In this document: positions 1-64,000 of the stretch, piece after piece
Numbering within the stretch: position 1 is the stretch's first letter
How the letters are laid out: every line of letters starts with the position of its first letter
Source of the DNA: Bacteroidota bacterium
Lineage (GTDB): Bacteria > Bacteroidota > Bacteroidia > JACPRZ01
NCBI GenBank assembly: GCA_016193485.1
Contig: JACPRZ010000007.1
Location: 62,001 to 126,000, forward strand
DNA: 64,000 bases
Direction: 5' to 3'
Notes under the pieces: generated by a model
Database searches by the model: none
Seen by the model: the letters and a program-made list of their open reading frames with translations, nothing else
What the model was told of the DNA's origin: nothing
Made by a program: the position numbers and the translations under genes

Positions 1-2911
1 AAAGGGTAATCTCAAGGGGTTCGGTCACACTTATACTACCCGTAACTGAACATCCCTTACTGTCTGTGACTGATAAATTGAATGTACCCGCGTCTAATCC
101 GGTAGCGGATGATGTGGTCTGAAGATTCAGATCATTCCACTGGTACTGATAAGGAGCGGTTCCTCCGCTTGCGGTTACGGATGTTGAGCCGTCACTGTTT
201 CCGTAACAACTCACATTTGTTGCAGACAGTGAAATGGAAATTGCAGCAGGTTGGGTAATTATTACCTGGGTTGTCGCGGTGCAACTATTGGCATCCGTAG
301 CCGTAACGGTAAAAGTACCGGTACATAATCCTGTCGCAAGCGGATTTGTCTGCCCGTTGCTCCATGAATAAGAGTAGGGTGAAGTCCCCTGGCTTACCGA
401 GACCTGTGCAAAACCGTTACATTGCCCGTTGCAGGTCACATCATTCTGCGATGAAATAGATGCTGATAAAGCAGAGGGCTGGGTAACATTAACCGTTCCT
501 GTCACAGAGCAACCTTTACTGTCACTTATGGTTACCGTATAAGCGCCTGCACATAATCCGGTCGTAATAGTTCCGGTGGAACCGTTAGACCACAAATAAG
601 TGTATGGAGAAGTTCCGCCTGATGGATTTGCATTTGCGTTTCCATTGCAGGATCCGTTACAGGTTACATTTGTCCCGGAAACTGAAACCGAAAGAATTAC
701 CGGCTGGGTAATATTAGTATTGGCAGTTGCCGAACATCCGTTATTATCGGTAATTGTGACAGTAAATGTGCCGGTACATAACCCGGTAACCGAAGAATTA
801 GTTGAACCGTTACTCCATGAATATGCATAAGGCAATACCCCCCCCGAACCTGAAGCGGTGGCGGAACCGTTGCACAAGCCGTTACAGGTAATATTATTTG
901 AAGTTATAGAAACCGACAGTACAGTCGGCTGTGTCAGCGATACATTCACTGATGAATTACATCCATTCACATCGGTAACCAGCACAGAGTGATTTCCGGC
1001 CGGTAATCCGGTTGCATTTGAAGTGGTTTGCCCCGATGGCGACCACAGGTAAGTATAAGGCGGTTGCCCGTCAGTTACTAGTACGGTTGCGGTACCGGTG
1101 AACCCGCCAAAACAGGATATGTCCGAACTGCTTAGTATAGTAACAACCGGACCGGTATTATCTGCTACGGAAGCAGTAGCAGTTGCGGAGCAGCCATTGG
1201 CATCAGTAACGGTAACATTATAGTTACCCGACATCAATCCGGTTGCAGTTGATGTGGTTTGCGATCCGGCTGATACATCCCACAGATATGTATAAGGTAT
1301 CACTCCGTTTCCTGCATTTGCAGTTGCCGAACCATTGCTCTGACTGCAATTTGAATTTACGGTTGTTACCGATACCGTCACAGCGAGAGGTTGATTGACA
1401 GTTACGTTGGCCGTTGCAGTGCAACTCTTACTGTCGGTAACTGTAACCGTATAATTCCCTGCACAATATCCTGTAGCGGTAGCGCCAGTTTGTCCCCCGT
1501 TGCTCCATACGTACAAATATGGAATGGTCCCACCGGCAGGAGAAGCGGTGGCGGTTCCGTTGCAACTGCCAAAACATGTGGCAGTACCTCCCGTAGCGGT
1601 TACTGTAAGTACTACCGGCTGGGTAACGTTGGTTAATGCTGTCACCGTACAACCCTTATTGTCGGTTACCGTAACCGTATGATTTCCTGCGCAAAGACCT
1701 GATTTGACGGATGCAGTCCCCCCCCCGCTCCATAAATAATTATAGGGTGAGGTCCCCCCGGAAGGCGTGACTGTTGCCGAACCATTGCATAACCCGTTAC
1801 AGGTGACATTGTTTACGGATGAGGTTGCAGTGAGTACAGCCGGTTGATTGACAACAATATTTGCGGTAACGGTGCATCCTTTATTATCGGTTACTGTAAC
1901 CGTATGGTTGCCTGCGCATAAACCGCTTTTTGTACTTGAAGTTCCCCCCCCGTTCCATGCATAGGTATATGGTGAGGTTCCCCCGGCAGGAGTAACCGTT
2001 GCCGAACCGTTGCATGAACCGTTGCATGATGCATCTGTAACCGAAGATGATGCCGTAAGGACAGAAGGTTGTGTGACAATACCGTTCACAATGGCGGTAC
2101 ATCCGTTATTATCGGTGACGGTAACGGTAAAATTACCTGCGCATAAACTGTTTTTTGTGCTTGATGTTCCCCCCCCGCTCCAGGCGTAGGTATAGGATAA
2201 AGTTCCACCGGCAGGGGTTATGGAAGCCGAACCGTTACATAATCCATTGCAAGTCACATTTACCACCGATGCGGTGGCAGATAAAACGGCAGCAGGTTCT
2301 GTAATGGTGACAGAATTCGAAGCGGTTGCCCCGCTGGCATCAGTAACGGTAACTGTAAATGTTCCAGCGCAAAGATTGGTCAGGTCTTCAGCATTAAGGG
2401 CGTTTGACCACAAATAAGTATATGAAGGTGTTCCGCCCGATACGGTCAGGTTGGCGCTGCCGGTGCAATTACCCGCACACAGGACATTTACAGGAACAAT
2501 AGTTAATGTAATGGGAGGCGGTTCGGTAATTGTGATACATGAAACAGAAGTACAGGTATTCACATCAGTAACGGTGACACAGTAATTACCGGCACATAAA
2601 CCGACTGCAGATGAAGCGGTGCTTCCGCTTGACCAATTGTAATTAAAAGGCGAAGTGCCGCCTGCCATTGTAACATTTGCCGTTCCGTTGCAGACACCTG
2701 CTGCTGTGGCATTTGAAACGACATTTGCAGCAGCGGTACCACCCGGAGTGTTAATTACGGCTACAGACCCGGTTATGGTACATCCTTTTGAATCGGTTAC
2801 GGTAATATTGTAGGCATTTGCAATAAGCCCGGTTGCCGTTGATGTGGTTTGCGCTGAGGGAGACCAGTTATACAGATAGGGTGAAGTTCCCCCCCCTGCT
2901 GTAGCGGTTGC
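1..2911 (-). CDS. SprB-repeat adhesin, downstream part (partial, out of frame with its N-terminal part)
   Basis: The reverse strand stays open from about 2911 to the left edge. It encodes about twelve more tandem units of roughly 75-90 residues, with the signature of a cysteine pair near CNGxCNG, an aromatic Y-T-Y-x-W segment and a TVTD-x-GC strand before the next TQP. These are SprB-type repeats of Bacteroidota surface adhesins. There is no start codon of its own: the frame joins the ORF ending at 2868 after a frame change near 2912, so both are parts of one gene. The C-terminus, where a T9SS sorting domain would be expected, lies outside the window. Repeat content and family are clear. Whether this part is translated is not. 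Confidence 0.75.
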
Positions 2912-5900
2912 TCAATCCGGACGGTTGGGTCACAGTGGAACTTGCAGTTGCGGTGCAACCTTTGCTGTCGGTTACAGTCACAGTATATGTTCCTGCAATA
3001 AGGCCTGTAGCCGTTGCGTTGGTCTGCCCGCCCGTCCAGGTATATCCAAATGGGGCTGTCCCACCGGCAGGGGTAGTCGTAATTGAACCGGTATTCCCGC
3101 CATTGCAATTGTTGTCGGTAACCGCATTTGCGGTTGAAAGAGGACCCGGCTGCGTAATAGTTGCCGAAGCGGTTGCAGAACATCCTTTACTGTCGGTCAC
3201 TGTCACAGTAAAAGTATTTGCATTGAGCCCTGTCGCAATACTTGTAGTTTGCCCCCCTGCGCTCCAGTTATAGGTATACGATATAGTTCCTCCGGAAACC
3301 GAAACCGTGGCGGTTCCATTATTTCCTCCGCTGCAGGAAACATTTGTTGCAGAGGTCACCGAAGCGTTCAATACTGCGGGCTGTGTAATAGTGACGTTCG
3401 CAGTCGCATTGCAACCTGCAGCATCACTTACAGTAACAGTATAATTTCCGGCAATCAAACCGGCAACTGAGGAAGTTGTTCCACCGGTACTCCAGTTATA
3501 GGTATATCCGGGCGTACCTCCGCCTGCAGTTACCGCTGTGCTTCCGTTATTCCCGCCATTGCACGAAACGTTTGTACTGGAACTTATTGTTGCTGTCGGT
3601 GATCCGTTGTCGTTTACAGTAACATTTGCCGTTGCGGTACAACTGTTTGCGTCAGTTATGGTAACGCCATAATTTCCTGCTGAAAGACCGGTGGCGGCAG
3701 CGGTAGTTTGCGCAGGAGCAGGGTCATTCCATAAAAAACTAAAGGAGGGGGTGCCTCCGCTCGTAACGCTTACACTCGCCTGCCCGTCAGAACCACCACA
3801 GGTTGCATTCACCGATCCGGTAGAAAGAACAATTGCAGCGGGTTGAGTTAAATTCCTGCTGCCTGTAATAGTACATCCTTTATTATCCGTCACCGTAACC
3901 GAAAAAGTTCCCGCGCACAATCCTGTCGCTGCTGATGTTGTCTGGAATCCCGGATCATTCCATGAATAGGTATATGGAATTGAACCGCCACCGACAGTTG
4001 CGGTAGCCGTTCCGTTGCATAATCCATTACAACTTATGTTTGTTCCGCTCATCGTCAGGTTTAACGGACCTGCCGGTTGGGTAATATTTACACTCTGTGT
4101 CGCAGTACATCCTTTGCTGTCGGTTACCGTCACTGTCCAGGTACCCGCAGTCAGGCCTGTCACCGTTTGTGTGGATTGTGCAGGTGCCGGGTCATTCCAT
4201 ACATAATTATAACCTGCAGTTCCGCCTGCAGGATTAGCGGTGGCCTGACCGGTATTTCCACCGTTACAGGCAACATCTGTTTTGGTTATCGAAATGGTAA
4301 GCGGTAGTGCCGGTTGTGTAATTACAACACTTTGTGCAGCGGTACATCCTTTACTGTCGGTGACGGTAACTGTCCAGGTTCCGGCCGTCAGGCCTGTTAC
4401 CGTTTGTGTGGATTGTGCGGGTGCCGGGTCATTCCAAACATAATTATATCCGGCTGTTCCGCCCGATGGATTTGCTGTCGCCTGCCCGGTATTACCCCCA
4501 TTGCACGCCACATCAGTTTGTGATGTTGAAATGGAAATCGGCAAAGCGGGTTGGGTGATAGTTACACTCTGAGTAATCGTACATCCTTTGTTGTCGGTTA
4601 CAGTAACTGTCCATGTGCCTGCGGTCAGTCCGGTGACTGTTTGTGTGGATTGTGCCGGAGCCGGGTCATTCCACAGATAAGTATACCCAGGGGTGCCATC
4701 TACCGGGTTGACTGTCGCCTGTCCTGTGCTTCCGCCATTGCACGCTACATCGGTCTGGGTTGTTGTGGCTGAAAGCGGTGCTGCGGGTTGCGTTACTGCA
4801 ACCGTTGTTGCTGCCGTACAGCCATTGGCATCGGTAACAGTTATTGTGTACGAACCAGCGCACAATGAATTCCTGTCCTCGCTGTTACTCGCCCCGGCAA
4901 CATCCGCCCAGTCATAATTAAAAGGTGCGGTACCACCGGCAACTGTGAGGTTTATCGCTCCTGTGCATACACTAAAGCAATTAAGATTTGTGACGATGGT
5001 TGAGAGTGAAGGTTGTGAAAATACGGTAATATTAATAATTGTGGTAGAAGGACAGCCAAGATTGGTAACGGTATGAGTTATGGCATAAGTTCCGGCACTG
5101 CTCCATGTAACTCCGGATGGATTATTTACATTTGAGGTTGCCGGAGTTCCGCTTGGGAATATCCATGAATACGTCACACCCCCCCCTGATGTACCGGTAT
5201 TGGTGAAATTAAAACTGTTACCCGAAAGGCATTGGTTTCCATTATAGGTAAAAGTTGATGTGACTACTGTCCCCTGACTTACCGTTCCGTTGATGGTTTT
5301 AGTGCATCCGTTGGCGTCAGTAACTGTAACTGTATAAGTGGCATCGCACAGTCCGCTGATATCCTGGGTCACCTGCCCGCCTGACCAGGAATAAGTGTAT
5401 AAGCCAGTGCCGCCTGAAACAGTCAGGTCAATTGAGCCGTTGCAGGCGCCATCGCAGGTTTCGTTCGTAACAATTCTTGATAAGGACAAATCACTTGGCT
5501 GTGTGATATTTACCGAATATGGCGTAGTACAACCATTGGCATCAGTTACCGTCACGTTATAGGTATTGGCACACAGTGAATTTCTGTCTTCAACATTATT
5601 TGTACCTGCAATATCACCCCAGTCGTAGGTATAGGGTGAAATACCTCCTGAGGCGGTGAGATTAATTGAACCGATGCAAACATTGAAGCAATTAAGATTT
5701 GTATTTATGGAGGAAGCAGATAATGGTGTCGGTTGTGTGATATTTACGGTTGCTGTTCCCATAACTCCAAGATTATCGGTTACAGTTATGGTGTAAGAAC
5801 CAGCGCATAAATTATTGATAGTTGCTGTTGTCATCCCGTTACTCCAATTGTAATTATACGGAAGAGTTCCTCCACTTGGGTTTGCTGTGGCAGAACCGGT

Positions 5901-6920
5901 GCAAACACCGTTGCAAAGAAGATTTGTAGGAGTAATTGTTACTGTCACAGATGGCGGCACACAGGCAGGAGGTGCAGGGCTTGACCATGCGAGATATGGA
6001 TATTCAATAGTATGAGTACAATTGGGAACCTCAAACGTAAAGCAAATTACATAGGTTGTATTACAGGTTAGCCCGCCTACCGTAACATTGTTTAAATCTC
6101 CGCAGGATATCTGGTTGCATCCGGTTGCACTGTACAATGTCCAGTTTGCCCATATCACATTTCCGGGACCGCAATTACTCTGCACAATATTTTGAATATC
6201 CACAGATCCTTCAGAATTATTGGTCGTAAAATCGTAGCAGGAAGTCCATACCATATTTACTCCCAGAGTAACGGCATAAGAAGGGCAACTTGAAGTGACA
6301 GTTGCAACTGAAGGTGCATACTGTTGAAGATAACAACCGGCAATAGGGGAAGAACAGGTACCGACATTTTGCCCTAACCCGGGACCAGGATTAGTTATAG
6401 TACCTCCCGGATTTGAGTTTTGTACATTGACATTAAAGCACCACCCGCTTCCACACCCCCCCCCTGGCCAAAAAATTACCTGGATATAATAAGTTGTGCC
6501 AACGACAGTACTTAACTGGTACTTGGTAAGATCGGGCCCATACCAGTCGTATTGGCAGGACAAAGCGTGAGGACAACTTCCTGTGGGTAATGAGCTTACC
6601 GCCCATACCGCACTTCCTCCGTAGCAGGCGCCCCCTGTATAATCAACTATTACATAAGAAGTGGTACCGGTGGCGGTGAATTTATACCAAACTGACTGTC
6701 CGGCTCCGTTATTACAATCCAGATTTTCTGACGCCTCTATTGTAGCCCCGCAGGTATTTCCGGCAACGGCTCCTGCCCCTACCGTCAATGTAATTGCACC
6801 GCTGAAATTATCATTTGCAGGAGGACCACCGGAACAACATCCCGCGTGCGAAATATTTGATAAACCAAGAACATTAAAGGCAATTCCGATAATCCTGAAA
6901 AACGGTAATTTTATTTTCAT
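2868..6920 (-). CDS. SprB-repeat cell-surface adhesin, N-terminal part (frame broken at its 3' end)
   Basis: Codes for 1350 residues. A signal peptide (about residues 1-26, ending SHA) is followed by a beta-rich Cys-containing domain (about 30-170), a second non-repeat domain to about residue 320, then about thirteen SprB-type repeats, one replaced by a PKD-like unit. Repeat proteins of this kind are exported by T9SS and act in adhesion or gliding in Flavobacterium. The last complete unit ends TQPSGL, after which 15 residues of unrelated sequence lead to a stop. The correct repeat sequence resumes in another frame at 2911. About 17-18 residues normally found between TQP and the ATATxGGG strand are missing, so the break looks like an out-of-frame deletion between repeats. 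It could be a real pseudogene-forming event or an assembly collapse. Confidence 0.8.
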   Translation of the reverse strand: MKIKLPFFRIIGIAFNVLGLSNISHAGCCSGGPPANDNFSGAITLTVGAGAVAGNTCGATIEASENLDCNNGAGQSVWYKFTATGTTSYVIVDYTGGACYGGSAVWAVSSLPTGSCPHALSCQYDWYGPDLTKYQLSTVVGTTYYIQVIFWPGGGCGSGWCFNVNVQNSNPGGTITNPGPGLGQNVGTCSSPIAGCYLQQYAPSVATVTSSCPSYAVTLGVNMVWTSCYDFTTNNSEGSVDIQNIVQSNCGPGNVIWANWTLYSATGCNQISCGDLNNVTVGGLTCNTTYVICFTFEVPNCTHTIEYPYLAWSSPAPPACVPPSVTVTITPTNLLCNGVCTGSATANPSGGTLPYNYNWSNGMTTATINNLCAGSYTITVTDNLGVMGTATVNITQPTPLSASSINTNLNCFNVCIGSINLTASGGISPYTYDWGDIAGTNNVEDRNSLCANTYNVTVTDANGCTTPYSVNITQPSDLSLSRIVTNETCDGACNGSIDLTVSGGTGLYTYSWSGGQVTQDISGLCDATYTVTVTDANGCTKTINGTVSQGTVVTSTFTYNGNQCLSGNSFNFTNTGTSGGGVTYSWIFPSGTPATSNVNNPSGVTWSSAGTYAITHTVTNLGCPSTTIINITVFSQPSLSTIVTNLNCFSVCTGAINLTVAGGTAPFNYDWADVAGASNSEDRNSLCAGSYTITVTDANGCTAATTVAVTQPAAPLSATTTQTDVACNGGSTGQATVNPVDGTPGYTYLWNDPAPAQSTQTVTGLTAGTWTVTVTDNKGCTITQSVTITQPALPISISTSQTDVACNGGNTGQATANPSGGTAGYNYVWNDPAPAQSTQTVTGLTAGTWTVTVTDSKGCTAAQSVVITQPALPLTISITKTDVACNGGNTGQATANPAGGTAGYNYVWNDPAPAQSTQTVTGLTAGTWTVTVTDSKGCTATQSVNITQPAGPLNLTMSGTNISCNGLCNGTATATVGGGSIPYTYSWNDPGFQTTSAATGLCAGTFSVTVTDNKGCTITGSRNLTQPAAIVLSTGSVNATCGGSDGQASVSVTSGGTPSFSFLWNDPAPAQTTAAATGLSAGNYGVTITDANSCTATANVTVNDNGSPTATISSSTNVSCNGGNNGSTAVTAGGGTPGYTYNWSTGGTTSSVAGLIAGNYTVTVSDAAGCNATANVTITQPAVLNASVTSATNVSCSGGNNGTATVSVSGGTISYTYNWSAGGQTTSIATGLNANTFTVTVTDSKGCSATASATITQPGPLSTANAVTDNNCNGGNTGSITTTPAGGTAPFGYTWTGGQTNATATGLIAGTYTVTVTDSKGCTATASSTVTQPSGLSNRYSRGGNFTLSV
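2905..2915 (-). other. Frame break within SprB repeat gene
   Basis: Reading leftward on the reverse strand, the frame that encodes TQPSGL up to 2913 changes to the frame that encodes ATATAGGGTSPY from 2911 downward. An eight-C run at 2889-2896 lies just downstream, but the frame has already changed before it, and a repeat segment of about 17 codons is absent. A deletion of about 50-55 bp therefore explains the data better than a homopolymer error. Confidence 0.7.
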
Positions 6921-6925
6921 GAAAA

Positions 6926-6958
6926 AACGATTTAGTATATGTGAGATAATAAATCGTT
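6926..6958. promoter_or_regulatory. Inverted repeat in the 5' region of the SprB-repeat gene
   Basis: AACGATTTA (6926-6934) and TAAATCGTT (6950-6958) form perfect 9-bp arms around a 15-nt spacer, just upstream of the adhesin start at 6920. It could be an operator or a leader hairpin. No regulator is identified. Confidence 0.4.
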
Positions 6959-7043
6959 ACTTATACATTATTTTTCATAAATTGTTTCATTTTTTCAGTT
7001 TTTTTTAACCTGTGTTCATAATTTTTAAAAGCCCAAATATACC

Positions 7044-7051
7044 TACCTTCG
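7044..7051 (+). promoter_or_regulatory. Bacteroidota -7 promoter box for nifU-like/porW
   Basis: TACCTTCG matches the TAnnTTTG -7 consensus with one change and lies 49 nt before the NifU-like start. The same TACCTTCG form recurs at 16987 and 19854 in front of other genes. Confidence 0.55.
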
Positions 7052-7100
7052 CATATTACCAGGCAATATTTAACGTTAAAATTTCGTTTTACGCTCTGAA

Positions 7101-7355
7101 ATGATTCAAAATAAAAAGATTACCGGACGCATAGAAACCGCCCTCGCTGAACTCAGACCCTATTTGCATGCAGACGGTGGTGATGTGCGTTTGGTTGAAA
7201 TATCAAAGGATATGAAAGTAAAACTTGAATTTCTTGGCGCCTGCAGTAATTGTTCCATGAGCCCGATGACTTTCAGGGCGGGAATTGAACAGGCAATCCG
7301 GAAGGCGGTACCTGAAATTATATCGGTTGAAGTGATAAACCTTGATGGAAGGTAA
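7101..7355 (+). CDS. NifU C-terminal-domain Fe-S scaffold/carrier protein
   Basis: An 84-residue stand-alone NifU-type domain that would hold and pass on Fe-S clusters in the cytoplasm. The family pattern is visible: IETALAELRPYL, HADGGDVRLVE, then the cluster-binding C48-S-N-C51 followed by SMSP and a C-terminal helix-strand. Length is normal for single-domain members. It starts at an ATG 49 nt after a -7 box and is followed after 17 nt by porW, so the two are probably co-transcribed. Fe-S supply fits the large number of Fe-S enzymes in the window (Nuo, ferredoxin oxidoreductases), but that is inference. Confidence 0.9.
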   Translation: MIQNKKITGRIETALAELRPYLHADGGDVRLVEISKDMKVKLEFLGACSNCSMSPMTFRAGIEQAIRKAVPEIISVEVINLDGR

Positions 7356-7372
7356 TTATCCGTTAAGTCCTT

Positions 7373-10054
7373 ATGATACAACTTGGTTACTTTAAGATTC
7401 TACGGGTTTTACTCTGTTTTTCAGCGGTAATTTTATTTTCCTGCACTACAAAAAAGAATACGCTGGTCACACGGACCTTCCACAACATAACTTCAAAATA
7501 TAACGGGTATTTCAACGGTAATGAAAGTTTCAAAGAGGGTGTTGTCGCCCTTGAAAAGTCATGGGTGGATGATTACCTCGAGATTCTCCCTATGTACCAA
7601 TATGGAAACCCGGTGCTTGCCACTTCCGTATCCCCCCAGATGGAAAAAGCCATTCAGAAGGCAACAACCGTAATCCAGCGGCATGAAATCACGGCTGAAC
7701 CCGGTGCGCATAAAAAAGGTAAAAAAGGCAGGAAGGATAAAAAACCGAAAGCAAAAACCCAAAAAACAAAGGACAATGAATTCACATTCCGGCAATGGAT
7801 TGACGACAGTTACCTCCTGATCGGTAAGTCGCATTTTTATAAATGTGATTATCCCAAAGCGGTTGATATGTTTGAGTACGTATCAAAAAAGTACAAAAAA
7901 TATCCAACCCGGTTTGATGCGATGCTATGGCTTATCAGGTCGTTTACCGAGTCAAAAGAGATTGCGAAAGCGCAGACCATTTTTGATCTTCTCAACGATA
8001 AGAAAATTTCAAAAAAAATGACGGGCCGGCAAAAGATGGAACTGACAGCATTGCAGGCGAATTTTTATCTGAAAGAAAAAAATTATTCTCTTGCCATGGA
8101 ACCATTAACAAAAGCAGTTGACCAATCTTCGGATAAAAGTGAGAAAACCCGTTTTACATTCATTCTTGGACAACTTTATGAAACCATGGGGAATCGCGAA
8201 AAAGCGATGCATTATTACACCCGCGTCCTGAATATGAGTCCTGACTACGAGATGTCATTTAACGCACAATTGAAAAGGGCGCGCCTGGCCGATGTTTCTG
8301 ACCGAAACCGGAATGAACTTGTACGGCAACTGAAAAAAATGGTGCGCGATGAAAAAAACAAGGATTACCTTGACCAACTCTACCTTGCCCTTGCCGATGT
8401 TATGCAAAAAGAACATAATATTCCACTGACCATTGAGTACCTGAAATTTGCTGCTGCCGTACCTTCAAAAAATGCAACCGGTAAAGGGCATGCCTACCTC
8501 CGGATAGCGGATATTTATTTCGGAAATGAAAATTATGTACTTTCAAAACTCTATTACGACAGCGCTCTTTCCACGCTGCCTGAAACATTTACAGGGTATG
8601 CCGGCATAAGGTCGCGGAGGAATATACTGAAAGATGTGGTTAAATACATAATTACAATAAATACAGAGGACAGTTTATTGAAATTAGCCGCTATGACGGA
8701 GAAGGAAAGGGAACGTGTGGTGCAGGGTATTATTAACCGGATCAACGAAGAAGAAGCGAAGAAAAAACAGGAGGAACAGTCCCAGATCATTTTCCCCGGA
8801 GTAAATCCGAATATGCCGAACCCTGGTACGGGTACCGGCTCAACGGGCCAGTGGTATTTTTACAATCCGGCAACGGTGAGTTTCGGGTATGCGGAATTTT
8901 TAAAGCGGTGGGGAAACCGGAAACCGGAAGATAACTGGCGCAGGACGAATAAAATGCAGACGGTACAGGCTGATTCCGATGTGGAAGAAGATGAAGAAGG
9001 GGATGAGACGCCACCCCCCTCTTCGGCAGATCTCAAAAATAAAAATTTTTATCTGAAAAACATTCCGCTCACTTCAACACAGCAGGCATTGTCGGAAACG
9101 AGAATCATTGAAGCGTATTACAGTTTGGGAATAATTTTTAAAGAACAGTTACAGAATTACAACCAGGCGATAAGGACATTTGATGATCTGATGAAAAAAT
9201 ATCCGAATAACAAATATCAGTTGCCGGCATATTACCAGTTATACCGCCTCTACCTGATGAATGGCGATATAGCAAAAAGCAATTATTACAAGAACATCAT
9301 TGTTGCACAATATCCTCACAGCGATTTCGCCAGGATAATCACCGATCCGGAATATATTAAGGAACTGCAGAGCGAGACGGATAAAGCAAAGAGATTTTAT
9401 GAAGAAACCTACCGGCTTTATTCTGCCAAAATGTATGGTGAGGTTATTTCACGGTGCAGCGGGACAGATTCATTATTTCCTAAAAATCCGCTATTACCGA
9501 AATTTGACTTCCTGAGGGCGATGGCAACCGGTTATTCTGCAACACTTGCGGACTTTGAAAGGGAATTGAGATATGTAATTAAACATCATCCCGGTGATCC
9601 GGTTGAAGCAAGGGCTCAGGAAATATTGAATTATATTATGGGACAAAAAGGAAAAATCGATATAATTCAAGATACCGTCATCCGGTTATACGAGATTGAT
9701 GAAAAAGCCAGCCATTATTACATTTTCATCGGGAACAGGAATATTGATATAGAAAAACAGAAGATTCTATTTTCGAATTACAATTCCGTTTTTTTCAGCA
9801 GTGAAAATCTCAAGGTTGAATCGATGCTGATGGATACATCGGCTTCCATGATTATTATCAAAGAATTTCCGGGTAAAGAAAAAGCGATGATTTATTACGA
9901 GGCAATAAAAAAGAGCAATACCGTGCTGGTGCAGGTAAACCCCGGTGACTACAGTCACTTTATCATATCATCCAAAAATTTCCCTGTTTTTTACGAAGTA
10001 AAAAATACCGGGCAGTATCTTGCGTTTTTTGAGGAGAAGTACCTTAAGAAGTAA
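7373..10054 (+). CDS. porW: T9SS/gliding lipoprotein, PorW/SprE family (TPR repeats)
   Basis: Codes for 893 residues. The N-terminus is a lipoprotein signal with lipobox LFSC. It is followed by the family hallmark TRTFHNITSKYNGYFNGNESFKEG, here given only as T-R-T-F-H-N-I and YNGYFNGNE, then a Lys-rich linker (about residues 105-130). Many TPR-like helical pairs (LIGKSHFYK, ALYLAL-type and YYSLGIIFKEQL segments) follow, with a Pro-rich acidic middle around residues 470-550. PorW in Porphyromonas and SprE in Flavobacterium are outer-membrane lipoproteins linking parts of the type IX secretion apparatus. The many T9SS cargo proteins nearby fit. The gene ends AAG AAG TAA directly before a strong hairpin shared with eno. 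Family assignment is by recognition of the conserved N-terminal block and architecture. Confidence 0.87.
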   Translation: MIQLGYFKILRVLLCFSAVILFSCTTKKNTLVTRTFHNITSKYNGYFNGNESFKEGVVALEKSWVDDYLEILPMYQYGNPVLATSVSPQMEKAIQKATTVIQRHEITAEPGAHKKGKKGRKDKKPKAKTQKTKDNEFTFRQWIDDSYLLIGKSHFYKCDYPKAVDMFEYVSKKYKKYPTRFDAMLWLIRSFTESKEIAKAQTIFDLLNDKKISKKMTGRQKMELTALQANFYLKEKNYSLAMEPLTKAVDQSSDKSEKTRFTFILGQLYETMGNREKAMHYYTRVLNMSPDYEMSFNAQLKRARLADVSDRNRNELVRQLKKMVRDEKNKDYLDQLYLALADVMQKEHNIPLTIEYLKFAAAVPSKNATGKGHAYLRIADIYFGNENYVLSKLYYDSALSTLPETFTGYAGIRSRRNILKDVVKYIITINTEDSLLKLAAMTEKERERVVQGIINRINEEEAKKKQEEQSQIIFPGVNPNMPNPGTGTGSTGQWYFYNPATVSFGYAEFLKRWGNRKPEDNWRRTNKMQTVQADSDVEEDEEGDETPPPSSADLKNKNFYLKNIPLTSTQQALSETRIIEAYYSLGIIFKEQLQNYNQAIRTFDDLMKKYPNNKYQLPAYYQLYRLYLMNGDIAKSNYYKNIIVAQYPHSDFARIITDPEYIKELQSETDKAKRFYEETYRLYSAKMYGEVISRCSGTDSLFPKNPLLPKFDFLRAMATGYSATLADFERELRYVIKHHPGDPVEARAQEILNYIMGQKGKIDIIQDTVIRLYEIDEKASHYYIFIGNRNIDIEKQKILFSNYNSVFFSSENLKVESMLMDTSASMIIIKEFPGKEKAMIYYEAIKKSNTVLVQVNPGDYSHFIISSKNFPVFYEVKNTGQYLAFFEEKYLKK

Positions 10055-10085
10055 ATTTTCCGAAAGTTTAAAACTTTCGGAAAAT
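10055..10085. terminator. Bidirectional hairpin terminator between porW and eno
   Basis: Perfect 15-bp arms (ATTTTCCGAAAGTTT at 10055-10069 and its complement at 10071-10085) around a single-base centre, with A/T-rich ends giving U-tracts in both directions. The two convergent genes end on either side, and the symmetry extends, with a 4-nt bulge, into both stop codons: each gene ends AAG AAG TAA. Confidence 0.85.
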
Positions 10086-10089
10086 TATT

Positions 10090-12526
<2,437 letters not shown>

Positions 12527-12530
<4 letters not shown>

Positions 12531-13039
12531 GGACCGGGATTCTGTGATTGTCCTTCGGTATTTGTTTCGGGTGATTGTCCGGTAACCGGTGAACCTGTAT
12601 TCTCTTTTTTCTTCGCCCTGCCCCCCCTGCGTGTCTTTTTGGTTTTTTCACCTTTCTCGCCTGCCGGGGCAAGCATACTTTCGTTAAAGTCGACCAGTTC
12701 GATAAAACAAGTATCGGCACCGTCACCGGGCCTGAAACCGGTTTTTAAAATACGTGTATATCCACCGTTGCGGTTCGCGATTTTTGGAGCGATATTCCTG
12801 AATAGTTCCGATACTGCTTCTTTATCCTTCAGGTAACTGAACACCATTCTTCTTGAATGTGTGGAATCTTCTTTTGAACGTGTGATCAGCGGTTCAATAT
12901 AAGGCCGGAGGGCTTTTGCTTTCGCCAGAGTGGTGGTGATACGCTTTTTCATGATAAGGGAACATCCCATGTTTGAGAGCAGTGCCTTGCGATGTGCGCT
13001 TTTTATGCCGAGATGGTTAAATCCTTTCCGGTGCCTCAT
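12527..13039 (-). CDS. rplQ: 50S ribosomal protein L17 with extended C-terminal tail
   Basis: I start the protein at the ATG at 13039, giving [11 protein letters not shown], the universal L17 N-terminus. An upstream in-frame ATG at 13075 lies inside rpoA and adds 12 non-homologous residues. The 170-residue product has the L17 core to about residue 110 ([40 protein letters not shown]), then a low-complexity Lys/Arg/Gly/Pro tail of about 50 residues, a common feature in Bacteroidota. It lies 4 nt after rpoA and overlaps carA by 4 nt. Confidence 0.96.
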
Positions 13040-13043
13040 GGAT

Positions 13044-14036
13044 TCAGTTTTTATCCAGTTGATAACGGGAGACATCCATTCCGAATGTCAATCCCTTTGT
13101 AGATACAAGCGACTCGAGTTCCGCGAGTGATTTTTTCCCGAAGTTCCGGAATTTGAGAAGATCGTTTTTATTATACTGTACCAGGTCACCGAGTGTCTCC
13201 ACCTCTGCGGCTTTCAGGCAATTCAGAGCCCGGACCGACAAGTTGAGATCAATAAGTTTTGATTTCAGCAATTGCCTCATTTGAAGGGCCGCTTCATCCA
13301 ATTCATCCGATTCAGGTTTCCCTACCACATCAAAAGTGATCTTCTCATCCGAAAAGAGCATAAAATGATGAATGAGGATTTTTGCTGCTTCTGTCAGGGC
13401 GGCTTTCGGATGAATGGAGCCGTCCGTGACAAGTTCAAGGATCAGTTTTTCGTAATCGGTTTTTTGTTCAACCCTGCAGTTTTCAATCGAATATTTGACA
13501 TGTTTTACGGGTGTGAAGATGGAATCCATGGCAATAATGCCAATTACCCCGTTAACGGGTTTGTTTTCTTCTGAAGGCACATAACCCCTTCCTTTCATAA
13601 TAGTGAGTTCCAACTTGAATTTAACCGATTTCTCCATAGTGCAAATTACCAGGTCGGGATTTAATACCTGGAATCCGGTTGTAAACCTGCCGATGTCGGC
13701 TGCGGTAAATGATTCCTGCCCTGTTAAATTAATAGTCACTTTTTCACTGTCGGTGTTGGGAATCTGTTGTTTAAATCTTACCTTTTTCAGGTTGAGGATG
13801 ATTTCAGTAACATCTTCAACGATACCTTTGATGGTTGAAAATTCATGCTGTACTCCATCAAATTTAATTGACGAAATAGCGAATCCCTCAAGCGATGATA
13901 ACAATATCCTCCTGATTGCATTACCGATGGTAATTCCGAAACCCGGTTCAAGAGGAAAAAACTCAAATTTTCCGACTATATCGGTCGATTCGACCATGCT
14001 TACCTTGTCGGGCTTGATGAAATTTAATATGGCCAT
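13044..14036 (-). CDS. rpoA: DNA-directed RNA polymerase alpha subunit
   Basis: The start at 14036 gives [12 protein letters not shown], typical of the phylum, and a normal 330-residue length. An ATG 69 nt upstream would add a non-conserved extension. The N-terminal assembly domain contains [28 protein letters not shown] (shown here only as [11 protein letters not shown]), and the C-terminal domain [18 protein letters not shown] with the helix-hairpin-helix F-R-N-F-G-K-K-S-L. It lies between rpsD and rplQ in the operon. Confidence 0.98.
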
Positions 14037-14123
14037 AGAGGATTTATTGGAATTAAAATTTACGTCTGTGATTATGTTAAACCTGTAGGATTGTAAACCT
14101 GACAAGGTTACAGGATTACTGTT

Positions 14124-14729
14124 TTATTTTGAATACAATTCAACAATCAGGTGTTCCAAAACGGGTTCAGGAATTTGTTCACGGGTGGGATAGGAAATCA
14201 ATTTTCCGCTCATATCCCGTTCATTCCAGTCAAGCCACGGATATTTTGCTGATTTATTGCTCAACGAATTGCTGATCAGTTCCAGTGATTTTGATCTTTC
14301 CCGGATACCAATGATATCACCTATCCGAATATTGTATGAGGGAAAATTGACCACCCTGTCGTTGACCGTAATATGCCTGTGGGTAACCAGTTGCCTCGCA
14401 GCAGGCCGGGTGGGAGCAATACCCAACCGATATACCGTATTATCGAGCCGGGTTTCGCACAGTTGCAAAAGAATCTCCCCGGTTTTACCTTTTTTATGAG
14501 ATGCCTTTAGGTATGTTGAATAAAACTGCCTTTCCAGTATTCCGTAGGTATATTTAACTTTCTGCTTTTCAGCCAACTGAACGGCATATTCGGACTGCCG
14601 TCCTCTTTTTTTATCAGGACCATGCATGCCGGGAGGATAATTCTTTTTTTCAAGGGTTTTATCCGGGCCATAAATTGGCATTCCGAACCTACGGGAAATT
14701 TTGGTTTTGGGACCTTTGTAGCGAGCCAT
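14124..14729 (-). CDS. rpsD: 30S ribosomal protein S4
   Basis: 201 residues, normal length. It starts [16 protein letters not shown] and has a conserved [16 protein letters not shown] segment, then an S4 RNA-binding domain [20 protein letters not shown]...[12 protein letters not shown]4 nucleates 30S assembly and in other bacteria autoregulates the alpha operon; no leader pseudoknot can be claimed here. Between this gene and rpsK lies a gap containing a perfect 18-bp palindrome and a 7-nt-period array. Confidence 0.98.
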
Positions 14730-14742
14730 AGAAAGAATTGTG

Positions 14743-14760
14743 TCCCGATAGCTATCGGGA
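14743..14760. repeat. REP-like palindrome TCCCGATAGCTATCGGGA (copy 1)
   Basis: A perfect 18-bp palindrome in the rpsK-rpsD gap. One-base variants occur at 36105-36122 (nuoM-nuoN gap) and at 36784-36801 inside the nuoN coding region. Confidence 0.8.
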
Positions 14761-14800
14761 GCGTATTTCGAATTTTGGATTTAAGATTTCGGATTTTACC
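14761..14800. repeat. 7-nt-period array, ATTTCGG family
   Basis: Units of the type ATTTCGA, ATTTTGG, ATTTAAG, ATTTCGG follow one another in 7-nt steps between rpsK and rpsD. The same family appears at 15182-15215 between rpsM and rpsK and, as an inverted pair, at 30079-30172. Confidence 0.6.
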
Positions 14801-14801
14801 A

Positions 14802-15179
14802 TTATACTCTTCTTCTTTTCGGTGGTCTGCAACCGTTATGCGGTATTGGGGTTACATCGTTAATTTCGGTTACAAGAATTCCGGCACCCGAAATGCTTCG
14901 AATGGCAGATTCCCTTCCGGCACCCGGTCCCTTGACAAAAACTTTAACTTTCCGCAAACCGAGGTCAAAGGCGGCTTTGGCACAATCGCCCGCGGCTATC
15001 TGGGCAGCATAAGGTGTATTTTTCTTTGACCCTTTAAAACCCATTTTACCGGCTGACGACCATGAAATTACATGGCCCTGGTTATTTGTAAGGGTAACTA
15101 TAATATTATTGAATGACGCATGAATAAATGCCCTGCCTGAAGGTTCAACTGTGACTTTTTTCTTTTTTACGGTAGCCAT
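14802..15179 (-). CDS. rpsK: 30S ribosomal protein S11
   Basis: 125 residues. The family core is clear: [42 protein letters not shown] in part, [19 protein letters not shown], and the C-terminal [18 protein letters not shown]. Length is normal. It lies between rpsM and rpsD as in other alpha operons. The gap after rpsM (42 nt) carries a short ATTTCGG-type array. Confidence 0.98.
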
Positions 15180-15181
15180 GT

Positions 15182-15215
15182 TAGTATTTCGGATTGCGGA
15201 TTTTAGGATTTTATT
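15182..15215. repeat. Short 7-nt-period array, ATTTCGG family
   Basis: ATTTCGG, ATTGCGG and ATTTTAG follow one another in the rpsM-rpsK gap. It is degenerate, but the same motif and period as the neighbouring gap at 14761. Confidence 0.45.
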
Positions 15216-15221
15216 CCCCTT

Positions 15222-15602
15222 TTATTTCTTTACAGCCATTTTTTTATTGGCTACGGTTTTTCGTTTTCCTTTTCTTGTGCGGCAGTTGGTGCGTGTCCGC
15301 TGACCCCGTACCGGCAACCCGATGCGATGGCGCATTCCGCGGTAACATCCGATATCAATCAACCGCTTGATATTCAGATGGGTTTCGGTGCGAAGTGAAC
15401 CCTCTACTTTATGATTATCAATAATATACTGACGTATCCGCGTTAGTTCATCATCACTCCAATCCTGCACTTTTTTCAGCGGATTTACTTTTACTGCTTC
15501 CAGAATTTTAAAGCCGCTGCTCCGGCCCAAGCCATACAAATATCCGAGTGCAACATCTCCGCGCTTATTACGGGGAATATCAACGCCAGCAATACGAGCC
15601 AA
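15222..15602 (-). CDS. rpsM: 30S ribosomal protein S13 (TTG start)
   Basis: 126 residues with the conserved N-terminus [28 protein letters not shown] (start of it only: [15 protein letters not shown]), a helix-two-turn-helix middle, and the basic end [20 protein letters not shown]. The codon at the universally conserved first residue is TTG (15600-15602), and no ATG lies upstream in frame near it, so translation probably starts at TTG. It lies between rpmJ and rpsK. Confidence 0.96.
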
Positions 15603-15660
15603 TGGATTTTAGAGATTTAAGGATTATTAAATTTATGGAATTTGTAAAATATCGCTGAAT

Positions 15661-15777
15661 TCAGCCCTGACGTTGCTTATACCGCGGGTTTTGTTTATTG
15701 ATTACGAATAACTTACCTTTACGTCTTACGATCTTACAATCAGCTGTTCTTTTCTTGATGGATGATTTTACTTTCAT
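15661..15777 (-). CDS. rpmJ: 50S ribosomal protein L36
   Basis: A 38-residue gene. Reverse translation gives [21 protein letters not shown] followed by K-L-F-V-I-N and NPRYKQRQG, the L36 signature, with one Cys retained (C14) while other zinc-ligand positions are replaced, as in the zinc-free type. It is the first gene of this ribosomal operon. The usual upstream infA is absent, and a promoter box lies 21 nt before the start. Confidence 0.96.
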
Positions 15778-15798
15778 TCCCGTATAAAAAAATGGGTG

Positions 15799-15806
15799 CA
15801 AATATA
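15799..15806 (-). promoter_or_regulatory. -7 promoter box of the rpmJ-rpsM-rpsK-rpsD-rpoA-rplQ-carA-eno operon
   Basis: On the reverse strand TATATTTG followed by C matches TAnnTTTG perfectly and lies 21 nt upstream of the rpmJ ATG in an AT-rich gap. No clear -33 box at the ideal distance was found. Confidence 0.7.
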
Positions 15807-15845
15807 GGATTTAATTTAATTCAATATCAGTCCTGTTGAAAAATT

Positions 15846-16940
15846 TTATTTAACAAAATTTTTCCACCTGCCTTGCAGGTAATTGATAAAACGTTCACCA
15901 ACCGACACTTTTCTGAGGTGTTCTTTTGAAAATGGAGGGCGCAGCGGTGAAAAATCTTTCCCGGCAGCGAGTTTGGGCCAGTCGGGGTTGCCGATGGCAA
16001 CTCTGCCAAGTACGGCAAGGTCAGCGCCAAGGGATAATATTTTTTCTGCTTCTTCCGGGGTCCATATTTTACCTGCTACCATTAATTTTACATCAGTTGC
16101 CAATGCTTCACGGAAATATTCAACAATGGATTTGTCTTTATCAGGATATTTTTCAGGTTTTTTAAAGGAATCCCATGCCGAGACATGTATGTAGTCAGCG
16201 CCTTGCGCTGCAAGTTTTTCAGCCGTTTTTAAACTCTCATCAAAGTCAATTCCCTTAAAAACGCCATAATCCTCCGGTGAAAGTCGCACCCCGACAATAA
16301 AATCACCGGGAAGTTCATGCCTGATTTTTTTCAGGATGGACAGCAGAAGACGGGACCTGTTTTCAAAATTCCCCCCCCATTCATCGGTACGCTTGTTTGT
16401 TTCGGTGCTCAGGAACTGATGAAGGAGGTAACCATGCGCACCGTGAAGTTCCACCCCGTCCCAACCGGCTTGCGAGGCTATATGGGCAGCATTGACGAAA
16501 CTATGTATGACATTCTGAATATCCTCTCCGATCGCTTCCCGGGTAAGGGTTTTTCCGGATGAAGAAACAGGAAAAGAACTTGCACTCAGTGGTATTTTTC
16601 CGGTAACTTTTTCAGGGCTTCTCGCGCCACCGTGAAAAATTTGCACGATACCCAGCGAACCGTTTTCATGAATGCCGTCAGCCAGCCGTTTCAATCCGGG
16701 TAAATGTTTTTCACTGCTGATACCGAGTTCACCCTCCCATCCTTTACCATCATCCGAAACATAGGCAGCGCAGGATATTATTATTCCGAATCCGCCCTCA
16801 GCCCTTCTAACCAGCCAGCGGTATTCATCATCGCCAAGTGTTCCGTCATCATTGCTTTGCAGGTTGGTCAGAGGTGCAAGGACGATACGGTTAGCGACAG
16901 TTTTATTTTTTCCTAAGGAAGTGGGTTCGTGAAAATTCAT
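15846..16940 (-). CDS. NADH:flavin oxidoreductase, Old Yellow Enzyme family
   Basis: A 364-residue FMN-dependent TIM-barrel enzyme expected to reduce activated C=C bonds; the physiological substrate is unknown. Visible family features are RIVLAPLTNLQS near residue 20, GFGIIISCAAYV, VQIFHGGARS, the substrate/FMN region DGVELHGAHGYLLHQFLS, WGGNFENRSRLL, and the late phosphate-binding GADLAVLGRVAIGNPDWP. Length fits the family. It has its own -7 box and diverges from a methyltransferase gene. It stands where infA and the spc-type ribosomal genes would often be, so the ribosomal operon starts freshly after it. Confidence 0.92.
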   Translation of the reverse strand: MNFHEPTSLGKNKTVANRIVLAPLTNLQSNDDGTLGDDEYRWLVRRAEGGFGIIISCAAYVSDDGKGWEGELGISSEKHLPGLKRLADGIHENGSLGIVQIFHGGARSPEKVTGKIPLSASSFPVSSSGKTLTREAIGEDIQNVIHSFVNAAHIASQAGWDGVELHGAHGYLLHQFLSTETNKRTDEWGGNFENRSRLLLSILKKIRHELPGDFIVGVRLSPEDYGVFKGIDFDESLKTAEKLAAQGADYIHVSAWDSFKKPEKYPDKDKSIVEYFREALATDVKLMVAGKIWTPEEAEKILSLGADLAVLGRVAIGNPDWPKLAAGKDFSPLRPPFSKEHLRKVSVGERFINYLQGRWKNFVK

Positions 16941-16962
16941 TTCCAGGGATATTAATGTGCGC

Positions 16963-16970
16963 CAAAGATA
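16963..16970 (-). promoter_or_regulatory. -7 promoter box of the Old Yellow Enzyme gene
   Basis: TATCTTTG on the reverse strand, a perfect TAnnTTTG match, 23 nt before the ATG at 16940. It overlaps the left arm of an 8-bp inverted repeat (AAAGATAG at 16964-16971 and CTATCTTT at 16977-16984). Confidence 0.7.
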
Positions 16971-16986
16971 GTCATGCTATCTTTCC

Positions 16987-16994
16987 TACCTTCG
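16987..16994 (+). promoter_or_regulatory. -7 promoter box of the methyltransferase-SulP pair
   Basis: TACCTTCG, 16 nt before the ATG at 17010. This box decides the start: an in-frame ATG at 16974 would lie upstream of the predicted transcript. Confidence 0.6.
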
Positions 16995-17009
16995 CTGACC
17001 TTCTCTTCA

Positions 17010-17609
17010 ATGAATACTGTTTCCGATAAAGTCAAATCATACTATCGTTATCATGCTTTAATTTATGACGCTACCCGGTGGCTGTTCCTCTTCAACAGGA
17101 AAAAAGCCATTGAAAAATTATCTATTCAACCTTCAGACACGGTACTTGATTTCGGGTGCGGCACAGGGTTGAATTTTAAATACATCATGCAGCGGTCAAA
17201 AAATCTCACCGGTATTGACTTTTCAAATGATATGCTTGATAAGGCAAAGAAAAAATTTCCCGGTGTCCGGTTAGTTGAAACAGATATTGTATCAGGGAAA
17301 ATAGGCATCACAGCAGATAAAATCATTTGCACTTATGCCCTTTCGCTGATTGATGATTACGAAAATGCCGTTATAAACATGAAGAACCACCTCAGAAGCA
17401 GCGGAATGCTGGTGCTCCTTGATTTTTCAAAACTGTATGGCGCGCTGAAATTCGCATATCCCCTGCTTGACTGGTGGCTCAAGCATCATAAAGTCAACGC
17501 TGAAATTCCCTACGAAAAAATTCTGAAGAAATATTTCAGGAATGTAAATGTTGAAACGTTTCATTCGGGTTATAATGTGATAGCAACAGCAAGTTATCCG
17601 TTGGAATAA
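17010..17609 (+). CDS. Class I SAM-dependent methyltransferase
   Basis: 199 residues with a Rossmann SAM site VLDFGCGTGLNFKY (motif I, near residue 50), an acidic motif II around GIDFSNDML, and a post-I region D-K-I-I-C-T-Y-A-L-S-L. It resembles UbiE/menaquinone or phospholipid methyltransferase-type enzymes, but the substrate cannot be told. The start follows the promoter box at 16987. The SulP gene begins 8 nt after the stop, so the two are probably one transcript; any functional link is unknown. Confidence 0.85.
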   Translation: MNTVSDKVKSYYRYHALIYDATRWLFLFNRKKAIEKLSIQPSDTVLDFGCGTGLNFKYIMQRSKNLTGIDFSNDMLDKAKKKFPGVRLVETDIVSGKIGITADKIICTYALSLIDDYENAVINMKNHLRSSGMLVLLDFSKLYGALKFAYPLLDWWLKHHKVNAEIPYEKILKKYFRNVNVETFHSGYNVIATASYPLE

Positions 17610-17617
17610 TTTATCCT

Positions 17618-19813
17618 ATGAACAATAAACTCAATACCCTTGTCGGTGATGCACTGGGAGGTATCACAGCAATGCTCGTGGCGTTGCCATCGGCAAGTGC
17701 ATTTGGATTAATTATCTATGCCCCGCTTGGAGAGGCCTTCTCAGGCAGCGCTGCAATAGGCGGTATAATGGGCGCAATCGCTCTCGGTTTACTCGCACCT
17801 CTGACCGGTGGCACAAAAAAACTTATTACCGCTCCATGCGCTCCGGCTGCAGCGGTTCTCTCTGCTTTTGTAACCGAAGCATTAAACAAGGGTTCCGTCC
17901 CGCCTGATATAATTCCAGTTTATATCACCCTCGTAACTCTTTTTGCAGGTGCAGTACAGTTGATTATCGGAAATATCGGTGGCGGCAAAATCATTAAGTA
18001 CATTCCTTATCCTGTTGTAGCAGGTTATTTAAGCGGTGTAGGTGTACTGATTTTTACAGGGCAACTACATAATCTTGCCGGGATCCCGAAAGGCACCGGC
18101 TTCTGGGAAGGATTATTTTCCCCTGCACTCTGGAAATGGGAAAGCGGAGTAGTAGGTATCGTAACCATAATAATGATGTATGCCGCCCCAAAAATCATAA
18201 AGTCAGTTCCTGCGGCAATCCTTGCGCTTGTTTCAGGTGCCGCAACTTATTTCGCGCTTTCACTAATTAATCCTTCATTACTTAACCTGCCGGGCAACCA
18301 CCTGGTAATAGGACCCATTTCAGCATCTTTTTCCGACTTGTACCATACAATATCCGGCCGGTGGTCAATGTCAATGGCTCTTGATCTTGCAAATTTAAAA
18401 ATGATAATCGCCCCGGTTCTTACATTGGCGGTTTTGCTTTGCATTGATACCCTGAAAACATGCGTCATACTTGATGCGCTTACCAATTCAAGGCATAATT
18501 CCAACAGGGAACTGATCGGTCAGGGTTGCGGTAATATGGCATCGGCACTGTTGGGAGGCATTCCCGGTGCAGGAACCATGGGTGCAACTCTGGTCAACCT
18601 CAACAGCGGAGGAAAAACTCAATATTCAGGATTTTTTACCGGGTTATCGGCTTTACTTGTACTCCTGTTATTAGGGCAGATGGTTGCATGGATACCGAAA
18701 GCCGCATTGGCAGGGATACTGATAGTAGTGGCAATAAGGATGGTTGACAGAAACAGTTTTTCACTTTTATCGCACAAGTCAACAGTTTTTGATTTTGTTG
18801 TAATAATCGCAGTGGTATTATCTGCAGTGATATTCAGTTTAATAACAGCAGCGGGTGTCGGCATAGCACTTGCCATTCTCCTCTTCCTGAGGGAGCAGAT
18901 GCGCACGGATGTCACCCGGAGAATAGCATTTGGCAACAAGACCTTTTCCAAAAAGCACCGCCCTATCCGTGAGCGCAAAATTCTTGAAGAAAAAGGGAGC
19001 CAGACAATTATTATTGAACTCCAGGGACAATTGTTTTTCGGAACCACCGACCGGCTTCTTACTGAAATAAGGCCATATCTTCCAACAAACCGTTTCGCCA
19101 TATTCGACATGCGCAGGGTGCAATCAGTTGATTATACAGCCGTGCATATGTTCAAACAGGTACTCCGCGAAGTCAAGGACCATAAAGGGTATTTGATTTT
19201 TAGTTCAGTGCCGCGCAACCTGCCGACAGGACAACATGTTAAAAAATATTTTGAACAGCTCGGCCTTTCTGAAGCCACTCACCTTAAATTTTTTACCGAT
19301 ACCTTTTCAGCGCTGGAATGGGTCGAAGATGAAATCTTATCAGAAATGAAAATCAAGGATGATGATACGGTACTTGAACTCCGCGATATTGAATTGTTCA
19401 GCGGTGTTTCGGAAAGTGAATTATCCACTCTTAATGCCGCCATAAGCGATAAATCATTCCGGAGCGGTGAGACCATTTTCAAGACGGGAAATCACGGGGA
19501 TGAAATATTTTTTATCCGGAAGGGCAGTGTAAAAATATCTCTTCCTCTTACCGGAGGTGTCTCGCACCACATTGCCACTTTTACAAAAGGTGCTTTTTTC
19601 GGGGATATGTCATTCCTTGACAACCGCGTTCGTTCGGCTGATGCCATTGCCGATGGCGAAACCGTAATATCCACCCTTCCGAGAAAAACATTCAACGAAA
19701 TCACCAAACGGCATCCGGAAGTCGCTGGAATGTTTTTTGAAAAACTTGCCCATGTTATGGCAAACCGCCTGCGCCAGAGCAATGCCGAAATGAAAGCGCT
19801 TGAGGAGAATTGA
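17618..19813 (+). CDS. SulP-family anion permease fused to STAS and cyclic-nucleotide-binding domains
   Basis: 731 residues. The first about 430 contain 11-12 hydrophobic segments with SulP features (early G-D-A-L-G-G-I-T-A, GTKKLITAPCAPAAAV, IPGAGTMGATLVNLNSGGKTQ). A STAS domain follows at about 455-560 (TIIIELQGQLFFGTTDRL, FAIFDMRRVQSVDYTAVHMF). A cNMP-binding domain at about 585-715 has the phosphate cassette FFGDMSFLDNRVRSADAIAD with the key R-S-A. SulP proteins move sulfate, bicarbonate or other anions. The cNMP domain suggests that transport is gated by cAMP, cGMP or a related nucleotide. Substrate and ligand are not determinable here. Confidence 0.92.
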   Translation: MNNKLNTLVGDALGGITAMLVALPSASAFGLIIYAPLGEAFSGSAAIGGIMGAIALGLLAPLTGGTKKLITAPCAPAAAVLSAFVTEALNKGSVPPDIIPVYITLVTLFAGAVQLIIGNIGGGKIIKYIPYPVVAGYLSGVGVLIFTGQLHNLAGIPKGTGFWEGLFSPALWKWESGVVGIVTIIMMYAAPKIIKSVPAAILALVSGAATYFALSLINPSLLNLPGNHLVIGPISASFSDLYHTISGRWSMSMALDLANLKMIIAPVLTLAVLLCIDTLKTCVILDALTNSRHNSNRELIGQGCGNMASALLGGIPGAGTMGATLVNLNSGGKTQYSGFFTGLSALLVLLLLGQMVAWIPKAALAGILIVVAIRMVDRNSFSLLSHKSTVFDFVVIIAVVLSAVIFSLITAAGVGIALAILLFLREQMRTDVTRRIAFGNKTFSKKHRPIRERKILEEKGSQTIIIELQGQLFFGTTDRLLTEIRPYLPTNRFAIFDMRRVQSVDYTAVHMFKQVLREVKDHKGYLIFSSVPRNLPTGQHVKKYFEQLGLSEATHLKFFTDTFSALEWVEDEILSEMKIKDDDTVLELRDIELFSGVSESELSTLNAAISDKSFRSGETIFKTGNHGDEIFFIRKGSVKISLPLTGGVSHHIATFTKGAFFGDMSFLDNRVRSADAIADGETVISTLPRKTFNEITKRHPEVAGMFFEKLAHVMANRLRQSNAEMKALEEN

Positions 19814-19853
19814 TAGTCAGAAAAATATTATTACCGTAATTAATAAATATTAT

Positions 19854-19861
19854 TACCTTCG
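19854..19861 (+). promoter_or_regulatory. -7 promoter box of ppk2
   Basis: TACCTTCG in an AT-rich gap 79 nt before the ppk2 start, the same form as at 7044 and 16987. Confidence 0.5.
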
Positions 19862-19940
19862 TACCCCCTTAACATATTTAATAGTTGACATATATCAGTT
19901 TTCAAAAAACCCATTCAAAAATTAGTAACCAGAAAATTTC

Positions 19941-20888
19941 ATGCTTATGATAACAAAAACAACTGAAACACAAGCCCTGAAAGGGAATGGCGCTCCGCAC
20001 ATTTTACTGAGTAAAAAAGGCGGACACCGTGAAATATTACAGGAGATGGTTGAGAAAAAGAATTATAAAAGAATTGTAAAAGATAATATTGTCAAGCAAT
20101 TGGCAAAATACGGAGGCATCACCGAACAGGAAATCCTCGAACGGATGGACTATTATGTTGAACTTCAAAAACTACAGATTGAACTGAATAAAATGCAGCA
20201 ATGGGTTGTGGATGAAAAGAAAAGGATCGCCATTATTTTTGAAGGCCGTGATGCTGCCGGGAAAGGAGGATCTATCCGCAGGTTTACCCAGCATACCATG
20301 CCCCGCCATGCAAGGGTAGTTGCCTTACCTGCTCCCACTGAAATTGAAAAAGGCCAATGGTATTTTACCCGGTACATTAAAGAATTGCCCAATCCGGGAA
20401 GCATAGTATTCTTTGACAGAAGTTGGTACAACCGGGCAGTGGTTGAGCCGGTCATGGGATTTTGCACCAAAGACCAATACGAACAGTTTTTAAGGCAGGT
20501 GCCCGATTTTGAACACATGTTGTATGAAGACGGCATCACGCTTATCAAGTTCTGGTTTTCTGTTTCACGCGAAGAACAGGAAAAGAGGTTTTCTTCCCGC
20601 GCAAAAAATCCCTTAAAAAACTGGAAATTAAGCCCGGTAGATAAAAAAGCACAGAAACTGTGGGATGAATTCTCTTATTATAAAGAGCAGATGTTAACGA
20701 GGACCCATACCAATTATGCCCCGTGGATCATTGTGCGTGGAAATGAAAAACTAAAAGCACGCCTTGAGAGCATACGATATGTATTAAATGTAATTCCTTA
20801 CAAGGGGAAAGACAAAGCCGGCATTTCATTAAATCCCGATCCCAATATTATCGGCAGGTATTATATGAATAATGCAGCCATTGACTGA
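19941..20888 (+). CDS. ppk2: Polyphosphate kinase 2 (PPK2 family)
   Basis: 315 residues. A single P-loop domain with Walker A FEGRDAAGKGGSIRR (about residue 95), the lid region R-H-A-R-V-V-A-L-P-A-P-T-E, Walker B-like VFFDRSWYNRAVVEPVMGFC (about 155-175), and W-F-S-V-S-R-E-E-Q. It transfers phosphate between polyphosphate and nucleotides; single-domain members mostly use polyphosphate to phosphorylate nucleoside diphosphates or monophosphates. A second ATG 6 nt downstream could also serve as start. The gene is transcribed alone, with its own promoter box and a repeat element after it. Confidence 0.93.
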   Translation: MLMITKTTETQALKGNGAPHILLSKKGGHREILQEMVEKKNYKRIVKDNIVKQLAKYGGITEQEILERMDYYVELQKLQIELNKMQQWVVDEKKRIAIIFEGRDAAGKGGSIRRFTQHTMPRHARVVALPAPTEIEKGQWYFTRYIKELPNPGSIVFFDRSWYNRAVVEPVMGFCTKDQYEQFLRQVPDFEHMLYEDGITLIKFWFSVSREEQEKRFSSRAKNPLKNWKLSPVDKKAQKLWDEFSYYKEQMLTRTHTNYAPWIIVRGNEKLKARLESIRYVLNVIPYKGKDKAGISLNPDPNIIGRYYMNNAAID

Positions 20889-20921
20889 TAATTATTGAGG
20901 CACCTCAAAAAAACTTTTTAT

Positions 20922-21004
20922 CCCGCAAAGTCGCAAAGAACGCAAGGGAATGAATAAAAATTAATCGTAATTTATCTTTGCAACCTTCGCGTCTTTGCGA
21001 GAAA
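20922..21004. repeat. Inverted array element, CGCAAAG family
   Basis: The left arm (20922-20948) repeats CGCAAAG and CGCAAGG at 8-10-nt steps after CCC. The right arm (20982-21004) is the same motif inverted, ending TCTTTGCGAGAAA. The 33-nt spacer holds a perfect -7 box. A half copy is seen at 24748-24778. Confidence 0.75.
20973..20980 (+). promoter_or_regulatory. -7 promoter box of the basic-protein gene, inside the repeat loop
   Basis: TATCTTTG, a perfect TAnnTTTG, 69 nt before the ATG at 21050. It lies in the spacer between the two inverted arms, so the right arm would be in the 5' untranslated region. Confidence 0.55.
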
Positions 21005-21049
21005 CCGGTACTAATAATTGAAACGATAAACTTTTAACCCCATTTCATC

Positions 21050-21448
21050 ATGAATCCAAAAACAGACCGCAAAACCCTTCAGAAAAAAATAAACAACTAT
21101 CTGGGGGATTATGTTAAAACACTGACTAACAGTGATTCAAAAAAACTGATAAAATCAGTTAAAAAGGCAAGTAAGTTAATCGCGAAGTCCATAGTCAGGA
21201 CATCCGATGAAAGCGAGATTCTGAATTCATTGCGGGCGAAACCCCGGACTGAAAAACCTGCAGCCGCCAAACGTCCTGTAACAGTGAGAAAGAAAGTAAA
21301 ACCTGTTGCGGTAAAACGGCCTCAGCCAAAGCGTATTCCTGCAAAACCGGTTAGAAAGGCAACTGTGGTTCCGCAGGTAAAAAAGACCGATGGAATAGCG
21401 GTACCTCCTACAGCCGCGGCAAGTATTGCAGGTAGCGTGTTGAGGTAA
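21050..21448 (+). CDS. Small Lys/Pro/Ala-rich basic protein, histone-H1-tail-like
   Basis: 132 residues, not assigned to a named family. Residues 1-65 are probably helical with charged and polar residues (KTLQKKINNYLGDYVKTL, SKKLIKSVKKASKLIAKS). Residues 66-115 are a low-complexity tail rich in Lys, Pro, Ala and Val (repeated K-R-P, A-K-P-V), like bacterial histone-H1-type or nucleoid-binding tails. The last about 20 residues are neutral. No signal peptide and no membrane segment. It could bind DNA, RNA or polyphosphate. The neighbouring ppk2 makes the last option tempting, but this is speculation. Confidence 0.7.
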   Translation: MNPKTDRKTLQKKINNYLGDYVKTLTNSDSKKLIKSVKKASKLIAKSIVRTSDESEILNSLRAKPRTEKPAAAKRPVTVRKKVKPVAVKRPQPKRIPAKPVRKATVVPQVKKTDGIAVPPTAAASIAGSVLR

Positions 21449-21549
21449 TTTTTCATTGTGCAGTCGGATGTTATCACCCGGCTGCGGCCGATTGCTGTAG
21501 GTTGGAAATAACCGGCAGGCAATGAAAGGAACCTGAACAAATCAAATTT

Positions 21550-22029
21550 TTACCGCGGTTTCTCCAAAAAAAGCATTCTCCCGCATTTTTGGGAAATTTC
21601 CCTCCATTTTTCGGATACCTGAATTGCTGCGGCAGCGGCTTTGGGAATATTGTCAATTCCGGTGTCGCATAAATAATGCATTAATTCATTGAATGACGGA
21701 TTATGACCTACGATCATCACATTGCGATATTTTTCAGGTAATTTTTTTATTACATCTATCAAATCATCCGCGCTGTCGCAATAAATTTTTTCATCTGTAC
21801 TGACAATTCCAGGGAACCTTATTTCCCTTTGAACAATTTCTGCCGTCTGAAAAGCCCTTGCGGCAGGACTTGAAATTATGCAATCAGGCAAAGTAATATT
21901 ACTTTTAAGCCATTTGCCCAATTTTCCGGCATCACCGATTCCTTTTTTATTAAGTATCCGGTTAAAATCCCTGTCGGGTGTTGTTTTTTCTTCGGCTTTT
22001 GCATGCCGGACGAGAATAATTGTTTTCAT
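21550..22029 (-). CDS. sixA: SixA-like phosphohistidine phosphatase (histidine phosphatase superfamily)
   Basis: 159 residues. The catalytic LVRHAKAEE (RHxx motif, H9) is at the N-terminus, followed by LNKKGIGDAGKLGKWL, a second conserved stretch CIISSPAARAFQTAEIV, and a second catalytic histidine in MIVGHNPSFNELMHYL. The short length and absence of the extended insert fit SixA. Members remove phosphate from phosphohistidine or small molecules; the substrate is not known here. It is convergent with the basic-protein gene and has a perfect -7 box 6 nt upstream of its ATG. Confidence 0.87.
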   Translation of the reverse strand: MKTIILVRHAKAEEKTTPDRDFNRILNKKGIGDAGKLGKWLKSNITLPDCIISSPAARAFQTAEIVQREIRFPGIVSTDEKIYCDSADDLIDVIKKLPEKYRNVMIVGHNPSFNELMHYLCDTGIDNIPKAAAAAIQVSEKWREISQKCGRMLFLEKPR

Positions 22030-22034
22030 GTTGG

Positions 22035-22042
22035 CAAAAATA
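22035..22042 (-). promoter_or_regulatory. -7 promoter box of the sixA-like gene
   Basis: TATTTTTG on the reverse strand, immediately before the ATG at 22029. The spacing implies a nearly leaderless transcript. Confidence 0.45.
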
Positions 22043-22067
22043 CTGAAATTAGCAGGATCATTTTGAT

Positions 22068-22709
22068 ATGGAAAAATTCGTCCCCGCTCTTTCTTTTAAC
22101 CGGCTTACCGTTTATTTTGATGTTCTGATGCATACCTTTCTTCCTGAGAAGAAATTTAAGTCGGCATTGATTGAACAGGCAAATATTCAACCTGGCAACC
22201 GGATTCTTGACTTTGGCGCTGGTACTGCAACCCTTACAATGATGGCGAAACAACAACAACCTGGCGCTGATTTTTACGGTGTAGATGTTGATCCCGTGAT
22301 TACCGGCATCGCCATTGAAAAAATAAAGAAAGCCGGAATGTCAATTCAAATAGGTCTTTATGACGGGATAACACTCCCCTACCACGATGGATTTTTCGAC
22401 AAAGTGATTTCAAGTTTGACTTTTCATCATCTCACAACGGATCAGAAACATTTTTCCCTCAAAGAAATTCACCGTATTCTCAAACCGGGAGGGGAGTTGC
22501 ACATTGCCGATTGGGGAAGACCACAAAATTATCTAATGCGGCTGTTGTTTTATTTTGTTCAGATTTTTGACGGGTTCGGCAGGACAAGTGATAATGTGAA
22601 GGGGCTGCTGCCGGGATATATTGAACAGACGGGATTCAGGGAGGTCAAAGAATTACAACGATTCGCCACGATTGTCGGGACTCTGACTCTATATAAAGGA
22701 AATAAATAA
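22068..22709 (+). CDS. Class I SAM-dependent methyltransferase
   Basis: 213 residues. SAM motif I is RILDFGAGTATLTMMAK (about residue 45), followed by the acidic DFYGVDVDP, a motif II region F-F-D-K-V-I-S-S-L-T-F-H-H-L, and HRILKPGGELHIADWG. It resembles small-molecule (UbiE-like) methyltransferases; the substrate is unknown. It is divergent from the sixA-like gene (38-nt gap) and convergent with the subtilase, whose stop is only 6 nt away. Confidence 0.85.
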   Translation: MEKFVPALSFNRLTVYFDVLMHTFLPEKKFKSALIEQANIQPGNRILDFGAGTATLTMMAKQQQPGADFYGVDVDPVITGIAIEKIKKAGMSIQIGLYDGITLPYHDGFFDKVISSLTFHHLTTDQKHFSLKEIHRILKPGGELHIADWGRPQNYLMRLLFYFVQIFDGFGRTSDNVKGLLPGYIEQTGFREVKELQRFATIVGTLTLYKGNK

Positions 22710-22715
22710 TCTATT

Positions 22716-24668
22716 TTACTCTTTATCTGATATTTGTAATCCATAGAGGAATTTTTTTACTTCCGTCCTTCCGCCATAATTTACTCCGCCTGCATATACC
22801 CGCACAAAAAATATTCCCGGTGAAGAAATTTTAGGATGGATTTTATATATGTAAGCCCCTTTTTCCTGAACCCCTTTATTATACGTTGCAATTACCCTTC
22901 CGGGCACATCAATTATTTCAACGGAAACCAACCCTCTTTCGGGTAAATAATAATGTACATTTATCATTCCCGCTTCATCCAAAAAAATAAAAAAGTTTTT
23001 CCCCGTATTTTCACTTTGCGCATTTTCCAGATCGGCTCCACCGGCCAAAGCAGATTTTATTGCAGCAAATGCATTTACCCTCCCGTACCCGAGTTCTTCT
23101 GACCAACTGCCATATAATAAGTTAGAATTATAGGAATATCCTCCGGTCTTGTCGCAGGTTTCCGAAATTATCCTCCTTGCCTGAATAGCGGTAATATTTT
23201 TATTTGCTGAAATAATTAAAGCCATTACTCCGGCTGCATTGGGACAGGCGGCAGATGTTCCGTTAAAGGAAAGAAAATAATCACCACCGGAAAAACCCTT
23301 TACACCTTTAATATCGGTAGTTGCGATTCTTACACCAGGTGCGCTGATGTCAAGCCCGGTGCCATGGTTGCTTGCCCAGAAATTTTCCGGGGAACAGTCA
23401 TTGAATGTTTTTAACTCATCGCACATGGTTGTGGCGGCAACGGCAATGGTTGAAGGAAGCGAAGCGGGCCAGAGGACAAATGTATCCGGGCTGTTTCCTG
23501 CAGAGAACAGGGCGGGAAGCCCTTTGCCGCCCCTGCCGCTGTCGATGGCATTGTTCAGCGCATCATTTGAAAAAGCGGTATCAATTCCAAGTATGGTAAA
23601 CAATGAATCCGGAATTCCCCATGAATTACTAAGCACATCGGCACCGGCAACCTGCCACGCCCAGTTGATCCCGTCAGCCCCCCATTGATTAGTGGAATAA
23701 GGAACAATGGTACCGCCAAAATTTACATAATAAAAAATCCGCACCGGAATAATTTTGCATTTGTGCGCGATACCTGCAACTCCGATGGAATTATTGGCAA
23801 CCGCTCCGATAATTCCCGCACAACTCGTCCCATGCCCGTCTTCCGGGTAAGTTGTATTCGGGTAACCGTTGCTGTTATTTCCGGTTGCATCAAATCCCGG
23901 CAAAAGGTTTTCTATCAGGTCTGGTTGAAGAGTATCAACCCCTGAATCAAGCACCGCGACTTTAATAGTGGAATCACCGGCAGTTATTGTCCATGCGCTG
24001 TCCACATCCATATCGGCATCCGGAGTGCCGTTGTACTGCTGCGGTGAACCGGTATTTTCAATGGACCACTGCCTGTTGTAATACGGATCGTTTGCAGTGC
24101 AGGCATCAATGGTAAACATCATATTCGGGGAAGCGTACCTGAAAAATTTTGTTTCGCTGAAGTACTTTGCCATTTCACGGGCATTACCCCTTGAAAATTT
24201 ATCTGCCGATAAAATAAACACGCCAGGCATATATTCATATTCGCGCAGAATTTTCGTACGGGTTGCAACCGCCAGGGATTCCAGTTTGGAATAATCATCT
24301 TTCGAATATAACCGTACAAAAAATTCACCGAGAACGGCTGAAAATTGGCCACCTGATGTGGTTATAAGCGGATTGGCAAACAGCACCTCATCATATTTTT
24401 CCAACTCACGGATAATTTCATCAACCTGACTTTCCAAAAAATTATTTTCCTTAAAGAGAGCCAGGGAAACACCCGGCAGCAATGCATTATCTTTTTCGTC
24501 CGATAAACGCAATTGGTTGTGATTTTTAACTATCCGCTGCTGTTGCCCGAAAGCAGCGCCTTCCCTGAATTTAATGATTATTCCTGCAGGGTTGGTTTTC
24601 GGCTGGGAAACGGTGATCCCTGACCGGGAAACAAGAATCACCAGGAGAAGCAATGCAATTTTGTACAT
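22716..24668 (-). CDS. Secreted S8-family serine peptidase (subtilase) with T9SS-type C-terminal domain
   Basis: 650 residues: signal peptide (about 1-21), a propeptide-like region to about 190, then a subtilisin domain with the triad D241 (VLDSGVD), H279 (DGHGTSCAGI) and S472 (NGTSAACPNAAG), and the oxyanion Asn in FSAGN (about 392). The last about 90 residues form a beta-rich domain with V-S-V-E-I-I-D and G-I-F-F-V-R-V, typical of T9SS type A tails, so the enzyme is probably exported and anchored or released at the surface. The transcript may carry a long leader containing a repeat half-copy. Confidence 0.92.
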   Translation of the reverse strand: MYKIALLLLVILVSRSGITVSQPKTNPAGIIIKFREGAAFGQQQRIVKNHNQLRLSDEKDNALLPGVSLALFKENNFLESQVDEIIRELEKYDEVLFANPLITTSGGQFSAVLGEFFVRLYSKDDYSKLESLAVATRTKILREYEYMPGVFILSADKFSRGNAREMAKYFSETKFFRYASPNMMFTIDACTANDPYYNRQWSIENTGSPQQYNGTPDADMDVDSAWTITAGDSTIKVAVLDSGVDTLQPDLIENLLPGFDATGNNSNGYPNTTYPEDGHGTSCAGIIGAVANNSIGVAGIAHKCKIIPVRIFYYVNFGGTIVPYSTNQWGADGINWAWQVAGADVLSNSWGIPDSLFTILGIDTAFSNDALNNAIDSGRGGKGLPALFSAGNSPDTFVLWPASLPSTIAVAATTMCDELKTFNDCSPENFWASNHGTGLDISAPGVRIATTDIKGVKGFSGGDYFLSFNGTSAACPNAAGVMALIISANKNITAIQARRIISETCDKTGGYSYNSNLLYGSWSEELGYGRVNAFAAIKSALAGGADLENAQSENTGKNFFIFLDEAGMINVHYYLPERGLVSVEIIDVPGRVIATYNKGVQEKGAYIYKIHPKISSPGIFFVRVYAGGVNYGGRTEVKKFLYGLQISDKE

Positions 24669-24716
24669 TTCAGTAATTGTAATTATAGATGAAACGCGAT
24701 AAAAAATACATTGTCT

Positions 24717-24778
24717 CCCCGCAGATGCTGGGCAAAGTAGTTATTTTCTTAGCGTTCTTGGCGACTTTGCGAGAAATT
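24717..24778. repeat. Degenerate repeat element: CCCGCAGAT start and CGCAAAG-type inverted arm
   Basis: 24717-24727 reads CCCCGCAGATG, like the start of the 31667 element. 24748-24778 is the inverted arm of the CGCAAAG family (ends CGACTTTGCGAGAAATT). It occupies the 213-nt gap upstream of the subtilase. Confidence 0.6.
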
Positions 24779-24823
24779 AAAATGTACAAATTTATCCCGT
24801 TTGCTGTATATCTGTATTAGCGA

Positions 24824-24831
24824 CAAAAGTA
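24824..24831 (-). promoter_or_regulatory. Candidate -7 promoter box of the subtilase gene
   Basis: TACTTTTG on the reverse strand, a perfect TAnnTTTG, 155 nt before the start. A second match (TAAATTTG, 24786-24793) is closer. Confidence 0.4.
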
Positions 24832-24881
24832 GAATATTTTTTTCTTTAGCGTAAGCCGGATTTCAGGCGAAGTTTTTCAAT

Positions 24882-26405
24882 CTAATCCTGCGGGAAGCCC
24901 TCTGTCATCATATTTCTCTTCAATTTCCTGTAGGCAAGGTATTCCGGTAAATTCCATGAGAGGAAACTTTTAGACTCCCATTCTTTCCTGAATTTAATCT
25001 TTCTTTCACTGATAATATTATGGTAATTTTCCGGGGTCATATATATTTGTTCAAATGGAAATTTATATTTCTGGATAGCATCAATCCGGTGGAGTTCAGG
25101 CAGTGATTTATCCAGGTGTGGCAGGGTGTGATCCGGAAGGGTCGAAAGATAATCGAGATGGAGGAAGGATCTGTGGGCATGATTGAAATTGTACCGGGCT
25201 ATGACTGTTGACCAATCTATCGCTGCACTTATCATCAATGTAACAAGAAGTGAGACAATATTGGTTCTGATCAGGTAAAAAACCGATTTTTTTCCATACA
25301 CCTTGATAAAAACAGAAAATAATCCATATACCGTAAGTACAAGGAAGATTATTACGCCAATCCTTTTATAGGCGAGAGCGAAATAATAGATGTACCAGTA
25401 ATTACGGATGCCGACCGATAATGCAAGGACCAGGTTTTGGGTGATCCAGATATAACTCATATACCTGAGCCACCTGTTGCCGGAATAAAAATTCAGATTT
25501 CCACGGAAAAACCAGAGAACAATGGCGATCGAAATAAGTATTGAGAGTATCAGCAGGTATGTGCCTTCATAAACGAATTGCTTTAAATACTGACCTTCCC
25601 ATCTAAAATTCAGCCAGACAAACCGGATATCCATCACGTTTAGAAGCAGCAATAATAAATTAAGAATCGTTAAAAGGAAAATCCCTGCGTGCGATTCCTC
25701 TTTCAATGCAGTCATTGAAAATATTCCGGATTTGACTTTTTTGTTTCTTGTCAACTGATCGTCAGAATGCAAATCAGCATCGATTACCTGGGAGTCACCG
25801 GTTCTCAGCAACAAAAATCCTGAGATAAATATGCCGATGAGAAAAGTTAGGATGATCAAAAAATCGAATTCATTAAAAATATATTTAATTTCTTTGACAA
25901 TCCTGTAAACCATGTTATCAAAAAGAGGATTGGATTCTTTGTAAATGATAATGAAAAAAATGATTATAATGGCAGGAATTAAAAAAATCCTGGCTCTCAA
26001 TATGTAAAATTCTGTTTTCCTGCCATTCAGGTCAATACCTGTAATACTAGACCATAACCGGAAAACAGCATTGACAAGATTGGTAATGGACAGTGACAAT
26101 GAAGTGGCAAGGGACTTTGCATCCGGGTAAATAAGAACGCCTGTGAAGATAAAAAGTACAAGGAGGTTGACATTAAATGAAAAGCAAGAATTGGTAATAA
26201 TGGTAAAAAGAGATGTCCAGATAAGGCCAAATCCTAAAAGACGGGAATATTTTTTGTCAACAGGAAATTCTTTTGTGACTACCAACCGGTATAAGAAAAG
26301 AAATTCAAAAATCAGCAAATTAATACCTGGCGCTTGGCGGTGAAATAAGAGAGTAAAGATTATTGCGAAAAGAAAAACAATTGTAATTTTTTTTACCTTT
26401 TTCAA
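24882..26405 (-). CDS. Polytopic membrane protein, DUF4173/DUF4153-like
   Basis: 507 residues with about 11-12 hydrophobic segments and a soluble C-terminal about 110 residues. The segment LNVMDIRFVWLNFRWEGQYLKQF and the polar loop V-Y-E-G-T-Y-L-L-I resemble DUF4173-type proteins of Bacteroidota, whose function is unknown. The first codon appears to be TTG (26403-26405), giving MKKVKKITIVFLF; no better ATG is available near the N-terminus. The C-terminal part carries several His/Tyr/Arg-rich motifs (YNFNHAHRSFLHLDYL). It is divergent from nuoA. Confidence 0.75.
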   Translation of the reverse strand: MKKVKKITIVFLFAIIFTLLFHRQAPGINLLIFEFLFLYRLVVTKEFPVDKKYSRLLGFGLIWTSLFTIITNSCFSFNVNLLVLFIFTGVLIYPDAKSLATSLSLSITNLVNAVFRLWSSITGIDLNGRKTEFYILRARIFLIPAIIIIFFIIIYKESNPLFDNMVYRIVKEIKYIFNEFDFLIILTFLIGIFISGFLLLRTGDSQVIDADLHSDDQLTRNKKVKSGIFSMTALKEESHAGIFLLTILNLLLLLLNVMDIRFVWLNFRWEGQYLKQFVYEGTYLLILSILISIAIVLWFFRGNLNFYSGNRWLRYMSYIWITQNLVLALSVGIRNYWYIYYFALAYKRIGVIIFLVLTVYGLFSVFIKVYGKKSVFYLIRTNIVSLLVTLMISAAIDWSTVIARYNFNHAHRSFLHLDYLSTLPDHTLPHLDKSLPELHRIDAIQKYKFPFEQIYMTPENYHNIISERKIKFRKEWESKSFLSWNLPEYLAYRKLKRNMMTEGFPQD

Positions 26406-26514
26406 TGGTATCGTATTAACCGCTAATAAGAACGGCAGAAACCTTAAATTAGTATTCCAACGTCAATCAAGTAATACCCTGACAAATATCATTTTCCGCC
26501 TTTATCCACCCGCT

Positions 26515-26522
26515 TACCTTTA
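26515..26522 (+). promoter_or_regulatory. Candidate -7 box upstream of nuoA
   Basis: TACCTTTA differs from TAnnTTTG at the last base and lies 75 nt before the nuoA ATG, just upstream of a 7-nt array. Weak evidence. Confidence 0.35.
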
Positions 26523-26545
26523 ACCGCTTTTTTAAATTACTGTTT

Positions 26546-26594
26546 ATTGAACATTGTGCATTGCTCTTTGCGCACTGCACACTGAACACTGATT
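26546..26594. repeat. 7-nt-period array immediately before nuoA
   Basis: Seven consecutive 7-nt units of the form (A/T)(T/C)TGNNC, from ATTGAAC to ACTGATT, end 3 nt before the nuoA start codon and so occupy the ribosome-binding region. Confidence 0.65.
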
Positions 26595-26597
26595 ACA

Positions 26598-26948
26598 ATG
26601 GGTACTGAATCCTTACTCGTCCTTTTCTTTGCCGGCCTCTTTTTTGCAGGCGCTGCCCTCATCGTTTCCGCACTTATTCATCCCACCTCAAAAAACCCGC
26701 AAAAAAAAGAACCTTATGAGTGCGGCATCCAGACCATAGGCACATCAAAAATTCAATTCAAGATCGGTTACTATCTTTTCGCCCTTATCTTCCTTCTCTT
26801 TGATGTAGAACTTATTTTTCTTTACCCCTGGGCGGTAGCGATAAAGGACTTCGGAGTGATTGCTTTTATTGAGATGTTTATTTTTCTTGTAATCCTTTTG
26901 CTCGGATTGGTTTACGCATGGAAAAAAGGTGCGTTAAAATGGGTGTAG
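26598..26948 (+). CDS. nuoA: NADH-quinone oxidoreductase (complex I) subunit A
   Basis: 116 residues, three hydrophobic segments, with the conserved loop [17 protein letters not shown] (YECG) and the third-helix region [15 protein letters not shown]. It is part of the membrane arm next to the quinone site. First gene of the nuo operon; nuoB follows after 3 nt. Start ATG directly after a 7-nt repeat array. Confidence 0.97.
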
Positions 26949-26951
26949 CAA

Positions 26952-27479
26952 ATGCCTAATCCAACCGCCATACCGCCTTCGTTTCCCGGGATGATTGAAA
27001 AATTACCTGGAGGTAACCTCGTTTTAACTGCATTGGATTCGGTCCTTAACTGGTCGCGTGCCAATTCATTGTGGCCCCTGACCTTTGGAACGAGTTGTTG
27101 CGCCATTGAGATGATGTCGGCTGCATCTGCCCGCCATGACTGGTCGCGGTTCGGATTTGAGGTGGCACGGGCAACCCCCCGCCAGGCCGACCTTATTATT
27201 GTAGCGGGCACGATTGTTTACAGGATGGCTCCGGCACTGAAACGGCTTTATGACCAGATGGCTGAACCAAAGCATGTTATCGCCATGGGATCCTGCGCCA
27301 TTTCGGGCGGACCGTTTTTTTACGATACCTATTCAGTGGTTAAAGGCGTTGACCATATCATCCCCGTTGATATTTATGTTCCCGGCTGCCCCCCCCGGCC
27401 CGAAGCGCTGCTTGATGCGATGATGGCGTTGCAGAAAAAGATCAAACAAACAAAAAATTTTTCCCGGAATGGACGCTGA
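26952..27479 (+). CDS. nuoB: Complex I subunit B (carries Fe-S cluster N2)
   Basis: 175 residues. The N2 cluster ligands are all present: C49-C50 (TSCCAIEMM), C115 (MGSCAISGG) and C146 ([11 protein letters not shown]). N2 hands electrons to quinone. Normal length. The Pro-Pro pair after C146 is coded by a run of eight C (27389-27396). The stop overlaps nuoC by 11 nt. Confidence 0.98.
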
Positions 27480-27930
27480 GAATATGAAACAACGAATTTC
27501 ATCGGCTGCACCCGCTGCATCTTTTGAAGTTGATAAAGAATTCCTCTATGTAATTATTCCAGCGGATAATTTATTCACGTTAATTAAAACCCTGAAAACT
27601 GATCCTGATCTTTCTTTTAACCATCTTTCGTGCCTGACCTGCATTGACCGGAACCCGGAATTTTATATGATTTATATCCTGCAATCGTTTGAAAAAAAAC
27701 ATGAAATAGTTGTCAAAGCAAAAATATCCGGCCGGAGTAACCCGGCAATTGAAAGTGTTTCTTCCCTGTGGAGCGGTGCTGAACTCCTCGAACGGGAAGT
27801 GTTTGATTTTTTTGGAATAAAATTCAACAACCACCCTGACCTCAGAAGATTATTCCTCGCAGATGACTGGAATGGTTTTCCGCTCAGGAAGGATTATGCG
27901 GATGAAGTAAATATTGAGAACAGAAATTAA
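27469..27930 (+). CDS. nuoC: Complex I subunit C
   Basis: 153 residues of the 30-kDa/NuoC family of the peripheral arm. The signature is in the second half: [21 protein letters not shown] and G-F-P-L-R-K-D-Y. It is separate from nuoD, unlike the fused nuoCD of E. coli. The ATG at 27469 overlaps nuoB; another ATG at 27484 is also possible. The stop directly abuts nuoD. Confidence 0.95.
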
Positions 27931-29076
27931 ATGGAACAGGTTCAAAATATCGTATCAGACCGGGAACTTCAGGGTAGCAACCTTCAAACCCAGGAGTATT
28001 TTATCAACGTTGGTCCCCAGCATCCGTCCACCCACGGTGTTTTGCATCTGAAAATAAAACTCGATGGTGAAATTATTGAAGATGTTGATCCGATCCTCGG
28101 GTATATTCACCGGTCGGTCGAAAAGATGTGTGAGAAACTTTCCTACAGGCAGATTATTCCTATTACCAGCCGTATGGATTACCTTTCCGCGCACATCAAC
28201 AACCAGGCCGTTGCGCTCGCAGTTGAAAAGGCGATGGCGGTTGAGGTTCCCCCCCGTGCACGCGCCATCCGTATTCTCATGGCCGAACTTACCCGCATTG
28301 GCTCTCACCAGTTATGGTGGGGCGTGATGGGAATGGACCTTGGCGCGCTTACCCCTTTCTTCTGGGGATTCCGGGACAGGGAGATGATAACTGAAATGTT
28401 TGAAGAAACATGCGGCACCCGGCTTACCATGAACTACATAATACCAGGGGGGGTAGCAACTGATGTACATCCTGATTTTATCGGGAAAGTAAAAAACTAT
28501 ATCCGGCATCTCAGGAAAAAACTTCCTGAATACGATGAAATTCTCACCGGCAACCGGATTTTTATTGAACGCACACGCGGAGTAGGTTACTTATCGCCTG
28601 AAGAGGCCGTTTCGTTTGGCTGCACGGGACCTACGGCACGCGGCTCCGGGGTTTCATGCGATATCCGAAAATGGCACTCCTATGACGGTTATGATAAACT
28701 TGATTTTAACGAAGTGCTGTTTAACGAAGGTGATAACCTTGCAAGATACAAAGTAAGAATAAAGGAGATATGGGAGTCATTGCGGATTATTGAACAGGTT
28801 GTGGAAAATTTTCCTGAAGGAGAAGTGATGGGAAAAATGAAGAAGGTGATTAAATTACCAAAAGGTGAATTTTACCAGCGGGTTGAAACCGCACGCGGAG
28901 AACTTGGCGTTTATATTGTGAGCGATGGGGGTAATACTCCCTACCGCATTAAATTCCGCTCACCTAATTTCTCCAACCTTTCGGTACTGAAGAAAATTGT
29001 TGTCGGCTCTAAAATTGCCGATATGGTGGCAACGATGTCAACACTTGATCTTGTAATACCGGATATTGACCGATGA
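27931..29076 (+). CDS. nuoD: Complex I subunit D (49-kDa, quinone-site subunit)
   Basis: 381 residues. The family marks are NVGPQHPSTHGVLHLKIKLDGE (here PQHPSTHGVL), GYIHRSVEKMCE, MDYLSAHINNQA and, at the end, D-L-V-I-P-D-I-D-R. It forms the quinone pocket with NuoB. The start abuts the nuoC stop without a gap, and its stop overlaps nuoH by 4 nt (ATGA), indicating translational coupling. Confidence 0.98.
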   Translation: MEQVQNIVSDRELQGSNLQTQEYFINVGPQHPSTHGVLHLKIKLDGEIIEDVDPILGYIHRSVEKMCEKLSYRQIIPITSRMDYLSAHINNQAVALAVEKAMAVEVPPRARAIRILMAELTRIGSHQLWWGVMGMDLGALTPFFWGFRDREMITEMFEETCGTRLTMNYIIPGGVATDVHPDFIGKVKNYIRHLRKKLPEYDEILTGNRIFIERTRGVGYLSPEEAVSFGCTGPTARGSGVSCDIRKWHSYDGYDKLDFNEVLFNEGDNLARYKVRIKEIWESLRIIEQVVENFPEGEVMGKMKKVIKLPKGEFYQRVETARGELGVYIVSDGGNTPYRIKFRSPNFSNLSVLKKIVVGSKIADMVATMSTLDLVIPDIDR

Positions 29077-30077
29077 TAATAACCGCCCTCATAATCGCCA
29101 TTTCCGTCATCACCCTGTTTGCCGTACTCGGGCTTGTCTTAGTTTACATGGAACGGAAAGTGGCTGCTTTCATGCAGATACGCTTGGGCCCGATGCGCGT
29201 GGGTCCATGGGGAATCGCGCAGACGCTTGCCGATACCGTTAAATTGATCTCAAAGGAAGATATTATTCCCAATGGCGCAGACAAGTTTCTCTTTAATCTT
29301 GCGCCTCTCATGGTGACTGTCATCGCAACCCTGGCGCTGGCACCGCTACCCTTCAGCGACAAATGGATAATATGGGATTCAAACGTTGGCGTTTTTTATG
29401 TTGCCGCTATATCTTCGCTCACGGTCATCAGCATCCTGACGGGCGGCTGGGCGAGCAACAATAAATATTCCCTGATCGGAGCCATGCGCAGCGGGGCGCA
29501 GATAGTAAGTTATGAACTTTCGGTGGGACTTTCACTTGTTGCCATGGTTCTTTTATCTGGCAGTTTATCATTCTCCGATATCGTGATGACGCAGCAGGAT
29601 GCCTGGTGGATTTTCAAAGGCCATCTGCCTGCATGGATCGCATTCATGGTTTTCATCATCGCCAGCACTGCCGAACTGAACCGCAACCCGTTCGACCTTC
29701 CCGAAGCCGAATCGGAACTGACGGCCGGGTTCCACACCGAATATTCCGGGATGAAATTCGCGCTTTTCATGCTTTCCGAATATATAAATATGTTCATCGT
29801 TTCGGCTGTCGCTGCCACCCTTTTCCTCGGTGGATGGATGCCCCTCCATTTCGGACAGGATAATTTTTTCAACCATATAATGGATTATATCCCCCCCCTT
29901 GTCTGGTTTGCCGGTAAGGTTTTTTTCATTATTTTTCTGATCATGTGGTTCCGGTGGACTTTTCCGCGGTTACGGATTGATCAGTTGCTCACCCTTGAAT
30001 GGAAATATTTATTGCCGATCAGTTTGATTAATGTGCTCGCAGCGGCATGGATAACCGTTACGGGCTGGCATTTTTAA
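29073..30077 (+). CDS. nuoH: Complex I subunit H
   Basis: 334 residues, about eight membrane segments. Family signatures are YMERKVAAFMQIRLGPMRVGPWG (start: YMERKVAAFMQ), L-I-S-K-E-D, and NRNPFDLPEAESELTAGFHTEYSGM (core: FDLPEAESEL). It connects the membrane arm to the quinone channel. A 102-nt gap carrying an inverted 7-nt array separates it from nuoI, though the upstream genes are tightly coupled. Confidence 0.98.
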   Translation: MIITALIIAISVITLFAVLGLVLVYMERKVAAFMQIRLGPMRVGPWGIAQTLADTVKLISKEDIIPNGADKFLFNLAPLMVTVIATLALAPLPFSDKWIIWDSNVGVFYVAAISSLTVISILTGGWASNNKYSLIGAMRSGAQIVSYELSVGLSLVAMVLLSGSLSFSDIVMTQQDAWWIFKGHLPAWIAFMVFIIASTAELNRNPFDLPEAESELTAGFHTEYSGMKFALFMLSEYINMFIVSAVAATLFLGGWMPLHFGQDNFFNHIMDYIPPLVWFAGKVFFIIFLIMWFRWTFPRLRIDQLLTLEWKYLLPISLINVLAAAWITVTGWHF

Positions 30078-30078
30078 C

Positions 30079-30172
30079 ATTGCGGATTTCGAATTGCGAA
30101 TTGCGGATTTGGAATTACAGAATTTCAATTCGCAATTTTGACAATCCGAAATCCGAAATATTCTTTTTCACC
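30079..30172. repeat. Inverted 7-nt arrays between nuoH and nuoI, ATTTCGG family
   Basis: On the left, six units of the type ATTGCGG, ATTTCGA, ATTGCGA run in 7-nt steps. From about 30125 the motif continues inverted (TTCGCAA, TCCGAAA twice). The whole can form a long imperfect hairpin. Same unit family as the gaps in the ribosomal operon. Confidence 0.75.
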
Positions 30173-30179
30173 TGATAGT

Positions 30180-30647
30180 ATGTCATATATTGAAAATATT
30201 TTAAGTACAAGCGTATCTCTCCTTAAAGGAATGAAGATGACTGGGTATTATTTTTCTCATCCGAAGGAAATTTACACGCGTCAATATCCCGAAAACCGGA
30301 AAACGCTGAAATTACCTGAACGGTTCCGTGCCGAATTAACCATGCCGCATGATGAATTCAACCGCCACCGCTGTTCCGGCTGTACTGCCTGCGAGATTGC
30401 ATGTCCCAACGGCACCATTAAGGTTCTTACCTATATGGAGACAACTCCCGATAACAAAAAGAAAAAACGGCTCGATACTTTTATTTACCGGCTATCCATG
30501 TGTACTTTTTGCAACCTATGCGTGGATTCCTGCCCGAGCGATGCCATTAAATTCAACCAGCATTTTGAACATTCGGTCACTGAAAGAAAGCAACTGACAA
30601 AAGTACTGAACCGGCAGGGTTCAACCGTAACGGATGAACTGAAATAG
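30180..30647 (+). CDS. nuoI: Complex I subunit I (two [4Fe-4S] clusters)
   Basis: 155 residues from the ATG at 30180; a more upstream TTG lies inside the repeat array and is rejected. Ligands are C65, C68, C71, C75 (CSGCTACEIACP) and C108, C111, C114, C118 (CTFCNLCVDSCP), the N6a/N6b clusters that link the input side to N2. An N-terminal amphipathic region and GYYFSHPKEIYTRQYPE fit the family. In a complex without NuoEFG this subunit would be near the electron entry point. Confidence 0.97.
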   Translation: MSYIENILSTSVSLLKGMKMTGYYFSHPKEIYTRQYPENRKTLKLPERFRAELTMPHDEFNRHRCSGCTACEIACPNGTIKVLTYMETTPDNKKKKRLDTFIYRLSMCTFCNLCVDSCPSDAIKFNQHFEHSVTERKQLTKVLNRQGSTVTDELK

Positions 30648-30650
30648 AAA

Positions 30651-31163
30651 ATGAAAGCGATACTGTTTTATATTTTTTCGGTGTTGATTCTCGCATGCGG
30701 AATTTTTACCGTTACATCCCGGAAAATTTACCGTGCCGCGATTTTCCTCCTGCTCACCGTTGTCTCCGTTGCCGCACTCTATTTCCTTATGGAATATACA
30801 TTTCTCGGTGTGGTGCAACTGGTAATTTATGCCGGGGGGATTGTAGTACTGATCCTTTTTGCCGTATTATTAACCCACGATTCAGGTTCCTTACTCCCCC
30901 CCCTTGGCGTCAAACGAACGGTTGCAACTTTTGCTTTAACCGGTACAGGATTGACAGTTTTTCTTTATACCATCCTGGGGCGGAAAGTTGAACCCGGAAG
31001 CGGTGAGTTCAATGAACCATCGGTAAAAATGATAGGCGGCCAGTTACTCGACCTCTATAATTTCGGTTTTGTCCTGCCTTTTGAAGCAATAAGCATTCTG
31101 CTTCTTGCCGCAATGGTGGGATGTATCGTCCTGGCTATGAAATTTTCAAAAACGATGAATTAA
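30651..31163 (+). CDS. nuoJ: Complex I subunit J
   Basis: 170 residues, five hydrophobic segments, with the TM3 region FLGVVQLVIYAGGIVVLILFAVLLT (core VQLVIYAGGIVVL) characteristic of NuoJ. It starts 3 nt after nuoI. A run of eight C at 30896-30903 codes for Pro-Pro in the loop after TM3. It is followed by a 161-nt gap with a strong G/C hairpin before nuoK. Confidence 0.96.
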   Translation: MKAILFYIFSVLILACGIFTVTSRKIYRAAIFLLLTVVSVAALYFLMEYTFLGVVQLVIYAGGIVVLILFAVLLTHDSGSLLPPLGVKRTVATFALTGTGLTVFLYTILGRKVEPGSGEFNEPSVKMIGGQLLDLYNFGFVLPFEAISILLLAAMVGCIVLAMKFSKTMN

Positions 31164-31213
31164 TTAAAGTGTAATAATCACATAAAAATAAATAAATTAA
31201 CAGTTGTCTATGT

Positions 31214-31269
31214 ACTCACCCCCCATCCCCCTCTCTACTTGTAGAGAGGGGGAGAGGGAGGGGGTGAGT
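31214..31269. repeat. Strong C/G-rich hairpin between nuoJ and nuoK
   Basis: ACTCACCCCC...CCCCCTCTCTAC and its inverted complement GTAGAGAGGGGG...GGGGGTGAGT meet around a TT loop. It is a long, nearly perfect stem inside the operon. A related element (CCCCTC-loop-GAGGGG) lies at 58110-58205. Confidence 0.8.
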
Positions 31270-31324
31270 AATATTATTAATATTTTAATTATTATTTCAT
31301 TTTCACACGAAAGCTAATCAGTAA

Positions 31325-31645
31325 ATGGAAACATATTCTCCAACAGTTGAACATTACCTGGTTCTCGGAACAGCGCTCTTTTTTATAGGGATGTTCGGTT
31401 TCCTTACCCGGAAAAACATGATCGCCATGCTTATGTCGCTTGAACTGATGCTCAACGGGGTGAATATCATTTTTGTCACATTCAATAAGTTTAAGCATCC
31501 GGTAGCGCTTGATGGGATGTTCTTTGCAATTTTTATCATTACCATTGCCGCTGCCGAAGCAGCATTGGCGATAGCCATTATTATTTCCATATATAAAAAT
31601 TTCAAATCAATTGAGAGTGACGAACCGCATACACTGAAGTTTTAG
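31325..31645 (+). CDS. nuoK: Complex I subunit K
   Basis: 106 residues, three membrane segments, with the conserved acidic residues in M-S-L-E-L-M-L-N-G-V-N and A-A-A-E-A-A-L-A-I-A used in proton translocation. Normal length. It is separated from nuoL by 558 nt holding the GxxExxY gene and its flanking repeats. Confidence 0.97.
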   Translation: METYSPTVEHYLVLGTALFFIGMFGFLTRKNMIAMLMSLELMLNGVNIIFVTFNKFKHPVALDGMFFAIFIITIAAAEAALAIAIIISIYKNFKSIESDEPHTLKF

Positions 31646-31666
31646 GATTGGAAAAACTTATTATTT

Positions 31667-31727
31667 CCCGCAGATAGCGCAGATATTCGCAGATAATTAC
31701 CAAATAATCTGTACTTATCTGCGAAAT
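31667..31727. repeat. Left palindromic 10-nt-period repeat flanking the GxxExxY gene
   Basis: Three CGCAGAT units in 9-10-nt steps from 31669, preceded by TTATTTCCCG, then an inverted arm with ATCTG and ATCTGCG ending near 31727. The copy at 32121-32199 starts with the same TTATTTCCCG and has the same build. Confidence 0.8.
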
Positions 31728-31739
31728 TGTAAAAAGGAT

Positions 31740-32117
31740 ATGACTGAAAACGAAATTTCTTATTTAATAAGAAAAGCGATATTTAAAGTGTATAATACAC
31801 TTGGCCCTGGTTTACTTGAGTCGGTATATGTCGCTGCGTTGGTTTATGAATTAAAGAAACTCGGTTTGATGGTAAAAACAGAAATACCTGTTCCTGTAAT
31901 TTACGATAATGAAAAACTGGAATTGGGTTTTAGAATTGATATGCTGGTGAACGATAAAGTTATTATTGAGGTAAAATCCATTGAACAATTAGCTGAAGTT
32001 CATCATAAAGTTGTTCTTACATATTTGAAATTAACGGGTAAAAAGTTGGCTTTACTTGTCAATTTTAATACTAGTGATATTACAAAAAGTATTTATAGAA
32101 AGGTAAATAATTTATAA
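31740..32117 (+). CDS. GxxExxY protein (PDDEXK-like fold)
   Basis: 125 residues, the usual size of this family. The naming motif is G24-x-x-E27-x-x-Y30 (GLLESVY), followed by a PDDEXK-type core with D67 in FRIDMLV and E77-x-K79 in IIEVKS. Conserved D/E/K suggests a nuclease-type active site, but no activity is established. It stands between nuoK and nuoL, where it has no expected role, and both sides carry a palindromic 10-nt-period repeat. AT-richness is higher than in the nuo genes. I infer a repeat-bounded inserted element. It probably uses the nuo transcript. Confidence 0.88.
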   Translation: MTENEISYLIRKAIFKVYNTLGPGLLESVYVAALVYELKKLGLMVKTEIPVPVIYDNEKLELGFRIDMLVNDKVIIEVKSIEQLAEVHHKVVLTYLKLTGKKLALLVNFNTSDITKSIYRKVNNL

Positions 32118-32120
32118 AAT

Positions 32121-32199
32121 TATTTCCCGATGCTACCGCTGATTTTCGCAAATAATTGCAATTAAATCTGCGTTTATCAGCGAAATCTGCGGGAAAAAA
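32121..32199. repeat. Right palindromic 10-nt-period repeat flanking the GxxExxY gene
   Basis: Starts TTATTTCCCG, passes CGCTGAT and TCGCAAAT on the left, then the inverted arm with ATCTGCG, ATCAGCG and ATCTGCGGG in 10-nt steps. Read on the opposite strand it begins CCCGCAGAT like the left copy, so each copy is itself palindromic. Confidence 0.8.
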
Positions 32200-32203
32200 A
32201 CAA

Positions 32204-34141
32204 ATGGACTCCTGGTCATATATAATCTGGATACCGCTTTTACCGCTGATTACCTTTGTAGCGATCGGTCTTTTTGAGTCGCGCCTTACCGAAAAAATCA
32301 GCGGGCTTGCCGGTTGTGTTTCAATGGGCATCTCAACATTTTTATCCTACTGTGCCGCCTGGCAATATTTCTTTATTTCCGGGAAAAGCGAAGAGGTGTA
32401 CCGGAAGATCATTACGCTTGATTTCACATGGCTGAAATTGTCACCTTCATTGTCCGTGGAATGGGGCATCCTGCTCGATCCCGTTTCGGTAATGATGCTG
32501 GTCGTTATTACTACAGTTTCCCTGATGGTTTTCATTTACAGCACGGGATACATGCACGGTGAACGCGGTTTTGCCCGCTACTTTTCATTCCTCTCGCTTT
32601 TCAGTTTCTCAATGATTTCGCTTGTATTGGCGACCGGCATCGTACAGATGTACATTTTCTGGGAACTTGTGGGAGTATCTTCATTCCTTCTGATAGGGTA
32701 CTATTATGATAAACCTTCTGCCGTCAGCGCCTGCAAAAAAGCATTTATCGTTACCCGTTTTGCCGACCTTTTTTTCCTCATCGGCATTCTGATAATTTCA
32801 TGGTATGGAAGTTCTCTTGATATTCAGACCCTGATTGCCCGGCTTACCGATGCCGGTTCACCGGAATTTCAGGCAATCAAAAATGAAACATTCCTCGGAT
32901 TTTCCGTGCTTTCCGTTGCGCTGCTGATGGTCTTCATAGGGGGTGCGGGAAAATCGGCAATGTTTCCTTTGCACATCTGGCTTCCTGATGCGATGGAAGG
33001 CCCGACTCCCGTTTCCGCCCTTATTCATGCCGCTACAATGGTCGTTGCCGGTGTATATCTTGTGGCGCGGCTTTTTCCCGTTTACGCCATTTCAGCGCCT
33101 GATGTCCTGACCGTTATCGCTTATATAGCAGCGCTGACTTCTCTTTTTGCGGCTGTCATTGCCTGTACGCAGTTTGACATAAAGCGCGTTCTCGCCTATT
33201 CCACAATTTCCCAGATCGGTTATATGCTCATGTCGCTGGGCGTTGCCGGATGGGGGGGGGACAGGGAATTCGGATTCATGGCATCCCAGTTCCACCTTTT
33301 CACTCACGCCATGTTCAAAGCATTGCTCTTCCTTTGCGCTGGCGTTGTAATCCATACGATTCATTCAAACTATATGCAGGATATGGGCGGCTTATGGAAA
33401 AAAATGCCGATAACAAATATCGCTTTTCTTACCGGTTGTCTGGCCATTGCAGGAATTCCTCCTTTCGCAGGTTTTTTCAGTAAGGAAGATGTGCTTACCG
33501 CTGCTTTTGAACATGACAAATTCATTTATACGATGGCATTAATTACGGCTGGACTGACTGCATTTTATATGTTCCGGCTTTATTTCCGGATTTTTCATTA
33601 CGGCACCACCGCTCACCACCATGATGCAAAAGAACATTTTTCAATCATGCTGATCCCGCTGGGAATATTATCCGTTCTGTCGCTGGTAACCGGATTTATT
33701 CCCTTTTCTGAATTTGTTACGCCATCCGGCAAACCATTCTACTATCACATGCACTTCAATCTTGTTGCATACGCGGTAATCGTTTCGGTTGCCGGCATCG
33801 TTATTGCCACTCTCTTTTTCTACAGGAGGTCAGCATTACCGGTTGCACTTGCAGGGAAAATGAGGGTAATTTATCTTGCTGTTTACAATAAATTTTATAT
33901 TGATGAGATTTATCTTTTTGTGACAAAGAAGATAATCTTCAATTGTATTTCAAGGCCGGCCGGCTGGTTTGACAGGCATATCATTGATGGAATTTTTGTC
34001 AACGGAACAGCCAATGCCACGGGCAGGGTCTCGGAAGAGATAAAGGGATTGCAATCCGGGAATATCCGGCATTATCTCTGGTTCTTTGCCGCATCGTCCG
34101 TTATTATTATCCTCTTGTTTTTATTTATTTATCAACCATAA
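32204..34141 (+). CDS. nuoL: Complex I subunit L (proton-pumping antiporter-like)
   Basis: 645 residues from the ATG at 32204; a TTG upstream lies in the repeat and is rejected. About 16 membrane segments. Landmarks are E in FWELVGVSSFLLIGYYYDKPSA (core WELVGVSSFLLIG), PTPVSALIHAATMVVAGVYL, and the C-terminal long-helix/anchor region N-K-F-Y-I-D-E-I-Y near 580. A nine-G run at 33252-33260 codes for Trp-Gly-Gly-Asp. Confidence 0.97.
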   Translation: MDSWSYIIWIPLLPLITFVAIGLFESRLTEKISGLAGCVSMGISTFLSYCAAWQYFFISGKSEEVYRKIITLDFTWLKLSPSLSVEWGILLDPVSVMMLVVITTVSLMVFIYSTGYMHGERGFARYFSFLSLFSFSMISLVLATGIVQMYIFWELVGVSSFLLIGYYYDKPSAVSACKKAFIVTRFADLFFLIGILIISWYGSSLDIQTLIARLTDAGSPEFQAIKNETFLGFSVLSVALLMVFIGGAGKSAMFPLHIWLPDAMEGPTPVSALIHAATMVVAGVYLVARLFPVYAISAPDVLTVIAYIAALTSLFAAVIACTQFDIKRVLAYSTISQIGYMLMSLGVAGWGGDREFGFMASQFHLFTHAMFKALLFLCAGVVIHTIHSNYMQDMGGLWKKMPITNIAFLTGCLAIAGIPPFAGFFSKEDVLTAAFEHDKFIYTMALITAGLTAFYMFRLYFRIFHYGTTAHHHDAKEHFSIMLIPLGILSVLSLVTGFIPFSEFVTPSGKPFYYHMHFNLVAYAVIVSVAGIVIATLFFYRRSALPVALAGKMRVIYLAVYNKFYIDEIYLFVTKKIIFNCISRPAGWFDRHIIDGIFVNGTANATGRVSEEIKGLQSGNIRHYLWFFAASSVIIILLFLFIYQP

Positions 34142-34154
34142 ATCAATACCTCCT

Positions 34155-34598
34155 ATGAAAACAACCGACATTGACAGCCTTTTTCAATCAGCGGATAATG
34201 ACCTGAAATCTGCCGGGGAAGAACTCTGCAGACCGATGGAAGATGTGATGTGCTCAGCGGTATGCATCAAAGCCAGGAATTCAATTTACAACTATCTTCG
34301 TGGCTATGCATTATTTAACCGGCATACCCCCCCTCAATCCCCGTCTGTTGATGAGAGCAGAACATACCGGGACCTGATTATGGAATGTATCCGGTTCGAT
34401 AAATCATTCGGGGATATTCCGGTATATCCATTGCAGTGCAGTTGGTCGCTTCCGGATCAGAAAGATGTTTATTGTTTTTCATTTTATAAAGTGAAAGAAT
34501 GTTATGACCTGGCTCTTTCAATAAAGGAGCATGTTAACGGCAAAATTAAATCACAGAAAAATAATATGAACGGGCTGTCGCATGCCGGCAGAAAGTAA
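34155..34598 (+). CDS. Unrecognised helical protein between nuoL and nuoM
   Basis: 147 residues from the ATG at 34155, 13 nt after nuoL. The sequence looks all-helical: an N-terminal acidic helix, the Cys-containing CSAVCIKARNSIYNYLRGYAL, a Pro-rich loop, T-Y-R-D-L-I-M-E-C-I, and a final helix C-Y-D-L-A-L-S-I-K-E-H. The layout is reminiscent of HEPN-type domains, but the R-x4-6-H motif is absent, so I do not assign it. No signal peptide or membrane segment. Spacing of 1-13 nt to both neighbours suggests true membership of the operon, perhaps as an assembly or regulatory factor. Confidence 0.7.
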   Translation: MKTTDIDSLFQSADNDLKSAGEELCRPMEDVMCSAVCIKARNSIYNYLRGYALFNRHTPPQSPSVDESRTYRDLIMECIRFDKSFGDIPVYPLQCSWSLPDQKDVYCFSFYKVKECYDLALSIKEHVNGKIKSQKNNMNGLSHAGRK

Positions 34599-34599
34599 T

Positions 34600-36087
34600 A
34601 TGCTGCTGGCGTTTATTTTCATACCGCTCCTGACTCTTCTCTGCCTGCTGGCGGTTAAGGATTTGAACCGCATCCGGTGGATATCCGCGGCAGGCATGGG
34701 GCTTCAGTTGCTTAATGCAATTCACCTGCTGGTCCAATTCCTTATTGAAAGAAGTAGCGGCAACCTGGATCCCGTGCTGTTTGAAATTCAGGAGGAATGG
34801 TACACTGCTATCCGTATTTCGTTGCATTTTGGCGTTGACGGCATCAGCGTTGTCATGGTGGTTCTCACCGCTATCGTAACGTTTGCCGGCATCTTTGCAT
34901 CCTGGACTGTCTCATACTGGACCAAGGAGTTTTACTTCTCCCTGATATTGCTGAGTATGGCATCATTCGGCTTTTTTATATCATTGGATCTATTTACACT
35001 CTTTTTCTTTTATGAACTTGCCGTAATCCCTATGTATCTGCTCATCGGGATATGGGGCAGCGGAACCAAGGAATACGCTGCCATGAAACTGACGCTGATG
35101 CTAATGGGGGGGTCGGCACTACTCATGGTAGGTTTGCTCGGGCTTTATTTTTATTCGGATCCGACAGGAACCAATTACACTTTTGATATGCTGAAAATTG
35201 CATCCGTAAAAATTCCTATTGATGCACAACGGTTTTTTTTCCCGTTGATTTTTGTCGGATTTGGAATCATCGGAGCCCTCTTTCCTTTGCATACTTGGTC
35301 GCCTGACGGACACTCCGCTGCACCAACAGCCGCTTCTATGGTTCATGCAGGTGTGTTGATGAAACTCGGTGGCTACGGATGCCTGAAAGTCGCTACCATG
35401 CTGTTGCCTGAAGCCGCAAATGAAATGTCATGGATTTTTATTGTCCTTGCTACGGCCGGAGTGATCTATGGCGCCTACACTACTATAATTCAAACCGACC
35501 TTAAGTACATCAATGCATATTCCTCGGTGAGCCACTGTGCGCTTGTGCTTTTGGGAATCTGTATGTTGAACCGTACAGCCATGACCGGGGCTGTTCTCCA
35601 GATGTTTTCTCATGGCGTCATGACGGCCCTTTTCTTCTCGCTTATCGGGATGATTTATGAGAGATCGCACACGCGCGACATTACCCGGATGGGCGGACTC
35701 CTGAAAGTGATACCTTACCTTGGTACGGTATATATTATAGCCGGTTTATGTTCGCTCGGACTGCCGGGATTCAGCGGTTTTGTCGCTGAAATCACAGTTT
35801 TTATAGGAGCGTTTCAGAATGATGACATGTTCCACCGCGTTGCGACTATTATCGCAACCACATCCATAGTTGTTACTGCAGTTTACATTTTACGTGTGGT
35901 CGGAATATTTTTACTTGGTCCTGTCGCCCATGAAGAATATCATTCACTAAAAGATGCAAGGTGGTTTGAAAGAGTGGCAACGGTGACATTGCTGTCGGCA
36001 ATTGTCATTGTAGGTATTTATCCGTTCTGGTTTTCCGATATGATCTATGAAAGTTTAGGGGGGGTGGTGATGAATCTTGGGAGGTAG
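34600..36087 (+). CDS. nuoM: Complex I subunit M (proton-pumping antiporter-like)
   Basis: 495 residues from the ATG at 34600, one nucleotide after the stop of the preceding gene; an ATG 18 nt earlier overlaps that gene. About 14 membrane segments. Landmarks are the essential Glu in FFFYELAVIPMYLLIGIWG, PLHTWSPDGHSAAPTAASMVHAGVLMKLGGYG (core HAGVLMKLGGYG) and F-S-H-G-V-M-T-A-L-F-F. Poly-G runs at 35106 and 36058 code for Gly-Gly. Confidence 0.97.
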   Translation: MLLAFIFIPLLTLLCLLAVKDLNRIRWISAAGMGLQLLNAIHLLVQFLIERSSGNLDPVLFEIQEEWYTAIRISLHFGVDGISVVMVVLTAIVTFAGIFASWTVSYWTKEFYFSLILLSMASFGFFISLDLFTLFFFYELAVIPMYLLIGIWGSGTKEYAAMKLTLMLMGGSALLMVGLLGLYFYSDPTGTNYTFDMLKIASVKIPIDAQRFFFPLIFVGFGIIGALFPLHTWSPDGHSAAPTAASMVHAGVLMKLGGYGCLKVATMLLPEAANEMSWIFIVLATAGVIYGAYTTIIQTDLKYINAYSSVSHCALVLLGICMLNRTAMTGAVLQMFSHGVMTALFFSLIGMIYERSHTRDITRMGGLLKVIPYLGTVYIIAGLCSLGLPGFSGFVAEITVFIGAFQNDDMFHRVATIIATTSIVVTAVYILRVVGIFLLGPVAHEEYHSLKDARWFERVATVTLLSAIVIVGIYPFWFSDMIYESLGGVVMNLGR

Positions 36088-36125
36088 GATTTACGAATTA
36101 CGAATCCCGATGGCTATCGGGACGA
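36088..36125. repeat. 7-nt-type array with REP-like palindrome (copy 2) between nuoM and nuoN
   Basis: GATTTAC and GAATTAC units lead into TCCCGATGGCTATCGGGA (36105-36122). The 22 bases at 36102-36123 are identical to 36781-36802 inside nuoN. Confidence 0.75.
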
Positions 36126-36211
36126 ATTTTACGGATAAAGATATTCGTTATTCATTGATGATACCAAAAGTTCAGATTTTTAAGTTGTTTTAGAATAAAA
36201 TTGGATCCGCC

Positions 36212-37627
36212 ATGCTCGTTTTACTCCGATACGAATTTATACTTGTCGCGCTGATCGTCATTTTTCTTCTTGCCTGGTTAATTCCGGGAAAAAGCGAAGA
36301 CCGGTCTCTCTCTCTCTTCTGGATAAATGTTCTTCTTTTTATCAATTTCCTGTTTGGTTTTATCCCTGTGGAGGAGGGGGTTTTATTCAACAACATGTTT
36401 TATACAAATGAAGCAATCGGGGTTCAGAAAATGCTGTTGAATTTTGGCGCACTCATTATTTCACTGCAGGCATACGACTGGCTTAAAAGCAACCGCAATG
36501 CATTTGAATTTTACCTGTTGCTTATTTCCACACTTCTCGGGATGTTCTTCATGATTTCGGCACGAAACCTGCTGATGCTCTATGTAGGTCTCGAGATGGC
36601 AACTTTGCCGCTTGCTGCGCTTGCGGCATTTGAAACAGACAGCAAACGGTCGGCTGAATCCGGTATCAAACTGATTCTTAATTCAGTTCTCTCTTCCGCA
36701 ATATTTCTTTTCGGTCTGGCGCTTTTATATGGGGAGACAGGTAGTTTGCACTTCAGCGATATGGCCGGAAAACTTACCGGGAATCCCGATGGCTATCGGG
36801 ACACCACACTATCTCTTCTTCTTGTCTTTACCGGTTTCGGATTTAAAATTTCCATCGTCCCTTTCCACCTCTGGACGGCCGATGTATATGAAGGCGCTCC
36901 TGTCAGCATCACATCTTATTTATCCGTTATTTCAAAATCATCGGTTGTTTTTGTTTTCATATCTTTTCTCTACATCGCTTTGAAAAATATGGCCCCTTTA
37001 TGGATTCCGTTCCTGATGGTTACTTCCGTTCTGACCATGACTTTAGGGAACATATTCGCTTTGCGACAGCAGAATATGAAACGGTTTCTTGCCTTTTCAT
37101 CTATAGCGCAGGCGGGATATATCCTGATTGGAATATTGGGCGCATCGGCTCTCGGAATGTCATCGGTGATATTTTTTGTGCTGATATATATCTTTTCCAA
37201 TCTTGGCGCTTTTGGCGTGGTATCGGTCATATCTGCGCAAACGGGTAAGGAAAACTTAGATGATTACAAGGGAATGTACCACACCAACCCGATGCTTTCG
37301 CTTTTGCTGCTTCTCTCCATGTTTTCGCTTGCAGGTGTTCCGCCCACTGCCGGATTCTTCGGAAAACTTTTCATGCTGATGGCAGCGGCAGGCAAAGGGT
37401 ATTACATCCTGATCCTTATTGCTGCCCTCAATATGATTATTTCCCTATATTATTATCTGAGAATCATTAAATCAATGTTCATGGATAAAAGCGAATCGCC
37501 CATTGCATATTTCCGCAGCAGCATCTACAGCCGCATTGCGCTGGTGATATGTTTTGCCGGCATTATCCTTACGGGATTTTTCAGCGGGATTTTTGATTAT
37601 TTTTATTCTATTAGTTTTGGAATTTGA
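36212..37627 (+). CDS. nuoN: Complex I subunit N (proton-pumping antiporter-like)
   Basis: 471 residues, about 14 membrane segments. Landmarks are VGLEMATLPLAALAAFE near residue 128 (with the conserved Glu), TGFGFKISIVPFHLWTADVYEGAP (core FKISIVPFHLWTADVYEGAP) and the late H-T-N-P-M-L-S-L-L-L. It is the last nuo gene; nuoE, nuoF and nuoG are absent. Seven codons reading N-P-D-G-Y-R-D, in the loop before the FGFKIS helix, are made of the same 22-base repeat found in the preceding gap, so a repeat appears to have entered the coding region in frame. Confidence 0.96.
   Translation: MLVLLRYEFILVALIVIFLLAWLIPGKSEDRSLSLFWINVLLFINFLFGFIPVEEGVLFNNMFYTNEAIGVQKMLLNFGALIISLQAYDWLKSNRNAFEFYLLLISTLLGMFFMISARNLLMLYVGLEMATLPLAALAAFETDSKRSAESGIKLILNSVLSSAIFLFGLALLYGETGSLHFSDMAGKLTGNPDGYRDTTLSLLLVFTGFGFKISIVPFHLWTADVYEGAPVSITSYLSVISKSSVVFVFISFLYIALKNMAPLWIPFLMVTSVLTMTLGNIFALRQQNMKRFLAFSSIAQAGYILIGILGASALGMSSVIFFVLIYIFSNLGAFGVVSVISAQTGKENLDDYKGMYHTNPMLSLLLLLSMFSLAGVPPTAGFFGKLFMLMAAAGKGYYILILIAALNMIISLYYYLRIIKSMFMDKSESPIAYFRSSIYSRIALVICFAGIILTGFFSGIFDYFYSISFGI
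36784..36801. repeat. REP-like palindrome inside nuoN (copy 3)
   Basis: TCCCGATGGCTATCGGGA, identical with 36105-36122 and one base different from 14743-14760. It codes for part of Asn-Pro-Asp-Gly-Tyr-Arg-Asp in a loop of NuoN. Confidence 0.8.
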
Positions 37628-37632
37628 TTTCA

Positions 37633-38025
37633 ATGTTTAAAAATTACTCTCATACGGTTGAAGAATTTGACGGTGTAAAATGTTCCGTTGTTGAAAAGGA
37701 TATTCCTGCCGGAAAAGTTGATTTTCTGAAAGCGCTGCTTGAAGCAAACGGCTATAAAGTTCTTATAAAGAAAACCGAAGTAAAGCCGGTTAAGCCGGCA
37801 ACACCACAAGTTACCGTAACTGCCACTGCTACTGCCACTGAAATTCCTCCCTCACCCCAACTTCCGCAGACATTCACTCTTGGTGTTACGGATATAACTT
37901 TTAATCTCATTATGGAGGTTTATGAAAAAAACCTGAAAGCGCCTGAAGGCAGGGTGATTTCACCTCATTTCTGGGAGACAGGCAGACATCTGCATGAGGA
38001 TTTCTACTGGAGCCGCAACGGATAG
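37633..38025 (+). CDS. Hypothetical protein following nuoN
   Basis: 130 residues from the ATG at 37633, 5 nt after the nuoN stop; a TTG at 37624 overlapping that stop is also possible. The N-terminal 50 residues may form a small alpha/beta domain (VKCSVVEKDIPAGKVDFLKALLEANGYKVL in part). A Pro/Thr/Ala/Val linker (about 55-85, T-A-T-A-T-A-T) leads to a C-terminal piece GVTDITFNLIMEVYEKNLKAP in part, ending HLHEDFYWSRNG. No membrane segment or signal peptide. Family not recognised. Close spacing suggests co-transcription with nuo. Confidence 0.65.
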   Translation: MFKNYSHTVEEFDGVKCSVVEKDIPAGKVDFLKALLEANGYKVLIKKTEVKPVKPATPQVTVTATATATEIPPSPQLPQTFTLGVTDITFNLIMEVYEKNLKAPEGRVISPHFWETGRHLHEDFYWSRNG

Positions 38026-38089
38026 CAGTAAACGTACTCCTAAAACATCTATTTTTGTTATCCGGAATTTTTTCGCCCCGACCCGGATT

Positions 38090-38833
38090 ATGAATAAAAC
38101 ATTACAAATTATTTTTAACCTTTATTCTCGTTTTGTTCTATTTTTTGTAAGGCGTTCCCTTATCAGAGCGGGCAATGAAAAATTGTACACCGAGTTATTG
38201 AATCGTCTGAATAAAAATTATTTTCTTACTCCTTCTCTAAAATGGTTTCAGAAATATTACTACTCATATAAGCGTGATGAATCCAGGAAGTTGAAAGAAG
38301 CCGAAGAAGTTCTTACTGCATTAAATCTTAATTTGGCAGGCGCCCCAGTCCTTGAAATTGGCCCTGCAAACGGCTATTTCCTTGATGTTTGCATGAAACA
38401 TGGCGCAAAATCGGCCGGATTCATTGATATTGACCCTTATTTCTATTATTACCTTAAGGTTAAAGGATATAAAGAAGGTATTCTCGGCAACCACTGGAAG
38501 GCGGTGCATAAACTGAAAGGGCAAAAATATTCCCTGATCTATTCAAAGGGCGCCATGATAGTTGATGATCTGCTTATGAGAAGGGAGAGATCATTCGCAA
38601 TGATGTCTGAATGGTTATCCGCTCTTGAAAAAGCAACCGTAAATGGGGGAGTAATTGTCATCTGTCCTCACTGGCGGGATGTGCCGGCATCAGCAAAAAG
38701 ACAATATACCGGTAATATTCTTGAAAATGATTTTGTAAAATTTATTTTGGAGAAGGGATATTCACCTTTGAAGTTTATTGAAGGTCATAATATTGAGCCG
38801 AATTACCCGGTGACGTTTTGGAAAAGAGTGTGA
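38090..38833 (+). CDS. SAM-dependent methyltransferase-like protein
   Basis: 247 residues from the ATG at 38090. A SAM-type motif VLEIGPANGYFLDVCMKHGAK lies near residue 85, with the acidic G-F-I-D-I-D-P and later Y-S-K-G-A-M-I-V-D-D and N-G-G-V-I-V-I-C-P-H-W. The N-terminal 60 residues are basic and helical. The glycine motif is E-I-G-P-A-N-G rather than G-x-G-x-G, so the call rests on the whole pattern. Substrate unknown. The reading frame extends upstream, but the ATG is the first good start after the previous stop. Confidence 0.65.
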   Translation: MNKTLQIIFNLYSRFVLFFVRRSLIRAGNEKLYTELLNRLNKNYFLTPSLKWFQKYYYSYKRDESRKLKEAEEVLTALNLNLAGAPVLEIGPANGYFLDVCMKHGAKSAGFIDIDPYFYYYLKVKGYKEGILGNHWKAVHKLKGQKYSLIYSKGAMIVDDLLMRRERSFAMMSEWLSALEKATVNGGVIVICPHWRDVPASAKRQYTGNILENDFVKFILEKGYSPLKFIEGHNIEPNYPVTFWKRV

Positions 38834-38890
38834 GAGATATAAACCAGGGAAAGTAGGGATGACATAGAAATACACAATAATAATGAAATA

Positions 38891-39064
38891 GGCATTTATT
38901 GGCATTAGTAGGCATTGATCGTAAATACCATATACCAGCGAATCATAATGCCAATGAATGCCGTGAGCGAAGCGAACTAATGCCCATAAATGCCAGCGAA
39001 GCTTAATGCCAACTAATGCCCATTAATGTTAGCGAGCGACAGCGAGAAAATACCAGCGCAGCGT
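38891..39064. repeat. Inverted 10-nt-period array, GGCATT family
   Basis: Left arm: three GGCATTNNNN units (38891-38920). Right arm: AATGCC units in 10-nt steps at 38947-38962, 38979-38994 and 39004-39029, followed by AGCGA-rich sequence. It fills most of the 257-nt gap before had; no gene is seen inside. Confidence 0.75.
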
Positions 39065-39090
39065 TTTTAACAACCCAAAATAATTTTAAG

Positions 39091-40140
39091 ATGAAAAACA
39101 ACCACTGGCAATTTATCGAAAAAAACAGGGATTTTATCCTTACAGAAAAACCAATCCCCCCCCTTGCTCCGGGTGAAGCCCTCATAAAAGTTGCCGGCTG
39201 CGGTGTCTGCCACACCGACATCAGTTTCTGGCACCATGGAGTTCCCACGCGTCACCCTCTGCCGCTTACACTTGGCCATGAAATAAGCGGTACTGTGGTT
39301 GATGGACCCTCTGAATGGATGGGTAAAAACGCAATTGTACCTGCCGTTCTTCCATGCGGAGAGTGTGATCTTTGCCGGAGCGGACGCAGCAATATCTGCC
39401 AGAACCAGAAAATGCCCGGTAATGATTTTGACGGAGGATTTGCAAATTATGTTGTTGTTCCTGCACGATTCCTTTGCGCAGTACCGGACAGCGTTCTGAA
39501 AAAATATCCGCTTGAAATGCTTGCTGTTATTGCCGATGCGGTCTCAACGCCCTACCAGGTAATAAAAAAATCCGGACTTAATCCCGGTGATTTTGCCATT
39601 GCTATCGGGGTAGGAGGGATCGGAATTTACGGTGCGCTGATTGCAAAAATAGCCGGTGCAAAAGTCCTTGCCCTTGACATCAGCGATGAAAAACTCCAAA
39701 TCGCTTCTGAAAACGGAATTGATGCGGTATTAAATACCGGGGGCATGGATTTTAAGACAATAAAAAACAAGATCAGGGAGATTGCTCAGAAACTGAATGC
39801 GCCAAGATATGCCTGGAAGATTTTTGAATTTTCAGGCACAAAGGCAGGGCAGGAGATGGGCTTTAACCTTCTTACGTATGCTTCAACCATGTCGGTTGTC
39901 GGTTTCACTCTTGATAAACTTGAAGTGCGCATAAGCAACCTTATGGCGTTTGATGCCCAGTTAACCGGGACCTGGGGTTGCAAGCCGGAACTATACCCTG
40001 AAGTCGTTGATCTTGTCGGAAGCGGGAAAATTCCGATTGACCGGTTTGTACAGATTTTACCAATGTCAGAAATCAACGGGGTGTTCAGGAATACTCTTGA
40101 ACATAAGTACCTGAAAAGGGTTGTTTTGATAACGGGTTAA
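39091..40140 (+). CDS. had: 6-hydroxycyclohex-1-ene-1-carbonyl-CoA dehydrogenase
   Basis: 349 residues, a zinc-dependent medium-chain alcohol dehydrogenase. Catalytic zinc: C37 (CGVCHTD) with G62-H63-E64. Structural zinc: C89, C92, C95, C103 (CGECDLCRSGRSNIC). NAD site: GVGGIGIYGALIAKIAGAK. The segment CQNQKMPGNDFDGGFANYVVVP and the overall pattern match the Had enzyme of the Thauera-type benzoyl-CoA pathway, which oxidises 6-hydroxycyclohex-1-ene-1-carbonyl-CoA to the 6-oxo compound. Its neighbours oah and dch catalyse the steps after and before, which supports this over a generic alcohol dehydrogenase. No NADP signature was seen. Confidence 0.9.
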   Translation: MKNNHWQFIEKNRDFILTEKPIPPLAPGEALIKVAGCGVCHTDISFWHHGVPTRHPLPLTLGHEISGTVVDGPSEWMGKNAIVPAVLPCGECDLCRSGRSNICQNQKMPGNDFDGGFANYVVVPARFLCAVPDSVLKKYPLEMLAVIADAVSTPYQVIKKSGLNPGDFAIAIGVGGIGIYGALIAKIAGAKVLALDISDEKLQIASENGIDAVLNTGGMDFKTIKNKIREIAQKLNAPRYAWKIFEFSGTKAGQEMGFNLLTYASTMSVVGFTLDKLEVRISNLMAFDAQLTGTWGCKPELYPEVVDLVGSGKIPIDRFVQILPMSEINGVFRNTLEHKYLKRVVLITG

Positions 40141-40171
40141 TAAGAGGATAAGTTTAAACGCTATTTTCCCC

Positions 40172-40179
40172 TATTTTTG
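40172..40179 (+). promoter_or_regulatory. -7 promoter box of the 78-residue gene
   Basis: TATTTTTG, a perfect TAnnTTTG, 29 nt before the ATG at 40209. Confidence 0.6.
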
Positions 40180-40208
40180 CTTACCGGTTTATTGTTTAAA
40201 TTGAATTT

Positions 40209-40445
40209 ATGCCTAAACAAAAAAGAAAATATCGCACCAGGGATTTTTCGTTGGCGTTTTTAAGGGAAGCCGCCAGAAGGGTTTTTGAGACCGCAAAACG
40301 GGAAAATTTTGCACTAGGACTTCCGGTAGTGGTCTATAAAGACAAAAAAATCGTTGAAATTTATCCTGACGGTACAGAGAAAGTCCTGAAAAAGACAGGG
40401 AATTTAATGAAAAAGGTTAAAAAAAAGATATACTCTCTTGAATAA
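40209..40445 (+). CDS. Small basic hypothetical protein in the benzoyl-CoA cluster
   Basis: 78 residues, strongly basic. The N-terminal helix F-S-L-A-F-L-R-E-A-A-R-R-V-F-E-T-A-K-R is followed by a small beta pair LPVVVYKDKKIVEIYPDGTEK (VVVYKDKKIVEIYPDG) and a Lys-rich end. The beta pair with Y-P-D-G-T resembles short proteins that pair with toxins or membrane enzymes, but I do not recognise a family. It has its own perfect -7 box, between had and oah. Confidence 0.6.
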   Translation: MPKQKRKYRTRDFSLAFLREAARRVFETAKRENFALGLPVVVYKDKKIVEIYPDGTEKVLKKTGNLMKKVKKKIYSLE

Positions 40446-40602
40446 TCATATTAAAAGAATGCGAATGTTTGCCGGACCAAATGGTTCTATAGTTTTTTTA
40501 TCCTGCACATAAATTATATGCGGGGTGTGCGGGGCGAATGCCTGTCTGCCGGCAGGCTGGAAAGAATATAAAAATAAATGTCAATGGCTGTTTATTCTGA
40601 TT

Positions 40603-40638
40603 TTCAAATGTTCAAATGTTCAATTGTTCTATTGTTCT
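40603..40638. repeat. 8-nt-period array, TTCAAATG family
   Basis: Two exact TTCAAATG units, then TTCAATTG, TTCTATTG and a partial TTCT, in 8-nt steps. Confidence 0.65.
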
Positions 40639-40822
40639 TTATTTAGTGGTTCATCAGCAGTTGTGGGGGTACACATTTTATAGTTCTGATATCAGTTTAA
40701 ACTTACTTCCCTTTTAGCGGATTCCCTGCCGGGATGGGTTGTTAAATTTGTATTAAAAAAATTAACACGCAATTGACTTTGATCTCATTCCTTTTATGAC
40801 GTATTATTCCGGGCTTCCAAAT

Positions 40823-40856
40823 ATGACATTTATCTGCTTTTTATGAAAAATGTCAT
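40823..40856. promoter_or_regulatory. Candidate operator upstream of oah
   Basis: ATGACATTT (40823-40831) and AAATGTCAT (40848-40856) form perfect 9-bp arms around a 16-nt spacer. The centre is about 40 nt upstream of the -7 box, so a dimeric activator or repressor could bind. Regulator unknown. Confidence 0.5.
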
Positions 40857-40879
40857 TTTTCCTATTTAGTTTTTTTTCC

Positions 40880-40886
40880 TACCTTG
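40880..40886 (+). promoter_or_regulatory. -7-like box of the oah transcript
   Basis: TACCTTG after a T-run, 71 nt before the oah ATG. It has one T less than the TAnnTTTG consensus. Confidence 0.45.
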
Positions 40887-40957
40887 CACTTTGCATTTAT
40901 TTGGATATTTGAACCAGCATCCAATATCAATTTTCCTGTAACCAAAAATTTTTCATT

Positions 40958-42046
40958 ATGGAACCACTCAAAAACCACAACCTCACCGATGTAGCATACA
41001 CCGGTATCCTCTATGAAAAACGCCCATGCTTTGATGCAAAGGGCAAACCTGTTGAAGGATTGTATAATGCATGGATCTGGCTGAACAACCCGGCACAATT
41101 CAATTCCTACACTACCCAGATTGTCAAAGAGGTTATCCTTGCTTTGCGACAGGCATCCAACGACCGCAGCGTGGTGACGGTTGTACTTACCGCAGTGGGC
41201 GACAAGGCGTTCTGTACCGGTGGCAACACCAAGGAATATGCAGAGTATTATTCCGGTAACCCGCAGGAATACGCGCAATATATGCGGCTTTTCAATGATA
41301 TGGTTTCAACAGTCCTGATGTGCGATAAGCCGGTTATCTGCCGCGTCAACGGGATGCGCATTGCCGGTGGACAGGAAGTAGGAATGGCCTGCGATTTTAC
41401 CGTTGCCCAGGATTTCGCACGCTTCGGGCAGGCAGGTCCCAAACATGGAAGCGCTGCCGTGGGTGGAGCAACTGATTTCCTTCCCGGCTTTGTCGGTATG
41501 GAAAGAGCCATGTACTCTCTGACCCTTTGCGAACCATGGACTGCCTACCAGGCCTATATGTACGGATTGATTCTTGATGTAGTGCCTGCCCTGAAAGTGG
41601 ACGGGCAGTTTGTCCCTAACCCGATGGTTGTAACGGATAAATGGATCGATACAAAGGGAAAAATTGTTTACGGAACCATGAAGGGGGGGGAGGAATTGGC
41701 TAATACAAAAGAAATTATGTCAAAGGGAAAGATGGACCTTTCCATGTTGGATGAAGCTGTCAATCGCCTTGCGACAAAAATTCTCTATACCATGCCCAAT
41801 TGCATGACAAAATCCATCAACGAAGTGCGAAAACAGAAACTGATGCACTGGGATAAAAACAAGGAATCCAACCGCGACTGGCTGGCGCTTAACATGATGA
41901 CTGAAGCGAAAGCCGGTTTCAGGGCGTTTAATGAGGGACCAAAGGATAACAGGGAAGTGGACTTTATCAGGTTGAGGAAAATGCTCGCAGAGGGTCACGA
42001 ATGGAATGATGAATTAATCCGGGCAATTTCACCACAATTCAGGTAA
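40958..42046 (+). CDS. oah: 6-oxocyclohex-1-ene-1-carbonyl-CoA hydrolase (ring-opening)
   Basis: 362 residues, crotonase fold, the normal size of Oah/BamA and much longer than ordinary enoyl-CoA hydratases. Marks are YEKRPCFDAKGKPVEGLYNAWIWLNNPAQFNSY (in part), the oxyanion region DKAFCTGGNTKEYAEYYSGN, and RVNGMRIAGGQEVGMACDFT. Oah adds water to the double bond and then hydrolyses the ring C-C bond, giving 3-hydroxypimelyl-CoA; it is the diagnostic enzyme of anaerobic benzoyl-CoA degradation. An eight-G run at 41683 codes for Gly-Gly. A 7-nt repeat array begins inside its stop codon. Confidence 0.95.
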   Translation: MEPLKNHNLTDVAYTGILYEKRPCFDAKGKPVEGLYNAWIWLNNPAQFNSYTTQIVKEVILALRQASNDRSVVTVVLTAVGDKAFCTGGNTKEYAEYYSGNPQEYAQYMRLFNDMVSTVLMCDKPVICRVNGMRIAGGQEVGMACDFTVAQDFARFGQAGPKHGSAAVGGATDFLPGFVGMERAMYSLTLCEPWTAYQAYMYGLILDVVPALKVDGQFVPNPMVVTDKWIDTKGKIVYGTMKGGEELANTKEIMSKGKMDLSMLDEAVNRLATKILYTMPNCMTKSINEVRKQKLMHWDKNKESNRDWLALNMMTEAKAGFRAFNEGPKDNREVDFIRLRKMLAEGHEWNDELIRAISPQFR

Positions 42047-42126
42047 TCGGTAATCAGTAGCCGGTAGTCGGTAATCAGTAATCAGTAGTCAGTAATCGGT
42101 AATCAGTAACGGGTAGTTAGTAATAT
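42043..42126. repeat. Left 7-nt array (GTNNTCA), + orientation, flanking the four-helix-bundle gene
   Basis: Twelve consecutive 7-nt units, consensus GTAATCA/GTAGTCA, starting at base 42043 within the last sense codon/stop of oah and ending 21 nt before the next gene. The right array at 42542-42611 is the same consensus inverted. Confidence 0.9.
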
Positions 42127-42147
42127 TAATTTGTAATTTATATTAAT

Positions 42148-42540
42148 ATGCAATACGTAGAGAGTTTCAGGGACTTGGAAGTATATAAACTTTCAAGACA
42201 ATTAGCAAGGGAAATTTTTGAAATTTCAAAACATTTTCCAAAAGAAGAAATGTATTCTCTTACAGATCAGATACGCAGGTCATCACGGTCGGTGGGCGCT
42301 CAAATTGCAGAGGCGTGGGCAAAGAGAAATTACGAAAAACATTTTATTAATAAATTAACTGATTCGGATGGTGAACAGTTGGAGACACAACACTGGCTTG
42401 AAGTTTCACTTGATTGTTCTTATATTACAAATGAGGTTGTCGCTGATTTATTGAAAAAATATGAAACCATTGGGAAAATGTTAAGTTCAATGATGAAAAA
42501 ATCCAAATCTTTTTGCAAAAAATCTGATAAGAAATTATGA
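42148..42540 (+). CDS. Four-helix-bundle protein (S23/23S rRNA-IVP family)
   Basis: 130 residues. Family pattern: F-R-D-L-E-V-Y-K-L-S-R-Q-L-A near the N-terminus, FPKEEMYSLTDQIRRSSRSVGAQIAEAW, a middle helix with D-S-D-G-E-Q-L-E-T-Q-H-W-L, and a final helix ending in Lys-rich sequence. Such proteins are known from intervening sequences of 23S rRNA genes and as free genes in Bacteroidota; related bundles bind RNA in diversity-generating retroelements. Function here is unknown. It sits between two pathway genes and is enclosed by inverted 7-nt arrays that begin at the oah stop and one base after its own stop, so I treat gene plus arrays as one inserted element. Confidence 0.9.
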   Translation: MQYVESFRDLEVYKLSRQLAREIFEISKHFPKEEMYSLTDQIRRSSRSVGAQIAEAWAKRNYEKHFINKLTDSDGEQLETQHWLEVSLDCSYITNEVVADLLKKYETIGKMLSSMMKKSKSFCKKSDKKL

Positions 42541-42541
42541 C

Positions 42542-42611
42542 TGACCACTGAATACTGACCACTGAATACTGACCACTGAATACTGACCACTGAATATTGA
42601 CCACTGAATAC
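42542..42611. repeat. Right 7-nt array (TGANNAC), inverted relative to the left array
   Basis: Ten 7-nt units alternating TGACCAC and TGAATAC (five 14-nt tandem copies, one mismatch). Their complement is GTGGTCA/GTATTCA, matching the left array consensus GTNNTCA. It begins one base after the four-helix-bundle stop codon. Confidence 0.9.
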
Positions 42612-42624
42612 AGTATACTAATCA

Positions 42625-44862
42625 ATGTTTCATAATAACCAGATAATAGAAATCCGTGGCCACGCAAGAGGCGGACAGGGCATGGTTACTGCATTTGAAA
42701 TTCTTGCCGCCATTTTCAGTAAAGCAGGGGATTATGAAGTGCAGGCATTTCCGTTTTTCGGTGTAGAACGAACCGGGGCTCCCATCCAGGCGTTTCTCCG
42801 GATTTCAAAAAACCCCATTCAAAACAGAAGTAATATTTACAATCCGCACCTTGTAGTTCTATTTGATGAAGGACTGCTTGATCAGGTCCCTGTTTTTGAC
42901 GGACTTCATCCTGATGGAGCGGCTCTGGTAAACACTGAAAAACCGGTCAACGAAATTCCACGGCTTCCCGGTGGGTTAAAAACCCTCTTTACGGTTCCTG
43001 CTACAAGTATTTCTATTGAGAAAAAACTCGGCAGTAAAGCCCTTCCGATCGTAAATTCTGCGATGATCGGGGCGGTAATTCGCATTCTTGACGGAGATAT
43101 TTCAATAAGTAAGGAGATCATTCGCGATGAGGTTCCTGTGAAACATGAAGAAAATGCAATGGCTGCAGAACAATCCTATAATAGTTTGCAGGAACACAAT
43201 CTCACTCCTTTAAAGCAGGAACCTGCCAAAGTTACAGCCCCTGTTGTTAATTCACCGGATGAGGTCCCTTTCGCACCATACTGGTCTAAGCCGTTGTCAC
43301 TCAACAAGACCGGGAACTGGAGGGTTTTTGCACCTCAATATGTAAACCGTACCCCCCCCTGTACTCATTACTGCCCGGCCGGGACGGATGTAAGGCAGTT
43401 TGTTAAACTTACCGCTGAAAGAAAGTTCGCAGAAGCATTTGAAACCATTTATAAACATAATCCTTTTCCGGCAACATGCGGGCGTGTTTGTCCTCATTTT
43501 TGCCAGCAGAACTGCAACCGGGAGGGATTTGATGACCATGTTAATATTGGCGCCATTGAACGGTTTCTTGGTGATTTTTCTTTTGATCTTAAGAGAAAAC
43601 CGGTTCCCGTTACCCGCAAAGAGAAAATTGGTGTTGCCGGTTCCGGCCCTGCCGGGCTTACGGCTGCCATCCGCCTCCGCCAAATGGGCTTCCCGGTTAC
43701 TGTTTTTGAAGCACATTCCGCTGCGGGTGGGATGATGAGAGTTGGAATACCGGGTTTCCGCCACCCTGAAGATATCCTCGATGCCGAGATTGAAAGGATC
43801 ACCGGTGAAGGAGTTGAGTTAATCTTAAATCATAAAATAACTATCCGGGATATTGAAAATGATTTTTCAGCAGTGATTGTCGCTACCGGCCTTCATTCCG
43901 GCAGCCGGATGAATATCCCCGGTGAAGAACATGCGGTTGACGGGATCCGTTTTTTATATGAAGCAAAAATAAACCATAATAATTTTAATGTCAAGCGCGG
44001 TGAAGAAATAGCCGTTATAGGGGGGGGAAATACCGCAGTTGATGTGGCGAGAACCCTTTTGCGGCTGGGCGGGAATCCTACTATTTTTTACAGGAGAACA
44101 CGCAACGAGATGCCTGCAATACCCCATGAAGTGGATGAAGCCATAGCGGAAGGCGTGAGGGTTGAACTGCTTTCCGCACCTCTGAAAATTGATCGCAATA
44201 CCGCAGGATTGGAAATAGCCGTAACCCGCATGAAATTGGGAGATCCGGATTCTTCCGGAAGGAGGAGGCCTGTTCCGGTTGAAGGATCCGAAATAATTAT
44301 AAAAGCAGGTAAAGTAATATCTGCAATAGGACAAACGAGCGATAACCACTTTTTTTCAGGGAATCACCTGTCGGTCGATGAGGGGCGCATAGAATTCCGT
44401 TCGAAAATACCGGTATTCTGTTGCGGAGACCTTTCAGGGGGGGGAACTATCACCGAAGCGGTCGGCAGCGGCAACAGGGTTGCACGGCAGGTCAATGCCA
44501 TCCTTTACGGAATTCCTTATACGCCCGATCCGGTAAAAAATGATATGGTGATGCCCAACGAAATGAAATTTATATATTATCGTCATTCGCTTCGGCATCC
44601 TAATCCTGTAATTATCAAATCCGACTGGCATAATGATTTTTCAGAAGTCGTTCAGGGTTTGAGCGAAAAGGAGACCGTTGCTGAAGCGATCCGCTGTCTG
44701 CATTGCGGTGATTGCTACCTGTGCGGTAATTGTTTCAACTATTGTCCCGATGCGGCAATTTATCTGGAAAACGGAAATAAATTGCACATACACTATGATT
44801 ATTGCAAAGGATGTGGAGTTTGTGCATACGAGTGTCCGTGCGGGGCGATAGTAATGAAGTAG
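42625..44862 (+). CDS. Fused gamma / FAD-NAD(P)H / ferredoxin (delta) subunit of a 2-oxoacid:acceptor oxidoreductase, PadE-PadH-PadF-like
   Basis: 745 residues in three parts. Residues 1-180 are a 2-oxoacid oxidoreductase gamma domain (RGHARGGQGMVTA, F-P-F-F-G-V-E-R-T-G-A-P-I). Residues 235-660 are a GltD-type electron-transfer flavoprotein with Cys ligands C246/C250 and C285, C289, C293, C297, an FAD motif GSGPAG at 339-344 and a second nucleotide motif IGGGNTAVDVA near 463. Residues 686-745 are a two-cluster ferredoxin (C691, C694, C697, C700, C703, C707 and C727, C730, C733, C737). These three parts plus the alpha and beta genes behind equal the subunits of Azoarcus phenylglyoxylate dehydrogenase PadEFGHI, where they are separate. 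A NADP-coupled 2-oxoglutarate or pyruvate enzyme is the alternative. Confidence 0.85.
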   Translation: MFHNNQIIEIRGHARGGQGMVTAFEILAAIFSKAGDYEVQAFPFFGVERTGAPIQAFLRISKNPIQNRSNIYNPHLVVLFDEGLLDQVPVFDGLHPDGAALVNTEKPVNEIPRLPGGLKTLFTVPATSISIEKKLGSKALPIVNSAMIGAVIRILDGDISISKEIIRDEVPVKHEENAMAAEQSYNSLQEHNLTPLKQEPAKVTAPVVNSPDEVPFAPYWSKPLSLNKTGNWRVFAPQYVNRTPPCTHYCPAGTDVRQFVKLTAERKFAEAFETIYKHNPFPATCGRVCPHFCQQNCNREGFDDHVNIGAIERFLGDFSFDLKRKPVPVTRKEKIGVAGSGPAGLTAAIRLRQMGFPVTVFEAHSAAGGMMRVGIPGFRHPEDILDAEIERITGEGVELILNHKITIRDIENDFSAVIVATGLHSGSRMNIPGEEHAVDGIRFLYEAKINHNNFNVKRGEEIAVIGGGNTAVDVARTLLRLGGNPTIFYRRTRNEMPAIPHEVDEAIAEGVRVELLSAPLKIDRNTAGLEIAVTRMKLGDPDSSGRRRPVPVEGSEIIIKAGKVISAIGQTSDNHFFSGNHLSVDEGRIEFRSKIPVFCCGDLSGGGTITEAVGSGNRVARQVNAILYGIPYTPDPVKNDMVMPNEMKFIYYRHSLRHPNPVIIKSDWHNDFSEVVQGLSEKETVAEAIRCLHCGDCYLCGNCFNYCPDAAIYLENGNKLHIHYDYCKGCGVCAYECPCGAIVMK

Positions 44863-44889
44863 TACAGAAATCGGAGCATTATTTTACCT

Positions 44890-46056
44890 ATGAACCGATA
44901 TCCGAATCATACGAAAAAAGTTCTTCACGGAAACGCTGCGGCTGCAGAAGCGGCTGTGGTATGCAATGCTGAATTTATTCCTGCCTATCCCATTACCCCC
45001 CAAACTACGATTGTTGAGAAAATCGCAAATAAGGTGGCGGACGGTAAAACCGGTGCGACTTTTATCAATATGGACAGCGAACATTCCGTTTTCTGCGCTG
45101 CCATGGGCGCATCGGTTTGCGGAGTGAGGATTTTTACCGCCACAAGCGGTCAGGGATTATTTTATGCCCATGAAGTATTGCACGCCATCGCGCACTCACG
45201 GTTGCCGGTAGTTGCCTGTAATGTGGGCAGGCCTTCATTTCCGTGGAATATCTGGTCCGATCAGACCGATTCGCTGGCGCAGAGAGATACCGGTTGGATC
45301 CAGTTGTACGGTGAAAGTGCGCAGGAGGTGATCGACAGCGTTATCCAGGCATACAGGGTATGCGAGGAAGTCAATATCCCCGGACTTGTGGTTCTTGATG
45401 CGTTTTACCAGAGCCATACCAGCGAAAATGTATGGATTCCATCGGCCGATCTTGTGAATCAATATCTCCCCCCCCTTAAATCCAGCGAACTTACCATTGA
45501 CGGCTGGTTTTCAAAAGCGTATGGAGGACTTGTACCGCCAGCACAGTACGATAAGTTCAATCATCACTTCTGGAAAGAAATGAGCAGGGTGGAAGACCTG
45601 ATAAACAGCACCGGTAAACAATTTAAAACGGTTTTCGGCAGGGAATACGGTGCTGTTGAAGCGGTTAATATTTCAGAAAAAACGAAACAAATATTAGTTA
45701 CTTTATCATCCATTACTTCAACCGCAAAAGGTGTTCTGGGCGGACATAAAGAAACCGGCCTTATTAAAATCCGGCTCTTCAGGCCTTTTCCGAAAAAATC
45801 CATTTTTGAAGCGATAAAGAATATACAGGATGATTGTTCTTTTATTGTAATTGACCGGAACTATCCCGGTGAAATTGAAGGAACCCTGATGCAGGAGATG
45901 AAACGGGTTTTATATGGCCGCAAACATCCCGTTTATAATGTATATGCAGGAGTTGGCGGACGCGATGTGCCACCCGATACCATTGAAAAAATAATTGAAA
46001 AGTTTCGGAAAAAGGAAGTTGCAAGAGATGAGGTGAGTTGGATTGACTTGGAGTAG
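44890..46056 (+). CDS. 2-oxoacid:acceptor oxidoreductase alpha subunit (PorA/PadG-like)
   Basis: 388 residues. Marks of the alpha subunit are EFIPAYPITPQTTIVEKIA near residue 30, F-I-N-M-D-S-E-H-S, A-T-S-G-Q-G-L-F-Y-A-H-E, and D-R-D-T-type A-Q-R-D-T-G-W near 130. The second domain (about 250-360) has G-L-I-K-I-R-L-F-R-P-F-P and G-V-G-G-R-D-V. With beta it binds CoA and the 2-oxoacid and yields an acyl-CoA. Lies 27 nt after the fused subunit and 27 nt before beta. The sequence resembles PorA more than KorA, but substrate cannot be read off. In a benzoyl-CoA cluster, phenylglyoxylate to benzoyl-CoA is plausible. Confidence 0.88.
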   Translation: MNRYPNHTKKVLHGNAAAAEAAVVCNAEFIPAYPITPQTTIVEKIANKVADGKTGATFINMDSEHSVFCAAMGASVCGVRIFTATSGQGLFYAHEVLHAIAHSRLPVVACNVGRPSFPWNIWSDQTDSLAQRDTGWIQLYGESAQEVIDSVIQAYRVCEEVNIPGLVVLDAFYQSHTSENVWIPSADLVNQYLPPLKSSELTIDGWFSKAYGGLVPPAQYDKFNHHFWKEMSRVEDLINSTGKQFKTVFGREYGAVEAVNISEKTKQILVTLSSITSTAKGVLGGHKETGLIKIRLFRPFPKKSIFEAIKNIQDDCSFIVIDRNYPGEIEGTLMQEMKRVLYGRKHPVYNVYAGVGGRDVPPDTIEKIIEKFRKKEVARDEVSWIDLE

Positions 46057-46083
46057 CAGTATTAACAAATAATCGATTAGAAC

Positions 46084-47019
46084 TTGGAACCCCGGAATAA
46101 TAATTTCCTTATCAACCAGGAAATGGTCCACCCCGGTGCATTATCTTGCAGGGGCTGTGGCTGGTCGCTTCTCGTACGGCACCTTTCTGCAATCATGGGT
46201 GAAGAAACCGTTTACGTAGTCCCTGCCTCCTGCTTTTCAATCATTGCCGGTCCGTACCCGCTGAATATGCTGAAAGGTTCCATAGTACACACGCTCTTTG
46301 CCGCTGCGGCTGCAACGGCTACCGGTGTGCGTGCTGCTTTGGATATTAAAGGAAAGAAAAACGTAAATGTAGTGGTCCTTGCCGGTGACGGTGGAACTTT
46401 TGACATCGGGATACAAGCCCTTTCAGGCGCTGCTACAAGAGGCGAGAATATTATATATGTATGCAATAATAATGGCGCTTATATGAACACAGGGATTCAG
46501 ACAAGCACAGCCACCCCGTTTGGCGCGGCAACAACCACAAACCCGGATCCTGCATACAAACAGACCTATCCGAAAGATCTGATCGGCATTATTGCAGCGC
46601 ACCGGGTTCCATATATCGCAACCTTGTCGCTCGCTTATCTGGATGATTTTGTTAATAAAATAAAAAAAGCAAAGGAGATAACTGGTTTCAGGTTCCTGAT
46701 GGTTGACGGACCCTGCCCTCCGGGTCACAAGACCCCCCCCGAAATGTCTATCACGCTTGCGCGGCTGGCGGTCGAATCAAATGTGTTTCCGCTTTTTGAA
46801 ATTGAGAACGGTAAATATAATGTGACGGTAATTCCGGAAGAACGAAAGAAAATTAAGGAATGGGTCGAACTGCAGGGCAGGTTCAATCACCTGAAGACAA
46901 ACGGGTATGACACGGTGATCAGCGATATGCAGAATTTTACGGATGAACAGTGGACGCAACTTACCAGGAAATGCAGTGAGAAAAGTAATGTTCCCTATGC
47001 GGAAAGAAAAAGGAAATGA
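46084..47019 (+). CDS. 2-oxoacid:acceptor oxidoreductase beta subunit, TPP-binding (PorB/PadI-like)
   Basis: 311 residues. The TPP/Mg site GDGGTFDIGIQALSGAATRG starts at 101, followed by YVCNNNGAYMNTGIQTSTATP, and ligand-type cysteines C22 and C25 (CRGCGWS), C50 and the late D-G-P-C-P-P-G. This is the PorB-type form. A TTG at 46084 gives the full N-terminus; an ATG at 46123 would remove 13 residues and still keep C22/C25, so the start is uncertain. The spacing to alpha implies a common transcript. A run of eight C at 46733-46740 codes in part for Pro-Pro. Confidence 0.88.
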   Translation: MEPRNNNFLINQEMVHPGALSCRGCGWSLLVRHLSAIMGEETVYVVPASCFSIIAGPYPLNMLKGSIVHTLFAAAAATATGVRAALDIKGKKNVNVVVLAGDGGTFDIGIQALSGAATRGENIIYVCNNNGAYMNTGIQTSTATPFGAATTTNPDPAYKQTYPKDLIGIIAAHRVPYIATLSLAYLDDFVNKIKKAKEITGFRFLMVDGPCPPGHKTPPEMSITLARLAVESNVFPLFEIENGKYNVTVIPEERKKIKEWVELQGRFNHLKTNGYDTVISDMQNFTDEQWTQLTRKCSEKSNVPYAERKRK

Positions 47020-47049
47020 GCATGGGAATCTCTAAAAACTCAGATACCT

Positions 47050-47067
47050 CCCGCAGATTAACGCTGA
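47050..47067. repeat. Solo fragment of the CGCAGAT-family repeat
   Basis: CCCGCAGATTAACGCTGA in the gap before dch is like the outer end of the repeats that flank the GxxExxY gene. No gene accompanies it. Confidence 0.6.
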
Positions 47068-47128
47068 ATTTTTAGAACTTAAATTGCCTGCAGTTTAACG
47101 ACATTAAATTAATTCATGATTAAAATTT

Positions 47129-47902
47129 ATGAACAAAATCAAAACATCCTTCAGCCACGGCAATTCTGTTGCCCGCATTATTCTTGATGACGGCAAGGGT
47201 AATGTCATCGACAAAATAATGATCGGTGAATTATCAGCGGTACTGAACTCCTTTCAGGGTAACCGGGAATTAAAACTGATTACTTTTGAGGGGACCGGAA
47301 AACATTTTTCTTTCGGGGCTAGCGTTGAGGAGCACCGGAAGGAACTTGTCAGTGAGATGCTTCCTTCATTTCACAGTATATTCTATACGATTTCACAGTT
47401 ATCAGTGCCTACATTGGCTAAAATATCAGGCCAGTGCCTTGGCGGTGGACTTGAACTTGCCCTCATCTGTAATTTCCTTTTTGCCGATAAATCGGCACGG
47501 CTGGGGCAACCGGAAATCGTACTGGGAGTATTTCCCCCTCCCGCATCCATTCTTCTTCCTCTAAAAATAGGTAATGCGAGAGCGGAAGATATTCTTCTTA
47601 CCGGTAAAGTGATAACAGCCGAAGATGCAATGGCGGCCGGGTTGCTCAATGAAATTTTTGATGATAAAGCAACGCTGGATTCCGGTACTGATGAATGGAT
47701 TATTAAGAATATTTTACCAAAAAGCGCCTCATCGCTGAAATATGGCGTTAACGCCAGCCGGATATTCTTCAATCATATCCTTGGAAAATTTCTACCTGCA
47801 CTTGAAGAAACGTATCTGAACAACCTGATGAACACGCATGATGCCAATGAAGGGATAACAGCATTTCTGGAAAAGAGAAAACCGGAGTGGAAGAACCGAT
47901 AA
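47129..47902 (+). CDS. dch: Cyclohexa-1,5-diene-1-carbonyl-CoA hydratase
   Basis: 257 residues, crotonase superfamily, the length of Thauera Dch (about 258). Diagnostic stretches are KHFSFGASVEEH, GQCLGGGLELAL, RLGQPEIVLGVFPPPAS and the end MNTHDANEGITAFLEKRK, which I recognise as Dch rather than a fatty-acid enoyl-CoA hydratase. It adds water to the dienoyl-CoA made by benzoyl-CoA reductase, giving the substrate of Had. It is the last gene of the + strand cluster; an inverted 7-nt array separates it from the convergent gap gene. Confidence 0.92.
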   Translation: MNKIKTSFSHGNSVARIILDDGKGNVIDKIMIGELSAVLNSFQGNRELKLITFEGTGKHFSFGASVEEHRKELVSEMLPSFHSIFYTISQLSVPTLAKISGQCLGGGLELALICNFLFADKSARLGQPEIVLGVFPPPASILLPLKIGNARAEDILLTGKVITAEDAMAAGLLNEIFDDKATLDSGTDEWIIKNILPKSASSLKYGVNASRIFFNHILGKFLPALEETYLNNLMNTHDANEGITAFLEKRKPEWKNR

Positions 47903-47906
47903 AACA

Positions 47907-47973
47907 AGTTTCAAGTCCCAAGAACCAAGTCCCAAATTCCAAAGGGTATTTACTTGGGACTTTGGACTTGGAT
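47907..47973. repeat. Inverted 7-nt arrays between dch and gap, (TCCCAAG family)
   Basis: Left: units AGTCCCA, AGAACCA, AGTCCCA, AATTCCA in 7-nt steps (47907-47941). Right: TTGGGAC, TTTGGAC and TTGGATT inverted (about 47954-47974). It can form a hairpin and may act as a bidirectional terminator. The same unit family recurs at 55747-55774. Confidence 0.75.
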
Positions 47974-47974
47974 T

Positions 47975-49459
47975 TTAATAATACCTCATTCGTATCACTT
48001 CGGCAAGATATTTTGAAAGCCGGATCACCTGTTTCGTATATCCGAATTCATTATCATACCAGCAGTAGAGCACTAGATTCTTTTTGCTGTCACCTACGAT
48101 GGTGGCGGGGCTGTCGAAAACAACTGCACAGGGATTCCCGATAAGGTCGCTTGAAACAAGTTCGTTGGAATAAGAATACTGAATCTGTTCCACAAGGTCA
48201 CCTTTTAATGCAGCATCTTTCATGATCTGGTTGACTTCCTCTTTGCTTGTAGTTCTGGATACATTCAGATGCATCATGGCAAGTGATACATCGGGTGTGG
48301 GAACCCGTACCGCATTGGCGGTAAATTTACCGGCAAGTGAAGGCAGGATTTTCGCAATGGCGCTGGCAGCGCCCGTTTCGGTGATCACCATATTCAGAGG
48401 CGCACTGCGTCCCCTCCGGTATTTTTTATGGTAATTATCCAAAAGATTCTGGTCATTGGTATAGGAGTGAATGGTCTCCATGTGTCCCGACACAATACCC
48501 AATGTTTTATCAATTACATTTAAAACCGGTATAATGGCATTGGTTGTACATGAAGCGGCAGAGAATATTCTTTCGTTTTTTACCTCAAACTTTTCCTGGT
48601 TAACCCCGTAAACAATATTCGGAATATCACCTTTACCTGGCGCGGTCAGCAGTACTTTGCCGACACCTTTGGATGTGAGGTGGTCAGACAGCCCTTTCCT
48701 GTCGCGGACAATACCGGTGTTATCAATGACAAGCGCATCATGTATTCCATGGCTTTCATAATCAATACCGCCAGGAGCACCGGCTGCGATCATTTTTACT
48801 GTATGGCCGTTAATGATCAGCGATTTATTGGGCAGGTCTTCAATTACGGTTCCCGGGAAAGTGCCATGAATTGAGTCGCTGCGGAGGAGTTCAGCCCTTT
48901 TAATAATGTCCGCATCACTATTGTTGCGTGTTACGATAGCACGGAGGCGTAGTTGTTCACCTTTTCCTGCTTCGGCTATTAATACCCTTGCAGCGAGCCG
49001 CCCGATGCGTCCGAAACCAAAAAGAACAACGTCTTTTGGTTTAATTGTGGACCTCTCTTTTCCGGTAAAATTATTTAATTTACCTGTAATAAAGTTTTTT
49101 GCATTTTTTTTAAATTGTTCTCTTTCCGCCAACCATTCGGCTCCCAACCGGCCGATATCAATGCGGGACGGAACAAGGTCAAGTTTTTGCAGTTCACGGG
49201 CAAGCAACAAACTGTCGTGGACGGTTATGGGCTGGCCGACAATATTTTTTGCATAAAGATGCAGTTTTAATATCTGGCTGCTGCTACAGTCAACAAGTTG
49301 GTTCCGGAAAATGATAAGTTCAACAGATTTCTCAAACCATAAATTGCCAATGATACTGATAAGTTCAATGGCGGCTTTTTCCTGCAAGATCCAATCGATG
49401 AGTTGCGATTCGTAACCGTTTCTTGATAAGGTTTCGGGTTTTGCGACTGATATATCCAT
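47975..49459 (-). CDS. gap: Glyceraldehyde-3-phosphate dehydrogenase with N-terminal extension
   Basis: 494 residues. About 150 helical residues precede a standard GAPDH core that begins KDVVLFGFGRIGRLAARVLI (NAD motif FGFGRIGR). The catalytic Cys is in SAASCTTNAIIPVL, followed by V-S-G-H-M-E-T-I-H-S-Y-T-N-D-Q and the C-terminal Y-D-N-E-F-G-Y. Similar long forms occur in other Bacteroidota. The extended type may work in gluconeogenesis or with NADP; cofactor preference was not determined. A perfect -7 box lies 22 nt upstream. Confidence 0.93.
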   Translation of the reverse strand: MDISVAKPETLSRNGYESQLIDWILQEKAAIELISIIGNLWFEKSVELIIFRNQLVDCSSSQILKLHLYAKNIVGQPITVHDSLLLARELQKLDLVPSRIDIGRLGAEWLAEREQFKKNAKNFITGKLNNFTGKERSTIKPKDVVLFGFGRIGRLAARVLIAEAGKGEQLRLRAIVTRNNSDADIIKRAELLRSDSIHGTFPGTVIEDLPNKSLIINGHTVKMIAAGAPGGIDYESHGIHDALVIDNTGIVRDRKGLSDHLTSKGVGKVLLTAPGKGDIPNIVYGVNQEKFEVKNERIFSAASCTTNAIIPVLNVIDKTLGIVSGHMETIHSYTNDQNLLDNYHKKYRRGRSAPLNMVITETGAASAIAKILPSLAGKFTANAVRVPTPDVSLAMMHLNVSRTTSKEEVNQIMKDAALKGDLVEQIQYSYSNELVSSDLIGNPCAVVFDSPATIVGDSKKNLVLYCWYDNEFGYTKQVIRLSKYLAEVIRMRYY

Positions 49460-49480
49460 AAGATTAAATTATTTGGATTG

Positions 49481-49488
49481 CAAAAATA
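49481..49488 (-). promoter_or_regulatory. -7 promoter box of gap
   Basis: TATTTTTG followed by C on the reverse strand, a perfect TAnnTTTG, 22 nt before the gap ATG. Confidence 0.65.
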
Positions 49489-49582
49489 TAAAAATGTTAA
49501 ATGAGACGGTGAAGTTAAAACAGATCATTGGGAGGGTAAATGATTGCAGTCAGTAAATCCAACCGTTGAAGTAAGATTTAAA

Positions 49583-52500
49583 TCACTTTTCATTTACCCG
49601 CAAAAAGCGGCCATTCCAGACCGGGCACCGGTCATCTGTAAATACAGTCAGGAAATAAATACCTTCGGGAAATTCAGTAAGCGAAATCTCTGCAATAACC
49701 GGGTTTGAACCATTTGAAAGGTCGCTACGGGTATTGAGCAGAATACGGCCCGAAATATCTTTTATTTCAATAATAGTGGTTTGTCCAATCCCGGATCGGT
49801 TTACTAAGGAGATTGAATTTGTGGCCGGGTTCGGGAAAATCATAAATGCGGTTTCTCCGGTCTTATTATTGGTTTTCAGAACGACAATATTGGAAGCAAA
49901 CGAAAAATTACCGTCAAAGTCGGTTTGTTTAAGGCGGTAATAATTTAGCCCTTCCACCGGTGCATCGTCAGTAAATTGATAATTGTGCGGTTGATTGCTG
50001 ATGCCTGATCCGTCAATATTGCCAAGTTCAGTAAATTCCCATCCGTTTACAGAGCGTTCAATAGTAAAGAAATCGTTATTTGTTTCGCTGCCGGTTTCCC
50101 AATAGAGAATATTTACGTGATTTTTGTGTTCCCCGGTGAAGGCAAGCAACCCGACAGGAAGCGGGTTAACAGCAGGTGATTTTGAACCGAACGAAAAAGG
50201 GCTGAAAGCGGTTACAACATCGGAGGTAACGGTACCTGCCGAAGTTCCAGCGCAGGAACCTGAATAGGAACCCCCGACCGTATTTTTGTTTTCCCATCCT
50301 GTACCATTCCATCTTGCCACAACAAGATCACCGGTATTGGGAGGGCTGACACAACTGTTGATTCCGCTGCTGGCGGCATTTTCCCAGTAAAGCGTTACTG
50401 TTGCATTTCCTGTTCCGGCCGTGCGGTCCAATTGCCAGTATTCCATCTTGCTTACATTATTGAGTACAGGTGCCGGAGCGCCAGCCATAGTTGTAGTATT
50501 GGAGTAAACAGAATAAAAGTATTGCGCCTGGAAAGTCGCAGCGGCCGTCACACCGGAAACTCCGATCCGTGCCCACCGGTTAAAGGCATCACCAACAGGG
50601 AAAATAAAACTGCTTGCAATAATGCAAACCTTCTGCATCGGTCCGTCAACAAAACTTACAACGCTTCCGCCAACAGGTGATACTAAAGAAGCGGAAGCCA
50701 TAATTAGTAATGGTGGATTGGCGGTATAAATGATTCCATTGGTTAATGTCAATGTTCCGGTAACATTCAGATTGCTTGTGGTGCCACCCGTAAGGGTCAT
50801 TCCTCCTCCTGAATTATTCATAATAACATTAGTAAATGAAATGGTGCCGCTGCTATTGGTGAAGGTTTGCGGGATGATTCCGTTAAATTCAATGTTCGGG
50901 CAATTGGTGAGAGTAGTGTTTGCGGCAGTGCTGAAATTTCCTGAAATTTTTACTGTTTGATTACTTGCATTGAAAACGCTTGTCGAATTTGTGGTTGTAA
51001 AATTTCCCCCGATGTCCAAGGATACAACAGGATTAATAATCACGCTGCCGCCTGTTTTTGTGATAGTGAGATTTCCTATTTTATTTGTTCCGGTTAATGA
51101 TCCTGTGATATTTTGAACAACAGATGCATTATTGAACAACAGAGTAGCGGTAGATGCCATCGTCAGGGTGCCGTTATTGACAAAATTGCCGCAAACAGTC
51201 AACGTGCAGTTAGCATTAATAGTTAAGGTTGCACCTGCACTGATTGTTAAATTCTGAACACTGGCATTAGCGCTGATCACCGGCTGAGCCCCGCCACTGT
51301 TAATCAATGCATTCAGATTACAGGTTGGATCAGTGCAGCCGCCCCAGTTACCCGGTAAACTCCAGTCATTGCTGGTATTACTTGACCATGTTAAAGAAGC
51401 GCCAGGAGTTGAGTAAGCGATGGGAGATGTAGCGCTGAATTTAAGAGTATATCCCGAAACATAGTTGTTCATGTAGTTGCTGATAGCAAGCACATAAATT
51501 TCGCCATTAGTAACTGCTATCTGGTTTTCATAAGCCCAATCAAAATCGGGAGAATATGCGGCAGGAGCAGTTTCATCAGTAGCGCTGTAAAGCCCCGTTA
51601 CTCCATCCGCATCATAATCGCACCGGGTGGCGGCAGTTGTGCCGGCAGCAATTTCTGCACAGCAAAATACCCCATCGCCAGTGCCATCGCAAGTTGATTC
51701 CCATTTCCAGATGGCAAAGTCATAATCGGTTTCATCACCAGGATTAACATAACCAGGATTGGATTGACCAGTCAGTGGATTGGGATTGCCATAATCATTA
51801 GGCACAATATCAAATTCAAGGTTACCGTTTGCGTTGATATTGATAGTGTACCAAGTTGAACTTTTTTCACCCGAAGCAAGACATATACTGGCGCCAGTAA
51901 AATCACATATATTTCCGAAAGCGAAATTTCCGGGATTGGAAACAGAAGTGGTTGCTCCGCATACAGGATTGGTATAAGTAGTTACCGGTCCGCAGTCCTG
52001 CCCTACAATGGGAGGCAATACAGGCGCGGCTTGATTGTTTCCGTCAATAACGAGAATTGAAAATGTGCCTACTAAATTATCTTCTCCATCTACTCTGATG
52101 TATGCGTAAGTGCCAGCGCCAATATTCTGATAATATAAATAAGAATGGTCGTAAGCGGTTCCGCAGGAAGCAGCATCCTGGTTGCAATCAACGTAAGTAA
52201 GCGAACCGCAGGCATTGCCTCTATACAAATCAATTTGCGTCTTTAATAATGACCCTACAGTAGTTTTGATAGCAAGGTCCCTGGATCCCGGGATGGTAAC
52301 CACATACCAAATTGTGTTCATTGTTCCGGTTGTCCAGCAAGCGGGAGCAGCCGGCTCACCAAAAGCATTTGTGCAGGTATTGTCGCCTGGGGCGCTCACG
52401 CCAAGGGTGAGTGGTATGGCACCGCTGCAAGGGTCGTTAGCCGTATTGCCACCCGGTGCGCTTATAGAAATATCATAGTTAACACTGGAAGGACCTGCCC

Positions 52501-55500
52501 AGTTGTCAACTATCAGATAATAATATCCTGCAGATGGGATATTTATATCATTAGTAAGAGTTCCGCCCGTTGCACCGGTTGTGGAATTAAAAACACAAGT
52601 ACTTCCCCCAACATCGGGACAGCCGTTGTAAATTTGAAATCCTATTGAAGCATCAGAAGCATTGGTGAGCGAAACATTTACACATCCCGCTGCGCCAATT
52701 AATACTTTGTACACTTTATCAGAACCGGATTCGTAACTGGAGCCGCAAGAAGATGGACTGGCATTGTTATAATCATTGTTCATGCATTCGGTAGATTCTC
52801 CCGTTTTTGTATAAGGTAAGGTAACATTAACCGGATTTGAACAGGTGAATCCGGTCATAGTCACGAGGACGCTGGACGAATTGCCGGAGAATCCGCTGAT
52901 TGTGCAGGTAATAACACAACGGTAGTTTGTGGGGGTCGCAGGAGAAACAGTATAAGGGATAGAAGTAGCGCTCGGAATGTCGGTCCAGGTAGAAATAGGA
53001 TTTGGTGATGATTGCCATTGGTAAGTGAGTCCACAAGCAATGGTTTGACCAGATAATGAAAGATCGTAGGCATTGCCCCCGCAGGTAGTTGATGGGGAAG
53101 CGTTAGCGGTACCGCCTGTTGGTGTACCGGAACAGTTATTGGGAGTGTAGTTAAATTTCATATTCGGTCGGCTACTGCTTGTAGATGAAGCTGCCATAGT
53201 ACAACCGGCAGAGCCATCCGCATAATTATAGCATACTGTACTTCCCGATGGCGTGGTTGTATAATAAACAGGGTCGGAAGATGTGAAACTTGTGTTATCA
53301 AAGCAGGTTTCAACAACAAGGTTGCTTGTTCCGTTCCAAACGAAACTGGTAGAGAAGAGATGCTGATTCCATCCAACTGCAGTTGTCCAGTTAGCGCTGT
53401 AGACAGTAGTAAAAGCAGGTGTAAGCCATGTGGCGGATGAAAAGGTAGATGAAGCGGTATTCCCGATTTTAATTGTAAAGTTCTTGTATTGCTGGGTACT
53501 TCCTTTTGAGGATACATTAAAAAACAATGAGGTCAAAGTGCTGCCACCGCAAAGTCCAGCTGCGGCTAGTTCGGAGGCAGAGATAATAAATTGCGATCTG
53601 GAATCTTCCCATCCGCCATAGTAAGGATAGTTGACTGTGAATGTTCCGGTGCCAAGTATTATACAAGTATTGATAGTTACTAACGCACTCGCTGAATTTG
53701 CCGATAATCCGCTTGCGGTACAGGTAACAACGCAACGGTAGTTGGTGCTTGCGGTAGGAGTTGCTATATAGGAAGTAGAAGTAGCCCCTCCAATATTTGT
53801 CCACACGGTAATCGGGTTGGGTGATGATTGCCATTGAAAAGTAATGCCGCAGGCAACAGTTTGTCCTGATAAAGAAAGAGTGGAACTTTCACCCAGGCAA
53901 ATACCGGCAGGTGAAGCCGAAACAGTTCCTCCCGTTGGAGTTCCCGAACAGGGAGGCCCAACGGTATAATTAAACTTCATATTCGGTCTTGAGTCGCTTG
54001 TTGATTCAGCAGCCAGAGTGCAACCCGTAGAAGCATCCATTTCGGCATAACATACGGTGTTGCCGGAGGCAGTGGTAGTGTAATAAACATAATCGTAAGA
54101 AGTGTAGCTTGTGTTGTTAAAACAGGTTTCAACAACAATATTACTTGTTCCGTTCCAAACATATCCCGTGGAGAAGGTATGTAAATTCCATCCTGTTGCG
54201 GTTGTCCAGTTTCCATTATAAACAGTAGTAAAGGCAGGAGTAAGCCATGTAGCAGAAGCAAAAGTGGAAGAGGCGGTATTCCCTATTTTAATGGTAAATC
54301 CGGTATATTGCTGTGTGCTTCCTTTTGATGATACATTAAAAGAGAGGGATGTTAAAGTGCTGTTGGGACAAATTCCTGCAGCCGATAATTCTGCGGCAGT
54401 AATAATAAATTGCGAGCGCGCATCATGATAATATCCTTGATAAGGGTAAGACGATGTGGTGGATGTTCCGGTGCCAATAATAATACATGGGTTTATAGTA
54501 ACTGAAGCGCTGGAAGAATTTCCAGAAAGTCCGCTGGCGGTACAGGTCGTTACTCTCCGGTACCAGGTAGTAGCAGAGGGTGAGGCATTATAAGAAGCAG
54601 AGGTAGCGCCTGAAATATCCGTCCATGCGCCCGTGGACGTAGGACCGGACTGCCACTGGAAAGTAAGCCCGCAACCTGTAGCCCCACCGGTTACGGTAAG
54701 CGCAGAACTTTCGCTTGAGCACATTGTAGCAGGAGAAGCAGCAGCGGTACCGCCTGCAGGGGTACCTGAACAAACTACGGGCGTCCAGGTAAAAAGACCA
54801 TTTGGACATCTGGCGTTTGAACTGCCCGACACCATTTTATCACTATTGGCAGTACCTGCAGAAGAACCTGTCCAACTCGTGTTCGCAATTTTTGTTCTAT
54901 TATTAAAGTCAGCGCTTGATGCGCCCCTCAATCCTACTTCATAGTTTTCGTTTGCTACCTGGGCAGCATTTGAATAATAAAACTGAATTGTATTGGATGT
55001 TTCGGTGAGAACAATCTGAAAAGTATAATCTTCAGCAGTTCCCCCATATTCTTCATAATTTTTCCATTCAACAGTAAATGTGCGGTTAGGAGCAGAACCT
55101 GCTGTTTTTGACCTGAGCGAACCGCCAGCTAAACCCTGCAAATCGGCTGCAAGGGCGGCAATAACGTTATTGTCGCTTCCCGAACTCAATGGTGTATAGG
55201 TATTGCTTAGGGATGTTCCCAATACAATGTATCCATCGTTGGAAATACTTACGGCTGTATAATTATTATTACAGGCAAACTGAAAGGTAAATCCGATAGG
55301 GATATTTGTATACACCCCATAATCGGTAGTTCCGGTAGTATGCTCGGTATAGGTTGGCGTCAATAATGTTGGGCTGCCTGCTCCTTGTGTAAATGTGTAA
55401 GTGCTGCTAACCTGACTGAATGATGGAAGAACGATATAAATAAATAACAGAAAGGGCAAAAGTGTTCGTGATGAAGGAAAATTAATTCTACAAATATCCG

Positions 55501-55543
55501 ATTGATAAATATTTTTAAAATTCTTCAGTAAAAATATATTCAT
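49583..55543 (-). CDS. Giant secreted protein with duplicated adhesion-like modules and T9SS type A sorting domain
   Basis: 1986 residues from the ATG at 55543; an upstream GTG at 55567 is less likely. The signal peptide ends near SFSQ. An N-terminal domain of about 220 residues is followed by PKD/Ig-like units (CSGTPTGGT, then FQWQSSPNPI, then W-T-D-I). Two near-identical long modules (FIISASELAAAGLC..., KIGNTASSTF, TWLTPAFTTVY, RPNMKFNYT) lie at about 54400-53960 and 53600-53150 of the DNA. PPC-like domains, a filament-like repeat (LTISAGATLTINANCTLT) and the tail MIFPNPATNSISLVNRSG...G-I-Y-F-L-T-V follow, the last being T9SS type A. Function probably adhesion or matrix; no catalytic motif seen. 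Confidence 0.88.
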   Translation of the reverse strand: MNIFLLKNFKNIYQSDICRINFPSSRTLLPFLLFIYIVLPSFSQVSSTYTFTQGAGSPTLLTPTYTEHTTGTTDYGVYTNIPIGFTFQFACNNNYTAVSISNDGYIVLGTSLSNTYTPLSSGSDNNVIAALAADLQGLAGGSLRSKTAGSAPNRTFTVEWKNYEEYGGTAEDYTFQIVLTETSNTIQFYYSNAAQVANENYEVGLRGASSADFNNRTKIANTSWTGSSAGTANSDKMVSGSSNARCPNGLFTWTPVVCSGTPAGGTAAASPATMCSSESSALTVTGGATGCGLTFQWQSGPTSTGAWTDISGATSASYNASPSATTWYRRVTTCTASGLSGNSSSASVTINPCIIIGTGTSTTSSYPYQGYYHDARSQFIITAAELSAAGICPNSTLTSLSFNVSSKGSTQQYTGFTIKIGNTASSTFASATWLTPAFTTVYNGNWTTATGWNLHTFSTGYVWNGTSNIVVETCFNNTSYTSYDYVYYTTTASGNTVCYAEMDASTGCTLAAESTSDSRPNMKFNYTVGPPCSGTPTGGTVSASPAGICLGESSTLSLSGQTVACGITFQWQSSPNPITVWTNIGGATSTSYIATPTASTNYRCVVTCTASGLSANSASALVTINTCIILGTGTFTVNYPYYGGWEDSRSQFIISASELAAAGLCGGSTLTSLFFNVSSKGSTQQYKNFTIKIGNTASSTFSSATWLTPAFTTVYSANWTTAVGWNQHLFSTSFVWNGTSNLVVETCFDNTSFTSSDPVYYTTTPSGSTVCYNYADGSAGCTMAASSTSSSRPNMKFNYTPNNCSGTPTGGTANASPSTTCGGNAYDLSLSGQTIACGLTYQWQSSPNPISTWTDIPSATSIPYTVSPATPTNYRCVITCTISGFSGNSSSVLVTMTGFTCSNPVNVTLPYTKTGESTECMNNDYNNASPSSCGSSYESGSDKVYKVLIGAAGCVNVSLTNASDASIGFQIYNGCPDVGGSTCVFNSTTGATGGTLTNDINIPSAGYYYLIVDNWAGPSSVNYDISISAPGGNTANDPCSGAIPLTLGVSAPGDNTCTNAFGEPAAPACWTTGTMNTIWYVVTIPGSRDLAIKTTVGSLLKTQIDLYRGNACGSLTYVDCNQDAASCGTAYDHSYLYYQNIGAGTYAYIRVDGEDNLVGTFSILVIDGNNQAAPVLPPIVGQDCGPVTTYTNPVCGATTSVSNPGNFAFGNICDFTGASICLASGEKSSTWYTININANGNLEFDIVPNDYGNPNPLTGQSNPGYVNPGDETDYDFAIWKWESTCDGTGDGVFCCAEIAAGTTAATRCDYDADGVTGLYSATDETAPAAYSPDFDWAYENQIAVTNGEIYVLAISNYMNNYVSGYTLKFSATSPIAYSTPGASLTWSSNTSNDWSLPGNWGGCTDPTCNLNALINSGGAQPVISANASVQNLTISAGATLTINANCTLTVCGNFVNNGTLTMASTATLLFNNASVVQNITGSLTGTNKIGNLTITKTGGSVIINPVVSLDIGGNFTTTNSTSVFNASNQTVKISGNFSTAANTTLTNCPNIEFNGIIPQTFTNSSGTISFTNVIMNNSGGGMTLTGGTTSNLNVTGTLTLTNGIIYTANPPLLIMASASLVSPVGGSVVSFVDGPMQKVCIIASSFIFPVGDAFNRWARIGVSGVTAAATFQAQYFYSVYSNTTTMAGAPAPVLNNVSKMEYWQLDRTAGTGNATVTLYWENAASSGINSCVSPPNTGDLVVARWNGTGWENKNTVGGSYSGSCAGTSAGTVTSDVVTAFSPFSFGSKSPAVNPLPVGLLAFTGEHKNHVNILYWETGSETNNDFFTIERSVNGWEFTELGNIDGSGISNQPHNYQFTDDAPVEGLNYYRLKQTDFDGNFSFASNIVVLKTNNKTGETAFMIFPNPATNSISLVNRSGIGQTTIIEIKDISGRILLNTRSDLSNGSNPVIAEISLTEFPEGIYFLTVFTDDRCPVWNGRFLRVNEK
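53150..54480. repeat. Tandem duplication of a long module inside the giant T9SS protein gene
   Basis: The stretch coding for the sorted sequence from CIILGTGTF to MKFNYT occurs twice (about 53150-53665 and 53965-54485), with clear similarity at the nucleotide level, for example in the parts coding GNTASSTF and TWLTPAFTTVY. Confidence 0.75.
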
Positions 55544-55804
55544 ACCCGAAATTCCATTGTACGACACGAGAAATTAGGTTAGGGGAATATTCATTTGTGG
55601 GTTATACGCAAAAAGACGATAAAAAGTTACAAAAAGATGCATCCGGGAAAAGCCCGCACCTAATTGAAAAACACAATGTAAGTAAATAATCCATATTCAA
55701 TTACGGTATTTGTCATTATCTTCATAAGTTGACCCTAACTGATAAGTCCCAAGTTCCAAGCCCCAAATTCCAATTAGGTTTTGCGAAATATGGGTCAGTA
55801 AATT
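55544..55804. other. Gap with TCCCAAG-family array
   Basis: 261 nt without a gene. At 55747-55774 four 7-nt units (TCCCAAG, TTCCAAG, CCCCAAA, TTCCAAT) match the array near 47916. The rest is AT-rich with no clear signal. Confidence 0.6.
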
Positions 55805-56083
55805 TTATTCGGATGAAGCATGGCATCTATAATCCGCATTCAGAAATTCCGAGTTGAGAAAGAAACGGGCAAAATCTTTGTCCTTCTTTCTTAGTTGAGC
55901 AGACCATTCTATGGTTTCAACTATTTTTTCTTTACCGTAGAAAGTTACTATTTCTCTCCATTCTTTTAAATTTCCCATTTCAAGCACCCGTTCAATTACA
56001 ATTTTATAGGATTTATCCCAGTGAAATGTCGCCAGGTCATACTTCCAAAGGAGCGTATCGGATATATCCGGACGGTTTGGCAT
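55805..56083 (-). CDS. Small DUF6922-like protein
   Basis: 92 residues from the ATG at 56083. The core is ISDTLLWKYDLATFHWDKSYKIVIERVLEMGNLKEW in part (LLWKYDLATFHWDKSY), then R-E-I-V-T-F-Y-G-K-E-K-I-V-E and F-F-L-N-S-E-F-L-N. This layout, with W-x-Y/F-D and V-I-E-R-V-L-E-x-G, is that of small proteins of the DUF6922 type, often near toxin-antitoxin or mobile genes. An upstream in-frame ATG (56131) lies before the promoter box and is rejected. No partner toxin is seen next to it. Confidence 0.7.
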   Translation of the reverse strand: MPNRPDISDTLLWKYDLATFHWDKSYKIVIERVLEMGNLKEWREIVTFYGKEKIVETIEWSAQLRKKDKDFARFFLNSEFLNADYRCHASSE

Positions 56084-56101
56084 AATGGTTTTTTTGTAAT
56101 G

Positions 56102-56109
56102 TAAAGATA
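56102..56109 (-). promoter_or_regulatory. -7 promoter box of the DUF6922-like gene
   Basis: TATCTTTA on the reverse strand, 18 nt before the ATG at 56083; one change from consensus. It decides the start. Confidence 0.55.
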
Positions 56110-56204
56110 CGAAATCCTCCTGTACCTGCAAGGGCTTGAATACCTTGCGGCCGGTTCATTTGCAACTATTTTGATAATTTATCCAAATCAATGTCCTGAA
56201 ATCC

Positions 56205-58034
56205 TCACCTCATCAGCATCACAAACCCTGAATAACTTCTCTTTTCAATATCCCCGCTGCCAGGAATTTCCAATATGTAATAATACGTTCCCTCCGGTGC
56301 ATCGGTATTCCATGTTGTTTTTCCATCCCACACCGGATTATCTTTTGTGCCGTGAAAGAGTCGCACTCCCCACCTGTTGAAAATGTGAAAATCAAAGTCC
56401 CTTCCGGAGTCAAGTTTTTCGTTAAAATAAAAAAAATCATTTATACCGTCACCATTAGGAGTGAAAACATTCGGGAAGATAACGGTTATGATTTTCTTTA
56501 CAGTGTCGGTGCAACCCCATTCGTTAAAGGCAACCAGCGCAACTTCGTAATCGCCTGCACCTTCAAATTTATGAAGCGGTGAATAGGAACCGGAGGATTG
56601 TCCGTCACCGAAATCCCATGAATATGAAATTGCCCCGCTGCTTAAATTTGAGAATTGTATATCAGCCATTGTTAAGTAGGTTTCATAAAAACCGGCACTG
56701 ACGGGTGGGATTGAATCATTAATGATGATTCTGTTGTTAAAAAGTACAGTTCCGGTGCCACCGTCACTGGCACCCCAATCAATCCCGCCTGCTATACCGC
56801 CTTTTCCGCCAACAACTGAAATTGTTGTAATAGTTGAAGGTAAAGAGGGTTGATTAAACATTATTGAACCGCCACCGCCACCGCCACCGGGACCGAAACC
56901 CATGTCCACTGATGAACCGCCATTACCGCCATCTGCATAAAGCAAGAATGGCGAGAGAATATTTTGTGAATGAATAAAGATGTATCCGCCACCGCCTGCA
57001 CCACCGGTTCCGTCACCGTATGCGCCTGAACTTTCAGAATTACCTCCATTGGCAAAAATAGAAAAACCGTTTCCTTCAATGGCAGTGCAGGTGATAAATA
57101 AAATTCCCCCCCCGTTTGCACCGTCTGTCCCATTTGAAAAATGTTCATGGCCGGCACCACCGCCACCGCCCATAAAAATCTTATCCGGTGGAGGATTGTT
57201 CAATGCGTATCCCCCGATACCGAACACCGATTTTTCATTCCCCGAAAGGTCCACCGGGTAACCCCATCCGCCATTACCGCCATAACCGCCTCCGCTGCCT
57301 CCTCCTCCTCCGGATGTGTGTACATTCCCCCCTCCGCCACCGTTGGCGGGCGCCCCCCTTCCGGCATTTATGGTAGTCAGCCACTGCCCTGCAATGCTTT
57401 CGCCTTTAAAAGAAAAATAAACAGGATCCGGTTCCGATACATATTCATATCTCAGAGCCATCACATGCTCCCCGTTCATTTCTTTACCACCGCGGAAACC
57501 ACGATCTGATATATTGATATTGGCGTTGAATGATGCGGTACCAGTGACATCAAGAACAAGTACCCCCCCTGTGGTACCGTCCCATGGTTTACAGGTCAGC
57601 GTACCGGTTATTACCGGATTTTCATACTGGGGAACTTTTATCACCTGTGTTTTGCCCGCAGTAGTATAATTTCGCGCAAGTGCATATTTCAGAAATAAAG
57701 TATTGCCGGTAACGGAATTGATCCCGGCATATTCAAAATTTCCTGAGTTCCGGTAATCAATGATATTTCCGTATGACGGATTGTTTGTACTGTCAATCTG
57801 CGTACCGCACATCTGTATAACTAGTACCAGGTCTCCTGATGAGAAAAGAGAACCGTCATTAACTTCAAGAATTCCGTCACATCTTGCGGCATCTTTAACC
57901 AGATAAGCATACCTGTTGATTACGGAAGATATTAAAGGTGAACCGTCCCTGCCGTCACCGAAGGATTGGGATCGGGAGGGAAAGGAATAAAAAAGCAGAA
58001 TGAAAATCATGAAAGTAGAGGGATTTTGGGACAT
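56205..58034 (-). CDS. Secreted PKD-domain protein with T9SS type B (CHU_C) sorting domain
   Basis: 609 residues from the ATG at 58034; a TTG at 58049 is less likely. Signal peptide to about SRSQS. A beta-rich N-terminal part (about 25-185) is followed by a Gly-rich low-complexity region (about 225-400, with GGGGG and GGNGG runs). A PKD domain follows (SYSWDFGDGQSSGSYSP, core WDFGDG, about 455-525), then the CHU_C domain FPNVFTPNGDGINDFFYFNE...F-N-R-W-G-V-R-L-F-H...W-D-G-K. Cargo of this type is exported by T9SS. No catalytic motif. Confidence 0.9.
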   Translation of the reverse strand: MSQNPSTFMIFILLFYSFPSRSQSFGDGRDGSPLISSVINRYAYLVKDAARCDGILEVNDGSLFSSGDLVLVIQMCGTQIDSTNNPSYGNIIDYRNSGNFEYAGINSVTGNTLFLKYALARNYTTAGKTQVIKVPQYENPVITGTLTCKPWDGTTGGVLVLDVTGTASFNANINISDRGFRGGKEMNGEHVMALRYEYVSEPDPVYFSFKGESIAGQWLTTINAGRGAPANGGGGGNVHTSGGGGGSGGGYGGNGGWGYPVDLSGNEKSVFGIGGYALNNPPPDKIFMGGGGGAGHEHFSNGTDGANGGGILFITCTAIEGNGFSIFANGGNSESSGAYGDGTGGAGGGGYIFIHSQNILSPFLLYADGGNGGSSVDMGFGPGGGGGGGSIMFNQPSLPSTITTISVVGGKGGIAGGIDWGASDGGTGTVLFNNRIIINDSIPPVSAGFYETYLTMADIQFSNLSSGAISYSWDFGDGQSSGSYSPLHKFEGAGDYEVALVAFNEWGCTDTVKKIITVIFPNVFTPNGDGINDFFYFNEKLDSGRDFDFHIFNRWGVRLFHGTKDNPVWDGKTTWNTDAPEGTYYYILEIPGSGDIEKRSYSGFVMLMR

Positions 58035-58109
58035 AAGAAATTTATCCAATATTATTGATATCTCCAGGGATGGAGTGTGGAATGATGTAGTTGAATTCGT
58101 AATGACACA

Positions 58110-58205
58110 CCCCTAAATCCCCTCTTATTAGAGGGGACTTAATGATAACCCTCCCTCTATTAAGAGGGGGTCTGCCTGCCGGCAGGCAGGGATTGGGGTG
58201 GGTGT
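58110..58205. repeat. Nested hairpin element with CTGCCTGCCGGCAGGCAG palindrome
   Basis: CCCCTC (58119-58124) pairs with GAGGGG (58131-58136), CCCTCCCTCT with AGAGGGGG nearby, outer CACCCCTAAATCCC with GGGATTGGGGTG, and a perfect 18-bp palindrome lies at 58172-58189. Its central 10 bp recur at 40546-40555. The element fills the gap between two T9SS cargo genes. Confidence 0.75.
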
Positions 58206-58238
58206 AGTTGCAGCATATACGCATAAAAAAACCGGTCT

Positions 58239-60470
58239 TCATTCCCGGATCACTGCTAATTTAACAACCCGCTTATATTCACCGACTGATAATTTAACGA
58301 AATAAATGCCGTCAGTAAATGTATGAAACGGTATTTTGTTTTCCTGTGTTAAAGCGGCACCGGAATATTGAGTTGAATAAATATTTCTGCCCCTGATATC
58401 AAAGAACCTGATATCCGCAATATCATTTTCATCGGTACCCCGGAATTGAATGATGAAATTATTACCCGGCATGTCAATGCCGAATTTGGAAATTGCAAAC
58501 GGGACAGGAACCGGAATTACCGAATCGGAGGGAATGCTATCAGGGGGGGGGGCATAGTTATAATAAATTGTCACTCCACCGGCAAGGTTGCCGATAATAA
58601 GGTCTGGCACGCTGTCACCGTTAATGTCACCACCTGATACGGAGGATTGAACGCCTTCATAAATCCCGCTGAAAAGGGTATCTGTCAGAGTAAATTTACC
58701 TGTAAGATTACCTTCAATACCGGTGTACCGGTATATACCTCCGGATTTGGTTCCGACCAGGAGGATGAGGTACCCGGTGCTGTCCCACCTTGCCAGCCAT
58801 GGAATGCTGTAACCGGTATATCCCGGTACGCCCGGTTTTACCCTGACATCCACTTTGCCGAAGGAATCTGTTTCCATGAAATATTCAGGGTTCTGCATGG
58901 TTCCTGTATTGCGGAAATAATTGATGTTGCCGTTTATTTCACCGACCAGGAGATCCGGCAGGGAATCACCATTCACATCGGTTATTTGCGGAGCGGAGAA
59001 TTTCCCCACATCAATATCTTTATACTGGGGATTGATAAGGACAAAGTCGGCTGCCGAACCACCCGGAGCAATATTTTCAAAATGATGAAGGTACCCGAAA
59101 TATTCCCCAATAAGCATATCATAATCGCCATCTCCGTCAAGGTCGCCAAATGCCGGAAAAACCGCACTGAAACCATATTGGTTCAGCCCGGTATAATCCC
59201 TTGTGATAAGTTCGAATGACGGGGATGTATTAGTGCCGGTGTTTTTGAATAATGCAAGAGAAGATGGATAATTTCCGGTAGGTGCGTAGTAGCCGTAATT
59301 TCCGATGACAATGTCCAGTAAACCATCCGAATTATAATCAAAAAAAACAGGGTAAGCGTTTTCTCCTACTTCAATCATCTGATCCTGCAGGAATGATTTT
59401 TTCTGGAACTGGAAGAGCGGGATTGAATTATCACCGAAATTTTTGTAGAACCAGATCCCGGTGAAATTTTCAGATACATTCAATCCGTTCGGGGCGACTA
59501 TGAGGTCGTTGCGGTAGTCATTGTCAACATCAAGCCAGAAAGCAGCGGGGAACCGGTACAGGTCTATAGGATAAACAGGAGGGTAAGCCGGTTCATAATA
59601 GGTCATAACTGCAGCGGAACTGTCTCCGCCATTAGTAAGTTGGTACATATTGGTACAAACAACATCTCCGATAATAACTTCCATATCATGGTCCCCGTCA
59701 AGATCAATGGCAAGAGTAGTGGAACCCTCGTGCAACGGTTTCGAAGGGGGAGGGGGAATATTTTTTTTACAACTTACAGAAAGGGTTACGGAGCAGTTCT
59801 CTGCTGCTTCTTTAAAATATCCCCAGCATGAATTATCCATTGTGAAAACCAGGGAATCGGAATTGCCGTACAGTTCAACGGACAGGTTTTTGTAATAAAA
59901 CATTAATGTTCCACCAATAAATGTGAGAATGTCAATGTCCCCGTCATAATCAATATCTGTAATGGCGGGAATATCCCATTCGCTCACATATAAATTATAT
60001 CCGTCAGCCAGCAGGAGTATTTTCTCCGGAACGAAATGCAATCCATACTGGTCCGATACGTTACGGTACACTGCAACTCCGATATCATTTATTGAATCAC
60101 CATTAAAATCATACCTGTTGGAGCAAAATATGTCTTCTTTCCCGTCATTATCATAATCAACCAGGAGCGCCCAGTATTTAAGGGGGGGGAATGAGGGGGA
60201 ATACTTTTTTTCATATTTCCAGTTAATTTCACCCGTATTGCCGTAATTGATTAACGGCAGGATCCTGTTACCGGTGCGGTCAAAAACAAAGAGGTCTTTT
60301 TTTCCATCCATATTAATATCTACGGAAGAAAACTGTGGTGTGTTCAGTCCACCGGCCCAGGGATTTTCAAGGAAATTACCGGCAATTTTAACGGGAATAG
60401 AATCAATGCGCTGGAATATCTGTGAGATCAGACCCGATGGGAATAACCAGAAGCAGAAGGAAATCAACAA
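58239..60470 (-). CDS. Secreted FG-GAP/VCBS-repeat protein with T9SS type A sorting domain
   Basis: The open frame runs from 60608, but the first 46 codons overlap the upstream gene and are not signal-like. A TTG at 60470, 11 nt after that gene's stop, starts a good signal peptide (L-L-I-S-F-C-F-W-L-F-P-S-G-L-I-S-Q), so I take it as start (743 residues). Nine or more calcium-binding-type repeats follow (DINMDGKKDLFVFD, DYDNDGKEDIF, DLDGDGDYDMLIGE, DINGDSVPDLIIGN), forming a beta-propeller. The C-terminus F-F-D-I-R-G-R-N-I-Y-S and G-I-Y-F-V-K-L-S-V is T9SS type A. A likely surface carbohydrate- or protein-binding protein. Confidence 0.85.
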   Translation of the reverse strand: MLISFCFWLFPSGLISQIFQRIDSIPVKIAGNFLENPWAGGLNTPQFSSVDINMDGKKDLFVFDRTGNRILPLINYGNTGEINWKYEKKYSPSFPPLKYWALLVDYDNDGKEDIFCSNRYDFNGDSINDIGVAVYRNVSDQYGLHFVPEKILLLADGYNLYVSEWDIPAITDIDYDGDIDILTFIGGTLMFYYKNLSVELYGNSDSLVFTMDNSCWGYFKEAAENCSVTLSVSCKKNIPPPPSKPLHEGSTTLAIDLDGDHDMEVIIGDVVCTNMYQLTNGGDSSAAVMTYYEPAYPPVYPIDLYRFPAAFWLDVDNDYRNDLIVAPNGLNVSENFTGIWFYKNFGDNSIPLFQFQKKSFLQDQMIEVGENAYPVFFDYNSDGLLDIVIGNYGYYAPTGNYPSSLALFKNTGTNTSPSFELITRDYTGLNQYGFSAVFPAFGDLDGDGDYDMLIGEYFGYLHHFENIAPGGSAADFVLINPQYKDIDVGKFSAPQITDVNGDSLPDLLVGEINGNINYFRNTGTMQNPEYFMETDSFGKVDVRVKPGVPGYTGYSIPWLARWDSTGYLILLVGTKSGGIYRYTGIEGNLTGKFTLTDTLFSGIYEGVQSSVSGGDINGDSVPDLIIGNLAGGVTIYYNYAPPPDSIPSDSVIPVPVPFAISKFGIDMPGNNFIIQFRGTDENDIADIRFFDIRGRNIYSTQYSGAALTQENKIPFHTFTDGIYFVKLSVGEYKRVVKLAVIRE

Positions 60471-60480
60471 CCCGGAAGTT

Positions 60481-61311
60481 CTATAACATAACCAGCCTGA
60501 AAATTTCCGGTCTGAATCCTTTTCCCCGCTCCACACTGATGAAATAAATTCCATCCGGAAGATTTGATAAATTGATGCTATGTGACGGCAAACTCCCCTC
60601 CAATGCATGAACCAGGATTACCCGGCCGTCACATCCTGTAATACGAGCTTTAAAATTCTCTGGGGTTTCAACCCGTGTGTTAATGGTAAGCCGCCCGGAA
60701 AGAGGCGACCAGGTAAAACCCGTTACAAATTTAGGATTATTTTCCGGAAAGCCGGTTGTCGTGTCTTCATACAGGATAAGCGAGTCGGTGTAGATGAGGT
60801 CTCCGTTTACAGACCCATCACCGTCAGCGGCAACGAAGGCGCCATAAATTATCACTGTTCCGGATCCTTTTGGGGGAGCGGTCCAGTCGTACATCCAGTC
60901 GTGCATGCCGGGATTCTGAGCGCCTGCCGAGGTATGCACGACATATTCTTTACTCCCTGAAATTATCAGTTGTGTTTTAATCGGATTGGAAATTGTGACA
61001 GAGCCGGCACCCGAATTGTTACTGAGGAGGGCAACGGTTTGAAAACCGGCAACGGAGAATGAATCATCCTCAACAAAAGGCATCACTGAATAAGTTTGGC
61101 CAGGTACATAACCAGCAGCGGGTATTCCTCCCATGAGGGTAATTTCGGCAAATCCGGTACCTGTATCGGGAAAGCCGCCATGGCAAAACTGGTTAGTGGA
61201 GCAGGTGGTCTCGCTCGGTGCATTGGTAGTACCGGCAGGAGGACCCGCGAGGTAGGAGAGAAAGGAAAAGGCGATGAGCAGCAGAAGGGAAACGGTAGTG
61301 AGTGTTTTCAT
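60481..61311 (-). CDS. Secreted protein with reeler-like (choice-of-anchor V) domain and T9SS type A tail
   Basis: 276 residues. Signal peptide ends near LAG; then SETTCSTNQFCHGG, the Cys-containing start of choice-of-anchor V domains, and a beta-sandwich (YVPGQTYSVMPFVED, F-Q-T-V-A-L-L, Y-D-W-T-A-P, V-I-I-Y-G-A-F-V-A-A-D-G-D-G). From about 195 a T9SS type A tail follows (LSGRLTINTRVETPENF, L-P-D-G-I-Y-F-I-S-V-E). The C-x-x-x-x-C pair near residue 38-43 is odd relative to the heme-binding CxxCH seen in some relatives: here CSTNQFCH has one Cys-His at FCH, so no heme is claimed. First gene of the run, with a perfect promoter box. Confidence 0.85.
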   Translation of the reverse strand: MKTLTTVSLLLLIAFSFLSYLAGPPAGTTNAPSETTCSTNQFCHGGFPDTGTGFAEITLMGGIPAAGYVPGQTYSVMPFVEDDSFSVAGFQTVALLSNNSGAGSVTISNPIKTQLIISGSKEYVVHTSAGAQNPGMHDWMYDWTAPPKGSGTVIIYGAFVAADGDGSVNGDLIYTDSLILYEDTTTGFPENNPKFVTGFTWSPLSGRLTINTRVETPENFKARITGCDGRVILVHALEGSLPSHSINLSNLPDGIYFISVERGKGFRPEIFRLVML

Positions 61312-61612
61312 ATCTACGGTATAAACTTATATACACCCAAAGGTACAAAATAAATAACATTCCCGCAATGATGTATTATTTTGTCCCGCCTTTGGCTGGA
61401 CAAACAGATTTATATCATTATAATTTCTACCAATATTTTGTTCCTGCGGAACAAGGTAATCAGGGGATTTCCGTAACCCCTGTTTTACTTTCCCGGATAA
61501 AAGTAAAATAAGAGTTTTTATGATTTATTTTCCCTTTTTTATCATTTCCTTTCCAATATTATTGAAGTCAAGTCCGCTTTTTCAGATTTTTTTTCACCAT
61601 CTGCTGTCAAAA
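61312..61612. other. 301-nt gap without a gene
   Basis: AT-rich. Apart from the promoter box at 61338 it contains a short GGGG/CCCC-type palindromic segment near 61462-61482 (AGGGGATTTCCGTAACCCCT) that could be the 3' hairpin of the M28 gene. No start-codon-led gene of convincing composition was found. Confidence 0.6.
61338..61345 (-). promoter_or_regulatory. -7 promoter box of the choice-of-anchor V gene
   Basis: TACCTTTG on the reverse strand, a perfect TAnnTTTG, 27 nt before the ATG at 61311; it may also serve the downstream FG-GAP gene. Confidence 0.7.
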
Positions 61613-62554
61613 TTATTTAAACTGTTTTATTGTCAAATATACTTCATCTATCACTAAAGCCATTCTCCTTATATCTAATGTTTCCATCTTGTCAGTATTT
61701 TTATGATAGTTTTTGTTTCGATAAAACGCTGTATTTGTAATCATTACAGCGCTATAACCATAATTCCAATAATTGAGATGATCAGAAAAATCAACACCGG
61801 GAAGTAAAGCAGGTCCCTTAAAGGATTTTGTCTTTACTAACCCCTGTTTTTTCATCAGTCGTTTAACTTGTCGCCCGAATTTTCCATTTCCAAATTTTTG
61901 AACTACTGTAATATAATCACCTTTAGTATCGTAAAATAACTTTAAAAATCCAACCGGATAACTTTGTGATTTTGGTTTGTCACTGAAATAACCAATCATC
62001 TCCAAACAAATCATACCTTTTACTTTTACTTCTTCATCAAAGAGTGATTTTGCATGAATGAAACTCCCCATATGTTCAGTTCGGAAGAATGGCGGTTCCT
62101 CCAATGAATATGCTACCAGGTCAACCCGATAATTTAATTGCTCTTCAGATAAATGCCTTGATAGTTCAATAATCCCAACAACACCGCTTGCATTGTCATC
62201 TGCACCTTCCTGGTCTCCCGCTACATCATAATGCGCCCCGACTATTATTCGTTCAGATTTATCAATTCCTATTGAACCGATTACATTGGTATACTCAACA
62301 CTATTTACCTGATAGGACTGATAATAAACCGTATCACAATTTTTTGAAAACTCCCTGTAGATGTAATCAGCAACAAAATTCAATGTCTCAATATTGTAAT
62401 AGTTTCTGCTTTTTTCTGTTTTAGTAATAATTCTCAAATCTTCTTTAATCCTTACCGTATCAGTAAAATATTTTTGATCTGAAGTGATTATCTCTGCACA
62501 TGAAAATTGGGAAAGCACGGGTATAAAAACCGCTATTGTTTTTAATTGATTCAT
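61613..62554 (-). CDS. M28-family zinc metallopeptidase, exported
   Basis: 313 residues from the ATG at 62554, which gives a short lipoprotein-like signal (VLSQFSC, lipobox S-Q-F-S-C imperfect). Zinc-site motifs of the family are I-V-G-A-H-Y-D-V, G-A-D-D-N-A-S-G, S-L-E-E-P-P-F-F and a C-terminal N-Y-H-K-N-T-D-K. M28 enzymes are aminopeptidases or cyclases; the E-E pair after S-L is the catalytic-base region. The open frame extends upstream to a TTG at 62656, but that overlaps the next gene. Substrate unknown. Confidence 0.88.
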   Translation of the reverse strand: MNQLKTIAVFIPVLSQFSCAEIITSDQKYFTDTVRIKEDLRIITKTEKSRNYYNIETLNFVADYIYREFSKNCDTVYYQSYQVNSVEYTNVIGSIGIDKSERIIVGAHYDVAGDQEGADDNASGVVGIIELSRHLSEEQLNYRVDLVAYSLEEPPFFRTEHMGSFIHAKSLFDEEVKVKGMICLEMIGYFSDKPKSQSYPVGFLKLFYDTKGDYITVVQKFGNGKFGRQVKRLMKKQGLVKTKSFKGPALLPGVDFSDHLNYWNYGYSAVMITNTAFYRNKNYHKNTDKMETLDIRRMALVIDEVYLTIKQFK

Positions 62555-62603
62555 TGTCTTTGGAATTTTAAAAACCGCTTCTTTTCTTCTATAGACATTT
62601 GTG

Positions 62604-63140
62604 TCAATTAATTCTGTTTCTTTCTTTGTCAGTGTATTTGTCAATGAAGCCCACAACCGTTTTGCTGTTTGTCATCAGAAGATAGCCGATAATCGTCTTT
62701 ACAAACTGAAAAATTAGCCATCCGGAATTTGGATCTTCCCTGAATATATTTTTTTGCTGAAAAAATTCAAATAGATTACTGCAAAACAGGGGTAAACCAT
62801 CAACAAAGATTATACCGCCAATTACAATAGTTGCAACAGATATTATTGCCGGTTTAGGGACATTCAAATCAATATTTTCTTCTGGAAACCCTTTATCGAG
62901 GTGAAGTTTGTCAATGAGCCAGTTGGTTTTGAATAAAAATAGTCGTAAAATTATTATATAAAAACCAATTACCAGCAATAATATGGCAAATGTAATCCAC
63001 ATGCCAAAAATATTGTCAGCGTAGTCGTTGCCAAAAAATGGTAATGCGGATAAAAATCCAATGATTTCTGGTACGCTGTCAAGGACTAACCATATTCCCA
63101 AAATTTTCAGGAAAATTGTCCAAAAAGTTCTTATTGTCAT
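62604..63140 (-). CDS. Hypothetical membrane protein (about four TM segments)
   Basis: 178 residues, four hydrophobic segments (about 8-35, 48-72, 95-115, 140-160), with a charged loop between the second and third (K-T-N-W-L-I-D-K-L-H-L-D). No named family recognised. It lies 49 nt before the M28 peptidase gene on the same strand, so the two may be co-transcribed, with a promoter box 81 nt upstream. Confidence 0.75.
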   Translation of the reverse strand: MTIRTFWTIFLKILGIWLVLDSVPEIIGFLSALPFFGNDYADNIFGMWITFAILLLVIGFYIIILRLFLFKTNWLIDKLHLDKGFPEENIDLNVPKPAIISVATIVIGGIIFVDGLPLFCSNLFEFFQQKNIFREDPNSGWLIFQFVKTIIGYLLMTNSKTVVGFIDKYTDKERNRIN

Positions 63141-63220
63141 GTGTAGTGGGGTATAAATAATTGCATACCATGCTTACTATCCGGTGTTTCGCATTTGGGC
63201 ACAATAATAAATATCTGCAA

Positions 63221-63228
63221 CAAAAGTA
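63221..63228 (-). promoter_or_regulatory. -7 promoter box of the membrane protein/M28 pair
   Basis: TACTTTTG on the reverse strand, a perfect TAnnTTTG, 81 nt before the ATG at 63140. Confidence 0.5.
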
Positions 63229-63339
63229 TCAAAATATTCCGTCAAACCGACAAAATGGTTACCGTTGCCCCTGTAACCCCATTCCTGACAATAGTCATTT
63301 TTTCATCTTTTGCCTCCCCCTACTTTCACATAAAATTAA

Positions 63340-64000
<661 letters not shown>

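Follow-up and report, generated by a model that had tools for sequence, protein, structure and literature searches.

How does a small gene come to lie between two protein genes of an operon with arrays of one 7-nt word, in opposite orientations, on either side of it, and what kind of element is this? The question is raised by a locus in a 64-kb stretch of DNA (the window), where an earlier note had described a small four-helix-bundle gene bracketed in this way and had proposed a repeat-bounded single-gene element. The coordinates of the bracketing arrays and the gene were confirmed, and the locus consists of the following features:

40958..42046, + strand, upstream host gene oah, encoding 6-oxocyclohex-1-ene-1-carbonyl-CoA hydratase (TIGR03200, E 3e-176)
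42043..42126, + strand, 5' arm, 12 units of GTNNTCR (array inspection, TRF, word count and subfamily unit profile)
42148..42540, + strand, four-helix-bundle gene of the S23p / 23S rRNA IVP family, 130 aa (PF05635, TIGR02436)
42542..42611, - strand, 3' arm, 10 units, the 5' arm word on the opposite strand (TGANNAC on the + strand)
42625..44862, + strand, downstream host gene, a 2-oxoacid:ferredoxin oxidoreductase gamma / NAD(P)-binding fusion

This anatomy is directly observed. The unit counts of the earlier note (12 on the left, 10 on the right) are correct, but the exact consensus is present in fewer units than these counts imply: GTNNTCA is matched by only 5 of the 12 left units (8 of 12 for GTNNTCR, with the last three degenerate and all consecutive at 7 nt by position), and TGANNAC by 9 of the 10 right units. 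The subfamily consensus unit of the 5' arm word is C-R-G-T-R-A-T. TRF detects both arrays, with scores of 110 (left) and 137 (right). The 64-kb window contains 14 tandem pairs of the word (GTNNTCRGTNNTCR, counted on both strands) versus 0.30 expected; none of 100 shuffles reaches 14, and 13 of the 14 fall in the two arms; TGANNACTGANNAC occurs 10 times in the window versus 0.07 expected.

The left array does begin in the oah stop codon, as had been claimed, with the TAA (42044-42046) inside its first unit, and the right array starts one base past the TGA (42538-42540) of the four-helix gene; the ATG of the downstream host gene is 13 nt beyond the 3' arm. The inference that the flanking codons are intact was not quite accurate, however. 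The 5' arm overlaps the C-terminus and stop of oah, and the window OAH ends in ..ISPQFR*, whereas most relatives are a few residues longer (e.g., ..ISPQFQNANV*). Because the OAH of most relatives is slightly longer, the array has probably replaced the last oah codons, supplying the stop and a slightly altered C-terminus, although this rests on sequence comparison alone. Of 395 Bacteroidia genomes, 50 have the oah gene, which belongs to anaerobic benzoyl-CoA degradation, with identities of about 65-75%. An enoyl-CoA hydratase gene usually lies directly after it; in the window, three oxidoreductase genes intervene. In a genome of another family (G158, contig C14), a four-helix gene whose word differs (L277) lies after a second oah copy, and this is an independent insertion after oah.

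The protein encoded between the arms matches PF05635 (E 7e-34, 116.7 bits against a cut-off of 33.8) and TIGR02436 (E 2e-31, 108.4 bits against a cut-off of 24), families that go under the names 23S rRNA intervening sequence protein, S23p, and four helix bundle protein. Within Pfam, the only other match is to bAvd (PF22296, E 4e-10), and identity as Avd is not supported, with NF033474 giving 30.9 bits, below its cut-off of 80. In Pfam and TIGR profile searches the protein showed no fold known from transposases or nucleases, and a Y1 (HuH) transposase domain is absent by Pfam. The solved relatives 2rld and 2gsc have five chains each, and the S23p protein of X. campestris was reported to be a homopentamer (PMC4990558). 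The rings of these relatives are pentameric, and by analogy with 2rld and 2gsc the window protein is inferred to form a ring as well. Among 222 highly divergent four-helix proteins, residues Q41, E55 and E79 are 98-99% conserved, S48 is 94% conserved, and position 44 (R44) is basic in 92%. Because proteins that share Q41, E55 and E79 are often less than 30% identical to each other, this conservation is possibly more like that of an active or ligand site than that of a structural need; such a function is inferred and remains unproven. Residues 41, 44, 48 and 55 would share one face if they lie on one helix.

The earlier note had suggested examining homologues for inverted flanking arrays, and most of them do have such arrays. 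The genome of the window carries 10 four-helix genes, and the family survey covered 119 genes from 34 Bacteroidia genomes, with 200-nt flanks. A period of 7 nt (plus 14, and 8 in a subset) is prominent in both flanks, while most other periods are at the level of shuffled sequences. The two arms of the same element give an inverted match of at least 14 in 84% of the 119 elements, compared to 4.6% of cross pairs, 6.7% of shuffled sequences and 4.8% of random window sites; at a threshold of at least 20, the corresponding values are 46%, 0.4%, 0.3% and 0%. Only 1.0% of 575 other genes of the window genome reach at least 20, and none of the 575 combines arms of at least 16 with periodicity on both sides. 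Elements with two periodic arms have the same period in both in 141 of 146 cases (118 with 7 and 7, 23 with 8 and 8, and 5 discordant), and the median number of units per arm is about 5. Two exceptions, L028 and L209, have direct rather than inverted arms.

Each protein subfamily has its own 7-nt (or 8-nt) word. At 58-78% identity, the 80 proteins closest to that of the window are distributed over Bacteroidota, Chloroflexi, Planctomycetes, Verrucomicrobia, Desulfobacterales, KSB1, Neomarinimicrobiota, Lentisphaerae, WOR-3, Elusimicrobia and others; 70 of the 80 have inverted arms, and CRGTNNN/NNNACYG is found in nearly all of the relatives' arms. Within one genome, other four-helix subfamilies bear other words. 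The unit profile of the window subfamily is identical in both arms, and the polarity W..rcW is seen in 44 elements and reversed in 1. When arms of different elements were compared (224 elements), the frequency of matches of at least 14 was at background for proteins less than 45% identical, and was 38% at 50-60% identity, 63% at 60-70% and 76% above 70%; own arms reach this threshold in 73% of cases in the same comparison. The high-identity pairs are mostly from the window's subfamily, but the trend is also present outside it. Both the coupling of word to protein and the distribution between phyla are thus matters of observation.

Based on these and the following data, we favor the interpretation, with a probability of roughly 0.6, that the locus represents a widespread intercistronic element consisting of a gene and its cognate repeat, in which the word-array ends are bound by a protein ring that helps to copy or move the DNA. 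The ring would bind the array at both DNA ends, one unit per subunit, which would explain the short regular units and the occurrence of about five units per arm. It would then help to copy or move the array-bounded DNA into gaps at gene ends, and because the word carries stop codons, an array inserted over a gene's final codons would do no harm. Binding of the word, the role of the protein in movement and the catalytic step are all inferred. In the transcript, the arms can fold into a stem, like those of the 23S rRNA intervening sequences, and this may separate the mRNAs of neighbouring genes, an RNA effect that is also an inference.

The alternative that survives best, though we consider it unlikely, assigns the whole function to RNA: the element is an intervening sequence whose arms pair in the polycistronic mRNA, RNase III cuts the stem, and the protein binds its own transcript. 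The protein family is common to the ORF of 23S rRNA intervening sequences, and in Coxiella the intervening sequence ends in inverted repeats, is excised by RNase III and carries GACAGAT heptamers ahead of its ORF (PMC4990558). In addition, the minimum-energy fold of the window RNA contains a full arm-arm stem (z -4.7), and four-helix genes are overwhelmingly in the sense orientation relative to a flanking codirectional gene pair (158 sense, 6 antisense). However, G-U mismatches between the arms are not favoured over A-C mismatches in a sense-RNA wobble test (95 versus 148), and between facing units the variable letters match no more often than they do once unit order is shuffled (0.686 versus 0.677). 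Furthermore, the W..rcW polarity is conserved although a hairpin is possible in either order, and many arrays are solo. Because the variable letters do not pair unit by unit, each arm resembles a series of recognition sites more than it does one half of a maintained hairpin. The data suggest that two such arrays in TIR-like orientation are a better fit than a maintained stem, an inference made without binding or cutting data. The earlier suggestion that the protein targets structured repeat RNA is correspondingly weakened. An Rfam scan of the region gave no rRNA match, only sub-threshold snoRNA-like chance matches.

If the element is instead bounded by recognition sites on DNA, as we prefer, the gene itself would sometimes move, and short gene-less array pairs would do so more often, in trans. 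The four-helix genes of a single genome usually belong to separate lineages (in the window genome, no two exceed 52% identity), as has been reported for RAYTs (PMC3116915), arguing that the gene itself rarely multiplies; for the same reason, the arrays are expected to be the more mobile part, served in trans by the protein. Gene-less arrays are in fact abundant. Periods of 7, 8 and 14 are over-represented in 864 kb of the window genome, which contains 64 arrays away from any four-helix gene versus 8 four-helix genes. The earlier note had counted it as a refutation if arrays were equally frequent without any gene and in random orientation; this holds in part, because the gene-less arrays are the more numerous, but they are not independent of the elements. 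The arms of the genome's own ten elements are matched, at a threshold of at least 15, by 38 of the 64 arrays, while 20 random sets of ten foreign elements matched a mean of 12.4 and a maximum of 22. Four of the arrays lie in the window, none with an assigned strand:

26546..26592, solo 3'-arm-type array ACTGNAC / ATTGNNC just upstream of a start codon, with a word related to that of the window element
30079..30159, gene-less inverted pair ATTGCGG.. / ..CCGAAAT directly after a stop codon, with the word of four-helix element L006 of the same genome
47909..47971, gene-less inverted pair CAAGTCC / GGACTTG, with the word of four-helix element L009 of the same genome
55744..55773, solo AAGTCCC-type array, with the word of L009

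Period-7 arrays number 32 in the 864 kb of the window genome versus 1 in 376 kb from six PF05635-free genomes. This trend is not universal, because two of four sampled genomes with the gene are array-rich (3.7 and 5.0 per 100 kb) and two are array-poor (0.5 per 100 kb, with 1 array in 200 kb each).

The excess of gene-less arrays over gene copies also allows a reading in which the arrays are the real selfish units, the four-helix gene only accompanies or regulates them, and movement is due to a RAYT Y1 transposase, to a PDDEXK_3 nuclease or to host repair. Both a RAYT-like gene and inverted-arm PDDEXK_3 genes do occur in the same genome. Nevertheless, across phyla the word goes with the subfamily of the four-helix protein and the PDDEXK_3 genes bear their own, different words, and we consider this reading quite improbable.

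The preferred gene-plus-repeat element was also examined through the states of orthologous junctions, as the earlier note had advised, and empty sites were found in congeners, though not for the oah junction. At the rpoD-rpe junction, one base separates stop from start in genome G014 (empty), and the gap is filled by a full element in G095; inverted arrays without the gene are inserted in G127 and G058, and a different hairpin in G158. Filled and empty states were observed at three further orthologous junctions. None of the 30 oah loci inspected offers an empty version of the window junction, since in all of these relatives oah is followed by a gene other than the one found in the window. Four-helix copies per genome number 2, 23, 10, 10 and 14 in one genus (g15) and 8, 5, 9, 10, 5, 0 and 1 in another (g20). 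One MAG contains two element copies that share 93% identity along 524 nt; their flanks are unrelated, and the similarity ends near the arrays, although mis-binning has not been excluded for this pair. No target-site duplication was recognised in comparisons of filled and empty sites, where the flank identity (73-83%) is too low for certainty. The proposal of a repeat-bounded single-gene element is thus supported by arms at most homologues and by empty sites in congeners, but autonomous mobility is unproven, and movement by the four-helix protein itself is inferred, with no movement observed.

These site states bear on the view that the gene is a vertically inherited, non-mobile operon gene with regulatory repeats, functioning in attenuation or autoregulation. 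Some sites do recur in different families (sufB-sufC, the fad operon and rpoD-rpe), and the gene is codirectional in 84% of cases. This view nonetheless seems very improbable: the words differ at the same site, empty sites exist, copy number varies from 0 to 23 within genera, and close relatives occur in distant phyla. Finally, tandem arrays can expand by slippage, and heptamer number differs among Coxiella strains (PMC4990558), but the idea that the arrays are generic intergenic microsatellites with the gene among them by accident looks all but excluded, since slippage does not yield an inverted copy of the same word on the opposite side, a common period or a link to protein subfamily, and the idea is contradicted by the cross-pair test and by the control genes, which lack arms.

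Among known systems, the 23S rRNA intervening sequences are relatives of the gene-plus-repeat element with respect to the protein and probably also to the anatomy. Intervening sequences with an S23p ORF occur in Leptospira, Coxiella and Brucella (PMC4990558), and the likeness extends to the inverted complementary ends and the sporadic distribution. The ends of the window element are complementary and can pair into a long stem enclosing its S23p ORF, and the Coxiella heptamers lie just upstream of the ORF and vary between strains (PMC4990558). In contrast, the intervening sequences are described inside 23S rRNA, a location that defines them, and the window element lies between operon protein genes (oah and the oxidoreductase); elements of the window type also have heptamer-array arms with a subfamily-specific word, and gene-less copies in the genome. 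Because of its inverted ends and the GACAGAT heptamers before the S23p ORF, the Coxiella intervening sequence is probably the same kind of element at another site, as far as sequence features can indicate.

In its mode of operation, the element appears analogous to the RAYT (TnpA-REP)/REPIN system without being a member of it. There is one small gene per word, whose closest relatives are in other genomes and not in the same genome (PMC3116915), and gene-less inverted copies carry the gene's word. However, the four-helix protein is not Y1/HuH, and the repeats are tandem 7-8 nt units rather than 20-40 bp palindromes. Downstream of another four-helix gene of the window genome (L010; G000 contig C18:130364-131021), several copies of the arm follow one another with alternating orientations, an arrangement reminiscent of REP clusters (BIME-like). 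Unlike insertion sequences or transposons with TIRs, the window element contains no transposase of known catalytic fold. Diversity-generating retroelements encode Avd (bAvd), a homologue of the four-helix protein, but the genome has a single RVT_1 gene, which lies on contig C30, and the element is on C71. Dependence on a reverse transcriptase was rejected, because 13 of 24 genomes with a four-helix gene lack RVT_1.

Heptamer repeats have been described before. Intergenic TAACTGA repeats occur in Beggiatoaceae, Cyanobacteria and Bacteroidetes (PMC4679880), and TAACTGA is a rotation of TGATAAC, the 3'-arm word of the window element. Other 7-nt repeats are GGGAATC in Xanthomonas and GGGGA(C/T)T in Nostoc; those of Xanthomonas include about 70 inverted pairs, with 7-nt tandem units as in the window element, and no general link to mobile elements was reported for either (PMC4692102). 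The portions of these two reports that were consulted describe no link to a four-helix gene and no gene-bounding arrays. We predict that the Xanthomonas GGGAATC arrays are linked to a four-helix protein; this genus has a solved family member. In the open-licence literature, no paper was found linking four-helix genes to inverted heptamer arms, and within that limit the gene-plus-repeat element is undescribed so far.

The architecture is not confined to one family, because it is also found with PDDEXK_3 (GxxExxY) genes, which are unrelated to the four-helix protein. Element-specific inverted arms were found at 70% of 27 PDDEXK_3 loci versus 9.7% of cross pairs, with words of period 8-9 such as CACAGAGNN and CGCAGATNN. 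PF13366 has 19 matches in the window genome, and the PDDEXK_3 gene of the window (31740-32117, within the nuo operon) has inverted CGCAGATNN-type arms, the whole spanning 31668-32195. The RAYT-like gene of the window genome (G000 contig C72:29045-29701), which was judged by eye to be Y1 transposase-like, has strong inverted flanks.

A broader and more tentative proposal, to which we give slightly less than even odds, is that these loci constitute a new class of mobile gene-repeat systems, in which S23p rings with private 7-8 nt words spread inverted array pairs, gene included or not, through operon junctions in many phyla, and in which PDDEXK_3 proteins, as a second family, use the same architecture. 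If true, there would be one explanation for the heptamer arrays of Bacteroidota, Cyanobacteria, Beggiatoaceae and Xanthomonas and for the origin of 23S rRNA intervening sequences, tying both together with small operon-inserted proteins and adding a candidate gene-repeat mobile system without a known transposase. Very many genomes contain S23p/four-helix genes to which annotation assigns no function, and a private DNA word provides a handle on the recognition target.

A search of 50,697 phage records gave no match to the four-helix gene, but the gene is present in 39 plasmid records, mostly cyanobacterial. Four-helix genes on plasmids of Nostoc, Leptolyngbya and Calothrix (L328-L333) have inverted arms of the GAGCAGGG/CCCTGCTC or GGTGTAG/CTACACC type, and the design therefore extends to Cyanobacteria.
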